Origin: an uncultured Alphaproteobacteria bacterium
GTDB taxonomy: Bacteria > Pseudomonadota > Alphaproteobacteria > RUG11792
Length of the DNA stretch: 64,000 bases
Direction: 5' to 3'
Assembly (NCBI GenBank): GCA_944390585.1
Contig: CALXQI010000007.1
Coordinates: 1 to 64,000 of the forward strand
The number at the start of each line of letters is the position of its first letter. Positions within the stretch are counted from its first letter, which is position 1. A program made the translations under genes and the position numbers. Below the pieces are notes generated by a model. It saw only the letters and a program-made list of their open reading frames with translations, searched no databases and was not told the origin of the DNA. Shown here in pieces: positions 1-64,000 of this stretch.

Positions 1-24
1 AAGTTCTATTTTTTCTTTACTCAA
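1..24 (-). CDS. 5' end of an unidentified gene running off the left edge
   Basis: A consensus Shine-Dalgarno AGGAGGG lies at 37-31 on the minus strand. It is followed after 6 bases by a TTG codon at 24-22 and an open frame reading (M)SKEKIEL to the window edge. Only eight codons are visible, so no function can be given. It would lie downstream of ssb on the same strand, with about 110 bases between. Confidence 0.35.
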
Positions 25-136
25 TTTTGTCCCTCCTATTGGGAAATACAAATATATTGCAATCTACCTCAGCCCCAGTTTTTTCGCAAACCATGAACAA
101 ACGCGAATAATGCACAATTTATTCTTAAAGTAGCTC

Positions 137-463
137 TTAAATAGCGATTTCTGGCACCAAAATGTCTCCAAAAGATTGATTTACGACAATTTCTATAATC
201 GATTCTTTCTCCCCAAGTTTGTTTATATATTCCCTGTTATTTAAATTCCCCTGCACAAAAACGTGCATATCTTTTTTAGCTCTCCTTAAAAGATCAATAC
301 AATCCTTTTGATATACAACAACTCGAAATATATTTTGCTTTTCAACATTTGGCGCCTGCTTTAATGCAAAAACAGCAACAATATTGCCGTCTTTCATTGT
401 ATTAATAATTGGATCAGAATTTAATACTCCCTGTATCAATACCACATTGAGTTGTTTGGACAT
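137..463 (-). CDS. ssb: short single-stranded DNA-binding protein (SSB family)
   Basis: The 108-residue product matches one SSB OB-fold domain. It shows the N-terminal strand 'NVVLIQGVLNSDP', then 'FRVVVYQKDCIDLL', 'VFVQGNLNNREY' and a final 'IIEIVV' strand, in the usual SSB order. SSB binds single-stranded DNA during replication and repair. Bacterial SSBs are normally about 150-180 residues with an acidic C-terminal tip that recruits partners; this one stops at the end of the OB fold and has no DIPF-like tip. There is no Shine-Dalgarno before the ATG, and the start overlaps a decayed reading frame on the other strand, so the 5' end may have been reshaped by a rearrangement. It may be a phage-derived or secondary SSB, with the main copy elsewhere. 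Confidence 0.75.
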   Translation of the reverse strand: MSKQLNVVLIQGVLNSDPIINTMKDGNIVAVFALKQAPNVEKQNIFRVVVYQKDCIDLLRRAKKDMHVFVQGNLNNREYINKLGEKESIIEIVVNQSFGDILVPEIAI

Positions 464-1127
464 GAGATTTTTGTTTCAAGAGGTTATTGCATTCTGCAGG
501 ATTTCTTGCAAGACGCAGATTTTTTACTGAATACGTTTGGTATATATCCTGAGTTTCAAAACGATTTAGAGACAAGACAAACTTGGGTTAGCTTCAGATT
601 GGATGGTGATAATCAAACGTGTGAGGTGCGTATGGTGCTTCCTAGAAAAACAGACGGACAGCAAAAAAATGAATGTCAAGTAGAGGGAAGTATTGAGACA
701 TATACAACCAGGTATTTGCTAAGGAAAGCGCTAGGTTTGTGTGACGATTCCGATGATCCAGATGCAAAACCACAAGGTGGTGGAGGAGGAAAGAAACAAC
801 AGAACAAGGCTCAGGCCAGTACTGATGCTAAAGCAACTGACGGATTTTCAAACGTGAGATAATCCAACTGATTTGGATCCGTCGATGATCTTTAACGACA
901 AACAATGTTTAAAAAATTCAACTATTATTAATTGGGCGAAGAAGCAAACAAAGCAGATGCTGAATAAAATCTGAAAAACCTACAGTACAAAATGTAAAAA
1001 AGGAATAGCGGACAGAATCAATAGGTTAACTCACGCCAATACAGATTTTAAGTTCAAATACCAATTTAACGGTTTTTACAACTTGTTTGACAAAATTGCT
1101 CAATATCATTTGGGAAAACCTGTGTAA
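452..1127 (+). pseudogene. decayed gene, possibly an ERF-family recombination protein remnant
   Basis: An open frame from TTG 452 to 862 contains a segment ending 'YTTRYLLRKALGL' followed by 'DDSDDPDA' and a glycine-rich linker. This resembles the C-terminal part of the ERF single-strand annealing core, where 'TYARRYAL..L' precedes an acidic patch. The N-terminal half of an ERF protein is missing. After the stop at 862 coding character continues in another frame ('DLDPSMIFNDKQC', 'INWAKKQTKQMLNKI'), is cut by a TGA at 972-974, and resumes to TAA at 1125-1127. I read this as a truncated, frameshifted gene. Its position beside ssb would suit a prophage recombination module. The family assignment is tentative. 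Confidence 0.4.
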
Positions 1128-1513
1128 GCTACAATCTCAAATTAGTAGATGTATTATAGATTGCATACCACACTTCTAGAGACTACGTTAAATTAAACAA
1201 CATGCTTTGCACAATTGATAAATATCGTTTGGTAAATCTGATGTAAACGATAAGCTCACATAACCGGATGTATTATAGATTGCATACCACACTTCTAGAG
1301 ACTACGTTAAATTAAACAACATGCTTGGCACAATTGATAAATATCGTTTGGTAAATCTGATGTGAACGACAATCTCAAGTAACTGGATATATTATAGATT
1401 GCATGCTACACTTCTATAGACTGTTAAATCAAACAACATGCTTGGCACAATTGATAAATATCATTTGGTAAATCTGATGTGAACGACAATTTCAAATTAG
1501 TAACTGGGTGTAT
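1081..1513. repeat. tandem copies of the rluD 3' end (unit about 117 bp)
   Basis: Units start near 1081 (diverged), 1195, 1314 and 1431; the last is the genuine 3' end of rluD. Each unit has about 70 bases homologous to the rluD terminal codons plus a spacer of about 45 bases containing 'ATTATAGATTGCAT'. Read on the minus strand, the 1314 copy still encodes 'LSFTSDLPNDIYQLCQACC', matching the end of RluD. Confidence 0.85.
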
Positions 1514-2347
1514 AAAACTCATGCTATATGAATGTAATGCTGTACGCTGCATATCATATACTATTTTTCCGTATAATTGATCTCCAATTATTGGGCATCC
1601 TATGTGCTTCATGTGAACACGTATTTGATGTGTACGTCCCGTCAGTAGTGTGCATTCAATTTGTGAAATTGCTTTTGTACTTGTAATATAGTGAGATTTT
1701 AATGTTTTATATTTTGTAATTGCAAGTTTACCAAAATCTTGACTTACAGTAAAAAGTTGACGATTCTTTTTATCTCTTGTGATTAAAGTTTTAATTATAC
1801 CATCTTTCTCTTTTGGTATACCATAACATATACAGATATATTTGCGTAAAATTAAATTATCATTTTTATTAGCAAAATATTCACGCAACTTCTTCATAGC
1901 ATTATAAGTTTTAGCAATCACTATAAGACCACTTGTGTCTTTATCCAATCTGTGCACAAGGCCTGGCCTAAGATTTTCTCCATCGATTGGTAATGTTTTA
2001 CAGTGCCAAAGCAGTGCATTTACCAGTGTACCTGTAAAGTGTCCAGGTGCTGGATGACATACAATCCCTGCTTCTTTATTTACTACAATAATGTCATCAT
2101 CTTCAAATACTATATCAATTGGAATATTTTCTGCTTCGAGAGTAATTGGTTTTTCTAAAAAATTTACTTCAACTTCACATGAATATTTAACAATCTGATC
2201 AGGAAAACACAAATCACCATTAACTGTCACCAATCCATCCTTAATCAAAGATTTGACTAACGTTCTAGAAAACTTGCCAAAAGAACTCTCAGCAATAGCC
2301 TTGTCTAACCTAGTACCTACAAAAGCATCACTTATACTAATCCTCAT
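1424..2347 (-). CDS. rluD: ribosomal large-subunit pseudouridine synthase, RluD type
   Basis: The enzyme isomerises uridines to pseudouridine in 23S rRNA. The N-terminal third is an S4-type RNA-binding domain ('TRLDKAIAE', 'DGLVTVNGD'). The catalytic domain carries the RluA-family signature 'HRLDKDTSGLIVIAKT', whose aspartate is the nucleophile, and the later 'LLTGRTHQIRVH' motif. Length is about 307 residues from the ATG at 2347, normal for the family; an alternative start at 2368 adds seven residues without a good ribosome site. The start overlaps the 3' end of ispH, so the two are probably co-transcribed and translationally coupled. The last 25 codons are also the unit amplified in the adjoining tandem repeat. 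The choice of RluD over RluC or RluA rests on overall architecture only. Confidence 0.88.
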   Translation of the reverse strand: MRISISDAFVGTRLDKAIAESSFGKFSRTLVKSLIKDGLVTVNGDLCFPDQIVKYSCEVEVNFLEKPITLEAENIPIDIVFEDDDIIVVNKEAGIVCHPAPGHFTGTLVNALLWHCKTLPIDGENLRPGLVHRLDKDTSGLIVIAKTYNAMKKLREYFANKNDNLILRKYICICYGIPKEKDGIIKTLITRDKKNRQLFTVSQDFGKLAITKYKTLKSHYITSTKAISQIECTLLTGRTHQIRVHMKHIGCPIIGDQLYGKIVYDMQRTALHSYSMSFIHPVTNLKLSFTSDLPNDIYQLCQACCLI

Positions 2348-3248
2348 TACATATTCTATTTTGTGCAATTTCTTGTATATTTACATTTTCAATAATTGAC
2401 TTTAAAAAATCCAATGTTTCATCAACAATATATTCTGGTGTAGAAGCACCTGTTGCAACTGCAATATTACTAACATTATTGAATACAGATGCTTCTATTT
2501 CACTTATTTGATCAACAAATAATACATTTTTTGCCCCATATTCTTCTGCAAGCTCTGCAAGATAAGTAGTATTTGCAGAAGAGCGTGATCCAAGCACTAT
2601 TACTAAATCCATGTTTTTTGCTATCTCTATTATAGCGATTTGCCTATTGTAAGTGCCACAACACAAATCTGTCTCATTTTCACGCGCAATATTTGGATAC
2701 CTGTTTTTTAACGCAGAAATCACAGGTGTCGCTTTATCGATTCTAAGTGTTGTTTGTGTATAGTATGTAACACCACAATCTTGAAAATCAGGCAGCATGC
2801 CAACCTCTTCTTCACTGTTGACGACAAAAGCATCCGTATCACGTGCACAGCCCAGAAACCCAATTACCTCTGGATGATATCTATTACCCATAATGACAAT
2901 CTTTTGTTTTTGAGCAGCACTTTTTTTAATTGACTCTTGTATTGTTTGTACAACAGAACATGTTGCATCAACTATAGTAAGTCCTTTTTGCTCGCACATT
3001 TCAACAATACTTGGGGCAACACCGTGCACGGAAAACAATACAACAGATCCATCAGGAATTTCATCAATATTACTTACTTTTTTCAGGCCAGCATCAAACA
3101 TTTTTTGCATTACTACGTTGTTGTGAACAACATCTTCAATAATGTATGCTTCCTTATACATCTTTAATACCTGCTCTGCCATACCGATAGCACGCTTTAC
3201 ACCAGAACAACAGCCAATCGGACTGACAAGATAACAAGTAACATCCAT
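2337..3248 (-). CDS. ispH: 4-hydroxy-3-methylbut-2-enyl diphosphate reductase
   Basis: IspH (LytB) is the last enzyme of the non-mevalonate isoprenoid pathway, reducing HMBPP to IPP and DMAPP with a [4Fe-4S] cluster. The 303 residues contain the three cluster-cysteine regions: 'GCCSGVKRAI' near residue 12, 'VDATCSVV' near 96 and 'DLCCGTYNRQ' near 197. Also present are the substrate-binding 'SVHGV' and 'GSRSSANTTYL' motifs and 'GASTPEYI' near the end. It ends in TAG inside the start of rluD. Retention implies the cell makes its own isoprenoid precursors, needed for undecaprenyl phosphate and tRNA modification. It is divergent from fabI across a 330-bp gap. Confidence 0.95.
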   Translation of the reverse strand: MDVTCYLVSPIGCCSGVKRAIGMAEQVLKMYKEAYIIEDVVHNNVVMQKMFDAGLKKVSNIDEIPDGSVVLFSVHGVAPSIVEMCEQKGLTIVDATCSVVQTIQESIKKSAAQKQKIVIMGNRYHPEVIGFLGCARDTDAFVVNSEEEVGMLPDFQDCGVTYYTQTTLRIDKATPVISALKNRYPNIARENETDLCCGTYNRQIAIIEIAKNMDLVIVLGSRSSANTTYLAELAEEYGAKNVLFVDQISEIEASVFNNVSNIAVATGASTPEYIVDETLDFLKSIIENVNIQEIAQNRICNED

Positions 3249-3578
3249 ATGTAATGTATCAAAATTATCGTTTAGACATGATATACTAGTTTGTAAAAAA
3301 GAGCAATATAAAGATATTTTAAGAGGATTATATATTATGATTTTTCAAAAAGTGTTAAACTATAAAAACAAATAAGACATCAATTATATATAGATAGCAT
3401 GCTGTATTTATAATTAATATTTTTATTTATTTTTAACTACTACACAGTAATTTGCTTAAATAATGGCGATCAAAAACATTTGCATCAATTTTAGTAGAAA
3501 CATATTCATTTTTCATGCTGTTGCAAAAAGTATAAAAAATCGTACAATGCACTTGTACACAACTTATCTTGATATCGC
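3249..3578. other. AT-rich intergenic region between divergent ispH and fabI
   Basis: About 330 bases separate the two divergent starts, so promoters in both directions are expected here. I see runs of A and T and several TATAAT-like hexamers but no pair of boxes I can defend, no operator-like inverted repeat and no open frame of note. Confidence 0.4.
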
Positions 3579-4367
3579 ATGAATATGATGAATGGAAAAA
3601 AAGGAATTGTTATGGGATTAGCTAATAGATTTTCTATTGCTTACGGTATTTCAGAACAATTGTTTAAAAATGGTGCAACACTTGCTTTTACTGTAGCATC
3701 TGATTATTTTAAAGAAAAAATAAAACCTATAGTTGCAGAACAATTTGGCGATGGTGTAATAGAAATTTGTGATGTTACTACACCTGGAGAGATTGAGAGA
3801 GCATTTACTTCAATAAAAAAACAAATTGGAACAATAGATTTTATTGTTCATTCAATTGCTTTTTCTGATAAAAATGAGTTAAAAGGCATGTTTGTCGATA
3901 CTACGCGTGATAATTTTTTAAACACAATGAATATTTCTGTGTATTCATTTATAGAAGTATGTAAATGTTCGCAAGATATGTTTGGAGATAATGGCAGTAT
4001 AGTTGCACTTAGTTATTACGGAGCTGAGAAAGTGTTTCCAAATTACAACGTCATGGGGGTTGCAAAATCAGCACTCGAGAGTTCTGTGCGTTATGCTGCT
4101 TCTGATCTTGGTAAGTTTGGTATTAGGGTCAATGCAATTTCATCAGGGCCAATAAAGACATTAGCTGCATCAGGCATTGGTGGGTATAGCAAGATCTTAG
4201 GGTATACGCGCGATGTTACTCCATTACATAAAGATGTTTCTTTAGAAAACGTTGGGAACGCAGCCGTTTTTCTGTTAAGTGATGCAAGCGCTGCTATCAC
4301 AGGAGAAACACTATACGTAGATTGTGGTTTTAATATTATGGGGATGTCACATAGTGCATGTGAATAA
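3579..4367 (+). CDS. fabI: enoyl-[acyl-carrier-protein] reductase (NADH)
   Basis: FabI carries out the last reduction of each fatty-acid elongation cycle. The 262-residue protein is a short-chain dehydrogenase of the FabI branch. It has the N-terminal nucleotide-binding segment 'KGIVMGLANRFSIAYGI', 'HSIAFSDKNELKG', and catalytic residues at the canonical spacing: tyrosines near 146-147 and 156 and lysine 163 in 'YYGAEKVFPNYNVMGVAK'. 'RVNAISSGPIKTLAASGI' is the flexible substrate loop. The usual number of residues is present and nothing essential is missing. A second ATG lies three codons in and could also serve as the start. Presence of fabI indicates type II fatty-acid synthesis is retained. 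Confidence 0.95.
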   Translation: MNMMNGKKGIVMGLANRFSIAYGISEQLFKNGATLAFTVASDYFKEKIKPIVAEQFGDGVIEICDVTTPGEIERAFTSIKKQIGTIDFIVHSIAFSDKNELKGMFVDTTRDNFLNTMNISVYSFIEVCKCSQDMFGDNGSIVALSYYGAEKVFPNYNVMGVAKSALESSVRYAASDLGKFGIRVNAISSGPIKTLAASGIGGYSKILGYTRDVTPLHKDVSLENVGNAAVFLLSDASAAITGETLYVDCGFNIMGMSHSACE

Positions 4368-4442
4368 TTGCTTTATAATGTATTTAATATAAAATTAATA
4401 ATGTATTTTGTAATATAAAAATATATAATTTGATATTACGAA

Positions 4443-5429
4443 ATGATTGATGTTATAGATTGGTTTTGCTTAATTAATTCACCTGGTATTACTACAAAAA
4501 CATTTTGGTCTCTATTACAAATTTATGGTACAGCAAGCAAAGCATTAAAATATGTTAAAAATAGCTTTTCTCGTGCTACTGCTGAAAAAATTATAAATGA
4601 CTTAGATTGCTCAATTATTACTGCTCATGATGATTCTTTTCCTGAAGATTTAAAAAAGTTATCAACATGCCCACCTTTATTATTTGCAAAAGGCAATATA
4701 AATTTGTTGAGATCAGAAAAAGTTGCAATTATAGGTGCTCGCAATGCATCAATTACTGGACGTAGTATTGCATTTGATATGTCTTCTGATTTATCTAAAG
4801 ATTTTGTTATTGTCTCTGGACTAGCCCATGGTATAGATACAAGTGCGCATGTTGGAGCATTAAAATCAGGAAATACAATTGCAGTATTGCCATTTTCTTT
4901 CCAGCATATTTTCCCGCAAGAAAATAAAGATTTACTATCAAAAATTGTAGAAAATGGACTTGCAATTACAGAAATTGCTCCATGTATTAATCCAGAACAA
5001 AATATGTTTTACAGAAGAAATCGTATTATCTCTGCAATTTCCAGTATTGTCATTATAATTGAGGCTGGTATGCCTTCAGGCACTCTTTCTACAGCATTGT
5101 TAAATACAAAGAAAGTAATGGTAATTCCAGGATCACCAGCTGATCCACGATATAAAGGTAGCAACCATCTTTTAAAAAATGGAGCTATACTTGTTGAAAA
5201 CGCTAGTGATGTTAGAAAATATTTAACAAAGCACAATCCTTCATCAATTAAAACAAGTATTGCCGAAAATATTATTAAAATAGTATGTGAAAAGCAAAAA
5301 ATTAGCATTGACATGCTTGCGCATACTTTACACATAGATATGCAAACATTACTTTGTAATTTATCAGAATTAGAAATACTTGGAAAAATAAAAAAGAGCG
5401 CACTTAATGATATTATGTTAAATGTTTAA
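4443..5429 (+). CDS. dprA: DNA-processing protein DprA (Smf)
   Basis: DprA binds incoming single-stranded DNA and loads RecA during transformation. The 328-residue protein has a short helical N-terminus, then the Rossmann-like DNA_processg_A domain with 'IIGARNASITGR', 'VSGLAHGIDTSAH', 'FYRRNRIISAIS' and 'AGMPSGTLSTA'. A C-terminal winged-helix region (residues about 265-325) follows, as in many alphaproteobacterial DprA proteins. The stop overlaps the radC start by 8 bases, so the two genes form an operon. DprA in a reduced genome may reflect retained DNA uptake or a recombination role. A pseudopilin-like gene elsewhere in the window would fit competence, but no ComEC or pilus machinery is visible here. 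Confidence 0.93.
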   Translation: MIDVIDWFCLINSPGITTKTFWSLLQIYGTASKALKYVKNSFSRATAEKIINDLDCSIITAHDDSFPEDLKKLSTCPPLLFAKGNINLLRSEKVAIIGARNASITGRSIAFDMSSDLSKDFVIVSGLAHGIDTSAHVGALKSGNTIAVLPFSFQHIFPQENKDLLSKIVENGLAITEIAPCINPEQNMFYRRNRIISAISSIVIIIEAGMPSGTLSTALLNTKKVMVIPGSPADPRYKGSNHLLKNGAILVENASDVRKYLTKHNPSSIKTSIAENIIKIVCEKQKISIDMLAHTLHIDMQTLLCNLSELEILGKIKKSALNDIMLNV

Positions 5430-6093
5430 TACATTAAAAAATGGTCATAGAAAACGCGTATATAGTAAATTGGCTGAGAAATCATATATGCATGATTACG
5501 AAGTTGTTGAAATGATGCTGTTTCTAATTTTTAAGAGAAAAGACACAAAAGATATTGCAAAAATTCTACTAAATAAATTTGGCTCTATTGCAAATGTTTT
5601 AAACGCACCAAAACATGATCTTTTAGAAATACACGGTATAGGAGAATCTACATATAACGCATTTAGTATAATTAAAGCTGTAATAAATGCGTATAATAAA
5701 GAAAGAATACAAAAAACAGATATATTGAGATGCTATGATGATGTTTTAAAATACTTACAATCTAACATGAATTATTTGAAATACGAAGAATTGCGTATAT
5801 TGTTTTTAAATAATGCAAATCATCTTATTAAAGATGAAGTGATGCAAAATGGAACAATCGATAGTATAAATGTGGATAACAGACAAATAATTCAAAAATG
5901 TATTGAGATTGGCGCAAAGGCCATTATCTTAGTCCATAATCATCCAAGCAATGATCCAACTCCATCCAAAAAAGATATTACAACAACGCGTCTAATAATA
6001 GAAAGTTGCGCAATATTTGACATTATAGTTGTAGATCATATCATAGTATCTGCAAATAGATCGATTTCATTTAGAAATCTTGGATTATTATAA
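5422..6093 (+). CDS. radC: RadC family JAB-domain protein
   Basis: The 223-residue protein has an N-terminal UPF0758 domain with a helix-hairpin-helix ('LLEIHGIGEST', residues about 70-80). A C-terminal MPN/JAMM metal-binding domain contains 'LVHNHPSNDPTPSKKD', with the H-x-H-P-S and D ligands, and 'IVVDHIIVS'. It is the standard length for RadC. The family is found next to dprA in many bacteria and is linked by context to recombination, but its enzymatic activity is unknown. The start overlaps the end of dprA, implying coupled translation. Confidence 0.9.
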   Translation: MFNTLKNGHRKRVYSKLAEKSYMHDYEVVEMMLFLIFKRKDTKDIAKILLNKFGSIANVLNAPKHDLLEIHGIGESTYNAFSIIKAVINAYNKERIQKTDILRCYDDVLKYLQSNMNYLKYEELRILFLNNANHLIKDEVMQNGTIDSINVDNRQIIQKCIEIGAKAIILVHNHPSNDPTPSKKDITTTRLIIESCAIFDIIVVDHIIVSANRSISFRNLGLL

Positions 6094-6258
6094 CGTGCAA
6101 ATTAAGTCTAAATAAAAAAAGTTACTTTGGTAGCGTGCGTTCTATAATAGTCAACTAACACTCTTGTCAGAAAGGATTTATACTGTTGCTAATATTTTAG
6201 AAAACACTACATCTAAACCAGAGAGTAGTAATATTTATTACTTGAATATTGTATTATA

Positions 6259-6930
6259 TCAAAAATCAAGATTGGAATAGTCTTTTGATGGTGGAATTTG
6301 TGGCATGTAATCAGTCAATATATTTCTAAATGATGGGCGAGATTTTATTCTCACATACCATTCTTTTACAATTTCATACTTATTCCACTGTACACATCCC
6401 AAATAATCAAGCACAGATAAAAACGATGCAGCATATATGTCAGCAACAGAAAAATGCTGTCCACCAAGCCAATTACGACGCTCTGCAAGCCATGTTAAAT
6501 ACTCCATATGTGAGCCTAACTTTGACATGGCTTTCCTAATATTTGTTGGAGCAGGAGTCCTATCTATATTTTTTGCAAATAATTTTAATATTTTTTCTAA
6601 AATAATTGGATAATATACATCATGATAAAAATCAAAACAAAACCAATCTGCAATTCTCCGACATTCTGCTCTTACAGTGCTGTCATTTCCAAGCAAGTTT
6701 TGTGTTGTATAAACTTCTTCTAAATATTCTCTAATAGCTGATTCTCCATGAATAAGCGTTCCATTTATATCTACTAAAACGGGAAGTGTTTGGACTTTTA
6801 ATTTAAGAATATCATCACCAATGTCCCACAACGTAGAGTATTTACATGCAAAATCCAACTTTTTTTCACTAAGCATAAACCTAGCGATCCTACAAAATCC
6901 GCATAAATTGTAGTGATATAACGTTCTCAT
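6259..6930 (-). CDS. glutathione S-transferase-fold protein, FzlA-like
   Basis: The protein has a thioredoxin-like N-terminal domain ('TLYHYNLCGFCRIARFML', 'LPVLVDINGTLIHGESAI') and an all-helical GST C-terminal domain. Features I associate with the alphaproteobacterial FtsZ-binding protein FzlA are 'MEYLTWLAERRNWLGG', 'WYVRIKSRPSFRNIL' and the C-terminal tail 'PSKDYSNLDF'. FzlA promotes FtsZ filament curvature and constriction in Caulobacter. The GST fold is secure; the FzlA assignment is from memory of the family and would need a search. The gene starts one base after the frr stop on the same strand, so it is probably co-transcribed with frr. Confidence 0.75.
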   Translation of the reverse strand: MRTLYHYNLCGFCRIARFMLSEKKLDFACKYSTLWDIGDDILKLKVQTLPVLVDINGTLIHGESAIREYLEEVYTTQNLLGNDSTVRAECRRIADWFCFDFYHDVYYPIILEKILKLFAKNIDRTPAPTNIRKAMSKLGSHMEYLTWLAERRNWLGGQHFSVADIYAASFLSVLDYLGCVQWNKYEIVKEWYVRIKSRPSFRNILTDYMPQIPPSKDYSNLDF

Positions 6931-7494
6931 TTATATGCTATTAATCTCTTTCTGCTTTTCAGTAGATGCATTACTAACTTTATTAACATAGTCGTTTGTC
7001 AACTTCTGTATTTCATCTGTTAGTCTGTGCATAACATCCTCACTTATTTCGCTTGCTTTTTCCAGCTCTTTTACAAAATCCATGGCATCACGCCTTATAT
7101 TCCTAATCGATATCTTAGTTTCTTCTTCATACTTTGCTGCTAACTTGGCAAGCTTTACCCTGCGTTCTGCTGTTGGCTGTGGAATAGGTATCCTCACAAT
7201 TGTCCCATCCACCATTGGATTTGCTCCAATATCACTGTCCCTAATAGCTTTTTCGACAGCTTTAACAAGTCCTTTGTCCCAAACTGTAACAGTCAACGTG
7301 CGTGCGTCAGAGACAGAAATGGTTCCAACTTGTGTAATTGGCATAGTACTGCCATATGCATCAACTTTTATTGGTTCAAGCAAGCCAGTTGATGCTCGCC
7401 CAGCACTGATGCCAGCCAATTCATTTTGAAAATTCGTAAAACTGCATTCCATCTTTTTTTTGAAAGGTTCAAGCCTGGAATCAATACTAGCCAT
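6931..7494 (-). CDS. frr: ribosome recycling factor
   Basis: RRF, with EF-G, splits post-termination ribosomes. The 187 residues match the family throughout: 'FQNELAGISAGRASTGLLEPIKVDAYG', the domain II loop 'TLTVTVWDKGLVKAVEKAI', and 'IPIPQPTAERRVKLAKLA' followed by the long C-terminal helix. Length is normal. It is followed directly by the GST-fold gene on the same strand. Confidence 0.96.
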   Translation of the reverse strand: MASIDSRLEPFKKKMECSFTNFQNELAGISAGRASTGLLEPIKVDAYGSTMPITQVGTISVSDARTLTVTVWDKGLVKAVEKAIRDSDIGANPMVDGTIVRIPIPQPTAERRVKLAKLAAKYEEETKISIRNIRRDAMDFVKELEKASEISEDVMHRLTDEIQKLTNDYVNKVSNASTEKQKEINSI

Positions 7495-7605
7495 AATCTC
7501 AATCTATAAAGCAATATTAGAAATGGTAGCAAAAGTTGCTATCTCACGTCCACACAGTTGTAACATTATATGCTAGAATTTATTAACTTTGTTATTCGTA
7601 TCAAT

Positions 7606-8316
7606 ATGGAAGTTGCTGTAATAATTCCTGCTAGATTAGCATCTACCAGATTTCCAGAAAAAGTTTTGAGTGTAATAAATGGTATGCCAATGGTTGTCCA
7701 TGTTGCAAAGCTAGCAATGCAATCAAATATAGGCAAATGCATTGTTGCATGTTGTTCTAAACGTCTTGCTGATATTGTGGAGTCCTACGGGTGTAGCGCG
7801 ATTGTAACTGAGGATGCATCATGCGGCACAGAACGCGTATGGTTGGCTGCACAAAAGATGCAACCAATACCAGATATTGTAATTAATCTACAAGGTGATA
7901 TGGTGCTATTTGATCCAAGTATTTTGCGTGACATTACTGTCAATCTTGTTGAAAAACGCGCTGATATTGCAACGCCAGTAAGAAAAATTGATGTAAATGA
8001 ATATAAAAATGACGTATGCGTAGTATTTAATAATATGGAAGATGGTATTACAGGAAGAGCATTGTATTTTTCAAGACAACAAATTCCATGCGGAAGTAGT
8101 TTCTTGTATAAACATATAGGTATATATGCCTATACAAAAAACTCTCTTGATATGTTTGTTGCTCATGGACGTACATTTTTGGAGGATGTTGAGCGTTTAG
8201 AACAATTGCGAGCATTACAATGCGGCTTAAATATAATAGCAGTGCCTGTATCATGTAAAACTTATAGCATCAATACAAAAGAAGAATACGATATATTTAG
8301 TAAACACATCTTTTAG
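7606..8316 (+). CDS. kdsB: 3-deoxy-manno-octulosonate cytidylyltransferase
   Basis: KdsB activates KDO to CMP-KDO for the lipopolysaccharide inner core. The nucleotidyltransferase fold starts 'VIIPARLASTRFPEKVL' and continues with 'CGTERVW', 'VINLQGDMVLFDP' and 'YKHIGIYAYT', in family order. I chose ATG 7606 (236 residues) because family proteins begin at this point; ATG 7570 would add 12 residues. The usual QGDEP is QGDMV here, a change in the metal/substrate loop that may lower or alter activity. It implies an outer membrane with a KDO-containing lipid A core. Confidence 0.9.
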   Translation: MEVAVIIPARLASTRFPEKVLSVINGMPMVVHVAKLAMQSNIGKCIVACCSKRLADIVESYGCSAIVTEDASCGTERVWLAAQKMQPIPDIVINLQGDMVLFDPSILRDITVNLVEKRADIATPVRKIDVNEYKNDVCVVFNNMEDGITGRALYFSRQQIPCGSSFLYKHIGIYAYTKNSLDMFVAHGRTFLEDVERLEQLRALQCGLNIIAVPVSCKTYSINTKEEYDIFSKHIF

Positions 8317-8334
8317 AATTAACTGTTGTAATAT

Positions 8335-9480
8335 TTATGATAGATTAATAGCCTCATCGTTATTTCTGTGAGAGACTGTAATAATGCCTTGTAATAGATC
8401 TATTGCTCTTTGCATTACGTTGTCACAATCACCTACTATAATATTTGGTATAACTCCATTTTTGTCAAGTTTATTACCATTTGGCGTATACAAATAGGCT
8501 GTTGTTAGTTTTATCGCACCTTTCCCAGGTATTTGTATTATTGTTTGTAGCGATCCTTTACCATACGATTGTTCTCCAATGATAATTGCTCGATTATTAT
8601 CATGCAGTGCTGCAGCAACTAATTCTGCACCTGACGCAGTACTTTTATCAATTAAAACAATTATATGTCCTTTATCAAAAATGTCATTTCCATGCGAAAA
8701 GACTGTTTTATTTTCACACTGTTTGCGTGAACGCATATGTACAATAACTGCGTTTTCTAAAAATAAATCTGCAACATTTACAGCTTGTTCTATAATTCCA
8801 CCTGGATTACCTCTTAAATCTATAATAATCCCATGAATTCCTTTCTTTTTAATTGTATCAACCGCTTGTATGACATTTTGTACAGTATTATCATTAAAAT
8901 GTGTGATTTTTATAATTGCTATTTTTTCATGAAAAGAGAGCTTTACTGTTTTTAGATTTACTATATTTTTTTTAACTGTAATTTGTATTTCATGCTCTTT
9001 ATTACGTAATATTTTGAGATTTATTTTGTTACACTCTAGTAAGATCTTATTACACTGTGCACGATTACTTATAACGTCAATATCATTTATTGTTGTGATA
9101 ATATCACAAGCTTTAATGCCTGCATTAAATGCAGGAGAGTCCTCTATAACGGATGTAACTTCAATTCCATTATTTGCATCTTGTATCTCTATGCCAAGGC
9201 CAAAATAAAGACCTCTCGTTACTTGATAATACGTTTGATAATCACTTTGCGCAATATACATAGAATTTTCGTCTAATGATGATAACATACCCTTTATTGC
9301 TCCAACTTCCAGTTGTTGTTTAGAAACATCTCCTGCATAATTCTCCTTTATTTCATTTACTACTGCTTGTACAAGACTATCTGCAGAAATCATAACTATA
9401 GCTTTATCATCATACGCTTTATCCTGTTTGCATGCTGCTAATAACAAAATAACACATAGCAAAAAGATTTTTTTTATCAT
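8335..9480 (-). CDS. ctpA: carboxy-terminal processing protease (S41 family), lipoprotein
   Basis: The 381-residue protein begins with a lipoprotein signal, 'MIKKIFLLCVILLLAAC', so it should be anchored in the periplasm. A PDZ domain follows ('GLGIEIQDANNGIEVTSV', residues about 85-165). The S41 protease core contains 'GIIIDLRGNPGG' and the serine/lysine pair in 'STASGAELVAAAL' and 'GEQSYGKGSLQTII'. The catalytic serine and lysine are both present. CtpA enzymes trim the C-termini of exported proteins. An upstream GTG/ATG start eight codons earlier (9504) is less suited to the signal peptide. The gene is convergent with kdsB, 18 bases apart. Confidence 0.9.
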   Translation of the reverse strand: MIKKIFLLCVILLLAACKQDKAYDDKAIVMISADSLVQAVVNEIKENYAGDVSKQQLEVGAIKGMLSSLDENSMYIAQSDYQTYYQVTRGLYFGLGIEIQDANNGIEVTSVIEDSPAFNAGIKACDIITTINDIDVISNRAQCNKILLECNKINLKILRNKEHEIQITVKKNIVNLKTVKLSFHEKIAIIKITHFNDNTVQNVIQAVDTIKKKGIHGIIIDLRGNPGGIIEQAVNVADLFLENAVIVHMRSRKQCENKTVFSHGNDIFDKGHIIVLIDKSTASGAELVAAALHDNNRAIIIGEQSYGKGSLQTIIQIPGKGAIKLTTAYLYTPNGNKLDKNGVIPNIIVGDCDNVMQRAIDLLQGIITVSHRNNDEAINLS

Positions 9481-9577
9481 AAAAGAATCATAAATATTAA
9501 CCATGATACGCTAAACAATTCTACAAAAATATGCAATGTTTAATACAATTTTTGCTAAAACTACCCATCATAATATA

Positions 9578-10828
9578 TTATTTTCTACGCAAAGAAATTC
9601 CATGTATCAGCATCCATAATAATAACATTGATGCAATTGCTATCATTCCACTTGAAGCGAATACATGCATAATTGAGAATGTGTGAGCAACATACCCTGC
9701 AAACGAATCAGCAATAAAAGCAGCTATTGCATTACATAACCAATATACACCAAATCCAGTACCACGCAAATCTTCTGGAATTCTTTCCGCTATTAGTGAA
9801 ACAAAAATATTTTGTGTTGCACTATACTGTAATCCCCATAAAACAATCCCAATTGCAAAACTCCCAAGTGTTGTTGCAGAATACATAATAACGTCTGACA
9901 AAATAAGTGACATTACACCAAAAAATAAAACTTTGACTCTATCAAATCTATCACCCAACAATCCAACTGGATAAGATGCACTTGCCGTGCCAATGTTAAA
10001 AATAATCATAACAAATGGGATATATTTTGCAGGTACTGCAAATTCATCGCTTGCACATAGTGTTAAAAAAGTCTCATTCATTCTTGCTGTCATAAATACA
10101 AAGTTTACGCAAATTAACAGCCAAAATGATTTTCCAAGATATTTAAAGTTTTTTAACGTAAATTTTGTAGCAACTTTTGGCGCTGGCATTGGGGCACTTG
10201 ATACAACAGCTGGATGATCATACCTTTTTGGTTCTTTAACAAAGAAAATAAGTATTAATAATGCAATAAATGCTGGGATCGACGCCAAAGCAAATACAGA
10301 TTGAAAATCATTATCTGTATACTGCATAATAACAATGCCTAATACTCCACCAAGCATTGATCCAATGTATGCAAGTGTTCGTTTTAAGCCATAGCTTGCT
10401 CCTATCTTCTTTCTAGGCGCCAAATCTGCAACGATTGCATCCCTTGGTGTGCCCTGTATTCCATTGCCAAAACGTTCTAGCATCCTAGCTGTAAAAACCA
10501 TGTAAAACGAATCAGCAATTGCCAATAGAGGCTTACTTATAACAGAAAATAAATATCCAACAATCATAATACCTTTGCGTTTTTTAAAGTAATCGCTTAG
10601 CATTCCAGAAAATAATTTCATTGCATTTGATAGAAATTCGCAAAATCCATCCAAAAACCCTATCCCTATCATGGATGCGCCAACAATATTCTTTAAATAA
10701 ACACCTGACAAACTATACATCATGACAAATGAAACATTCATCAGCATCATCATGAATCCAATTTGCCAAATTGTTATAGATATTTTCCCATCACGTTGTT
10801 GTCTTTGGGGAAGATCAGTTTGCAACAT
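9578..10828 (-). CDS. major facilitator superfamily transporter
   Basis: The 416-residue protein has about 12 hydrophobic helices and the MFS loop 2-3 signature in 'GMLSDYFKKRKGIMIVGY', with a related 'GLLGDRFDRVKVLFFG' between helices 8 and 9. A cytoplasmic loop of about 35 residues rich in proline and alanine separates the two halves. 'ARMLERFGNGIQGTPRDAI' resembles a group of MFS proteins common in intracellular alphaproteobacteria whose substrates are unassigned. It lies between ctpA and lysC on the same strand. Substrate cannot be told from the sequence. Confidence 0.85.
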   Translation of the reverse strand: MLQTDLPQRQQRDGKISITIWQIGFMMMLMNVSFVMMYSLSGVYLKNIVGASMIGIGFLDGFCEFLSNAMKLFSGMLSDYFKKRKGIMIVGYLFSVISKPLLAIADSFYMVFTARMLERFGNGIQGTPRDAIVADLAPRKKIGASYGLKRTLAYIGSMLGGVLGIVIMQYTDNDFQSVFALASIPAFIALLILIFFVKEPKRYDHPAVVSSAPMPAPKVATKFTLKNFKYLGKSFWLLICVNFVFMTARMNETFLTLCASDEFAVPAKYIPFVMIIFNIGTASASYPVGLLGDRFDRVKVLFFGVMSLILSDVIMYSATTLGSFAIGIVLWGLQYSATQNIFVSLIAERIPEDLRGTGFGVYWLCNAIAAFIADSFAGYVAHTFSIMHVFASSGMIAIASMLLLWMLIHGISLRRK

Positions 10829-10898
10829 CAGAAATCGTCATTGGCAAAAATAGCCACAACTATTTATCCTACATAACATGCGTATTGTCAAATACTTT

Positions 10899-11879
10899 TT
10901 ACAAAAAATATGCATCATGAAGCTTATTTAGCATAAATTCTGTTTCATGGTATTTTACAACGATCGTTGCTTGTGATTCTGTTGTCCAAAATGCTAGACA
11001 GTCTTCTGGTTTTTGAATTTTGTTTGCATCAGGTCCAGTTGCTGTAATAACACCAACTCGTCTTGAATTTTGTGTTTGATAATTTTTACATAACCTATTT
11101 TTATTATCTATATAGAAATCCTTACTATGAGCAAATCCAGCAATTTTTATATTACGATAATAATTTGTTTTATCTGTTACTAATGTTCCAATATTATCTG
11201 ATGTAAAACTTGATAATACGCGAATATTAACTTTGCTTTTTTTTGCAATTTCAACAGATTTATCTTGCAATACTTTAGCTCCTGTTAATGACATTGCATA
11301 CATATCATCATACGAGATCGATGTCAAACGCTTTGCATTTGTCACAACGCGTGGATCAGCTGTATACACGCCATCAACATCAGTATAAATAACGCATTCT
11401 GACAAAATTGCTGCAGCAATAGCAATAGCCGTTGCATCTGATCCACCTCTACCTATTGTCATTATTCTGTTATGCTTTGTTATACCTTGAAATCCCGCAA
11501 TAATGGGAACTTGGTCATGTTTAAGCATTGATAAAATACAATCTTTATTAATATCAATAATATTATTATTTTCTACAATAATAGGCACCTGCCATCCAAG
11601 CATAGAGACAGCTTTTATTCCATTTTGTTTTAAGCACAAAGACAACAAGCCTACAGAAATCTGTTCTCCAGTGCTTAATACAACGTCTACTTCATCATCT
11701 AGTGTTGGGCAAAAATTGTTTGTCATTTCAAGTAAGTGTGTTGTCGCTCCTTGCATTGCTGATACAACAACAATAACTTTGATTTTATTTTGTAGATATT
11801 GTTTTATTATATTTGTAACATGCTCTATTCTTGCAATAGTTGCAACAGACGAACCGCCAAATTTTAAGACACAGTACAT
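10899..11879 (-). CDS. lysC: aspartate kinase with a shortened ACT regulatory region
   Basis: The protein phosphorylates aspartate, the first step toward diaminopimelate, lysine, threonine and methionine. The kinase domain is complete: 'LKFGGSSVATIARI' at the N-terminus, 'GRGGSDATAIAIAAA' and 'YTDVDGVYTADPRVV'. I chose ATG 11879 because LysC proteins begin at 'MYCVLKFGGSSV'. The product is about 326 residues against about 400 for a typical LysC with two ACT domains. Residues after about 235 keep only pieces of ACT ('KIAGFAHSKDF', 'SQATIVVKYHETEFMLNKLHDA'), so feedback inhibition may be lost. No other pathway genes are nearby; supply of meso-diaminopimelate for peptidoglycan is a likely reason for retention. 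Confidence 0.88.
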   Translation of the reverse strand: MYCVLKFGGSSVATIARIEHVTNIIKQYLQNKIKVIVVVSAMQGATTHLLEMTNNFCPTLDDEVDVVLSTGEQISVGLLSLCLKQNGIKAVSMLGWQVPIIVENNNIIDINKDCILSMLKHDQVPIIAGFQGITKHNRIMTIGRGGSDATAIAIAAAILSECVIYTDVDGVYTADPRVVTNAKRLTSISYDDMYAMSLTGAKVLQDKSVEIAKKSKVNIRVLSSFTSDNIGTLVTDKTNYYRNIKIAGFAHSKDFYIDNKNRLCKNYQTQNSRRVGVITATGPDANKIQKPEDCLAFWTTESQATIVVKYHETEFMLNKLHDAYFL

Positions 11880-11946
11880 GATGCAAGATGAGCAAAAGAT
11901 AAGCTGATTAAAACACGTTTTATCCAAACTAACAAGTGGTAAAATT

Positions 11947-12255
11947 TTAATTTTTCACGATAAAATCGTCTTTATAAATATAATTTAGTATTCTTATACA
12001 TTGCTCTTCCAACATATCGCGATCTATTACATTATCTATCAAGCTAATATTTTGTTCTAATATATTTATATCATATTTTATTTTGTCTAAATCTATCTTT
12101 TTTTGTTGTAGTTCTTGTGAAACTGTAAAATACGCCATAATTCCGTTTTTACCAGTAATTGCATGGTATATAAAATAAATTGTGCATATTAAAAAAATAC
12201 CTAGCTTAATAGCCGTTTTTATTCTATTTGATATACCTACAAACTCTCTTTCCAT
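11947..12255 (-). CDS. ftsB: septum formation initiator FtsB/DivIC-like
   Basis: The 102-residue protein has one transmembrane helix (residues about 14-33, 'AIKLGIFLICTIYFIYHAI') and then a coiled coil from about 45 to 75. A C-terminal 'DMLEEQCIRILNYIYKDDFIV' matches the alphaproteobacterial FtsB/DivIC ending, where 'LDERAR.VLN...DE.V' is usual. The 'AITGKNGIMAYFTV' after the helix is also typical. FtsB joins FtsL and FtsQ in the divisome and activates septal wall synthesis. Confidence 0.8.
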   Translation of the reverse strand: MEREFVGISNRIKTAIKLGIFLICTIYFIYHAITGKNGIMAYFTVSQELQQKKIDLDKIKYDINILEQNISLIDNVIDRDMLEEQCIRILNYIYKDDFIVKN

Positions 12256-12391
12256 GTTTTTTTGATAAAAACTGTTTTAACACATTTTACATCAGCAACT
12301 ACAAATTATAAAAGAAGACAAATAGATTGATCAATAAAATATCATTTATACTTTTTAATTATAAATAACACCATTAATATTGCTAACTACA

Positions 12392-15300
12392 CTAATAAAG
12401 CTTTACACCGCGAATTTCTGAAATTTTTCTACGATTTTCTATTGTTAACTTCTTCCTATATTGTGTAGAAAATTCAACATTACGTCCATTTTCATTTGTC
12501 GCTAAGAAAGAAATTTGTGCATCGCCATCTTCCATTTTTTCTAATAGAGCATGTAATGCTGCAATATCTGCGTCTTGCTCCAATGTAATAAATCCTTTCT
12601 GTGAAATCAAAATTGTATCTATATTTTGAGCTCCAGTTGCAGTTAATCTAACACTGCCTTCATTTACCTTAATAGATATATTTATGAGAAGAGGAGTTCC
12701 AGGTATAAGCATATTATATATATCATGATACACAGCAGGTAAAACACTAACTTCAAACGAATTCTCACAATCAGAAATATTTAAAAAAGCATACTTTTGT
12801 TTATTTCTAGAAAGTTTTTCTTGTTTGCTGATAAATATTCCAGCAGCTACAATATCCTGTTGAATATTCCCCTGTAAAAACTCAGAACTTGGAGTAATTT
12901 GCACACGCAAAAACTGCATATATAATGACATGGGATGTGATGTTAGATAAAATCCTATTGCACCTCTCTCCTTTTCTAATTTATCTATAATTTGCCATTC
13001 ATCAATATTAGAAACGTCAATCTTTGTAGTTATATTGCTAAAAAGAGATCTTTGATTTTGTTGTAAATCTTCATTACCAATTTTGTTATAATATTCTAGG
13101 ACTTGATGTCTGTTATTGTTTAAAGAATCAAAAACACCTGCATATATAAAATTTTCTATATTGCGTTTATTAATATTTTTTACACGATTGAAAAAATCCT
13201 CAATATTTAAGAATTCTCCATTTTTTTGTCGTTCTTCAATTATAATTTTACATGATATGCTGCTTATTCCTTTGATTGCCGATAAAGCATATCTAATATT
13301 CTTATCATTACCAATAAACTCAACATCAGAACTATTTATATCAGGTGGAAGTATTGTAATGCCATTTTCTTTTGCATCTTGAATATAAAAAGAGATGCGT
13401 TCAGTATTTGTGATATCTAAATTCATTGATGCAATATAAAACGCAAGTGGATAATTGGCTTTTAAATACGCGGTTTGATAAGACAAAAGTGCATACGGTG
13501 CAGCATGCGATCTATTGAATCCATATCCAGCAAATTTTTGCATACTAGAAAACACATCTCTCGCTATATCCTCTGGTACTCCATTTTTTTTAGCGCCAGC
13601 AAGAAAGATCTGCGTATGCTTTTCCATCTCAGAGACTATTTTCTTACCCATAGCCCTGCGCAACAAATCTGATTCTGCAAGTGTATAACCGCCCATGATT
13701 TGCGCAATTTTCATAACTTGCTCTTGGTAGACCATTACGCCATATGTTGATTGTAAAATATCAACCAGCATTGGGTGTTTATAAGTAATTGGTTCAGTCC
13801 CATTTTTTCTTGCCAGGTACTTAGGAATATCATCCATTGGCCCAGGTCTATAAAGTGAAACTAGTGCAACAATATCTTCAAGTCTATCTGGTTGCATTTT
13901 CTGTAATACATCTCTCATTCCTGCACTTTCTAATTGGAATACTCCAAAAATATTTCCACTTCTCATAAGAGCAAATGTATTATCATCATCCAATGGGATC
14001 TTTGATATGTTAATACCAGCTATATCACAAGCCATTTTTATCATTGTTAATGTTTTTAATCCAAGAAAATCAAACTTTACAAGTCCAGCTTTTTCTACAT
14101 ACTTCATATTAAATTGTGTAATAACTGTTCCTGTTTCTCCATCGTTAAAAACTGGAACTATAGATGCAACATCTTGGTGACCTATCACTATGCCAGCTGC
14201 GTGCACAGAAGCATGTCTGTATAATCCCTCCAATGCTAAACCATTCTGAATTAAAAATTTAACACTATCATCTTCTTCCATCATATTTGTCAGAGCTGGT
14301 TCTATCTCCAACGCCTTCTTCAAGTCAACAGGATTTGCCGGATTTTGCGGAACAAGTTTACATATTCTGTCAATAAGGCCATATGGCATTTGTAAAACAC
14401 GTCCAACATCACGCAAGACAGCTCTTGCTTGTAACTTACCAAACGCAGCAATGTGGGCAACCTTATCATTACCATATCTATTTTGAACGTACTTTATTAC
14501 TTCATCTCTTCTGTATTGGCAAAAATCAACATCTATATCTGGCATTGATATACGTTCTGGATTTAAGAATCTCTCAAAAATTAAATGGTACTTTATGGGA
14601 TCTAAATCTGTAATCTGTAAACTCCAACTAACAATCGATCCTGCACCAGATCCTCTGCCAGGACCAACTGGTATACCATTATTTTTAGCCCAATTTATAA
14701 AATCAGAAACTATAAGAAAATAGCCACAAAATCCCATTTGTTTTATGACAGAGTATTCATAGTTCAATCTATTTATATATTCTTCTTTGATAAGGTTTTT
14801 CTCACGATCTTTATTTTCAGGATAGTATATCACTTCTTCATCAATTCTTTTTTGTAAACCATCTATGGCAAAATTCTTTAATATTTCTTCTTCATTAATC
14901 TCATCATTATCTGAAAATTTAGGCAAAATAGGTTTATGTGCACGTGGCATAAAAGAACATCTTTTTGCAACAATTTCCGTATTTGCAATAGCCTCTGGTA
15001 TATCTTCAAAGAGTCGTACCATCTCTTCTGTATCTCTTAAGTAACAAGTTTCTTCCACTTTCCGTCTATCGTCCTGTGCAATGTATGTACCGTCATTAAT
15101 ACACATTAAGATTGCTTGTGAAATACTTTCTTCTTTATTCAAAAAAAATATTTCATTTGTAGCAACAACTGGCACATTATTTTGCATAGCGTATTGAATA
15201 AAGAATTTTTCTGTTACACTTTCATCACTATGCCCAAGTCTGCTAATCTCAACATAAAAATTATCTTTAAACAAATTATGTAATGTCTTTATTGCATTAA

Positions 15301-15718
15301 ATGCAATATCTCTTTGTCCTAAACAGTATATCTTTCCTACAATCCCAGAATACCCACCGCTTAAGCATATTAAATCGCTACTGTATTCAGATAACTTCTG
15401 TGCATCAACTCCATTATCAAAATAAAAACATTTCATTAACTTAAGCAAGTTTTTATATCCACACTCTGTTTTTGCAAAAAGCAATATAGGAGCTGTAATA
15501 CTTGAAAATGTAATATTTAACTGTGTTCCAACAATACCTTGTATACCAGAGCTCGCAGCTTGCAGAGAAAAATCCAAAACACCAAACATATTATTTGCAT
15601 CAGTAATTCCACACGCAGGTATCTGCAGCTCCCTACATTTACGCATTAAAGCATCGATTTTTACAGTACTTTCACAGAGAGAATATGTAGTATGTACCTT
15701 AAGCGGAATAAACAGCAT
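12392..15718 (-). CDS. dnaE: DNA polymerase III alpha subunit
   Basis: DnaE is the replicative polymerase. From the N-terminus it has a PHP domain ('LKVHTTYSL', 'GITDANNMFG'), palm and fingers with 'GPGRGSGAGSIVSW' and the catalytic 'PDIDVDFCQYRR', then 'LVSLYRPGPMDDIP', 'YGVMVYQEQVMKI' and the helix-hairpin-helix and OB regions. Length is 1108 residues from ATG 15718. A longer frame to 15796 exists, but it runs into the initiator tRNA gene and its extra residues are not DnaE-like, so I reject it. The gene begins 18 bases after the tRNA and may be transcribed with it. Confidence 0.96.
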   Translation of the reverse strand: MLFIPLKVHTTYSLCESTVKIDALMRKCRELQIPACGITDANNMFGVLDFSLQAASSGIQGIVGTQLNITFSSITAPILLFAKTECGYKNLLKLMKCFYFDNGVDAQKLSEYSSDLICLSGGYSGIVGKIYCLGQRDIAFNAIKTLHNLFKDNFYVEISRLGHSDESVTEKFFIQYAMQNNVPVVATNEIFFLNKEESISQAILMCINDGTYIAQDDRRKVEETCYLRDTEEMVRLFEDIPEAIANTEIVAKRCSFMPRAHKPILPKFSDNDEINEEEILKNFAIDGLQKRIDEEVIYYPENKDREKNLIKEEYINRLNYEYSVIKQMGFCGYFLIVSDFINWAKNNGIPVGPGRGSGAGSIVSWSLQITDLDPIKYHLIFERFLNPERISMPDIDVDFCQYRRDEVIKYVQNRYGNDKVAHIAAFGKLQARAVLRDVGRVLQMPYGLIDRICKLVPQNPANPVDLKKALEIEPALTNMMEEDDSVKFLIQNGLALEGLYRHASVHAAGIVIGHQDVASIVPVFNDGETGTVITQFNMKYVEKAGLVKFDFLGLKTLTMIKMACDIAGINISKIPLDDDNTFALMRSGNIFGVFQLESAGMRDVLQKMQPDRLEDIVALVSLYRPGPMDDIPKYLARKNGTEPITYKHPMLVDILQSTYGVMVYQEQVMKIAQIMGGYTLAESDLLRRAMGKKIVSEMEKHTQIFLAGAKKNGVPEDIARDVFSSMQKFAGYGFNRSHAAPYALLSYQTAYLKANYPLAFYIASMNLDITNTERISFYIQDAKENGITILPPDINSSDVEFIGNDKNIRYALSAIKGISSISCKIIIEERQKNGEFLNIEDFFNRVKNINKRNIENFIYAGVFDSLNNNRHQVLEYYNKIGNEDLQQNQRSLFSNITTKIDVSNIDEWQIIDKLEKERGAIGFYLTSHPMSLYMQFLRVQITPSSEFLQGNIQQDIVAAGIFISKQEKLSRNKQKYAFLNISDCENSFEVSVLPAVYHDIYNMLIPGTPLLINISIKVNEGSVRLTATGAQNIDTILISQKGFITLEQDADIAALHALLEKMEDGDAQISFLATNENGRNVEFSTQYRKKLTIENRRKISEIRGVKLY

Positions 15719-15735
15719 TACAAGCCAGCTAAAAT

Positions 15736-15812
<77 letters not shown>

Positions 15813-16167
15813 GCACACATACATTGTACAATAAATAAAATGATATGTAAACAAATTTTGTTACAAAAATTATTATCTATACTGTATGCTTGGTCAGAAG
15901 TTGTTTTGTTATTAACATAAAAAACACATTTTTATATTATTATTTTGTATTTTTTTAATTATATGTATTATGCAATAATGCTTTAACAAAAATAAATTTG
16001 TAATAATATTGTATATATCATTGTTTTAAAAATATTTTTAATAAATGATAGAAATATGTAAAAAATGATAAGCAATTGGATAAAATTAACGAAAATTTAA
16101 TAATGAGTGTTATAGTCTACTTATATGGGAAAGTGTAAGTAATATTACATATCTTGTAGGGAATAAA
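15813..16167. other. AT-rich intergenic region upstream of tssB
   Basis: About 355 bases separate the initiator tRNA from tssB on the opposite strand, so both promoters should lie here. A ribosome site 'TAGGGA' sits just before the tssB ATG. The rest is almost entirely A and T with no open frame or inverted repeat that I can support. Confidence 0.4.
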
Positions 16168-16731
16168 ATGGCAGAAAGTAGGCAACATACACTTGATAGA
16201 GTTAGAAAACCACGCGTTCATATAACGTATGATGTGGAAATTGGTAACGCTATAGAACAAAAAGAGTTGCCATTTGTGGTTGGAGTTATGGCTGATTTGT
16301 CTGGAATGCAAGAAAGCCCACTGCCTCCATTACGGCAGAGAAAGTTTGTAGAAATTGATCGTGATAATTTTATGGATGTTATGTCTGTCATTCATCCAAG
16401 ACTTGTATTACGTGTTGCAAACAGGTTGAGTGACGATACTCCAGAAATGAGTGTAGAGTTGCGATTTAAGCACATTGAAGATTTTGAGCCAAAAGCGATT
16501 GCCTTAAATATTCCTAAATTGGCAAGACTGTATGAAAAACGCTCAAATCTTAAGAATTTGATCGCAAAAATGGACGGCAATGATCCACTTGAAATATTAC
16601 TGACACAAATTATGCACAATAGAGATAATTACGAAAAATTAAAAAAAGAAATAGAAGAATATTATGAAGAGCATAAACCTGCAGAAGAGGGTGCGCAAAA
16701 TGAAACAAGTGAACAAGGCACTGAAGGATAG
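16168..16731 (+). CDS. tssB: type VI secretion sheath subunit TssB
   Basis: TssB (VipA) pairs with TssC to form the contractile sheath. The 187-residue product shows the family hallmarks '[16 protein letters not shown]', '[13 protein letters not shown]', '[17 protein letters not shown]', 'RVANRL' and '[15 protein letters not shown]'. The acidic C-terminal tail after residue 165 is somewhat extended. It resembles the proteobacterial T6SS-i form. tssC follows 11 bases after the stop with a strong ribosome site (AGGAGGG), so the two subunits are co-expressed. No other clearly recognisable T6SS gene (tssJKLM, tssE, hcp, vgrG, clpV) is in the window. Confidence 0.94.
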
Positions 16732-16742
16732 GAGGGCTTAAA

Positions 16743-18206
16743 ATGTCTGATAATGTGATTATTATTCCAGATGATGTCAAGATACTTGATATTATCTTGC
16801 ACGAGTACAAAATGACACGCTTTCCAGAGCAGGAAGCTGTCGCAATAGACATTCTTCGTGAATTTGTTGAAGAAATAGGTGCAATGGATGATACAGCATC
16901 AGAAGCAACGCTTCTTGGTTTTCTGATGAAACGCATTGAGGAAACGGATGCTTTATTAACTGCACAAATCAATGAAATTTTGCATGCACCTGAATTTCAA
17001 AGATTAGAGGGGTCATGGCGTGGATTGCATTACTTTGTAATGAACACAGAAACTGGAACTAGCCTCAAAATTAGGGTACTTAATGCCACTTTAAAAGAGC
17101 TGCGCGATGATTTAACCAAAGCTGTTGAATTTGATCAAAGTCAGCTATTTAAGAAGATATATGAAGAGGAATACGGTACATTTGGTGGTACGCCTTACTC
17201 TTGCTTAATAGGAGATTTCTTCTTTACAACTCATCCGCAGGACATGTTATTCTTAGAGCACATTGCAGGTCTGGCAGCTGCTGCTCATACTCCATTTTTG
17301 GCGGCCGTATCGCATGTTTTCTTTAATGTGGATAAGTTTGAAGATTTGCCGCTACCACGTGATTTGGCAAAAATGTTTGAATCTCCAGACTTTATAAAAT
17401 GGAACTCATTTAGACAAATGGAAGACTCAAGGTATGTTGCCCTTATGTTACCAAGGGTACTTATGAGACTCCCGTACGGACCAAACACAATTCCTGTTGA
17501 GGCATTTCATTTTGAAGAAAATGTTGGATTTGGTGATACAGATAAGTTCTGTTGGGGGAATCCAGCGTATGCTCTAGGCCAGCGTATTACATCTGCATTT
17601 GCTAAATATAATTGGACTGCAGCTATACGTGGTGTAGAAGGTGGTGGTAAGGTCGAAGGGTTGCCGGCATACGTGTTTAAAACGCTAGAAGGTGATAGTA
17701 TGGTTAAATGTCCAACAGAAGTTGCTATAACGGATAGAAGAGAGAAAGAATTGAGTGATTTAGGATTTATAGCGCTATGTTATAGCAAAGGTACTGATTA
17801 TGCAGTGTTTTTTGGAGCACAGACAACGCAGTTACCAAAACGATACAATCTTGATGATGCCAATGCCAATGCTGCGCTTTCAGCAAGAATTCCATATGTT
17901 CTTGCTGCTTCGCGTTTTGCACATTATATAAAAGTAATAATGCGAGATAAAATTGGTTCTTTCCTTACGAAAGAAAATATAGAACAGTATTTAAATACAT
18001 GGATTGCAAGCTATATTTTATTAAATGATGATGCACCTAACCACATAAAGGCTCAGTATCCATTAAGAGAAGGTAGAATAGATGTGTATGATGTTCCAGG
18101 CAAACCTGGTTCCTATACATCAGTTGTGTATTTAAGACCTCATTTCCAAATGGAGGAGTTAACTGCGTCAATTAGGCTAGTTGCTACTTTGCCTGATAAA
18201 GCGTAA
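16743..18206 (+). CDS. tssC: type VI secretion sheath large subunit TssC
   Basis: TssC (VipB) is the larger sheath protein. The 487-residue protein is full length and shows '[13 protein letters not shown]', '[19 protein letters not shown]', 'GDFFF', the long '[19 protein letters not shown]' helix, '[19 protein letters not shown]' and the C-terminal '[19 protein letters not shown]' region. All match the family in order. A ribosome site sits in the gap after tssB. The 3' end runs up to a degenerate HtrA-like gene, probably in the same operon. Confidence 0.96.
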
Positions 18207-18216
18207 GACGAGGTGC

Positions 18217-19311
18217 ATGATGTTGTACAGATTATTTTTATCAATTTTTGCGTGTCTTGCTATGCATGAATGTGTTGCTGGGTCTATTTTTTCTGACATA
18301 GTCACCTGGTTAACAAAGCCCCGCAGCAATAGACATCTTGTACAGCAAAAAAAAAATATAACAAGTACTGTTTCTGCAAGTTGTAATAAAGTAGAAAATT
18401 CCAAAAACGCAATTATAGTCTTACATATTTTTAATGATCTGCGCAAAAAAAATAACGACATTTTCTTTGCAATACCAAAAACCGAAACTGTTTCACAAAG
18501 GCCATATCACACAAAAATACGTGCTCCAATTGTTCATGAAAGCGGAATTATTATTGTACCAAAACAGGCTGTACATGGTGCAACTTCTATTTTTGCATCA
18601 TTTGATGAGACTTTTGATGGTGTAATGAAAGATAACAATAATTTTCGTTGTCAAGTTTTATCAATTGAAGGCCCATTTGCAATTATTCAAATTGTAAACA
18701 ATAACGATAAGTCTTTTCCGTTTATTACAATTGGCAGTATAAATGATATTGCCAGTGCAAACTCAAATGATCCGTTCTATATAATAAATGACAAAGAAGT
18801 ATTAAATTTGAATAATTTGGAAATTAAAAATATTGATGGTATAGATTATGTACAATTTGCTTTGTATAACTATAAAATCATTCCAGGTAGTGTATTAATC
18901 AATAAAGAAGGATTACTTGTTGGAATCTTTGATGCAAATGCAACTAATACGTACAATGGCGTAGGAAATTTAGCAACTGACCCAAATTTTATTAGAGGTA
19001 TTATTTCAAGGTTTGTCAAGATTTCCGATAATGATGATAGAACTGACTTTGGCATTGTTGTATCAGATGATTTTGAAAGGCCTATGTTCTTAAAAGCAAA
19101 AACAGGAGCTATCGTCAAAGAAGTAAAAATTGGAAGCGCTGCAGACAGGTCAAAAGTTGAAGTAAATGACATAATCATAGCTTGTAATGGTGAAAAAATC
19201 AGCAATGCAAAATCTTTATACAACAAATTGGAGCGTGCTAAAATGTCGGGATACGTAATAATTACAATATTGCGTAATAAAGCAGAAATAGATATTGAGC
19301 TACGCATGTAG
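18217..19311 (+). CDS. HtrA/DegP-like PDZ protein without protease catalytic residues
   Basis: A signal peptide ('LFLSIFACLAMHECVAG') precedes a trypsin-like beta-barrel region and a C-terminal PDZ domain (residues about 270-360: 'FGIVVSDDF', 'GAIVKEVKIGSAADRSKV', 'VNDIIIACNGEKISNAKSL'). By alignment to DegP the catalytic motifs are lost. The histidine strand 'VTNNHVV' is 'IVPKQAV', the aspartate strand reads 'FAIIQI', and the 'GNSGGPLVN' serine loop is 'IIPGSVLIN'. It is therefore likely a periplasmic chaperone or scaffold, not a protease. Start is ATG 18217 or 18220 after a weak AGG. It follows tssC by about 10 bases on the same strand and may be co-transcribed with the sheath genes. Confidence 0.75.
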   Translation: MMLYRLFLSIFACLAMHECVAGSIFSDIVTWLTKPRSNRHLVQQKKNITSTVSASCNKVENSKNAIIVLHIFNDLRKKNNDIFFAIPKTETVSQRPYHTKIRAPIVHESGIIIVPKQAVHGATSIFASFDETFDGVMKDNNNFRCQVLSIEGPFAIIQIVNNNDKSFPFITIGSINDIASANSNDPFYIINDKEVLNLNNLEIKNIDGIDYVQFALYNYKIIPGSVLINKEGLLVGIFDANATNTYNGVGNLATDPNFIRGIISRFVKISDNDDRTDFGIVVSDDFERPMFLKAKTGAIVKEVKIGSAADRSKVEVNDIIIACNGEKISNAKSLYNKLERAKMSGYVIITILRNKAEIDIELRM

Positions 19312-19422
19312 TTTTCTACAAATAACTTGTAATACTCCAGAAAATTATTTTACAAGCTTGCTGTGCAACTCAATCAAACACAAATTTTAGATAGCAAATA
19401 AAGTATAAGCAAGACTTATAAT

Positions 19423-20685
19423 TTATTTTGATGTATAACCATGCATTTTACAAATCATCATTTTAATTTGTTCATATTGTTTAATAAGTTTATTAATATC
19501 AGATACTTGACATCCAGCTCCGCTTGCAATTCTTTTTTTTCTGGAGGCGTTTAATATTTTGTAATTGCAGCGCTCTTTCTTGGTCATTGAACGAATTATC
19601 GCAATATCTCTTTTTATAATACTTTTATCAGAAACTGCATTTGATATTTCTTCTTTAAACTTTTTTAATCCTGGGATTATTCCAAACAACCAAGTTATAT
19701 TTTTAATTTTTGTGGCCTGTAGCAAATATTTCTCCATAGAATTAAATGTAAAGTTTTCATCTAATGCAATTGGTGTAATATCTTCTGAGAAAGCATCAGA
19801 TATTGACGATAAAACATCATGATTATCAAGAATACGTGATGCAATCTTTTGTGGATCAAATATTTCTATGTCATTAATTTTTTCACCATTACATATATAT
19901 AGCACGGGTGCATTTGTTATATATTTTGCTGATATTAATGCTCCACCTTTGCTATCACCATCTGTTTTTGTCATGACTAGCCCAGTTATATCAACAGTAT
20001 CAGCAAATGCTCTGGCAGTTTTTAAAGCGCTCTGCCCAGCCATGCTATCAACAACAAAAATTGTATTAGCTGACCTTATAATATCGTATACAGTCTTTAA
20101 TTCTTGCAGCATACTTGTATCAACATCACTTCTTCCTGCAGAGTCATATATTATACAATCATATCCACTTAAATTACTTGCACGCTTTGCAATTGATACT
20201 GCATTATCATTTTGTAAATCAAAATCCTCAAAAAACTTTAGACCATTTGTTTTAGCTAATTTTCTTAATTGATCAATCGCAGCTGGTCTATGGGTATCCA
20301 GAGAAACTAGTAAAACGTTTTGTTTATTTATAATTTTTGCAATTTTAGCAGCTGTTGTTGTCTTGCCTGTTCCTTGTAGCCCACACAACAATATATCTCC
20401 TTTTTTTAACTCTTGTCTTGATGTCCCTAAAAATTTTATTAACTCATCATTCATACATTTACTTATCATTTGCCACGGAGACATTCCAATAGAAACATGT
20501 TCTCCAGATAATTTGTTAAATAATTCTGCTGATAACTCCTTAACAATTGGTAAGGCAACATCTGCTTCTAAAAGCGTGATCCTAATTTCTTTGATCGATT
20601 TATCCAAGATGTCTTGTGTCAAAACTCCATGACTTTTTAAATTATCAAAAATTTGAGATATTTTCTTTGCAAGATTATCAAACAT
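19423..20685 (-). CDS. ffh: signal recognition particle protein Ffh
   Basis: Ffh binds signal sequences of nascent membrane proteins and delivers ribosomes to FtsY. The order is the N domain, the GTPase G domain with 'GLQGTGKTTTAAKIA' (G1), 'DTHRPAAIDQL', 'DSAGRSDVDTSML' (G3) and 'TKTDGDSKGGA' (G4/G5), and a C-terminal M domain ending 'KMMICKMHGY'. At 420 residues it is slightly short because the M domain is compact, with a reduced methionine-rich finger loop. 'RKKRIASGAGCQVSDIN' corresponds to the usual RxxRIAxGSG RNA-binding segment. Confidence 0.94.
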   Translation of the reverse strand: MFDNLAKKISQIFDNLKSHGVLTQDILDKSIKEIRITLLEADVALPIVKELSAELFNKLSGEHVSIGMSPWQMISKCMNDELIKFLGTSRQELKKGDILLCGLQGTGKTTTAAKIAKIINKQNVLLVSLDTHRPAAIDQLRKLAKTNGLKFFEDFDLQNDNAVSIAKRASNLSGYDCIIYDSAGRSDVDTSMLQELKTVYDIIRSANTIFVVDSMAGQSALKTARAFADTVDITGLVMTKTDGDSKGGALISAKYITNAPVLYICNGEKINDIEIFDPQKIASRILDNHDVLSSISDAFSEDITPIALDENFTFNSMEKYLLQATKIKNITWLFGIIPGLKKFKEEISNAVSDKSIIKRDIAIIRSMTKKERCNYKILNASRKKRIASGAGCQVSDINKLIKQYEQIKMMICKMHGYTSK

Positions 20686-21036
20686 AATTTTATGTACATT
20701 TTATAAATAACTTTAATATACATTTTAGTCGTTTGTATGGCAAGAATCACTATGCAGCAATATACTCTTTGATATTTTTATTACTAAAGTGTTTTTTACT
20801 ATTATAAGCACATACAAGATATTCTGGTATATTACAAATTATGGTCGTGTTTTCATTACAACTTGATTGTATGCTCCACAGGGTGCATCTGTCTTTGTAA
20901 TTTTAGACCGCAAGAAACTTATTTTACAGTACAGCAAAAAGGAAGACAAAAACACACATCCATACTACATTATATAAATACGAGAATGATACATTTGTAA
21001 AATATACACACATTTCATGTGTGCATTAACTGCTTA
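20686..21036. other. AT-rich intergenic region between ffh and the charged secreted protein gene
   Basis: About 350 bases with no open frame that looks coding. This is the downstream side of the 21037-21405 gene and the upstream side of ffh, both on the minus strand, so an ffh promoter is expected. I see no convincing terminator hairpin or promoter pair. Confidence 0.4.
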
Positions 21037-21405
21037 TTATTCTTTTTCTACTTTGTCTTCTTCTTTTTGATCACCGTCTTTCTTTTTCTCATCAGTTACT
21101 GTATTTTCTCCCTCTTCCACTTTTGTGGTTTTATCTTGATATTCCTTTGTCTCCTTCTCATCTTTTTGTTGCTCGCCTTCTGCCTTATCTTTTTCTTCTT
21201 TTACTTCTTTATCTTTATCTTCACCTTCCTGTGCATCTTTTTTATCATCACTTTTGCTACCAAATAAGCTACTCAAAAAGCCCTCTTTTTTTTCTTCCTT
21301 TTTCTGCTCACCATCTTCAGTGCTAGTTACATCTTCTCCAGCAAAGCAAACAGTACCTGTAAACACGCATGCCAACCCAAGCATAAACAATTTACATTTT
21401 TGCAT
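21037..21405 (-). CDS. secreted lysine/glutamate-rich low-complexity protein
   Basis: The 122-residue protein opens with a clear Sec signal peptide ('CKLFMLGLACVFTGTVCFAG'). The mature part is almost entirely K, E, D, Q and T, apart from a short hydrophobic patch 'GFLSSLFGS' near residue 43. I recognise no domain. The composition suggests a disordered periplasmic or secreted polyampholyte. It stands alone between ffh and dksA with gaps of about 350 and 290 bases. Coding status is supported by the signal peptide and the continuous charged reading frame; function is unknown. Confidence 0.65.
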   Translation of the reverse strand: MQKCKLFMLGLACVFTGTVCFAGEDVTSTEDGEQKKEEKKEGFLSSLFGSKSDDKKDAQEGEDKDKEVKEEKDKAEGEQQKDEKETKEYQDKTTKVEEGENTVTDEKKKDGDQKEEDKVEKE

Positions 21406-21697
21406 ACATATCCTCTAAAAAAACAAAGATCACGTAGATCTACCTGTTTTCATTCTACACCAAAATCATAAAAACAATAACATTTTTTATATTTATATTT
21501 TAAAAAAATCATTTTTTTATACCAAACTTTGCTGCCTTTTATCATAAAAATAAAAACCTAATAAACAATTTTTATAATAAATAATGCGTTAATTACATTA
21601 AAAGATTATATAGTCATGTAATATATATCAACATCACTTTATGCATTGAAAAGTTGATTTTTTTTATATTTAAGGGATAATAAAATCTGTTGGACTT

Positions 21698-22126
21698 ATG
21701 CAAATTGATATGCCTAAACATAAAGATCATTATCTTACAGATGAGCAACTAGAATACTTTAGAGCAAAATTGTTAAACTGGAAAAGTGAGTTGTTAAAGG
21801 ATAGTACAGAGACAGTTCAGACATTATCTACAGAAAAAAATGTTGAGCCCGATGCAATAGATACAGCAAGTAATATTATGAATCAAACAATTGAGTTGCG
21901 GACAAAAGATAGGGCAAGAAAGCTGATAAAAAAGATTGAAGAAGCTATAAAACGCATTGATGATGGAACGTACGGATATTGTGAAGAAACAGGTAATCCA
22001 ATAGGCCTCAAGCGACTAGAAGCACGACCAATAGCTACACTTTGCATAGAGGCACAAGAACAGCACGAAAAGAAAGAACGCGATTATAATGAAGATGTAA
22101 TATCTTCTATAAATAGCAAAAAGTAA
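21698..22126 (+). CDS. dksA: RNA polymerase-binding transcription factor DksA
   Basis: DksA enters the RNA polymerase secondary channel and, with ppGpp, adjusts rRNA and amino-acid gene transcription. The 142-residue protein has the coiled-coil N-terminal region and the C-terminal finger 'YGYCEETGNPIGLKRLEARP' followed by 'TLCIEAQEQHE'. Only two of the four zinc cysteines of E. coli DksA are kept, as is common in alphaproteobacterial DksA ('CEETG.PIG'). era begins at the base after its stop, so the two form an operon. Confidence 0.93.
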   Translation: MQIDMPKHKDHYLTDEQLEYFRAKLLNWKSELLKDSTETVQTLSTEKNVEPDAIDTASNIMNQTIELRTKDRARKLIKKIEEAIKRIDDGTYGYCEETGNPIGLKRLEARPIATLCIEAQEQHEKKERDYNEDVISSINSKK

Positions 22127-22999
22127 ATGAAATCAGAACAAATAAACTGTACAAGGTGTGGTTTTGTCGCTGTTGTTGGTGAACCAAACGCCGGCAAATC
22201 GACTTTTGTAAACGCTGCCATTGGTGAAAAGGTTTCCATAGTCTCCAGTAAGCAACAGACTACTAGAAATCAAATTAGAGGAATTTTGGTACAAAATAAT
22301 GCGCAAATCATCTTTACTGACACACCAGGGTTTTTTAGGCCACATACTGCGCTTGAAAAAAGCCTGATAGCAAATTTTAAAAATTCATATAAAGATGCCG
22401 ATATTATACTAATAATATTTGATGTAAGCAAAAAGAATAGCAATTATACTATTAATTTTATCAATAAAATGAAAATTGATGACTGGCAAAAAGTTGCTGT
22501 TGTATTGAATAAAACGGACAAAATAAAAAAGCATTACTTATTTGAAATAGCAAAAGAATTTGCGTCATGTAATAATATTGATGAAATTTTTATGGTGTCA
22601 GCAAAATATAACGATGGTATTAATGATGTTGTTGATTATCTAGCAAAAAACCTACCTGAATCTGATTTTATGTATGAGTGTAATAAAACAACAGATCAGG
22701 ATATTAAATTTCGTCTTGCAGAGATAACTCGTGAAAAATTATATAATGCCCTTTTTGCTGAGCTGCCATATAATATATTTGTTGAGACTGATCACATTGT
22801 GGAAACACAAACAAAGGCAACAATTTTTCAGACAATTACTGTTACAAAGCAATCACAAAAAAGTATTGTAATAGGCAAAAATGGAGAAATGTTACAGCAC
22901 ATAAAAAATCAAGCATATAAAGATATAAAAAAAATAATGAATAAAAATATTACAATAAAACTGTTTGTTAAGTGTCGCCCAATTAGTAAATGTATTTAG
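22127..22999 (+). CDS. era: GTPase Era
   Basis: Era binds the 3' end of 16S rRNA and assists 30S assembly. The G1 motif is 'GEPNAGKSTFVNAAIG', switch I contains 'QQTTRNQIRG', G3 is 'DTPGFF' and G4 is 'LNKTDK'. The C-terminal KH domain contains 'SIVIGKNGEMLQHI'. Length is 290 residues, normal for Era. It directly follows dksA with no gap. Confidence 0.95.
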   Translation: MKSEQINCTRCGFVAVVGEPNAGKSTFVNAAIGEKVSIVSSKQQTTRNQIRGILVQNNAQIIFTDTPGFFRPHTALEKSLIANFKNSYKDADIILIIFDVSKKNSNYTINFINKMKIDDWQKVAVVLNKTDKIKKHYLFEIAKEFASCNNIDEIFMVSAKYNDGINDVVDYLAKNLPESDFMYECNKTTDQDIKFRLAEITREKLYNALFAELPYNIFVETDHIVETQTKATIFQTITVTKQSQKSIVIGKNGEMLQHIKNQAYKDIKKIMNKNITIKLFVKCRPISKCI

Positions 23000-23047
23000 A
23001 AAAAAGGCGTTGCGGTTATACGCTGTATGGTATAAAATAAATTATAT

Positions 23048-23121
23048 GGCGGAGTAGCTCAGTTGGTCAGAGCAGCGGAATCATAATCCGCGTGTCGGGG
23101 GTTCAAATCCCTCCTCCGCTA
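23048..23121 (+). tRNA. elongator tRNA-Met (CAT)
   Basis: A 74-base cloverleaf runs from 'GGCGGAG' to 'CTCCGCT' plus discriminator A. The anticodon arm is GCGGA-ATCATAA-TCCGC. CCA is not encoded. The first pair is G1-U72. Body sequence resembles alphaproteobacterial elongator tRNA-Met and not the lysidine tRNA-Ile, though CAT alone cannot exclude the latter. Confidence 0.9.
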
Positions 23122-23247
23122 TTTGCATTTCTGTTAAGTTGTATATCTTGTAAAAGTATGACGTTTAGCGTTACATGTAGAAAAATGTTGCATTAGCCTA
23201 TTACATTTATTTTTGTCTCTCTATATAAACATCATGCCAGAATACTA

Positions 23248-24132
23248 CTATTGTTCATCATCATTTTCTTTTACACTTACAAGAGCATCTTCATCTTTTT
23301 CTTCATTTTTACTCTCTTTATCCATAACCAAATCACTTAATTTACTAAGGTCTGTTACATTTGACAAATGTTCTGATGTTTCATTATCATCATCTTCATC
23401 TTTTACAATATCAGCAGGGGATGATGGCAATAAATTGGCAAGGCGCTCAGCCTCTTGCTCATTATCTTGTGCAGTTTCAGACTTTTTTGAGTCTGCACTT
23501 ACAAATAAATCATCACTCTGATCTACACCAATATTACTATTTTCATCAACTTTTTTTGACACAAAATCAGCAATACTTTCCTTATTTAATTTGCTCATAT
23601 GTGTAATCAATGTTTCTTGGATATCTTCTGGTAAGCAAGTAATACACATATTTGTAATCTTACAAACAATTGGGTAGAACTTAGATTGCTCTACTATTAC
23701 TGGTTGTTTATCTGTAAAAAACCATTGGTTTGCTACTAAACATGCAATGCAAACGATAAAAATACCGCGACAACACCCAAAAACTGCCCCCAAAAACCTA
23801 TCAACACTGCCAAATACACTTTTTTTTATAAAACTAGAACAAAAATAATTTATTATACTAATAATAAGTAAAAAACACACGAAAAGAGCACAAACAGTAA
23901 TAGAGTCAGCTATTAAATTATTTGATACATAGCTTCTTGCAATACCTCTAACATCTTCAAAACATTTAAAACTAAGAAAAGCGCTACCTCCCCACGAAGC
24001 AATAGATAATAATTCATGCGTCATACCTCTTACTATACCTATAATAATAGAAATTGCAATTATTAATATAATAACATTATCAATAGATAGTAATTCCAAA
24101 TAACAACTCGGCAATATATTTGATACTAACAT
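23248..24132 (-). CDS. cvpA: CvpA family membrane protein with a long acidic tail
   Basis: CvpA was named for colicin V production, and homologues are widespread. The N-terminal 170 residues have four hydrophobic helices and the family motifs 'IGIVRGMTHELLSIASWGG' and 'FGSVDRFLGAVFGCCRGI'. After residue 190 comes a hydrophilic, strongly acidic C-terminal extension of about 100 residues (rich in D, E, S, K), which makes the protein longer than the usual 160-200 residues. The extension is probably disordered. The gene is divergent from the DAACS transporter, 49 bases away. Confidence 0.85.
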   Translation of the reverse strand: MLVSNILPSCYLELLSIDNVIILIIAISIIIGIVRGMTHELLSIASWGGSAFLSFKCFEDVRGIARSYVSNNLIADSITVCALFVCFLLIISIINYFCSSFIKKSVFGSVDRFLGAVFGCCRGIFIVCIACLVANQWFFTDKQPVIVEQSKFYPIVCKITNMCITCLPEDIQETLITHMSKLNKESIADFVSKKVDENSNIGVDQSDDLFVSADSKKSETAQDNEQEAERLANLLPSSPADIVKDEDDDNETSEHLSNVTDLSKLSDLVMDKESKNEEKDEDALVSVKENDDEQ

Positions 24133-24181
24133 TATATCATTTATTGTAGAATTGTAATAGTTTGGTTACAATTTTTTTATT

Positions 24182-25369
24182 ATGCAATTTGCTAAAAGCT
24201 TATTTTCATTACCTGTATTGGTATTAGTATTGTTTTTTTGCACATTTATTTTTGGCAATCTACTTGATATTACAATAAAGAGCAATTTATATGCGATCAG
24301 TATTTTGATTAAAGATTTAATAGTTTGTATTTTACCTATAATTATCTTTTCATTCGTATCAAGTGGAATTATGAATTTACAAAAAGAATCAACAAAAATT
24401 ATATTAATTCTAGTTCCACTTGTGTGTATTTCAAATTTTCTTGGATTTTGGATTTCTTATACATGTGCAGGTCCACTATTAAAGTCAGGGGCCATTTCTA
24501 TTTCAAAACTTGATAGCGGAGTTGTTTTACACGAGGCATGGCATATTTGTATAAAACCGTTAATAAAAAATGACATTGCATTAATATTGGGTGTAATTGT
24601 TGGTATATTAGCTGGAATATATAGAATACAAATTATCAAAAAAACAATTGAAACATGTGCAATATTTTCAAATTTTATATTAAAAAAAATTATATGCCCT
24701 GCATTACCTCTCTTTGTACTTGGTTTTATAGTTAAAATGCAACACGAAGGCAGTCTTATTATTATCGCTAAAGAATATTCTCAATTACTTGCTATAGTTG
24801 CAATTTTAACATATGGATATATGTTCTTCTTACTATTTTGTTTATCAAACTTTAATATAAGAGCGACATTAACTAAAGCAAAAAATGTATTGCAAGGAGT
24901 CATAATTGGTCTTTGTAGTATGTCCAGCGCTGCCGCAATCCCTGTAACAATTAAAGGATCAGAAAAAAATTTAGACAATCCGGATATCGCAAAATTCGTC
25001 ATACCTGCAACAGCAAACATGCATTTACTAGGAGATTGCTTTGCAATTCCAGTCATTGGCCTTGCTATTATGATATCATTTGGGCAAGGATTGCCATCTC
25101 CACTACAATATCTAGTTTTTTCTCTGTATGGAGTTGTTGCAAAATTTGCTGCTGCTGGAATACCAGGAGGTAGTGCTGTTATATTTGCTCCAATATTTGA
25201 ACAAATTTTTGGCTTTGACCAAACAATGGTAACAGCCTTAACAGCCATATATATGTTGTTTGATCCCATTGCCACATCATCAAACGTCTTTGGCCATGGA
25301 GTATTCGCCGTACTATTTGAAAAGGTATATACATATTTCAACACACGCAATAAGTATATTAATAAATAA
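24182..25369 (+). CDS. dicarboxylate/amino acid:cation symporter (DAACS family)
   Basis: The 395-residue membrane protein matches the GltP/DctA fold. It has repeated hydrophobic segments, a hairpin 1 serine stretch 'GLCSMSSAAAIPVTIKG', a helix 7 region 'FVIPATANMHLLGDC' in place of the common NMDGTA motif, and a hairpin 2 'AKFAAAGIPGGSAVIFAPI'. The last helix contains 'FDPIATSSNVFGHG', corresponding to the substrate-binding D/N positions. It likely imports an acidic or neutral amino acid or a dicarboxylate with sodium or protons, which suits a host-dependent cell. The altered NMDGT motif makes the coupling ion and substrate uncertain. Confidence 0.88.
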   Translation: MQFAKSLFSLPVLVLVLFFCTFIFGNLLDITIKSNLYAISILIKDLIVCILPIIIFSFVSSGIMNLQKESTKIILILVPLVCISNFLGFWISYTCAGPLLKSGAISISKLDSGVVLHEAWHICIKPLIKNDIALILGVIVGILAGIYRIQIIKKTIETCAIFSNFILKKIICPALPLFVLGFIVKMQHEGSLIIIAKEYSQLLAIVAILTYGYMFFLLFCLSNFNIRATLTKAKNVLQGVIIGLCSMSSAAAIPVTIKGSEKNLDNPDIAKFVIPATANMHLLGDCFAIPVIGLAIMISFGQGLPSPLQYLVFSLYGVVAKFAAAGIPGGSAVIFAPIFEQIFGFDQTMVTALTAIYMLFDPIATSSNVFGHGVFAVLFEKVYTYFNTRNKYINK

Positions 25370-25437
25370 AAAAACAATTCTGCTACTTGCATATTTATCA
25401 TTACACAATTGATAAAATTATAGTACGATAATATAGT

Positions 25438-26034
25438 ATGATGGTAATCGTATTGTATGTGATAATTAGGAGTGTATATTACTGCACGATTATGTTGCTA
25501 TGTGCTGGTTGTGGGCGGAATTCTGTCTATGACAGAGCGTTTGAATATGTGATGTATAATGAAGGCGTGTACTCAAATGATCCTCAAGATCCTGGTGGAG
25601 AAACGTGGTATGGAATAAGTAAGAGATTTTTAAAAAGCGTCAATATTGAAAAAGCAAGTTTCACAAAAAAAGAGGCAAATTCTATGTATTATTGTTATTT
25701 TTGGCTACCAGCTAAGTGTAATCTAATTAGTGAGCCAAGAATTGCTATTAAATACTTTGATATGACTGTACAATTTGGACATTCTTGCGCAACTATATTG
25801 ATGCAAAATGCATTAAATGAGCTTTCTGATCAGAAAGTTGTAGTTGATGGTATTATGCGCAAAGAAAATGTAGACGTAATTAAAAAAGTCTGCATGGAGT
25901 CATCTGAATCTAAACTACTTGATGTGTTGTGTAAAGAATGCAAAAAGAAATATTTGGGAATAATCGCAAACAATCCTACAATGAGCAAGTGGCGCAAAAT
26001 CTGGTTAAAAAGAGCGGAAAGAGTGCCACAATAG
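25438..26034 (+). CDS. GH108-type muramidase (lysozyme-like) lipoprotein
   Basis: The 198-residue protein has an N-terminal hydrophobic segment ending in a lipobox-like 'MLLCAGC'. A Glyco_hydro_108 domain follows, with 'AFEYVMYNEGVYSNDPQDPGGETWYGIS' split as 'YNEGVYSNDP' (putative catalytic E) and 'DPGGETWYGIS', then 'FTKKEANSMYYCYFWLP' and 'FDMTVQFGHSCATILMQNAL'. The C-terminal part 'LGIIANNPTMSKWRKIWLKR' matches the peptidoglycan-binding tail of the family. These enzymes cut peptidoglycan glycan strands and are often phage endolysins. Here the lipid anchor suggests a resident periplasmic wall hydrolase. A role as a T6SS effector is conceivable but not shown. Confidence 0.82.
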   Translation: MMVIVLYVIIRSVYYCTIMLLCAGCGRNSVYDRAFEYVMYNEGVYSNDPQDPGGETWYGISKRFLKSVNIEKASFTKKEANSMYYCYFWLPAKCNLISEPRIAIKYFDMTVQFGHSCATILMQNALNELSDQKVVVDGIMRKENVDVIKKVCMESSESKLLDVLCKECKKKYLGIIANNPTMSKWRKIWLKRAERVPQ

Positions 26035-27074
26035 CTAATTTTGAGGATGCATCAATTTTACATAAATACTAGCGAATTAGTAAAACACATAACTACAAAG
26101 CCATCTATGTATATCAGATACTACCATTAATGTGATATTCTATTCAAATTCTTGTATACATGCAAATTTTAAAACTTTTTATTTTATAAACAGTTAATTA
26201 AAATATATTTAGCAATGTGTTAAATTTATCGACTACAATGATTAGTACAAGGAGATACATAGCAAAGTAATCCAACATTAAAACAATATTACACAATTAC
26301 AGTTAAGCTTGAATATCAAACTAAAAGTTAAATAACTATTTAGTATTAGTAGAAAAATTCATTATACAACTAAAAAGTTAATTAAGAATCTTTTTTTATC
26401 AATGTATTAAATTTATTAACTACAATGATTAGTATAAGGAGATACATAACAAAGTAATCCAATATTAAAACAATATTACACAATTACAGTTAAGCTTGAA
26501 TATCAAACTAAAAGTTAAATAACTATTTAGTATTAGTAGAAAAATTCATTATGCAACTAAAAAGTTGATTAAGAATCTTTTTTTAGCAATGTATTAAATT
26601 TATCAACTACAATAATTAGTATAGGAGAACACATAACAAAGTAATCCAATGTAAAAATAATATTCCACAATGACAATTAAGATCTAATATTAATAATAAC
26701 ATTCATTATACAATGCAATGTAATTAATTTTTCTAATACTAACTTCACTACAATTTTAATTAGCATGTACTGGATACATAAATAATATTAATCAATGCTG
26801 TACAAGTTTATACATGCTAATGTCATGAATAAATTTACAATTAACTGATAGTAGTAAGTCTTGTAGTACAATACTGCGCTCACTAATAGAATACAGGATT
26901 ATTCATTGTTAAAAATTACGCGCATTTAATTTCTAAATATTTTGCCACACAGCATAAACCAGCGTGCATTCACATACTTAAATAAGCTAAGCCAACCACA
27001 TAAAACACTGCAAAGAGCAATGCCTAACCCACAATTAATGATAAATTATAAAACATCACATGATATTCAATAAG
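26035..27074. other. 1-kb AT-rich gene-free region downstream of the rRNA operon
   Basis: No open frame of coding character was found on either strand. The left half holds a 187-bp tandem repeat. The right half (26700-27070) is unstructured AT-rich DNA leading to the 5S rRNA. The rRNA operon terminator should lie here, but I cannot point to a convincing hairpin. Confidence 0.5.
26198..26700. repeat. 187-bp tandem repeat, about 2.7 copies
   Basis: The segment 'TACAATGATTAGTA' recurs at 26234, 26421 and (as TACAATAATTAGTA) 26608, exactly 187 bases apart. The first two copies are nearly identical over the whole unit ('CAAAGTAATCCAA', 'TTAAGCTTGAATATCAAAC', 'AGTATTAGTAGAAAAATTC'); the third diverges after about 110 bases. 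No frame is open through the unit. Confidence 0.9.
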
Positions 27075-27190
27075 CCTGGCAGCGTTCTACTTTTCCTCTT
27101 GCTTAAGCAGAAGTATCATCGACGCTGAACGGTTTCACTGCCGAGTTCGGGATGGGATCGAGTGTGTCACGTTCGCCATAACTACCAAGC
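27075..27190 (-). rRNA. rrf: 5S ribosomal RNA
   Basis: The minus strand shows the conserved 5S core, seen on the plus strand as 'TTTCACTGCCGAGTTCGGGA' followed by 'TGGGATCGAGTGTG'. It is the last gene of the rRNA operon, downstream of the 23S. Ends are estimated from the pairing of the terminal helix. Confidence 0.93.
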
Positions 27191-27220
27191 CAATTGAATA
27201 CCATACCAATTTTATCCTAA

Positions 27221-30052
<2,832 letters not shown>

Positions 30053-30220
30053 GTTCTCAACTCAGTTTAATTCTGCATTCTTAAGAATGCAGCGCTAAAA
30101 AGTGTCATTGCTGATATTACTTAAATATCAGCAGGATAAAATTGATAAACGATGTTTCAGAACTTCTGGTAAACACCAGAAATAAGCAGGTAATAATACC
30201 TGCTTGTTTCTGACATTTCC

Positions 30221-30296
30221 TGGTGGAGGTAAACGGGATCGAACCGATGACCTCATGCTTGCAAAGCATGCGCTCTCCCAGCTGAGCTATACCCCC
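30221..30296 (-). tRNA. tRNA-Ala (TGC)
   Basis: A 76-base cloverleaf with encoded CCA. The acceptor has the alanine identity pair G3-U70. The anticodon arm is CATGC-TTTGCAA-GCATG, giving anticodon TGC with normal T33. It sits in the 16S-23S spacer, as in most bacteria. Confidence 0.95.
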
Positions 30297-30305
30297 AAAA
30301 TTTCC

Positions 30306-30381
30306 TGGTGGAGGTGGACGGGATCGAACCGACGACCTCATGCTTGCGGAGCATGCGCTCTCCCAACTGAGCTACACCCCC
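30306..30381 (-). tRNA. second tRNA-Ala, anticodon CGC with C33
   Basis: The body is nearly identical to the neighbouring tRNA-Ala(TGC), including G3-U70 and encoded CCA, and lies nine bases from it, so it is a tandem duplicate. The anticodon arm reads CATGC-TCCGCAA-GCATG. The loop therefore differs at two adjacent positions: T34 became C (anticodon CGC, reading GCG), and the nearly universal T33 became C. All stems still pair. Confidence 0.9.
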
Positions 30382-30389
30382 CAATTAGG

Positions 30390-30466
<77 letters not shown>

Positions 30467-30525
30467 TGGAAATTCACGGTCTCTTCTTACCAATCAACAA
30501 AGATCAGTCAATTTTAGATAGTAAA

Positions 30526-32162
<1,637 letters not shown>

Positions 32163-32225
32163 CTCACTACCTAAAATTTATCCAAACTTTTTAAAGAACC
32201 AGCTCTCTTCCGAGAACACTATGAG

Positions 32226-32252
32226 TCTATAACGTACCAAAAAAACAGTCAA
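32226..32252 (-). promoter_or_regulatory. probable rRNA operon promoter
   Basis: On the minus strand TTGACT (32252-32247) is followed after 15 bases by TATAGA (32231-32226), about 145 bases before the 16S 5' end. The spacing is shorter than the ideal 17, so the exact -10 register is uncertain. The preceding A/T tract could act as an UP element. Confidence 0.5.
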
Positions 32253-32572
32253 CAACTTTTTTTCATTTTTTATAAAAAAATTTATCATTCATTTTAAAAA
32301 CGCGGATATCAGCCATTTTATAGCCAAAAAAAATTATATCAGGACATTATTTTCATGCTCATTAACAGTACAAAATCCAATTAATATAATTTAAAATAAC
32401 TATCATTTTTCTACTAAATAATATTTGTTATCTTGTATCATTTTATAATAAAAATAAAACATTTTTCACTAATTTACGCTGTAATTACACATATAGCGAG
32501 AATTTACGTTAATTGATATCAATTACCAATTATTGTAGAATGTCATTACATGGTGTATAGATCATTATAGCT

Positions 32573-33148
32573 ATGCGTTTTTTAACACTCTTTATATATC
32601 CAATACTATTTTTACTTGGATGTAATGTTGGTATTACTAGTACTGCGGAAAATGAAAATAATCAAGAAAATAAAATAACAGTTGAATATGTGCAATCATT
32701 GATCGATAAATTAAAATCAATTGCTGTTAAAATCAAGAATGCCCAAGAAAAAAACGATAACAACGAAATTAATAAAATCAATGAAGATATAAAAAATACA
32801 ATTATAGATTGCGTAGATGTGCAAAAAATTATACAAATGATCGCAAAACAAGAACATGTTGATGTACAGGAAGATAAAATAATAGAGTGTATAGTCAATA
32901 TACTACATAGCGGCATACTGGATTTCTTGTGTAATAAGGAAAGTGACATAAAGTGCGAAAACATAAAAGAAGGCACAGCTTTATTCAAAGTTTTTGCTGT
33001 TATTTATGGTCACGATGTATGTAAATCATGTGAAATTAGAATTACAAAAACAAATAACAAAATCAACAACATATCCTTTACTGGTACAGGTGGAACAGCG
33101 TTAATATCTTTGCTCGATGTTATTAAGTCACAGGTAACGAATAAATAA
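32573..33148 (+). CDS. lipoprotein, possibly MlaC-like phospholipid-binding protein
   Basis: The 191-residue protein begins with a lipoprotein signal ('FLTLFIYPILFLLGC'). The mature part is helical, then ends with short strands in 'SCEIRITKTNNKINNISF' and a final 'GGTALISLLDVIKSQV'. This layout is reminiscent of MlaC/Ttg2D, which ends 'V..VS......SE....I...G', but similarity is weak and the usual MlaC motifs are blurred. A convergent poly(A)/CCA polymerase gene overlaps its last 26 bases. I am confident it is a gene; the family is a guess. Confidence 0.6.
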   Translation: MRFLTLFIYPILFLLGCNVGITSTAENENNQENKITVEYVQSLIDKLKSIAVKIKNAQEKNDNNEINKINEDIKNTIIDCVDVQKIIQMIAKQEHVDVQEDKIIECIVNILHSGILDFLCNKESDIKCENIKEGTALFKVFAVIYGHDVCKSCEIRITKTNNKINNISFTGTGGTALISLLDVIKSQVTNK

Positions 33149-34220
33149 AATCCAAACACTCTTGTTTTGTCTTGGAAAAATTATTTTCTGCCCACCACTT
33201 TTCACATGCTGTAAGTTTTCTTGACGCATATTGTATCCCAGGTCTTAAATCGTGATATGTAACAGGAAATTGTAAATTTGTACTATCAGGAATAGATATT
33301 TTTGAATTATACTTTGCGTTTCTTAACATTACAATTTCATTAGTTATATCTCTTCCATTTTTATACATGCAATAGTTAATATTTTCATTCTCAAATTTGT
33401 ATATTAATTTTATTATTTTTTTTAAGTAACAAGGCAATTTAAAAATATTCAGCAATGCATCATAATTAAAAAGCGAGTACAACAATGTTGCAATATTATC
33501 TGATTGCAATTTATTGTATGTATCAATATCTACATCAGCAATTTGTGTTAAAACACACGTATTATACATTATATTTATTATTTTTCTATCAGCTATAAAT
33601 TTTAGTAACTCTTGCTGAATACGTTCTATTGGCAGTTTCTTTAAAGATATTGCATTCTCCAACATGATATCACTGTACCTATTGCTGTAATCACCCATAA
33701 CAGAACAAAAACGGTAATACCTAAGAATACGCAAATAATCCTCTTGTATACGCTGTATTGGCTCACCAATAAACCTGACCTGTTTACTATTAATGTCTTC
33801 TATTCCTCCAAAATAATCAAATATATTGCCGTACTTGTCAACGTATACAGCGTTAATAGTAAAATCACGACGACAAGCATCTGTATAAAAATCATTTGTC
33901 TTTTCTGTATCACAATCTCTACCATAACATTTTGTATCCAAGCGTAAAGATGTTATATCAAATTTTGTATTATCTAATATTACAATAATAGATCCATACT
34001 TTATTCCAGTTTTAATACAATATGCTCCTTCTTTACTTAAAATCTCTGCTACTAGTTCAATATCAGCATTAATAGCAATATCAAAATCACAAGTCGTTTT
34101 TCCCACAATCGCATCCCTAACACATCCGCCAACAAACCTAGCATCAATAGAATATTTATCAAATATACGAAACAACTTTTTAATAGCAGGCAAATTTAAA
34201 AATGGAAAATCTATCAACAT
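33123..34220 (-). CDS. CCA tRNA nucleotidyltransferase / poly(A) polymerase family
   Basis: The 365-residue class II nucleotidyltransferase has 'RFVGGCVRDAIVG' followed by the catalytic 'CDFDIA' (D-x-D), then 'RRDFTINAVY' and the RNA-binding 'RIQEDYLRILRYYRF'. These are shared by CCA-adding enzymes and PcnB, so the two cannot be separated by eye. Alphaproteobacterial CCA enzymes of this size without an HD domain are common, so CCA addition is likelier. Several tRNAs here already encode CCA but tRNA-Met does not, so such an enzyme would be needed. Its start is one base past the clpB stop, suggesting an operon with clpB. Confidence 0.88.
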   Translation of the reverse strand: MLIDFPFLNLPAIKKLFRIFDKYSIDARFVGGCVRDAIVGKTTCDFDIAINADIELVAEILSKEGAYCIKTGIKYGSIIVILDNTKFDITSLRLDTKCYGRDCDTEKTNDFYTDACRRDFTINAVYVDKYGNIFDYFGGIEDINSKQVRFIGEPIQRIQEDYLRILRYYRFCSVMGDYSNRYSDIMLENAISLKKLPIERIQQELLKFIADRKIINIMYNTCVLTQIADVDIDTYNKLQSDNIATLLYSLFNYDALLNIFKLPCYLKKIIKLIYKFENENINYCMYKNGRDITNEIVMLRNAKYNSKISIPDSTNLQFPVTYHDLRPGIQYASRKLTACEKWWAENNFSKTKQECLDFIYSLPVT

Positions 34221-34221
34221 A

Positions 34222-36768
34222 TTATTTATCTTGTACCTTTATACCTTCTTGTTCATAAGTTATTTTATAAGACATCCCCTGTTTTAATCTATCGTTTAAA
34301 ATCATCATTGCAATTTCATCTTCTATATCACGTTGAATACAACGTTTTAATGGCCTTGCTCCGTATACTGGATCATATCCAATTTTTGATACCCAGTCTG
34401 TGATGCTATTATCAAACTCCACGTAAATCTGTTTTTCTGCTAGGCGCTGTTTCAATAGATCAAGCTGAATTTTAGCAATCGCGCAAACATTGTTTTGTGT
34501 TAAAGAATTGAAAACTACTATTTCATCTAGCCTATTCAGCAGCTCTGGCCTAAATGTAGAACGCACCTTTTCCATCACAAGATTATCAATTTTTTGTTTA
34601 TCATTACTTCTGTCAAGAAAGAATTCTGCACCTAAATTGGATGTTAAAACTATAATTGTGTTTTTAAAATTCACAGTCTTACCAAGTCCATCGGTAAGAT
34701 GACCTTCATCCAAAACCTGCAGTAACACATTAAAGACATCATTGTGAGCCTTTTCAACTTCATCAAACAAAACAACAGAATACGGTTTACGCCTAATTGC
34801 CTCTGTTAATTCTCCACCTTTTTCATACCCAACATATCCTGGAGGAGCACCAATTAACCTTGCAACAGAATGACGCTCCATATATTCTGACATGTCAATC
34901 CTTGTAATATTGTCTTTATTGTCAAACAGAAAAGCCGCAAGTGCTTTAGAAAGCTCAGTCTTGCCAACACCAGTTGGGCCTAAAAACAAGAAAGATCCTA
35001 TTGGCCTGCCAGGATCAGATATGCCAACTCTTGATCTTCTAATAGCATTTGCAATTGCGGCAACCGCTTCATCTTGCCCAACAACAGACAGTTTTAATAT
35101 GTCTTCTATCTTAATTAACTTTTCTTTATCAGACATCATCATTTTGTCTACTGGAATACCAGTCCATCTTGACACAACAAGAGCAATATCATTTTCAGAT
35201 ACTTCTGTAGCCTTTACTTCAGATGTATTTTGTAATTCAGCCAGTTTATTTTCCAATTCTGGTATTTTTCCATACATCAATTCTCCAGCTTTTGTAAAAT
35301 CGCCACTCCTTTTACAATTTTCAATATTATTTTTAGTTTGCTCTATTTCATTCTTTACTTGCTTTATATCATCCATTATCTTTTTTTCATTATACCAAGC
35401 AGCATTCAACTTTTTTGATTCTTCTTCTAGATTTGCAAGTTCATTTTGTAGAAGTTCTAATTTCTCCCTTGATTGTTGATCCATTTCTTTTTTCAAGGCT
35501 TCTACTTCTATCCTCATTTGAACTATTTTCCTATCTAATTCATCAATATTTTCTGGCTTAGAGTCTATAATCATTTTTAATCGACTTGCAGCTTCATCCA
35601 TTAGGTCAATTGCCTTATCAGGTAAAAACCTATCATTAATGTACCTATCAGAATATGTACAAGCTGCAACGACTGCTGCATCGCTTATTCTTATACCATG
35701 GTGCATTTCATAGCGTTCTTTTAAGCCTCTAAGAATTGATATCGCTTCTGCAACGGTTGGTTCTCCAACAAAAACAGGTTGAAATCTTCTAGCAAATGCA
35801 GAATCTTTTTCTATGTACTGTCTATACTCATCCAATGTTGTAGAGCCAATACAACGTAGCTCACCACGCGCTAATGCCGGTTTTAGCATGTTTGATGCAT
35901 CCATTGCTCCATCAGATTTACCAGCTCCAACCAAAGTATGAATTTCATCAATAAACAATATTACATTGTCGGACCCAGAAACGTCTTTTAATACAGCCTT
36001 TAAACGCTCCTCAAAATCACCTCTAAATTTTGCCCCTGCCAGCAACGCTCCAAGATCCAATGCCATAATTCTCTTATTTTTTAAAGATTCTGGCACATCA
36101 TCGCGCACAATCCTTTGCGCCAACCCTTCCGCAATTGCAGTTTTACCAACACCAGGCTCTCCTATCAATATTGGGTTATTTTTTGTACGCCTTGATAATA
36201 CCTGAATTGTACGCCTAATCTCCTCATCCCGTCCAACAACCACGTCCAGTTTTCCTTCTTCTGCAGCTTTTGTAAGATCTGTTGCGTACTTGCCCAATGC
36301 ATCAAAGCCTGCTTCTGCATTTTGTGAATTAACTGTTTTGCCCATTCTAACCTCCTTTATAATTTTGTCCAATTGTGTAGTGCTATTGCCAGTTTTTGTA
36401 TAACATTCCTTTATACTGTTATCATTTAGTACACAATAAATAAAAACATCCAAAGAAATGTATTCATCACTCAAACTCTTAGCTTTATCAGATGCAGCTT
36501 GCATTAATCTTGCACTTTCTTGAGAAAAATAAAGCTGACCTGATCCACTAACTTTTGGAATTTTTTCTAATTCTCGCTCTATATATTGTACAAATTCTGT
36601 TTTACTAGAATTTACAAAAAACTTATCTACAATTACATCATCACCATTGGTCACAATACTCTTTGCAAAATGGTATGGTGTTACTTGCTGATGTTGCATT
36701 TTGAGAGCAATTTCAGCAGCGCCCTGTACAACATATTGTGTTGCATTTGTCATATTGTCTGTGTTCAT
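34222..36768 (-). CDS. clpB: disaggregase ClpB
   Basis: ClpB is the hexameric AAA+ chaperone that rescues aggregated proteins with DnaK. The 848-residue protein has an N-terminal Clp repeat domain, AAA1 with '[13 protein letters not shown]' and '[14 protein letters not shown]', a coiled-coil middle domain (about 395-520), AAA2 with '[15 protein letters not shown]' and 'LFDEVEKAH', and a C-terminal small domain ('[15 protein letters not shown]'). It is a housekeeping ClpB and not the T6SS ATPase ClpV, judging from the middle domain and AAA2 motifs. A CIRCE element lies 34 bases upstream of the start, pointing to HrcA control. Confidence 0.95.
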
Positions 36769-36801
36769 TTTTTTGTCTCAGAAAAGTCCTCTACATTTAT
36801 A

Positions 36802-36828
36802 TTAGCACTTTCAACATATGAGTGCTAA
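36802..36828 (-). promoter_or_regulatory. CIRCE operator (HrcA binding site) before clpB
   Basis: The inverted repeat is TTAGCACTT-N9-GAGTGCTAA. It matches the CIRCE consensus TTAGCACTC-N9-GAGTGCTAA at 17 of 18 positions with the exact 9-base spacer. It lies 34 bases upstream of the clpB start. Confidence 0.92.
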
Positions 36829-37127
36829 TATTTTTTTGTCCCGCTTTTATCACTACAATTATTTTTTACTTAAGTTTAAAGTTAGAATAATAATAAAAAA
36901 ACATATTATTATTTAATAAAACTATTATAAAACAATAAAATATTTTAAAAATTAAAAAATATTTTTTTGCAAAATATATTTTATGTATTATAGATTATTT
37001 TCTTTAAAAAATCATCGCCTTTATATTATTTAAAACAATATATAATTATTTTTATTGCTTATTTACTAGTGCTTGCATTACATCTGATTCGTGATAACAT
37101 AATTTTGTGTCTCTTAGGAAAACAGCA
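36829..37127. other. AT-rich intergenic region between divergent clpB and trxA
   Basis: About 300 bases, over 80% A and T by eye, with no open frame. Promoters for clpB (leftward) and trxA (rightward) must lie here or at the edges. Long A and T runs prevent confident box assignment. Confidence 0.4.
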
Positions 37128-37466
37128 ATGACAGAAATCAAAACACTCGAAGAGCTAAACAACACAGTTAGCACTAGCAAAAAGGACGATTCTGAGTATA
37201 ACATCTGGATCGTTACGTTTAGCGCGCCATGGTGTGGCCCATGTAGAATGCTACACTCCGTTTTACATGAAATTGATGAAGATTGCACTATTAATATAGG
37301 AACAGTCAATGTAGATGAAAGTCAAGAATTGGCAGCACATTTTGGCGTACAAAGCGTTCCACTTATGCTATTGTTTAAGGACGGAGAATGTATAGATCAA
37401 AAATCAGGATTTACACCAAAAGGCTCTCTATTAAAATGGGTTGCAGACAAAACAGGAGTACAATGA
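37128..37466 (+). CDS. trxA: thioredoxin
   Basis: The 112-residue protein has the active site WCGPCRM, preceded by 'VTFSAPWCG', and the cis-proline segment 'GVQSVPLMLLFKDGE', both at standard positions. Start is ATG 37128, preceded by AGGA; a longer reading from 37107 has no ribosome site. It is a cytoplasmic disulfide reductase. Its TGA stop overlaps the ATG of the pseudopilin-like gene (ATGA), implying translational coupling. Confidence 0.93.
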   Translation: MTEIKTLEELNNTVSTSKKDDSEYNIWIVTFSAPWCGPCRMLHSVLHEIDEDCTINIGTVNVDESQELAAHFGVQSVPLMLLFKDGECIDQKSGFTPKGSLLKWVADKTGVQ

Positions 37467-37975
37467 AATCACTACGTGGATTTGCACTGATGGAGGCAGC
37501 TATCAGTGTCCTAATTATGGGCATTGTTTTAACTGTGTGCTCCATGCAGTTTAATTCACTGATATCGTATATGCGCTTATGGACTACTAATAACAACCAC
37601 CATATAATTGCGTGCGCGCTTGCAACATATCTTGAAGAAAAATACGTATTACCGCAACCAGAGAATCAAAATGGTGAATATGGATTTGTGCCATTTGAAA
37701 AACTGAAAATTATGGAAAAATTTACATATGACGGATACGGCAATAAAATTTTATACTCAATAGAAGGAAATGAATATCCATCAGCATTTTTTGTCACAAA
37801 ATCTATTGATAAAGATGGCAAAACAATATGCGTTAATTGGTATACTGTGGAGAATTTTAAAAGAATTTTTGGAATAAAGGAGGCAAACAATACATTAGGT
37901 AATTTTGGGCCTACAATGCAAATAGATAATCCAACAGATGATACACTAGAAAACGATGTAAGAATACTAGACTAA
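37463..37975 (+). CDS. type IV pilin/pseudopilin-like protein
   Basis: The 170-residue product starts 'MKSLRGFALMEAAISVLIMG'. This is a class III (prepilin) signal: short basic leader, cleavage after glycine, phenylalanine at +1, glutamate at +5 and a 20-residue hydrophobic helix. The rest is hydrophilic without a recognisable pilin globular motif. A prepilin peptidase and assembly ATPase would be needed but none is in the window. It is coupled to trxA by an ATGA overlap. It may be a minor pseudopilin of a type IV pilus, competence or type II-like system. Confidence 0.75.
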   Translation: MKSLRGFALMEAAISVLIMGIVLTVCSMQFNSLISYMRLWTTNNNHHIIACALATYLEEKYVLPQPENQNGEYGFVPFEKLKIMEKFTYDGYGNKILYSIEGNEYPSAFFVTKSIDKDGKTICVNWYTVENFKRIFGIKEANNTLGNFGPTMQIDNPTDDTLENDVRILD

Positions 37976-38005
37976 TAACAATGAAATACAAACATCAATG
38001 CTATT

Positions 38006-38227
38006 CTATGCCAGATCGTCACCGTCAATATTCATATTCCAATAATATGCATAAATTTTGTTTTTTATCGTTCTATATTGTTTTTTTAGTAAAATCTCAT
38101 CAAAGCCAATGATATTAGCTTGAGCAAATCTTCTTTTTGCTTGTGCAGCCTGCAACTTTTCTTTTAAAACACACTCTTGTTTTAGCGCCATATTTAACTC
38201 ATTCCTGCCAATAGAAATTCTAGACAC
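38006..38227 (-). CDS. small hypothetical protein, possibly coiled coil
   Basis: A 73-codon frame starts at GTG 38227, or 61 codons from ATG 38191 ('MALKQECVLKEKLQAAQAK'). The product is hydrophilic with a helix-forming stretch rich in K, Q and A and a C-terminal 'YYWNMNIDGDD'. No family is recognised. It lies downstream of secA on the same strand and convergent with the pseudopilin gene. Codon composition looks coding, but the evidence is limited. Confidence 0.45.
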   Translation of the reverse strand: MSRISIGRNELNMALKQECVLKEKLQAAQAKRRFAQANIIGFDEILLKKQYRTIKNKIYAYYWNMNIDGDDLA

Positions 38228-38334
38228 ACAACCAATCTTATGTATACCACTGTGTTAATTTAACAAATATTTTATAAAATGACAAGAAAAAAGTTAATAA
38301 TTCGTTAACTAAAAATATCCAACAAAAGATTTAC

Positions 38335-41157
38335 TCATCCTTTTTTGCTTTTGGGCCTGCCACGCTTTGGTTTGCTATCATCTTCATTTTTTTCCTTGAT
38401 ACCCCTTGTTCTCGTTTTTGCCTTTTCTTCTGTATTAACAGTCTTGCGTTTTCTTGTATTTTGTTTTGCATTACTCTTTTTTACATCAACATCTTCATTT
38501 TTCTCTACGTTTGTCTCTACTTTGACATCTTGCTCTATTATAGATTGTACATTCTCTTGTTTTTGTTCTTCTACATTAGCTTGCATTTTCTTTATTCTAT
38601 TATGAACTTCTGTTAAAGACTTCATCAATTCTTCAAAATTAGGCAGTTCAATATCATCAAAGCTTATTCTCCCAGATATATCACTCTCTTCTGGTTTTAC
38701 ATACGAATAAATCTTTGCTACTCCAGTATTCTTTACTTGATTTAACATATACTGAAACAGATTAAAAGACTCCAATTTATAAGCATTTAACGGATTCTGT
38801 TGCGCATAAGATCTCAGATTGATACCACGTCTAAGATGCTCTAATGCAACAAGGTGCTTTTTCCAATTCTGGTCTAATACATCTAGAATTATTTCTCTAA
38901 CGACTGTATTAAAGTTATCAGCTCCTATTTCCTCCATTTTTTGTTGTAACTTCTCATCAATTTGCTCCTCTAATTTTGTTTTCAGCAATTCTGGAGTCAT
39001 GCCCTTATCATTAAACGCACTGCTATCAATGTCAATAGAGTATGTTTTTTTCATAAAATTAACTAGCTTTGTCATGTCCCACTGATCAGGCACTGTATTT
39101 TCTTTAACAACATCAGCAAGCATATTTGTTAAAACATCATGACTCATTTCTGTAATATACGGCATCAAATCTTCTGTATCCATTATGTCATCGCGCTGTT
39201 TATATACAATCTTGCGCTGGTCATTCATGACATCATCATAGCGCAGCAGCTGCTTTCTAATATCAAAGTTAAATGCCTCCAAACGTGCTTGTGATTTTTC
39301 TATAATCTTTGCAACAAAGCGACTTTGTGTGCCTTTATCCTCTTGATCCTCTGATATTTTAAGCATAGAAGGCACACGCTGCGACCCAAAACGCACTAAC
39401 AACTCATCCTCAAACGACACAAAAAATCTTGATCTGCCAGGATCGCCCTGTCGCCCTGCCCTACCACGCAGCTGATTATCAACACGACGGCTTTCGTTAC
39501 GCTCTGTTCCTATAATATACAAACCACCAGAAGCTACTACTTTGTCATGATTTTCAGCAACCTCCTGCTTTATTTTAGCGATCATTCTATCTTTTCCTTC
39601 TCCCTCTGGCATATCACCACACTCTTGTTCTATTCTCATATCAATGGATCCACCTAGTTTTATATCAGTTCCTCTACCTGCCATGTTCGTTGCAATTGTC
39701 ACAGCGCTAGGCACACCAGCTTCTGCAACAATATATGCCTCTCGTTCATGATTTTTTGCATTTAAAACGTTATGTTTTATTCCATGTTGACTTAAAAGTG
39801 ATGACAAATACTCTGATTTTTCAATACTAGTAGTACCAACAAGAACTGGTTGCTGTTTGGCATGACATTCCTTTATCAACTCTACAACAGCATTGTACTT
39901 ATCTTTCATCCTAAAAAATACACAATCTGGCTCATCCACTCTTGCTACTGGCTTATTTGGCGGAATTGTTACCACTTTTAACTTATAAATCTCATCAAAT
40001 TCTGCCTCTTCTGTCATAGCTGTACCTGTCATACCAGAGAGCTTTGGATACAATCTAAACAAATTTTGATAAGAAATTGTCGCAATTGTCTGGCTTTCTT
40101 CATTAACAGTAACATGCTCCTTTGCCTCAATAGCCTGGTGAATACCCTCAGAGTACCTACGGCCATTCATTATTCTGCCAGTAAATTCATCAACTATCAT
40201 TACCTGATTATTTTTCACAACATAGTTTACGTCCTTTGTAAACAATTTATGTGCACTAAGAGCACAATTAACGTGATAGACAAGATTTACATTACCTGGC
40301 GCGTAAAGAGACTCATCCTCTGGCAAAAGCCCCAATTTTCTTAAACCAGCCTCGCACTTTTCAACACCAGCATCTGTTAGTGAAACAATGCGCGATTTTT
40401 CATCTTTTTCAAATTCACCTTCCTTAATTGTTGAAACGACGCTATCAACAGCCTGATACAACTCTACAGATCCGCTATCTGGACCAGAAATAATCAAAGG
40501 AGTTCTTGCCTCATCAATTAAAATACTATCAACTTCGTCTATTATCGCGTAATTAAATGGACGCATAACCATATCTTGTCTGTCAAATTTTAAATTGTCA
40601 CGTAAATAATCAAACCCAAATTCATGATTTGTTCCATAAGTAATGTCGCAGTTGTATGCATCCCTCTTTAAATGGTCATACATTCCACTTTCTATAACAC
40701 CTACAGATAACCCTAAAAAATTGTATATCTTTCCCATCCATCGCGCATCACGCGTTGCTAAGTAGTCATTAACAGTTACAACATGGACTCCCTTTCCTGG
40801 TAAGGCATTTAAATAAGCAGCAAGCGTAGCAACAAGAGTTTTTCCTTCACCTGTCTTCATTTCTGCCACACATGCATCGTTTAATGCCATAGCACCTATC
40901 AATTGCACATCAAAATGCCGCATACCTGTAACACGCTTAGAAGCCTCTCTAACAACTGCGAACGCCTCTGGCAATAAATCCTGTAAATTTTCTCCATTAT
41001 CCAATCTAGAACGAAATTCCTGTGTTTTATTGCTTAATTCTTCATCGCTTAATGCAATCATCTGTTCTTCCAAAGCATTAATTTTTGCAACAACTTTCCA
41101 ATACTTTTTTATAATACGTGAATTATATGTTCCAAATATTTTTATAAAATTAAGCAT
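38335..41157 (-). CDS. secA: preprotein translocase ATPase SecA
   Basis: SecA drives post-translational export through SecYEG. The 940-residue protein is complete in its motor: 'MKTGEGKTLVATLAAYL' (Walker A), 'VDSILIDEARTPLIISGP' (Walker B DEAD-like), 'GMTGTAMTEEAEF', 'TNMAGRGTDIKLGG' and 'QLRGRAGRQGDPGRSRF'. The usual C-terminal zinc motif (CxCx8CH/C) that binds SecB and lipids is absent. It is replaced by a lysine/arginine-rich tail ending 'KPKRGRPKSKKG'. It would export the many signal-peptide proteins encoded just upstream on the same strand. Confidence 0.96.
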   Translation of the reverse strand: MLNFIKIFGTYNSRIIKKYWKVVAKINALEEQMIALSDEELSNKTQEFRSRLDNGENLQDLLPEAFAVVREASKRVTGMRHFDVQLIGAMALNDACVAEMKTGEGKTLVATLAAYLNALPGKGVHVVTVNDYLATRDARWMGKIYNFLGLSVGVIESGMYDHLKRDAYNCDITYGTNHEFGFDYLRDNLKFDRQDMVMRPFNYAIIDEVDSILIDEARTPLIISGPDSGSVELYQAVDSVVSTIKEGEFEKDEKSRIVSLTDAGVEKCEAGLRKLGLLPEDESLYAPGNVNLVYHVNCALSAHKLFTKDVNYVVKNNQVMIVDEFTGRIMNGRRYSEGIHQAIEAKEHVTVNEESQTIATISYQNLFRLYPKLSGMTGTAMTEEAEFDEIYKLKVVTIPPNKPVARVDEPDCVFFRMKDKYNAVVELIKECHAKQQPVLVGTTSIEKSEYLSSLLSQHGIKHNVLNAKNHEREAYIVAEAGVPSAVTIATNMAGRGTDIKLGGSIDMRIEQECGDMPEGEGKDRMIAKIKQEVAENHDKVVASGGLYIIGTERNESRRVDNQLRGRAGRQGDPGRSRFFVSFEDELLVRFGSQRVPSMLKISEDQEDKGTQSRFVAKIIEKSQARLEAFNFDIRKQLLRYDDVMNDQRKIVYKQRDDIMDTEDLMPYITEMSHDVLTNMLADVVKENTVPDQWDMTKLVNFMKKTYSIDIDSSAFNDKGMTPELLKTKLEEQIDEKLQQKMEEIGADNFNTVVREIILDVLDQNWKKHLVALEHLRRGINLRSYAQQNPLNAYKLESFNLFQYMLNQVKNTGVAKIYSYVKPEESDISGRISFDDIELPNFEELMKSLTEVHNRIKKMQANVEEQKQENVQSIIEQDVKVETNVEKNEDVDVKKSNAKQNTRKRKTVNTEEKAKTRTRGIKEKNEDDSKPKRGRPKSKKG

Positions 41158-41380
41158 ACTTTTAACATAATATCTTTATTCTACAGTCAGTCTAACACGT
41201 TATAGAGCCTAAATCTACATATAATCAGCAAACTTGTTGAATTAAAAAAATCTCCAACACAAACTACAAAGCACACTATGACGATTTACAGCACCCACAC
41301 ACATGATCCAGAAAAATAGCCAACATACTACAAACAAAATAATTTACAGACAAATTGTCAGCTTACATTCATCTCTAATA

Positions 41381-42511
41381 TTATAACATTTGCACACATT
41401 TTCCTTCTTCTATGCCTTTCGACGTTATTGCAGGATACATTCCTACTTGCTCAATCATACCATCATTAACCTTCACAAACACTTTGAATAAACCAGTTTT
41501 GTAATACTTCCCATCTTGCGCACAATCGTATCCACACATTCCATTGCCAACCCACATATTTGCTAAAACACCTCTTTTCCACATGTATATACTTTCAATT
41601 CCATCCTTTTTCTTGGACTCTTGCCATCCATCATAAATTTCAATATTTTTAAGAAGTGCGTTATCTACAAACACAGCATTACACACTTCCAACATCGCCT
41701 TTTCAACATCACTTGTACTACAATCTCTGTTTCTCATCGCAATCAAACTGTATGGCATATTCACAAAATCACACACATCATACGCAGCATATACATTCTT
41801 TGGAAATATCCACATACTTTTTGGACGTTGATCTATTATTCGCTGCTGTTGTTGTGCAGCATTTTGCTGCTGTTGTTGTGCAGCATCATGGCCCCTTTTT
41901 TCCATTTGACCAATGTGTAATTCACTCGAATCCACGTCATTATCTCTGTCAAAAATCCTAATACACGCTTCTTTTGCGTATCGATTATCAACCCGTTCTT
42001 TCATTTTTGATGCTCGGAATGCGTTATTTCCAAACACACAACCACAATGTCCAGCATTAACATTATGGTCTACAATTTTTTGTTTTACTTGTTCATTACT
42101 AACTCCCTGAATCTCAATCATGTTCATTATTACATCAATACCATTACTAACTCGTTCCAGAATTTCCAACAAATCAACATTGTGTATTTGTTGATATTCA
42201 TATACTACATATTCTTTCGTTTTTTGTTGTGTTTTCCCTTTTTTACCAGAACGCTTTGTATTTATAGTTTTACTCTTTACAATACTAATTTCCTTACGCC
42301 ACCGATTATCTGTGCCACTTTTCCCCTTCTTTGTACAAAACATAAACTCCGTTTTATTATTAATATCTAAAATTTTTTTCTCTCCCGTATCTATAAACTT
42401 AACAATTCCACATTGTTTAATAATTTTATGACTTTGTACAGCATGAGCGACGCTTTGGCTCATCACCACAACAATTAACAACACGTAACAGCATTTTGCA
42501 TTATTTTTCAT
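41381..42511 (-). CDS. B-family exported protein 1 (GHCGC/FDRDN/MPYS motifs)
   Basis: The 376-residue protein has a Sec signal peptide ('CCYVLLIVVVMSQSVAHA'). The mature part carries the B-family signature: 'VDHNVNAGHCGCVFG', 'RIFDRDND', 'KSMWIF', 'NMPYSLIAMRNRDCS', 'YYKTGLFKVFVKV' and 'QVGMYP'. An insertion between FDRDN and KSMW holds two QQQQ runs ('AAQQQQQNAAQQQQ'), which other members lack. Start is the ATG at 42511, inside the end of the A1 gene, 11 bases before the A1 stop, with an SD (GGGAGG). I recognise no known family. The conserved His-Cys cluster suggests metal binding or disulfides, but activity is unknown. Confidence 0.75.
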   Translation of the reverse strand: MKNNAKCCYVLLIVVVMSQSVAHAVQSHKIIKQCGIVKFIDTGEKKILDINNKTEFMFCTKKGKSGTDNRWRKEISIVKSKTINTKRSGKKGKTQQKTKEYVVYEYQQIHNVDLLEILERVSNGIDVIMNMIEIQGVSNEQVKQKIVDHNVNAGHCGCVFGNNAFRASKMKERVDNRYAKEACIRIFDRDNDVDSSELHIGQMEKRGHDAAQQQQQNAAQQQQRIIDQRPKSMWIFPKNVYAAYDVCDFVNMPYSLIAMRNRDCSTSDVEKAMLEVCNAVFVDNALLKNIEIYDGWQESKKKDGIESIYMWKRGVLANMWVGNGMCGYDCAQDGKYYKTGLFKVFVKVNDGMIEQVGMYPAITSKGIEEGKCVQML

Positions 42512-43568
42512 GTCTACCTCCCACAAATTCTTGATCATACTCTTGTATTATACCAACAATTCCAGATATCTCCCCGTTCAAAAATGCCAAATCTCTACTA
42601 TTCAACCACACTAATTCTTCCTCGACTAACATATGTCTCTTACCTTTATACACTTTTGCTACATCTATCTTTTCCAAACCAACAATCGTCTTTGCCTGTA
42701 TGCTAAATTCATTCTGCTTAATAACGTCTCCTATTAATGCACCAAGCTTCTCTGCACACCCTGCAATTTCTTGTGTTTTAATAACTCTAGCAACGTATAT
42801 CATCATTTCATACATGTTCCAAATTGTTTTCTGTTTTTGCATCCTATCACAAGCATCATCGCACAACACATCTCCTATACACCCTTTAACTATATCTTTC
42901 ATTATATCAATACATTTTGTTTCTAGCTCTGCTTTGCTTTTGCCAAAATACACACCAAACACACTCCTAGCATAAACTTCACCCCACACCCAACTATCTC
43001 GCACACTACATGCATCAGCACTGTTATACGCTTCATACATCGCGCTCATCCAAAACCTGCGACACCACTCATTTTTTATATCTTCTTCCACACTACTTCT
43101 CTCTTGCTCTAGCACAGTTTTCATGCCATTATCAGCATATTTTGCCATTTGTTCTTTTACACTATCTAGCTTGCTTCCCCAATCGCTATCTTTATGATCA
43201 CCACAATACTTAAATATAAAATCACGTGCAGCATCACAATTTCTTTTATACACACTATCTAAATATTCTGCTTTGTCTAAATCTCCTTCATTATTCTCAC
43301 TGTTATTATCAGATTCAATAACAACATCACCTAATAATGCACTACCATCTTTAACAATCGTTTCTACATTCTTATCATTATCCGGCATACCATCGCATTT
43401 CCTTATGTATCCATCATTCAGCAAACCTATGCATCCATCATCCAGCAAAATACTACCAACAGATCTATCAATGGCTACAGCACGTTCAACTACACCATCA
43501 ACATCACCACTGCAAAAGGCGCACGTACAGGCAATCCCTAGACATGCAAACATCTTTAAAGCATTCAT
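42501..43568 (-). CDS. A-family exported helical protein 1
   Basis: The 355-residue product starts with the family signal peptide 'MNALKMFACLGIACTCAFC'. The helical mature part shows the A-family features: 'CDAARDFIFKYC', 'EWCRRFWMSAMYEAY', 'DSWVWGEVYARSVFGVYFG' and a C-terminal 'NGEISGIVGIIQEYDQEF'. Start at ATG 43568 follows an SD (GGAG). Upstream, 43569-43640 copies the hemY-A3 intergenic sequence. It is paired with B1, which overlaps it by 11 bases. No known family is recognised; the pattern of cysteines and helices suggests a secreted or surface protein. Confidence 0.75.
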   Translation of the reverse strand: MNALKMFACLGIACTCAFCSGDVDGVVERAVAIDRSVGSILLDDGCIGLLNDGYIRKCDGMPDNDKNVETIVKDGSALLGDVVIESDNNSENNEGDLDKAEYLDSVYKRNCDAARDFIFKYCGDHKDSDWGSKLDSVKEQMAKYADNGMKTVLEQERSSVEEDIKNEWCRRFWMSAMYEAYNSADACSVRDSWVWGEVYARSVFGVYFGKSKAELETKCIDIMKDIVKGCIGDVLCDDACDRMQKQKTIWNMYEMMIYVARVIKTQEIAGCAEKLGALIGDVIKQNEFSIQAKTIVGLEKIDVAKVYKGKRHMLVEEELVWLNSRDLAFLNGEISGIVGIIQEYDQEFVGGRHEK

Positions 43569-43844
43569 TATCACACTCCAACAACAACATTTTAACAGTA
43601 TAGCAAAAAGGTGAGATAAGTCAAGGCAGATTATAGAGCATATTTTATATTTACCTATATTATGTATAATTTGAAAAATAAAGCTAATGCACTATAAAAA
43701 CTATTAAATACAGCAATATATACGAGTTGCCTTCCACTAAACAAAAACTCAGTATAAAGTGTAAATGATTACAACAAAAACACCAACAGCATGCATGAGC
43801 ACAAATCATATCATACACTAGTATATTAACGCTATTAGTAACAT

Positions 43845-44762
43845 CTATCTCAGTAATTCACCAACAGATACGTAGTTTTCACCAAACATAACAGTTTGTC
43901 CACCATAATGTGGATGAATCCCATATCCGTCTATCACTCCTAAACGTTTACTGTCAATCTTTATATAAACTTCAAATAACTGTGTTTTATAGAACTCATT
44001 ATCGACACAATCAAACCCAATCCATGTGGTACCATCGAACAAACCATCCTTATCACTCACCCAATGAAACGTAGCCATAGCTTCATTTTTATTGATCTTC
44101 CACCCACCCACTCTTCGCACACATCTATTACTCTTTAAACATTCTATAACACGACCAAAACAATCCTCTACATTACTATTACTTTTTACAAGTTCTACAA
44201 AACTATATGGCATCATTTCCACAGTACCTTGTCTACAAGCACAAAAACACTCTCTGCATAAATTCCACACACTTTTCGGCATAACACGCCCATTTTTAGG
44301 ATCATTATCTCTATCAAAAACCTTTTCCCAAATTGACCTTGCACAAAGATTTTGTTTTTCAGTTGTTTCATCTCTCCCACACATATACCGCTGTAATGTA
44401 TCCAAATAACTCCTTTCATAACAACAACACCCACAGTGTCCATTTTGAATTCCATGTTCAACAAGTTTTTGTTTCACACTTTGCGCTTGTGGTCCTTTGT
44501 TTTCTTGTTGTGTTTCTATCATATAAAACCACATAAACAAATCATCAGTTTTGTTCAAATTTCTAGCAAATCCTTCAATACCAACGTACTTATTGTCACT
44601 ATTCTTCCACCCATCTTGTTTCCAAGTTATGTCACATTGTGCACGCTCATTGCTATATCTATGATTATCATCACCATTCGCTGCATAACACTGCTGCTGC
44701 AAAATAATAAAAAAAGCAAGTAACGAATTACTAACACTAAATTTCTTCCATACACAATTCAT
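43845..44762 (-). CDS. B-family exported protein 2
   Basis: The 305-residue protein has a signal peptide ('LLAFFIILQQQCYAA') and all B motifs: 'VEHGIQNGHCGCCCYE', 'EKVFDRDND', 'PKSVWNLC', 'MMPYSFVEL', 'TTWIGFDC', 'FYKTQLFEVYIKI' and 'GYGIHPHYGG' (the GMYP position). It contains many cysteines, consistent with an oxidising, extracytoplasmic location. Its ATG overlaps the A2 stop (ATGA), so translation is coupled. It shows no polyQ insertion. Confidence 0.75.
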   Translation of the reverse strand: MNCVWKKFSVSNSLLAFFIILQQQCYAANGDDNHRYSNERAQCDITWKQDGWKNSDNKYVGIEGFARNLNKTDDLFMWFYMIETQQENKGPQAQSVKQKLVEHGIQNGHCGCCCYERSYLDTLQRYMCGRDETTEKQNLCARSIWEKVFDRDNDPKNGRVMPKSVWNLCRECFCACRQGTVEMMPYSFVELVKSNSNVEDCFGRVIECLKSNRCVRRVGGWKINKNEAMATFHWVSDKDGLFDGTTWIGFDCVDNEFYKTQLFEVYIKIDSKRLGVIDGYGIHPHYGGQTVMFGENYVSVGELLR

Positions 44763-45484
44763 TTTTCACCTCCAATAACATCCTGCATAACATTGCTTCT
44801 ACTTTCACGCTCAACCCTCAGCAACATAGAGCAAATTTCTCCACATACGCATGCACACCCACTCCTTCTCAACCTACTACATTCTTTTTCCACATCCAGC
44901 ACTTTTTCCGCAGCAATTTTTATGACTGGAATAAACATTACTTTCACCCACCCACTATTTTTCACACATTCCGAAATTATTTGTTCACACCTATTTTGTA
45001 TTTCACAATCCCGAATTTTCATGACACAAGAATAAATAATACTCATCACTTGTAAGAATTCAAGCACAGAAGCAATAGTCTTATCGCATACATATTTAAT
45101 CATGTGCCCAAAAACATCGTAGAAAACTTGCACATCAAATCCACCTGCTTCATCACAACAAAATCCATTCTCCATCCTAACATCTTGCAATATTCTCCCC
45201 AATCTATAGCTCTTTCTCGCATTTTTTGTACTTTTTATGTTACTCCAGACAATATCCTCCATCACCCCCATTCCCACATTATTGTCTCTCGCATAGCGTT
45301 TTACAAAATCAATAGCATTTGTGCAATCACCATCCAATATTTCTTGCAACGATGTACTGACATCTGCTTGTATTCTCTGCCACATAAACTTATAACTACC
45401 TTCACTAACCTGTCCTACATGATCAACACAAAAGGCGCACGTACAGGCAATCCCTAAGCACGCAAACATTTTTAACGCACTCAT
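44759..45484 (-). CDS. A-family exported helical protein 2
   Basis: From ATG 45484 the 241-residue product starts 'MSALKMFACLGIACTCAFC', nearly identical to A1 and A3 in the signal peptide but diverged afterwards. It keeps 'TNAIDFVKRYARD' and 'SYRLGRILQDVRMENGF' (the G-x-V-Y-G region) and ends with 'CGEICSMLLRVERESRSN'. Upstream frame to 45547 is copied hemY-A intergenic sequence, not coding. It follows a fragment of the hemY 3' end and is coupled to B2. Confidence 0.72.
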   Translation of the reverse strand: MSALKMFACLGIACTCAFCVDHVGQVSEGSYKFMWQRIQADVSTSLQEILDGDCTNAIDFVKRYARDNNVGMGVMEDIVWSNIKSTKNARKSYRLGRILQDVRMENGFCCDEAGGFDVQVFYDVFGHMIKYVCDKTIASVLEFLQVMSIIYSCVMKIRDCEIQNRCEQIISECVKNSGWVKVMFIPVIKIAAEKVLDVEKECSRLRRSGCACVCGEICSMLLRVERESRSNVMQDVIGGEK

Positions 45485-45495
45485 TATCACACTCC

Positions 45496-45865
45496 AACAA
45501 CAACTTAATAGTATAGCAAAAAAGTGAGATAAGTCAAGGTAGATCACAAAGTATTACTCTATTACAGATGAGATTTTTACTTGTAGTGTATCAAAGATCT
45601 TTGCATTATTACACAAACTTTTATAATTCTGTATTACAAACTTCATTACTTCTTCTATATTACATGTTTTATGAGCAATAATGCTAAGTAGATCATTTGA
45701 CATTGCTATATCCATTCCACAAGCTAGATTTGCATAACAACGAAACCACAACTTCTCTATACTACCATTGTCCATCGTATCACACATTTTTATTACTGCA
45801 TCACAACCATATCTTTTGGCAACAATTGTAGCTATCCTGCGATCTGGATTTAATTTTATGCATCC
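45496..45865 (-). pseudogene. duplicated 3' fragment of the HemY-like gene plus its downstream spacer
   Basis: Bases 45546-45865 reproduce the last part of the HemY-like gene at 48028-49113, nearly identical over 77 codons with only a few changes (for example HKTCN for HKSCN). The in-frame match ends near 45865, where unrelated DNA begins. Bases 45496-45545 copy the hemY-A3 spacer ('AAAAAAGTGAGATAAGTCAAGGTAGATCACA' in parts). No start or membrane domain is present, so it cannot make the full protein. Confidence 0.9.
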
Positions 45866-45907
45866 ACTGCCAGCTTATGTACGGCACACCTGTACAACAT
45901 CCATGTC

Positions 45908-47050
45908 TTACATCAGCACGCAATCTCCATTCGCTATACCCCCACCTGTCACAACAGGATACATTCCTGCATTAGTAATACGTCCATCATAGACACAAAC
46001 GTAAAATTTAAACAATCTTGTATAATAACAAATATTATTATAGATGCCGTAACCGCACTTTCCATTCAGATTATATAAACCTGCTTTATTACAATCTATC
46101 CTAAATACACATCCCACACTGTTTTGACTGTTATCATACTCCCATCTAGTGACCCTCTCTATGCACGTACAATTGTATTCTTCACCATTAGGCAGTATGG
46201 TATTACAAATTCCCCTTATATAATTAGATACAACTACATTTCTTTCACTATCTCTTATCCAATTTTTCCAACTATAAGGAAGATCAACAAAATCCTGTCT
46301 CATACTCATGATTGTACATTTCATGTCATTAATGTTCATACTACTGCCGCCAATACTTATAACACCAATATTACCACTGAGTTCCAATCTCTTACGTTCA
46401 TCTTTACGCTCATCTTTACTACCGACATTCACGTTTTCCAATTTTACTTCTCCACTATCTACATTCCATACTTCTGGTTGTACTAGCCATCTGCTTTTTG
46501 GGGCTATATCATCCTTTGTCATCGCCTGCCCATTTTTAATACAATTTCCTCTATCAAAAATTCTCCCACACATAATAGCCATCCATCCCAACTCTGTTTG
46601 CGATTGTAAACTTTCTACAAAATTTTTATCACTAAAAACGCAACCGCAATGACAAGCATCAACACAGTGTACAACCATACCATCACGCACTGTATTCAAA
46701 TTTCCTTGTTGTCTCAACATCTCCCACACAATGTACAACCTCTCATTGCTGCTATTACTTTCGCCACTATTGTTTAAAACATCTACCAAAATATTTGCAT
46801 CCAACTGCCTTTTCTGTAGTTTTCCATCCACTTTTTCATCTTCACACCTCCTCCATTTTTTCGGCGCATTCCTCTGGTGCCTATTGTACTTGTAACTTTC
46901 AATATATACTTTACCGTGCGCCATAATCTGCGCACAACCTCCTCAATTTAATATCACACGCGACACATCCGTAGCGTAACTTTGCATACACAAGGTAATC
47001 AAAAAAACACTGTACAAAACACAAAAATTACTCAATCCATAGAATTTCAT
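45908..47050 (-). pseudogene. B-family protein 3, interrupted by an in-frame TGA after the signal peptide
   Basis: ATG 47050 overlaps the A3 stop (ATGA) and begins a signal peptide 'MKFYGLSNFCVLYSVFLITL' that continues 'CMQSYA'. A TGA at 46945-46943 follows 35 codons in. The same frame then continues without shift through the mature domain to 45908. B motifs present are 'VVHCVDACHCGCVF', 'GRIFDRGN', 'DLPYSWKNW', 'YYTRLFKFYVCV' and 'NAGMYPVVTGGG'. An internal ATG at 46924 could reinitiate behind AGGAGG but would lack the export signal. Two insertions of charged residues ('DERKDERKRL') are unique to this copy. Read as a nonsense-inactivated gene, unless the stop is read through. Confidence 0.7.
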
Positions 47051-47955
47051 ACACTACCTCCATCTCCATTTGATGCACAACTACTGGCATTTCCTATAAA
47101 CGTTCGTATCCAATCAAATAATCTGCTCAACACTCCAATATCAAATACCAAATACCTATCAGTACACGCCAAACCTTCCACTACATTAATACCACGTTCC
47201 TGTCCATCGATATGAAATATACGATTCATGATCATTCTTATACCTACAGCTTTATCCATTTCAGCAATAACATCAATAACTTGTTTCACAAACTCTTTTA
47301 TTTTCTTTTCATACAGTTTATTGCTGCAATGTGTTTCACAAAACAGTGTCTCTTTATATATAGCCCACATCACACTATCGTCATTTTTATCTTTGCAACG
47401 TCTTAATATTTCCCTGGTCTTTGCACTAGTTTCCTCACATAATATATCTATCGCACATTTATCATAGTCATCATTGTTTTGCATCCCAATACACTCATTC
47501 GCATACGACTCTCCATAAACACGGCCAAACTCAAAACACTCATGCACATCACACACCTCCAGCCATGCACACGCTTCATTTTCAAGATAGTACCAAAATC
47601 TCTCGTACCACGTATTCACCAGATCCTTCTCTTGAATTTTACTATTTTGCCTTCCGTCCTCTTCACATCCGTTGTCTTGTATATATCCATTTATATAATC
47701 TTGCACATATTCATCGCAGTACTTAATGACATTATCCTTCATACAAATTATTTTTTTCTTCAATCTATCATCATTACAACCATTACAAACTCTCATTACA
47801 TTATCCAATGCACTATTTCTTATGCTATCATAATCCACTGCAAAATCATCTTCTATGAGCTTTGCCTCACGTTCAACTACACCATCAACATCACCGCTAC
47901 AAAAGGCGCACGTACAGGCAATCCATAAGCACGCAAACATCTTTAAAGCATTCAT
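47047..47955 (-). CDS. A-family exported helical protein 3
   Basis: The 302-residue product from ATG 47955 starts 'MNALKMFACLWIACTCAFC'. The mature part has 'KYCDEYVQDYINGYI', 'TWYERFWYYLENEACAWL', 'CFEFGRVYGESYANECIG' and a C-terminal 'IGVLSRLFDWIRTFIGN', matching the family order. A GGAGTG ribosome site precedes the start. It lies immediately downstream of the intact HemY-like gene, so this is probably the original position of the first A-B pair in this cluster. It is coupled to B3 by ATGA. Confidence 0.75.
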   Translation of the reverse strand: MNALKMFACLWIACTCAFCSGDVDGVVEREAKLIEDDFAVDYDSIRNSALDNVMRVCNGCNDDRLKKKIICMKDNVIKYCDEYVQDYINGYIQDNGCEEDGRQNSKIQEKDLVNTWYERFWYYLENEACAWLEVCDVHECFEFGRVYGESYANECIGMQNNDDYDKCAIDILCEETSAKTREILRRCKDKNDDSVMWAIYKETLFCETHCSNKLYEKKIKEFVKQVIDVIAEMDKAVGIRMIMNRIFHIDGQERGINVVEGLACTDRYLVFDIGVLSRLFDWIRTFIGNASSCASNGDGGSV

Positions 47956-48027
47956 TATCACACTCCAACAACAACATTTTAACAGCATAGCAAAAAAGTG
48001 AGATAAGTCAAGGTAGATCACAAAGTA

Positions 48028-49113
48028 TTACTCTATTACAGATGAGATTTTTACTTGTAGTGTATCAAAGATCTTTGCATTATTACACAAACTTTTATAA
48101 TTTTGTATTACAAATCTCATTACTTCCTCTATATTACATGATTTATGGGCAATAATACTGAGTAGATCATTTGACATTGCAATATCCATTCCACAAGCTA
48201 GATTTGCATAACAACGAAACCACAACTTCTCTATACTACCATTGTCCATCGTATCACACATTTTTATTACTGCATCACAGCCGTATCTTTTGGCAACAAT
48301 TGTAGCTATTCTGCGATCTGGATTTAATTTTACACATTCTTGAATAATCTGCAAAAACTTTGTATCACTAGTAATAATATTATCTAACACGGATATTAAT
48401 TCATAATTTCCTGGATATTTTTTATTACATTTAATTATTGCTTGCTCTCCATGTTTTAATGCATAAGTAATTTCATATTTTTCAATTAATCGCTGTGGTA
48501 AATTATATTTATACTTGGCTGGTACGATTTTTATTACATCATACCCAACTAGTTTTAAAATCTCATCAAAAATTATTACAACGTATTTGGGATGCTTGTT
48601 GATGATATCTTGAGCAAGAATTGCTGCTTCTTTTATATTATTTTCTGATAAATGTTTGATTATGTTTAATCTAGTTTCCTTAACATACAAAACTTCGCTT
48701 GCTACTTTTGCGTGATCAGTATCAAAAAACTGTGCAGGGATTGCTTTAAATTTTTCAAAAATATAACACAGTATTCCATCACGTATCAACTTGTATTTAT
48801 CTAAAAAAACAAACTTTGATAATACATTATTCACATTATCAAGATCTGAGAATAACAGCTCTATTATCCCATTTTGTGATTCTCTATACTTGCGTTTTAA
48901 AAACAATTTATGAAACAATCTTAATATTTTATTTATTATTAATATGACAAACAAAATATTTGCACAAATAATTAGCAAAAAATTGCCAGGCATTGAAAAT
49001 TCAAATACTCCGTACTTAAAGCAAAACTCCCCTGTTTGGTATGGCGTATAAGAAATTGCAAACAACGCCACCATGAGAAACGCGTATAATACAAGTTTGA
49101 GCAAAAACTTCAT
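48028..49113 (-). CDS. HemY N-terminal-domain-like membrane protein
   Basis: The 361-residue protein has two N-terminal hydrophobic helices (residues about 5-22 and 42-65) around a short 'TPYQTGEFCFKYG' segment, the layout of the HemY_N domain. Long helical, TPR-like sequence follows ('NNIKEAAILAQDIINKHP'). Alphaproteobacterial homologues are membrane proteins of unclear role, often near haem genes. The C-terminal 100 residues are duplicated at 45546-45865. It is divergent from dut. Assignment is by architecture; no catalytic motif exists to confirm it. Confidence 0.65.
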   Translation of the reverse strand: MKFLLKLVLYAFLMVALFAISYTPYQTGEFCFKYGVFEFSMPGNFLLIICANILFVILIINKILRLFHKLFLKRKYRESQNGIIELLFSDLDNVNNVLSKFVFLDKYKLIRDGILCYIFEKFKAIPAQFFDTDHAKVASEVLYVKETRLNIIKHLSENNIKEAAILAQDIINKHPKYVVIIFDEILKLVGYDVIKIVPAKYKYNLPQRLIEKYEITYALKHGEQAIIKCNKKYPGNYELISVLDNIITSDTKFLQIIQECVKLNPDRRIATIVAKRYGCDAVIKMCDTMDNGSIEKLWFRCYANLACGMDIAMSNDLLSIIAHKSCNIEEVMRFVIQNYKSLCNNAKIFDTLQVKISSVIE

Positions 49114-49211
49114 TACAAATCACGACAGCGTATAGTCAGAATTGTACATCGTTGATTACGTCAATTCAATTCCAGTATGCTATTATATGTAATCTGGTCA
49201 ATTTTTATATT

Positions 49212-49649
49212 ATGAAAATCTTAATACAAAAGCTCAATGATATGGCACTTATCCCTTGCTCAGCAACATGTGGTAGCGCTGGGCTTGATTTGCACGCGTG
49301 CTTGACTGACAGCATCACAATCTCTCCTGGACAAACTGTCGCCATTCCATGTGGCTTTGCAATTGAAATACCAAATGGATTTTTTGCAATGGTTACGCCA
49401 AGATCAGGACTGGCATTAAAGCACGGAATAACTGTGTTAAATAGCCCAGGAATCATAGATTCTGATTATAGGGGTGAAGTAAAATGCATACTAAGCAATT
49501 TTGGGAAAGAAAACTTTGTCGTAGAAAATGGAATGCGCATAGCACAAATGATTATAGCCAGTTTTACAAGGGTAGAATTTGAACACGCTACAGAGCTATC
49601 AAGCACAGCGAGAGGCGCTGGCGGGTTTGGTCATACTGGTGTAAAATAA
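49212..49649 (+). CDS. dut: dUTP diphosphatase
   Basis: Dut hydrolyses dUTP to dUMP, keeping uracil out of DNA. All five trimeric dUTPase motifs are present: 'GSAGLDLHACL' (1), 'PRSGLALKHG' (2), 'GIIDSDYRGEVK' (3), 'GMRIAQMIIA' (4) and 'RGAGGFGHTG' (5, usually GSTG). Length is 145 residues from ATG 49212, normal for the family; the frame upstream to 49152 adds non-family sequence. It is the only gene on the plus strand between secA and the ATP synthase operon. Confidence 0.95.
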   Translation: MKILIQKLNDMALIPCSATCGSAGLDLHACLTDSITISPGQTVAIPCGFAIEIPNGFFAMVTPRSGLALKHGITVLNSPGIIDSDYRGEVKCILSNFGKENFVVENGMRIAQMIIASFTRVEFEHATELSSTARGAGGFGHTGVK

Positions 49650-50083
49650 AGAATGAATGTATACACATAAATATATAATAAAATTCAATGATGATCTTGC
49701 AAAAATTATGCTAATATATTGATTGTACATCTATTACATTATATTTTAATAGCTAGCCTGATCCTGCAAAAATTGTGCCAAGACAAAGACACTGAGCATC
49801 TGCAACTACAGTATTGTTTGGAGGCACGTAGTTTGATTGGTTAGTTGTGGAGATTAGTGATAGAAATTGGGTAAAGCTAGAGGACGGAAGAAGGATTGTT
49901 GTATGCAGTCAAATTGATTTGGTAAAGATACTAATGCTTGATGTAGTGGGAAGAAGGTTGAGAGGAGGATTTTAGAGAAGTTTCAGCTGAACAAATCGTA
50001 TTGTGACTCATTATTACATTATACTTAACAAAACTATGCTGGTACATTTCTGCTATATTATTATGAATACAAATTAATACCAA
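49650..50083. other. gene-poor stretch between dut and the second A/B cluster, with a coding remnant
   Basis: About 430 bases. At 49832-49975 on the plus strand a frame without a start codon reads 'FDWLVVEISDRNWVKLEDG' and on through 'RRIVVCSQIDLVKILM' to TAG. It is more G-rich than its surroundings and looks like a fragment of a lost gene, but I recognise no family. The rest is AT-rich with nothing I can support. Confidence 0.4.
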
Positions 50084-52463
50084 CTAGCTCTCAGATGCTT
50101 TTTGTCTTATTGTTTCCAACATATTGCCATACTCTTTATCTAATTCTATCATTCTAGTAACCATTCCTGCTAATACTCCGTGTAAACGCACCAAATACCT
50201 ATCTTTTATTCTTCCTAAACCTTTTTTTGTTAAAGCACGATTAATATCTCTGTGTTGTAACACAGCATCTTGTACACTCACTACAGGTACAATTCCCTTT
50301 TTTCGATCAAACTCTTCTGCTTCCTAACTCAGCTTTATACCTCGTTCACCGGCTTCCCGTGTAATCCATCTGGAACACCTCATTATACAAAGTACATAAC
50401 TAAAGGTTCTATTATCAATACCTTCATTTTCAATACATCCATTATCGGTGCTTTCATTTTTAATACTTTTATAATCAATACCTTCATTTTCAGTACATTC
50501 ATTATCAATACATTCATTTGCAACACATTCATTATCAATACATTCATTATCTGTACTTTCATTTTCAGTGCTTTTATAATCAATACTTTCATAATCAATA
50601 CTTTCATCAATCTTATCATTAGCACTTCTGTGTTCAACATTTCTCATTGCATATACAAGCATATTGCATACATTACGAAAAGTTTGCATTATCAATCTTT
50701 TCTTATATTTACCAAAGCTTAAAGCAGCTTCTACAAAATGTTTAAACATATATTCTATTCTTTGACTATCATCTACAATCATGCCAACTACTTCACTCTC
50801 TGTTATTTCACCAATCTTATACCCGAACTCACATTTTTTACACCCAGCCACCATTCTTCCATAAGTCACACTATACGCATAAGCCACATCCACATCTGTT
50901 GTATTCATCATACCACTTAAGTCATATCGTATAGCGTTATAAAACCGTCCGCACCACATTTGCCATAAACATCCACGATCAATTTCTTCTGTCTTGTCTA
51001 AGTACAGTATCATCCTTCTTCTAATTCTATCAGCCACTTGCTTTTTGATTCTATCCGCCTCCTTCTCGCTAATTCTAATACCCTTCGCTTCCACTTTATT
51101 TTTATTTTCTACATTATTGCTAACACAGTTTTTTACTAGATCACAATTCTGTAATACAAAATCCCGTATATCACTACACTTTTCATAATACCTTTTGAAA
51201 CCAATTGTATCTTCTGCATTAACATAGCGCATAAAACCGCGACAATGATCACAAATTGCCTCAGCAACTCCTGATATCTCGCCTTCTTTCAACATCCACA
51301 TTTTTATTTTAAAATCTTCTGGCTTACACTGCGGCAACAAGTATTCCTTATTGTGCCCAAATCTCCCACAAAACCAGACATATTCATTATCTTCATCAGA
51401 TGTTTCTATACATTTTGTATCTTGTTCATTATTGGTATTCTAGCAGCATATAGCATCTTCTGTTGGTAAATACTTCTTATCGTATCCAAAATGGCCAAGA
51501 AACCAAGTGTAATCCTTATATTGATCATACTGAGGTACTTCACATTCACCTTCTTTACTACTTATACTTTGTTTGCATGCAGCCTCTTCTCCTACGGAAG
51601 ATGTTTTATCACCTTCAATTTCCTGTTCACTACTTATACCTCGCTGACACACTGCATTTTCTTCTACATGGGATGTCTTGCTACCTTCAATTTCCTGTTT
51701 ATTGCTTGTGTTCTGCTGGCTTCCCTCAATTTCTTTTACTTTAGAGATCACATAGTGCTCAACTAACACATCCTTGTAGCATTTCCACCATTCCCAAGCT
51801 TTTTCCCTCATGTCTTCAACAATATCTGTCCTACTCTTTATGCCTAAAAATCTCAAACTCCTATACACATTTACTATCATATGTTTTCTTTGTTCATCTG
51901 TTAATTCACTATTCTGGTTGTCTATATCAAATTTTACGTTTTTTATTTTATCTTCAATAACTTTTACACTCGCCAGTATCTCATCGCCAATTCTGTCATT
52001 CTTAAACATTCCTTCAAGCATACCTTGCAAATAACCATAAACCTCACACCACACCCAACCTTCTTTTATATCCTGACTAAGTGCCAAATATACATATGCC
52101 TCGTTGTTTGCTTTTTCAATAAATTTCTCACGCCACTTATCTTGTACCATCGCCGCCGTAACATCCCCCCCCGCTGTAATCTTTAAACCACTTATTCATA
52201 TCATCATTAATATTCTCATTATTTGCATCATTAGTAATGTGTTCAATAATTCTTATTACTTTTTGGCCAAACTCCGTTTGTTTTATTGCTTCTTTAAGCT
52301 CTGTTATATAATTCTGTGCTTTTTCACATACATTACTGTATACCGCTGTAACATTACTATTATAAGACTCAGGATTGCTGTGCTGAATTATACCATCCGT
52401 GCCACTGCCAAACGCATAAGTACAAGCGATACTAATACACGCATACACCTTTAATACACTCAT
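50084..52463 (-). pseudogene. tandem double A-family gene, broken by a G8 frameshift and two in-frame TAG codons
   Basis: ATG 52463 starts the family signal peptide 'MSVLKVYACISIACTYAFG'. At G8 (plus-strand C8, 52165-52172) the frame shifts; with seven G the reading runs on as 'YSGGDVTAAMVQDKWREKF' into the next frame. That frame has 'GWVWCEVYGYLQGMLEG', stops at TAG 51442-51440, and continues in the same frame to 'GEISGVAEAICDHCRGF', the family C-terminal motif. A second A domain follows without a signal peptide ('CSDIRDFVLQNC', 'WCGRFYNAI', 'YGRMVAGC'), then a pentapeptide repeat, TAG 50326-50324, and a tail with 'HGVLAGMVTRMIELDKEY'. It may be a two-domain gene in decay or switched off; shorter products from 52150 or 51340 are possible. 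Confidence 0.6.
50410..50609 (-). repeat. 15-bp tandem repeat encoding an acidic pentapeptide array
   Basis: About 13 units of 15 bases encode variations of E-(C/S/G)-(I/T)-(D/E)-N, for example 'ESTDNECIDNECVANECIDN'. The register is constant, so the reading frame is kept. It lies at the C-terminal end of the second A domain, just before the in-frame TAG. This is not the classical A(D/N)LxX pentapeptide. Confidence 0.85.
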
Positions 52464-52605
52464 TGTTCCAACACAAAAAAATAACGCAGATAGAGTCTAA
52501 CAAAAAAATTGCACTAATACAAAATATCAATCAGATGTCACGACTCACATACACAGATCACACACTATTAATGCGTATCAATCTTCACGTTGCCATTTTT
52601 ACTCT

Positions 52606-53504
52606 TTACGAATTCACAAATTCAGCTGTCTTTCTTGCAACATCCCACATAAACACTCTTTTACTGTATTCACAAATCGCCTCTGCTATCCCTGTTAGTA
52701 CTCCACCGTCAAACATACACCATCCTCGCCGTCTATCATCCCGCAGATACGAAAACGGTAATACATACCTTTCATCGTCCTCAAGCTGATAAAAAATTTT
52801 CTTATTCCCATTAACTTCAACAAAATCTGTCTTATTTATGTCGAAATAGTTCTCCCCCACATTATCCACAAACATTCGCCCATAATCTACTACTTCCACC
52901 AAACACGAATTTGTCGCCACAAATGCATAGCTGCTGCACATATTCATTCTCAATCCATACCACTCCCAATTACTTATCCCATAACGTACCTTTTTCGCGT
53001 CCATCTCGTAGTATATTCTATCTTCCTGTTTCACTCGCTCTTTATCCAGTTTTCGTGCAACACACCATACTGTTTCTTCTATATCATTATCTTCCTCTGC
53101 GCAACCACCTTTTGTCAATCCAGCCTTCATCCCCATGCAATATCCTGCAACTTCCCCCACTCCCACGCATCATTCGGTTCCCATTCTTCAGTCCCTCTTT
53201 GCTCCGCAATATCTCGTATTTTCTCCCACAATATGTGTACCCATTTTTGCGTTTTACTGTATTTCTTTATACAACTCCATATCCTAATCCTATCCACATA
53301 CATCCCCATATTCTCTCTAATATCCAACACTGCTATTCTTCTCGCTTCCTGCAATTTACTACCCCACTTTTTATCTTCTATTTGCTTACAATTTGCAGAT
53401 ACAATACCCTCTGCATTATCGTATTCACGTACTAACTCAACATCAGCACCAAAGGCACACGCACAAACGACACTGACGCATACACACATCTTCAACATGT
53501 TCAT
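52606..53504 (-). pseudogene. A-family protein 6, frameshifted at a G5 tract
   Basis: ATG 53504 starts 'MNMLKMCVCVSVVCACAFG', a family signal peptide. The first frame reads to 'NDAWEWGKLQDIAWG' and stops at 53127. Adding one G to the G5 tract (plus-strand C5, 53154-53158) gives 'DAWEWGEVAGYCMGMKAG', which matches the family W-x-W-G-x-V-Y-G motif and opens the downstream frame to 52606. That frame ends with 'VLPFSYLRDD' and 'GVLTGIAEAICEYSKRV', the family C-terminal motif. One missing base thus separates two halves of one gene. No B gene follows. Confidence 0.65.
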
Positions 53505-53782
53505 ATTGTTATACCTAAGAAAACCATGTAACGATAATATAATACAAAAAATTCAATAAGTCAATACAATATTTAATAGTAATAATATATTTTAGCTATG
53601 TAGTAATATATTTTTACAATGTTACTTCAAAATACAAATCTCAAAATGTATGCTTTAAAATGCTCCAAGAAAATACAAACTTTAATAACTAAAAAAAATA
53701 TACTTCATTAATACATAAGTAACTCTTTATCATCAACACCTTTACGCTGTAATCACCTATTTCTCTCATATCCACCACCTAC

Positions 53783-54589
53783 CTACAGTTTTTCATTACA
53801 TATACAAATTCCAACAGCCATCCCATATATCTTCCCACAAAACGCATTCCAGTATTGCATATTATTTCGCGCCATAGTACCGTCTGTCTGCAAAATCATA
53901 CGCCATTCTCCAGGTGCTTTAATCTCACTAAATTCCTTTTCCTTGAATTCAGCAATTTCTTCCTGCATCTCTTTCACCTTACATTTCTCTAATACACATT
54001 TCAAACATTTAACAATATTCTGCCAAATTTTTGCCTTCCCATCATCACTCAAACCCTCTCTATTATCATTTGCACGTTCCACCAACAACATGATCCTATC
54101 TATCATATCAGCATAAATCCGCCACATGGCTTCTTCCCATAAGTTTTCCACAACACCACTTTCAACCGCATTCTCTTCGCCTATCACCACCTGCATACTT
54201 TTTGCAAAACCATTCACAACACCATATTCCCAACTACCCCACTCACTTGCGGTATTCCCCGCACTGCTATTTGCTAAACCTTCCATCACTTCCAGCAATA
54301 CAACTATCACCTTTTTTTCGTCATTATCTATATCTCTTACTTTCGAGGAGCGTTTCATAAAATTAACCACTGTTGTTCTTGGTCCTTCTACCGCATTTTT
54401 AGTTATCTCTTCTAATTTTCCACACCATTCCACTCCACTATTTTTCATCATACTACAAATCCCTCGCACACGACCCGCCGCTTGATCATATACCATGTTC
54501 ACACAATCACTAGTACTCACACGCCTATTAGCACCAAAAGCACATGCACAAACCATACTTACACATGCGCACATCTTTAATATATTCAT
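53783..54589 (-). CDS. A-family exported helical protein 7
   Basis: The 268-residue product from ATG 54589 starts with the signal peptide 'MNILKMCACVSMVCACAFG'. It has 'TASEWGSWEYGVVNGFAKSM' (the W-x-x-G-x-V-x-G region), 'NLWEEAMWRIYADMIDRI', and ends 'CGKIYGMAVGICICNEKL', which matches the family C-terminal motif. The frame is intact. It is preceded by a 109-bp fragment of the atpD 3' end and has no B partner directly downstream. Start could also be 54595 or 54613. Confidence 0.72.
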   Translation of the reverse strand: MNILKMCACVSMVCACAFGANRRVSTSDCVNMVYDQAAGRVRGICSMMKNSGVEWCGKLEEITKNAVEGPRTTVVNFMKRSSKVRDIDNDEKKVIVVLLEVMEGLANSSAGNTASEWGSWEYGVVNGFAKSMQVVIGEENAVESGVVENLWEEAMWRIYADMIDRIMLLVERANDNREGLSDDGKAKIWQNIVKCLKCVLEKCKVKEMQEEIAEFKEKEFSEIKAPGEWRMILQTDGTMARNNMQYWNAFCGKIYGMAVGICICNEKL

Positions 54590-54669
54590 CACCATTACAT
54601 ACAAGAAAACCATACGTTAGTAGTCTAACAAAAAAAAACAAGTCAACATAAAATATTTTTCAATCCAAT

Positions 54670-54778
54670 ATTATTTCAATGATTGCTCGTATGCCTCTAT
54701 AACGTCGTTTATCGTGCCCTTAAATGAAAACATTGGTTCTGGGATATGGTCGACGTCTCCGTTTACTATTGCTTTAAG
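54670..54778 (-). repeat. duplicated fragment of the atpD 3' end (copy 2)
   Basis: About 109 bases match the last codons of atpD (58737-58847) with several changes, including 'GGTCGACGTCTCCGTTTACT' unchanged. Similarity stops at about 54778. No open frame remains. It lies just upstream of A7. Confidence 0.9.
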
Positions 54779-54844
54779 GATTTCAAACAATTACACAATC
54801 AAGTATTGAAATATAAACAATATTCTCACATCTGTTTCACTATA

Positions 54845-55798
54845 TTAATCATCAGCTAATCTAAATTTCCAATCATCTAGTAAACTGCTCCTATTTTTCG
54901 CATTATCTCTTATATAACATGAAATCATTCCAATCCACCTAATTTTTGGTTGATTTTTGCTAATACAAAATTTAACTTCAAACGTATTAACAGCATTGTA
55001 CTCAAATATACTCTCCACACTTCCCCAAACCTCGCTTTTCAATCTATCAACACAACAAACAAAACCAAGCCTTATATTTTCCCTATTGCATACCCTGTCA
55101 ATACCAGCTATATCGTCACAATCATCACCAGAATATTCAAAAACACCGCTATATATTATCCAATCGATTTTCTCATCTACGCTCCACTCCAATCATCTGC
55201 AAATCCTGATGTGTAACAATAGATCTATAAAAAGCAATTATACGACCTTGCATATCCGCATTATACGTACAATCACTTACACACACAAAACTATAAGGCA
55301 TACATACTGTAAAACCTGAATAAAACAACCTTTTATCAACATTCCACACACTTTTTACTGGCAGCTTGACATTAATCTCAGCATTCACTTGTGCATTTTT
55401 ATTATCATATTTGCGATAAGCTTTATCTAGTATTCCTTTATTACTTTTTCTCCACTTCTCCATTCCAAATAAACATCCGTGATGACTGTGTTCAATATTG
55501 TGTTCTACAATACCTCGTATACACATACACTGTTCAAAACTATCTATATTTTCCTGTTGGAGTACCATGTTAAATAAAATACCTAAAAATTCTCCGCCCT
55601 TTTGCGTAATAAAATTAGTAAAATCATCAACACAAGCATCATTAATATTTTGCTCTACTTCTCCATTTTCATTCTGCTTTTCACTAACACTTTGCCATTT
55701 ACCATCTATTCCGCCAACATACTCCAGCCGTATATCACAAGCTTCTGCACTACCACACAAGCAGCATAAAAAAATAAAAAACCCAGCATTTTTATCAT
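54845..55798 (-). pseudogene. B-family protein 4, broken by two frameshifts
   Basis: ATG 55798 overlaps the stop of the preceding A gene (ATGA) and reads 'MIKMLG'; at a T6 run (55776-55781) one extra T would continue as 'FFIFLCCLCGSAEA', a normal signal peptide end. The middle frame (55841-55173) has the B motifs 'VEHNIEHSHHGCLFG', 'VKSVWNV' and 'CMPYSFVCV'. It shifts again near 55190, and the last frame (55192-54845) continues with 'EWSVDEKIDWIIYSG' and 'AVNTFEVKFCISK'. The GHCGC motif is SHHGC here and the C-terminus is degenerate, so decay is likely. Confidence 0.65.
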
Positions 55799-56577
55799 TC
55801 CTCTTCTGTAAAAATAGCAACTTCACGTTCAACAGTCGCACTTTCTTGGCTGTCTGTCAAGTCATCTCTTGTATTTTCTCTCTGCAAGCGATTGATAGCA
55901 CACACTCTTACACCTCCCAACTTACCAAGTGCATAGCACAAATCATTATTCCCACACTTTTTGTCACACCACTCATTTGTCATCAACCGTCCAACATTGG
56001 CAAATCCACCTTTAAGTGCCATCTTTACAAAACTACCCACCAACAAATCTGTAATACCATCATATGAAGTCAAAAATTTTTCTATAACATCATCTTCAAT
56101 ATAATGCCCACAAATCTCTGAACTGGCTTTTGCAATGATAACAGCTACATCCGCGTTTACTCTATATCTACTCATTTCTCTAACAATATTCATCATATGT
56201 TGTTCATATATACTGTTATCAATTACGTTGCCTTCCAAGTTGCACAAATAATCCATAACAATATAAAAACTCATTCCATACCTATACATCTCGAGGCACT
56301 CTTGACACTCAACAATAAAATCACAGACAATATTTTCCACTGCAATCTTCATTTTGGCAGTTTGCATTCCATGCATCCTTCCATCATCAACAACACGTTG
56401 TGCAAGCTCAATTTGCATGCTCACATTCTTATCTTCTCCAGCAACACCACGAAAAACTTCACGCATATCGCTATACCATTTCATCTCATAATCAACTATT
56501 TCACTACAATAACATCCAACAGCAAAAAGAGCATTACCGATCAAGTAAATAAAGCCAAAAACAAAAGCACGCATCAT
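55795..56577 (-). CDS. A-family-like exported helical protein 8
   Basis: The 260-residue product from ATG 56577 has a signal peptide ('RAFVFGFIYLIGNALFAVG') and a helical mature part with 'CDFIVECQECLEMYRYGM'. It is more distant from the other A proteins; the position (after an atpD fragment, coupled to B4 by ATGA) is the stronger reason to include it in the family. No known domain is recognised. Start might be one codon later at 56574 (double ATG). Confidence 0.6.
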   Translation of the reverse strand: MMRAFVFGFIYLIGNALFAVGCYCSEIVDYEMKWYSDMREVFRGVAGEDKNVSMQIELAQRVVDDGRMHGMQTAKMKIAVENIVCDFIVECQECLEMYRYGMSFYIVMDYLCNLEGNVIDNSIYEQHMMNIVREMSRYRVNADVAVIIAKASSEICGHYIEDDVIEKFLTSYDGITDLLVGSFVKMALKGGFANVGRLMTNEWCDKKCGNNDLCYALGKLGGVRVCAINRLQRENTRDDLTDSQESATVEREVAIFTEEE

Positions 56578-56684
56578 ACCACACAAATGCAATACAAACT
56601 AAGTATATTGTATACAAAACTCACGTACAAATCAAACATAAAATAATGACGTACAATACTAAATAAACAAAATATATTCACTCT

Positions 56685-56860
56685 ATTTTAATGATTGCTC
56701 ATATGCTTCTATAACATCGTTTATCGTGCCTTTAAATGAGAACATTGGTTCTGGGATATGGTCGACGTCTCCGTTTACTATTGCTTTAAAGCCCTCTATG
56801 GTATCTGACAGTGGAACAAATACACCTTTTCTGCCTGTAAAATTTTCCGCCGCGTGAAAT
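56685..56860 (-). repeat. duplicated fragment of the atpD 3' end (copy 1)
   Basis: About 176 bases match the 3' end of atpD (58733-58910), with only about ten changes. Similarity ends abruptly at about 56860. The fragment keeps the atpD terminal codons but no start. It lies between B5 and the next A gene. Confidence 0.92.
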
Positions 56861-56883
56861 CAAATTTAAAACTACTATCATAA

Positions 56884-57879
56884 CTATATTAATTGATAAG
56901 TTCCATTTACACCAATATCAACACATGGATACATACCATAATCAATACTCCCCACCTTTATCTTATCTCCTTGTTTCATAACCTTCATATATACTTTAAA
57001 CAGTTTTGTACGATACCATCCACTGTTATAATGGCCAAATCCAATCCAGTCATCATTAAAAATTTCACCAGCACCACCATCCCATCGGCAAACTGCATTC
57101 ACTGATTCTTCACCTTTTTCCCATACTTTCACAACACTAACACACCTTGGCTCTTTTCTTATTCTTTCTACAATGCAAGCAAAAGCTTTAATAACACCTT
57201 GCTTAGTTGCCATACTATTATCTACCTGACTAAATTCCTGCAACAAACTATACGGCATTGTAGTCAAATCGCATTCAGTACGCGGATAAAAACTATTCTT
57301 AAAATTCCACACACTCTTCGGTGCCCAACGTCCATCATTCTCTCCATACTTATTATCACAATCAAACATCTTATTCCACCAACACTGCATTAACGTTTCA
57401 TTTGTTTGTGTGAATATGTCACCTTGCATTTGATACGCTTTTTGATACCATCCATTCAACCCATTTCGGTACCAAGGAATCATTACACAACAACCACAAT
57501 GCCCCTGACGAACATTATGCTCAGCTACACCACTTAACACTCCATCAAAACCACCATTTTTATTTTTTTTGTATCGTTCCATATCTATCATATCAATCCA
57601 CCTATCAATGCCTCGTGCTTCCGTTAATGTACCAAGAATGTTATCATTATTTGCAAGAAACCCTGCAATCTTATCCAGACTTCCATCTTGAACATCTTTA
57701 TCTTTGTTTACACAATACCAACTATTATTACGATATTGCACGCTCCACCTCTCTTGTCTTTGTCTATGCTCTATTGTAGTATTTTGTGTCCTATCGTCAT
57801 GAGATGAGAATACATCATATATGCAAGTTAAAAATACAAAAAATATACATTGTATTATACTAACTACCTTTTTAAACAT
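56884..57879 (-). CDS. B-family exported protein 5
   Basis: The 331-residue protein has a signal peptide ('VVSIIQCIFFVFLTCIYDVFS') and the clearest set of B motifs: 'AEHNVRQGHCGCCVM', 'KMFDCDNKYGENDG', 'APKSVWNF', 'TTMPYSLLQEF', 'DDWIGFGH', 'WYRTKLFKVYMKV' and 'DYGMYPCVDIG'. The frame is intact and a good ribosome site (TTGGAGGTAAG) precedes the ATG. It follows A8 by 11 bases and belongs to the pair next to the real atpD, so it is probably the ancestral pair of this cluster. Function unknown. Confidence 0.78.
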   Translation of the reverse strand: MFKKVVSIIQCIFFVFLTCIYDVFSSHDDRTQNTTIEHRQRQERWSVQYRNNSWYCVNKDKDVQDGSLDKIAGFLANNDNILGTLTEARGIDRWIDMIDMERYKKNKNGGFDGVLSGVAEHNVRQGHCGCCVMIPWYRNGLNGWYQKAYQMQGDIFTQTNETLMQCWWNKMFDCDNKYGENDGRWAPKSVWNFKNSFYPRTECDLTTMPYSLLQEFSQVDNSMATKQGVIKAFACIVERIRKEPRCVSVVKVWEKGEESVNAVCRWDGGAGEIFNDDWIGFGHYNSGWYRTKLFKVYMKVMKQGDKIKVGSIDYGMYPCVDIGVNGTYQLI

Positions 57880-57890
57880 CTTACCTCCAA

Positions 57891-58634
57891 TTAAACAAAT
57901 TTACTTGCTAACATCTCCAACACAGCGTCAACTTCTCCCAATATACGTGCACATTTACAATCACCTATTATTTTGCATCTTTCCCACCAGTTACTCCAAT
58001 CCAAATCTACTACTTTTGCTAGTTTTTCTACAAACCAAACTAAAAATTTGTCTGTTTCACCATCATTAATACTTTTCACACATTGTTGCACCACAGTTTC
58101 ATTATTTATTTTATAAATACATGCATAAATAAATGTTATACACTTTATAGTATCCATCCAATCACACTTCATGTTATGTATATCACCAATTGTATTATGC
58201 AAAAAATCACATACCAAAAGCATATTAACATTGTTACATTCATCCAAATATGCCCCATTCTTTATCTGCGCAAACTGATACAATCTCCCAAACTTATAAG
58301 CAACATCCATATCATCCGCCATACCAGCACACTCCCAAGCACCATCACACACGGCACTCCACGTCCATCCAGATTCCTCATCGCCAACTTTTGTCTCCAC
58401 ACTTTTTACAATTTCATCAAAACTTTTATCTTTTATACCTTCCAGCAGCGACTCAACCTCTTCGCAATACATCCAATAACATTTCTCAACACAAACTCCA
58501 CCTCGTATATCACAATCCTGAACAGTTACACTACGCTCTCTTTCTATAACATCATCTGCCACACTATTGCTACTGCCAGAAACACTCGCACACAACAAGC
58601 ATGCACATGCATAAACTACAAACACCACTTTCAT
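57891..58634 (-). CDS. A-family exported helical protein 9
   Basis: The 247-residue product from ATG 58634 has a signal peptide ('MKVVFVVYACACLLCASVSG'). It contains 'DVAYKFGRLYQFAQIKNGAYL' (the G-x-V-Y-G region), several cysteines, and ends 'CARILGEVDAVLEMLASKFV', the family C-terminal helix. It lies directly after atpD, where atpC would normally be, and before B5. The frame is intact. Confidence 0.72.
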   Translation of the reverse strand: MKVVFVVYACACLLCASVSGSSNSVADDVIERERSVTVQDCDIRGGVCVEKCYWMYCEEVESLLEGIKDKSFDEIVKSVETKVGDEESGWTWSAVCDGAWECAGMADDMDVAYKFGRLYQFAQIKNGAYLDECNNVNMLLVCDFLHNTIGDIHNMKCDWMDTIKCITFIYACIYKINNETVVQQCVKSINDGETDKFLVWFVEKLAKVVDLDWSNWWERCKIIGDCKCARILGEVDAVLEMLASKFV

Positions 58635-58732
58635 AATATACACACAAACAATCGCACACTAATATACTACCACAAATTAACGCTAATTAAAATCTCTTCC
58701 TTATGATACCATATATTGTATAATATTATGGT

Positions 58733-60187
<1,455 letters not shown>

Positions 60188-60218
60188 TCATATAACAATA
60201 TTATTGTATAACAAAGTG

Positions 60219-61046
60219 TTATTTCATGCACTCAACACTTGACACGATTTCTATAAGTTCCTGCGTAATTTTTGATTGTCGCGTTCTGTTGTATAGCATA
60301 TGCAAACTTTCGCTCAAGTCCTTAGCGTTTCGTGTTGCATTGTCTGTTGCAATAAGCCTTGCTGAAAATTCAGCCATCATGTGCTCAGATACAAGCCACA
60401 ACATTGCATGCCTTACATACGACATAAATACACGTTCCAACATTACACACAAATTTTCTTCAATCTCAACATACGGATGTTGTCTTTTAGGTGATGTTGG
60501 GAAAAGCGTACTAATTTGCCCACTTTGAACAATTGCGTTTTCATATTTACCACTTACAACAATAATTTTGTTTATTGCCTCTACCATAACAATATCAATA
60601 ATTTTTGATGATAATTTATTGGCAACATATTCTATATTATCTTTTTCTAAAATTTGTAAATATTCAGCATCTGCAATCTTAACTTTTTCGCCAAAACAAA
60701 TGACTTTTGCTTCATGGTTATTTGCAATAACATTTTTTGTTGTAACATTAATTGATTGAGTAAATGCGCCGCAAAAACTACTATTTGGAGATATTACAAC
60801 AATCAACGACTTACCTTCACGATTTGGATTCAGCCAATGGTTTTTTGAAAGCAATTTTTCAAATATCATTTGATTAAGTAGAATAGAAAAAATCTCCTGC
60901 ATAGCAGTAGTACAATCTTTAGCAAATCTATTAGAAGAATTTACTCTAGATAATTTAATAGTAGACACCATCTTCATAGCGCTTGTTGCCTTCATGATTG
61001 TCTCTACTGTAGCTGTTCTATTTTTTAGGCTCTTTAGTGTTTCCAT
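60219..61046 (-). CDS. atpG: ATP synthase F1 gamma subunit
   Basis: The gamma subunit is the central rotor shaft. The 275-residue protein has the family N-terminal helix '[20 protein letters not shown]' and the C-terminal helix '[20 protein letters not shown]' plus '[17 protein letters not shown]'. The middle domain is diverged. The start lies 29 bases inside atpA, suggesting coupled translation. The length is slightly below the usual 285-290. Confidence 0.93.
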
Positions 61047-62589
61047 TGATACCTCTTTGTTCTGTAAATTTTGCTATAAAATCATCTAATTCCTTTTTTA
61101 TTTCATCATTTAAAACCCTATCTTCCTCAATTCTTTGCAAAATTTGCGTATCACTTTTTAATAACACTAATATATCTTCCTCTATTTCATGTATATTAGA
61201 TTTTTTAACATTAGCAAAAAAGCCACTATTAGCAATGTACAAAATTGCAACATGCTCGGCATCACTATAACTCTTGTGTTGCGGCTGTTTTAACAGTTCA
61301 GTTAATTTTTCACCATTAGCTAACAATTTTTTCGTCGACTGGTCGAGATCACTACTAAACTGTGCAAACGCTGCAAGCTCATTATACTGCGCGAGATCAA
61401 TCTTAATATTTCCAGATACTGCCTTCATAGCTTTTGTTTGTGCAGCCGAACCCACACGACTAACAGACACACCAACATTAATAGCTGGTCGTATACCTTT
61501 GTGAAATAACGAAGACTCTAAAAACAACTGCCCATCAGTTATAGAAATAATATTTGTTGGTATATACGCAGACACATCTCCTGCTTGCGTTTCAACTATT
61601 GGTAGCGCAGTTAACGACCCGCCACCAAGAGCATCACTCATCTTTGCTGCACGCTCCAATAATCTTGAATGTAAATAAAAAACATCACCAGGGAATGCTT
61701 CCCTGCCAGGTGGGCGGCGCAGCAAAAGTGACATCTGCCTATATGCAACAGCATGCTTTGACAAATCATCATATATTATTAGTGCGTGCATACCATTATT
61801 CCTAAAATATTCGCCCATAGAGCAGGCTGTATAAGGAGCAAGATATTGCATTGATGCTGGTTCTGAAGCCGTAGCAGCAACAACAATTGTATACTCCATA
61901 GCGCCATATTCAGTCAACGTGTGTACTAAATTTGCTACGCTGGAACGCTTCTGTCCTATTGCAACATAAATACAATACATCTTTTCTTTTTCTGGCAACT
62001 TATCATTATACTTTTTTTGATTGATAATTGTATCTATAGCAATAGTAGTTTTTCCAGTTTGTCTATCTCCTATTATTAACTCTCTTTGTCCTCTTCCAAC
62101 GGGGAATAATGCATCAATAATTCTAATTCCCGTAAACATTGGTTCACTTATTGCCTGACGCTCCATAATGCTTGGTGCCGGATTTTCCATGTTATACAGC
62201 ACTGTATCATTAATCTGAGCATTGCAATCTATTGGATTGCCAAAAGCATCAACAACACGCCCTAACAGTCCTTTACCAACCATAACATCAACAATTCTGT
62301 GTGTCCTTTTTACCAGATCATTTTCACGCACAGCACAGTCAGAGCCAACAATGACAACACCAACATTATCTGGCTCCAGGTTTTGCGCAATAGCTTTGGT
62401 AATTTCCCCAGTTTCTGAAGAAACTATATCTACCCACTCACCTGCGCACACATTATCTAGTCCAAAAATCCTTGCAATACCATCACCAACAGACAGCACA
62501 TACCCCGTTTCTGCAACATCAGCACGCGCAGCAAATCCAGCAATCTTTTCTTGTAAAATCGCTGTTATTTCAGTAGCTCTTGATTTCAT
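61018..62589 (-). CDS. atpA: ATP synthase F1 alpha subunit
   Basis: The 523-residue regulatory subunit has '[18 protein letters not shown]' (P-loop), '[17 protein letters not shown]', '[30 protein letters not shown]' in part, and the signature '[17 protein letters not shown]'. The hydrophilic C-terminal end is slightly extended. The start overlaps the atpH stop (ATGA). Confidence 0.96.
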
Positions 62590-63173
62590 ATTGCCCCTAT
62601 ACTAATAGAACACAAATAGCGCTTCATTTGTTCAAGTTGACACGCAACAGATGCATCAAAAATTTTTCCTTCTGATATTATTTTTATACCTCCTATTATG
62701 CTTTTGTCAATTTCATATTCAATAATGCATTTTTCTTCAAACAATTTTAGCAATAGCTCTTCTACACTTACTTTTTGTTCCGGTAATAGCTCTACAGCAC
62801 TTACAACATTAACAATTCTGCGATTTTTATATTTTGCAAGCATAATTTCAAAAATCTTGTTTATCCTGTGTAAAATATTAACTTGTCTGTTTTGCCCAAT
62901 AACACGCATAAAATTGGCAAAGACAGGACAACACGATAGATTATCAGCAATTATTGCCAATGACTTATCAATGTCCTTTTCTCTTGTGCTTGTACATGTT
63001 AAAAAATGCCTAATGGACTGATGTTTTTTTAATAAAGCACAAAATTTTTTAAAACTTTCTGACACGTCACTTAGACAACCTACTCGCCTTGCCTCATAAA
63101 AAAGCGCAGCAGCATACCTACCAGGCGCAGAAACTGTCAAAACCTTTATATTGCTAACTTCCAACAACAACAA
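62586..63173 (-). CDS. atpH: ATP synthase F1 delta subunit
   Basis: Delta (OSCP) joins F1 to the stator stalk. The 195-residue protein has '[17 protein letters not shown]' and a helical N-terminal domain. The C-terminal signature region is '[22 protein letters not shown]'. First gene of the atpHAGD cluster; ATGA overlap with atpA. The sequence is diverged but the order and C-terminal motif are firm. Confidence 0.9.
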
Positions 63174-63309
63174 ACTAATTAACTACCCATTACCATTGTA
63201 CCACATAAAAAAGCAAGAATACTAATTAAACATAATTATATACAAATTTAATTTAATATTGTATAAAAATTATCTATACAATTTTACACTATACAAAAAA
63301 TACGATACA

Positions 63310-63915
63310 ATGTTGTATCAGGATCTTTACTGCTGCGATAGCGTGAAACAGAATGTACATATCATGCAGTGCGTTGCTTCAAATATCTGTCATGAGCTTG
63401 TAAATCACTTTAGTGTAATTAAATTTCTGCAATCTGATATTATGGAAGAAGATGGCGCTACAATATCTGATTTATTTGATAGATTTGATTTATTGTTTCT
63501 GTATATTGATTTTTTCAGAAGTATATTTACAAGTACAGACAGTGCAAATGATGCCTTAAAAATTGCAGTAGAAATATGTAAATTAAAAAAAGTTAATGTA
63601 AACAATTGCGTCAGTACTGATGCTGCAACAGAAAAGATTATTGCTATTTTTTTATTTATTTTAGCAAAATCAGCAAGAAGTAATGTAACAGTATTTTTTC
63701 GCGAAAATGAACAAACAATAAAAATCATAGCTGAAAATTACACTGGTGGAATCCCACAAACTGTTATTAATACAATAAATTCAACACAACAAGAGATTGA
63801 CGCATATAACGTTATTGCGTATTATGCATTAATTTTGGCAAAAGAAAAAGAATTAAACTTACAAATGGACGTTGATTCAAATACTCTAGTAATACAAATA
63901 TGGAAGAAAGATTAA
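63310..63915 (+). CDS. chpT: ChpT-like histidine phosphotransferase
   Basis: In alphaproteobacteria ChpT passes phosphate from the kinase CckA to CtrA and CpdR. The 201-residue protein has the dimerisation helix with the phosphoacceptor histidine in 'VASNICHELVNHFSVIKFL', followed by a second helix and a degenerate ATPase-like fold ('AENYTGGIPQTVINTI'). Start is ATG 63310; a TTG at 63259 is less likely. The C-terminus overlaps the start of trmB. Family assignment rests on the 'CHEL' helix and overall layout. CtrA pathway partners lie outside the window. Confidence 0.78.
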   Translation: MLYQDLYCCDSVKQNVHIMQCVASNICHELVNHFSVIKFLQSDIMEEDGATISDLFDRFDLLFLYIDFFRSIFTSTDSANDALKIAVEICKLKKVNVNNCVSTDAATEKIIAIFLFILAKSARSNVTVFFRENEQTIKIIAENYTGGIPQTVINTINSTQQEIDAYNVIAYYALILAKEKELNLQMDVDSNTLVIQIWKKD

Positions 63916-64000
63916 AATTTTACGGACGCATAAAATCAAGAGCATTAACAAGTAGACAATTGTTCTTATATAACAATTTTCTACCAGATGTTTTATTTAC
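63900..64000 (+). CDS. trmB: tRNA (guanine-N7-)-methyltransferase, 5' end only
   Basis: ATG 63900 overlaps the last codons of chpT. The 33 visible codons read 'RLKFYGRIKSRALTSRQ' and 'FLPDVLF', which match the N-terminus of alphaproteobacterial TrmB ('YGRRKGR.L...Q..L......P'). The gene runs off the right edge. TrmB makes m7G46 in tRNAs. Confidence 0.7.
   Translation, partial: MEERLKFYGRIKSRALTSRQLFLYNNFLPDVLF

Follow-up and report, generated by a model that had tools for sequence, protein, structure and literature searches.

The window analyzed here, a 64,000-nucleotide stretch of an alphaproteobacterial contig, contains a single rRNA operon on the minus strand in the order 16S rRNA, tRNA-Ile(GAU), tRNA-Ala(CGC), tRNA-Ala(UGC), 23S rRNA, and 5S rRNA (Table 1). 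The assembly to which it belongs (G000) comprises 876,557 bases in 16 contigs and is 94% complete. U33 is taught as an invariant tRNA base, the one that makes the U-turn of the anticodon loop, and one of the 2 spacer tRNA-Ala genes has C33 next to a CGC anticodon. ARAGORN, Rfam, and a base-by-base comparison agree that this additional tRNA-Ala, first proposed in a first-pass annotation of the DNA, is real.

Table 1. Genes of the rRNA operon in the window.
Feature	Coordinates	Strand	Evidence
tRNA-Ala(CGC) with C33	30306..30381	-	ARAGORN, Rfam tRNA (60.9 bits), base-by-base comparison, kept in relatives
tRNA-Ala(UGC), paralogue with normal U33 (ARAGORN: TGC)	30221..30296	-	ARAGORN, Rfam (65.1 bits), base-by-base comparison
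tRNA-Ile(GAU), rRNA operon spacer (ARAGORN: GAT)	30390..30466	-	ARAGORN, Rfam
16S rRNA, upstream in the same operon	30577..32080	-	Rfam RF00177
23S rRNA, downstream in the same operon	27243..30027	-	Rfam RF02541
5S rRNA, end of the operon	27074..27189	-	Rfam RF00001

The anticodon loop of tRNA-Ala(CGC) has 7 bases, U32-C33-C34-G35-C36-A37-A38, with position 33 at window base 30349 and the anticodon (34-36) at 30348-30346. Seven of 76 sites (7, 16, 33, 34, 49, 65, and 66) distinguish the CGC and UGC copies, and the comparison confirms the earlier reading of 2 adjacent loop changes, at 33 and 34, both T to C going from the UGC to the CGC copy. That the duplicate has kept its stems also stands: pairs 7-66 and 49-65 have gone from A-U to G-C in the CGC copy, both compensated, and the cloverleaf is intact, with all stems, G3-U70, and the 3' CCA present. 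The T stems of both window genes share a U50.U64 mismatch, a position occupied by U50-A64 in the CGC gene of 3 relatives (G002, G025, and G027).

Among the 44 distinct tRNAs of the assembly, this gene is the only tRNA-Ala(CGC) and the only one with C33, the other 43 all having U33. U33 was called almost invariant in the first-pass annotation, but C33 is common in phage tRNAs, as described below, and is less exceptional than claimed. tRNAs with C34 cover most NNG codons in G000 (Thr, Ser, Pro, Arg, Val, Gln, Lys, Glu, Gly, and Leu CAG), and tRNA-Leu(CAA) was not found among the 44 collected; such a full C34 set is unusual in a reduced genome of 0.88 Mb. GCG accounts for 131 of 1035 Ala codons (12.7%) in 46 window ORFs. 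ARAGORN also called a tRNA-Pro at positions 9757-9830 of contig C16 of the same assembly; its anticodon, AGG, has A34, which is unusual in bacteria, and its 3' end lacks an encoded CCA.

Conservation and rearrangement in related alphaproteobacteria

The same CGC gene with C33 is present in 6 other genomes, 4 from the same family (G001, G002, G025, and G027) and 2 from another alphaproteobacterial family (G058 and G364), so the conservation in related genomes that had been proposed as a check was found. All 6 relatives carry it in an Ile-Ala-Ala cluster in the rRNA operon spacer. Every same-family genome with a recognized spacer tRNA-Ala(UGC) has the gene (5/5, G000 included); in the remaining 30, neither spacer tRNA-Ala(UGC) nor the CGC gene was seen, most likely because assembly of rRNA operon spacers is poor in genomes of this kind. 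Its retention in relatives indicates that C33 is not a sign of lost function.

The spacer order is Ile-UGC-CGC in the 6 relatives versus Ile-CGC-UGC in the window, and in the same-family genomes the body bases track the anticodon, G7-C66 with CGC and A7-U66 with UGC. Together these observations imply that the order was swapped, for example through tandem duplication and loss. The tracking of body bases with anticodon also indicates that the CGC and UGC paralogues predate these genera, and the suggestion of a very young copy fails on this signature, which is common to the same-family relatives. Bases 28, 59, and 60 are alike in both paralogues within G000 or within G001 and unlike between the 2 genomes, which suggests gene conversion between the spacer paralogues; bases 7, 16, 33, 34, and 66 stay paralogue-specific in both.

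The window gene shares 69/76 bases with its own UGC gene versus 61/76 with the CGC gene of G038, which rules out descent from the usual alphaproteobacterial tRNA-Ala(CGC). That usual gene has U33 on a different arm, for example CG UUCGCAA UG, which is unlike the arm of the UGC gene, and the window gene is not of that type. tRNA-Ala(CGC) was matched in 222 of 385 sampled alphaproteobacteria, with U33 in nearly all among the matches listed. Compared with ordinary bacterial tRNA-Ala(CGC) more generally, the window gene shares the CGC anticodon, A37, G3-U70, and the expected reading of GCG, but it has C33 in place of U33, it is sited in the rRNA operon spacer, and its arm has C31-G39 with U32-A38 where ordinary genes have G31.U39, A32.C38, U32.U38, and others. 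Neither this contrast with the usual alphaproteobacterial gene, nor the swapped gene order, nor the recurrence of C33 in unrelated bacteria had been seen in the first-pass annotation.

Distribution of C33 and its association with the anticodon arm

A pattern scan for C33 tRNA-Ala(CGC) across 84,980 species genomes yielded 48 stretches, 46 of them tRNA-Ala(CGC) with C33 and 2, in Nocardia, that look like misassigned tRNA-Cys loci. The 46 genes, most of which have an anticodon arm of the tRNA-Ala(UGC) type, span about 5 bacterial classes, with carriers among the Bacilli (Geobacillus, Parageobacillus, lactobacilli, Alicyclobacillus, Tuberibacillus, and a Paenibacillaceae bacterium) as well as Lachnospiraceae and further Clostridia, rumen Bacteroidales, Myxococcales, Sandaracinus, a deltaproteobacterium, and alphaproteobacteria. 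The variant is nonetheless rare overall: U33 predominates in tRNA-Ala(CGC) from the sampled Bacilli, Clostridia, Bacteroidia, and Myxococcota, and among the matches listed for Alphaproteobacteria.

Geobacillus, Alicyclobacillus, and Tuberibacillus each have a CGC gene that, over a 40-base stretch from D arm to anticodon arm, matches a UGC gene of its own genome except at 32-34 or 33-34, and these near-identical pairs point to separate local origins in the 3 Bacilli. In Myxococcales and a deltaproteobacterium, the C33 gene has the arm CUAGA-CUAG, elsewhere seen with A32-U33, and a change of A32U33 to U32C33 would be a second route to C33. At the Geobacillus locus (6000-6256), tRNA-Pro(CGG), tRNA-Ala(CGC) with C33, and tRNA-Ser(CGA) adjoin, making 3 tRNAs for NCG codons.

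Across the sampled bacterial genomes, C33 goes with a particular arm. The tRNA-Ala(UGC) type, with C31-G39 and A or C at 38, accounts for 7 of 9 distinct C33 arms versus 0 of 50 distinct U33 arms (Fisher p about 1e-7, in a test that ignores phylogeny), and U33 with C34 on a UGC-type arm was not seen in these genomes. Nine of the 50 U33 arms have G31-C39 with U32-A38 and are not obviously weak, a point against the detuning role proposed below for C33. Of 399 Pseudomonadota genomes, none had C33 in a tRNA-Ala of another anticodon (UGC or GGC), and among 367 distinct bacterial tRNAs, from loci chosen for Ala and not at random, C33 occurs only in tRNA-Ala(CGC) and in one doubtful Nocardia tRNA-Cys.

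The covariation of loop and arm with anticodon is thus an association in bacterial samples, with exceptions in phage tRNAs. In phage contigs, where the scan pattern for C33 tRNA-Ala(CGC) matched nothing, 94 of 96 tRNA-Ala(CGC) have U33, and 6 of 81 with U33 have the C31-G39, A/C38 arm. Two C33 tRNA-Ala(CGC) with other D arms were found in phage loci. Many isotypes of phage tRNA have C33, among them Ala(UGC), Ala(GGC), Val(GAC) (9 of 19 distinct genes), Gly(UCC), and Ile(GAU), the C33 Ala loci here having been selected by search; these phage tRNAs resemble the window gene in having C33, in Ala as in other isotypes, but their anticodons and arms are unlike. These exceptions mean that the rule linking C33 to the arm is not absolute and that C33 is not confined to CGC in every setting. 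An absolute need for C33 when CGC is placed on a UGC-type arm, which holds in the sampled bacterial genomes, is therefore broken in phage contigs, and C33 as a universal mark of tRNA-Ala(CGC) is ruled out by its presence in many phage isotypes.

Two structural explanations were also discarded. RNA folding allows U33 to pair with A37, which C33 cannot do, but the normal UGC gene has the same potential pair, so that loop misfolding leaves the link between C33 and C34 unexplained. A shifted loop, with U32 as the turn and CCG as the anticodon, was dropped because Geobacillus has C32.

Probable decoding of GCG and the possible role of C33

Taken from gene sequences and their distribution, the reading that we regard as probable overall is that the window gene encodes a functional GCG-reading elongator re-made from tRNA-Ala(UGC), with C33 most likely detuning it. 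The component claims differ in strength. That this tRNA is the dedicated GCG decoder of the cell is very probable: of the 3 functions floated earlier, GCG reading is the best supported, the gene being the only tRNA-Ala(CGC) and GCG making up 12.7% of the sampled Ala codons, and a GCG reader fits the pattern of C34 tRNAs for most NNG codons in G000. That C33 was selected as a detuner is nearly, though not quite, an even proposition. More tentative is the broader proposal of convergent tuning, in which re-making a GCG reader on the arm of tRNA-Ala(UGC) would demand the change of U33 to C33, and U33 would belong to the extended anticodon instead of being invariant.

Such a history would involve a tandem copy of the spacer tRNA-Ala(UGC) with the changes U34 to C34 and U33 to C33, the new gene taking the place of the U33 tRNA-Ala(CGC) found in many other alphaproteobacteria. 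Its position suggests that it would be transcribed together with the rRNA operon, and the product would presumably be charged by AlaRS through G3-U70 and decode GCG as an elongator. Pairing of the CGC anticodon with GCG would comprise 3 G-C pairs and, on an arm that suits UGC, could be too strong; C33 may then weaken the U-turn, offset the strong pairing, and limit near-cognate misreading, such as that of GUG (G35.U2).

Tuning of this general kind has precedents. Decoding is known to be tuned by pairs 31-39 and 32-38 (review PMC11231383); the same review notes that G-C-rich arms can hinder the reading of GC-rich codons, which fits poorly with a simple model of pairing that is too strong. E. 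coli tRNA-Ala(GGC) is tuned by A32-U38 (Ledoux 2009 and Murakami 2009, as cited in PMC11231383). That tRNA-Ala likewise has an anticodon made up of G and C alone, with an unusual base elsewhere in the loop, but in the window gene the unusual base is at 33 instead of 32-38. The tRNA-Ser(CAG) of Candida albicans, with G33, is likewise an elongator with a conserved base other than U33, there with lowered, medium decoding efficiency (PMC1991585); it differs in having G33, in being eukaryotic, and in its tie to codon reassignment, codon identity being unchanged here. Eukaryotic initiator tRNA-Met also has C33 in a functional tRNA (PMC9023262), but as a P-site initiator, unlike the elongator tRNA-Ala considered here. 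In yeast tRNA-Gln(CUG), the change U33C gives a phenotype of poor decoding (PMC3664417).

The strongest alternative, though an unlikely one, is that the tRNA decodes GCG while C33 is simply tolerated: TT would have changed to CC in tandem with neutral or slightly harmful effect, become fixed in small populations, and stayed unrepaired because tRNA-Ala(UGC) also reads GCG. The reduced host genome and possible coverage of GCG by tRNA-Ala(UGC) are consistent with this, as are the many phage tRNAs with C33 and the partial function of C33 in yeast (PMC3664417). Mere tolerance is harder to reconcile with the joint recurrence of C33 and C34 across several classes, free-living species of Geobacillus and Parageobacillus among the carriers, with the absence from the sampled bacterial genomes of the simpler combination of U33 and C34 on the same arm, and with the survival of C33 through apparent gene conversion with a U33 sister.

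The remaining alternatives are weaker still. Because C33 should lower use on the ribosome, the gene might specify an alanyl-tRNA kept away from decoding, for example to supply alanine to lipids or the cell wall, or to act as a regulatory RNA; examples from other bacteria are alanyl-tRNA donors and non-proteinogenic tRNA-Gly. A donor would have no need of CGC, yet in bacteria C33 goes with C34 and was not met with other Ala anticodons in Pseudomonadota. The gene is moreover the sole tRNA-Ala(CGC), lies in the spacer beside normal decoders, and shows only the compensated pairs, and no specialized changes, in its acceptor and T stems, and we consider this function improbable. The regulatory or non-translating role raised in the first-pass annotation is accordingly disfavored, as is also indicated by the use of GCG. 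Editing of C33 to U33 after transcription, giving an ordinary mature tRNA, is compatible with the DNA data, and C-to-U tRNA editing is known in other systems. It would, however, need a deaminase acting on one isoacceptor in several unrelated classes, we know of no bacterial editing of C33, and the idea seems to us slightly more improbable than a non-decoding tRNA. A decaying copy or an assembly or sequencing error, which could be read into the rarity of C33 and a slightly lower Rfam score than that of the sister gene, is practically excluded, since the compensated pairs, the lack of uncompensated stem breaks, and conservation over 2 families and 7 assemblies rule out a pseudogene and refute decay, and the same C33 and C34 in independently assembled relatives leave practically no room for a misread T33.

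The C33 tRNA-Ala(CGC) thus looks like a working, kept adjustment, real, conserved, and recurrent. A limited search of open-licence papers turned up no report of a bacterial tRNA-Ala(CGC) with C33. What is new is this variant, tuning by bases around the anticodon being already established (PMC11231383), and its interest is tempered by the frequency of C33 in phage tRNAs. It also illustrates how an organism with a reduced genome can retain its C34 tRNAs in full, one of them being re-made from a neighbor in the rRNA operon. More widely, a conserved bacterial elongator without U33, apparently recurrent with the same change to C34, provides a natural case in which to test whether the structure demands U33 or U33 is one more adjustable part of the extended anticodon.
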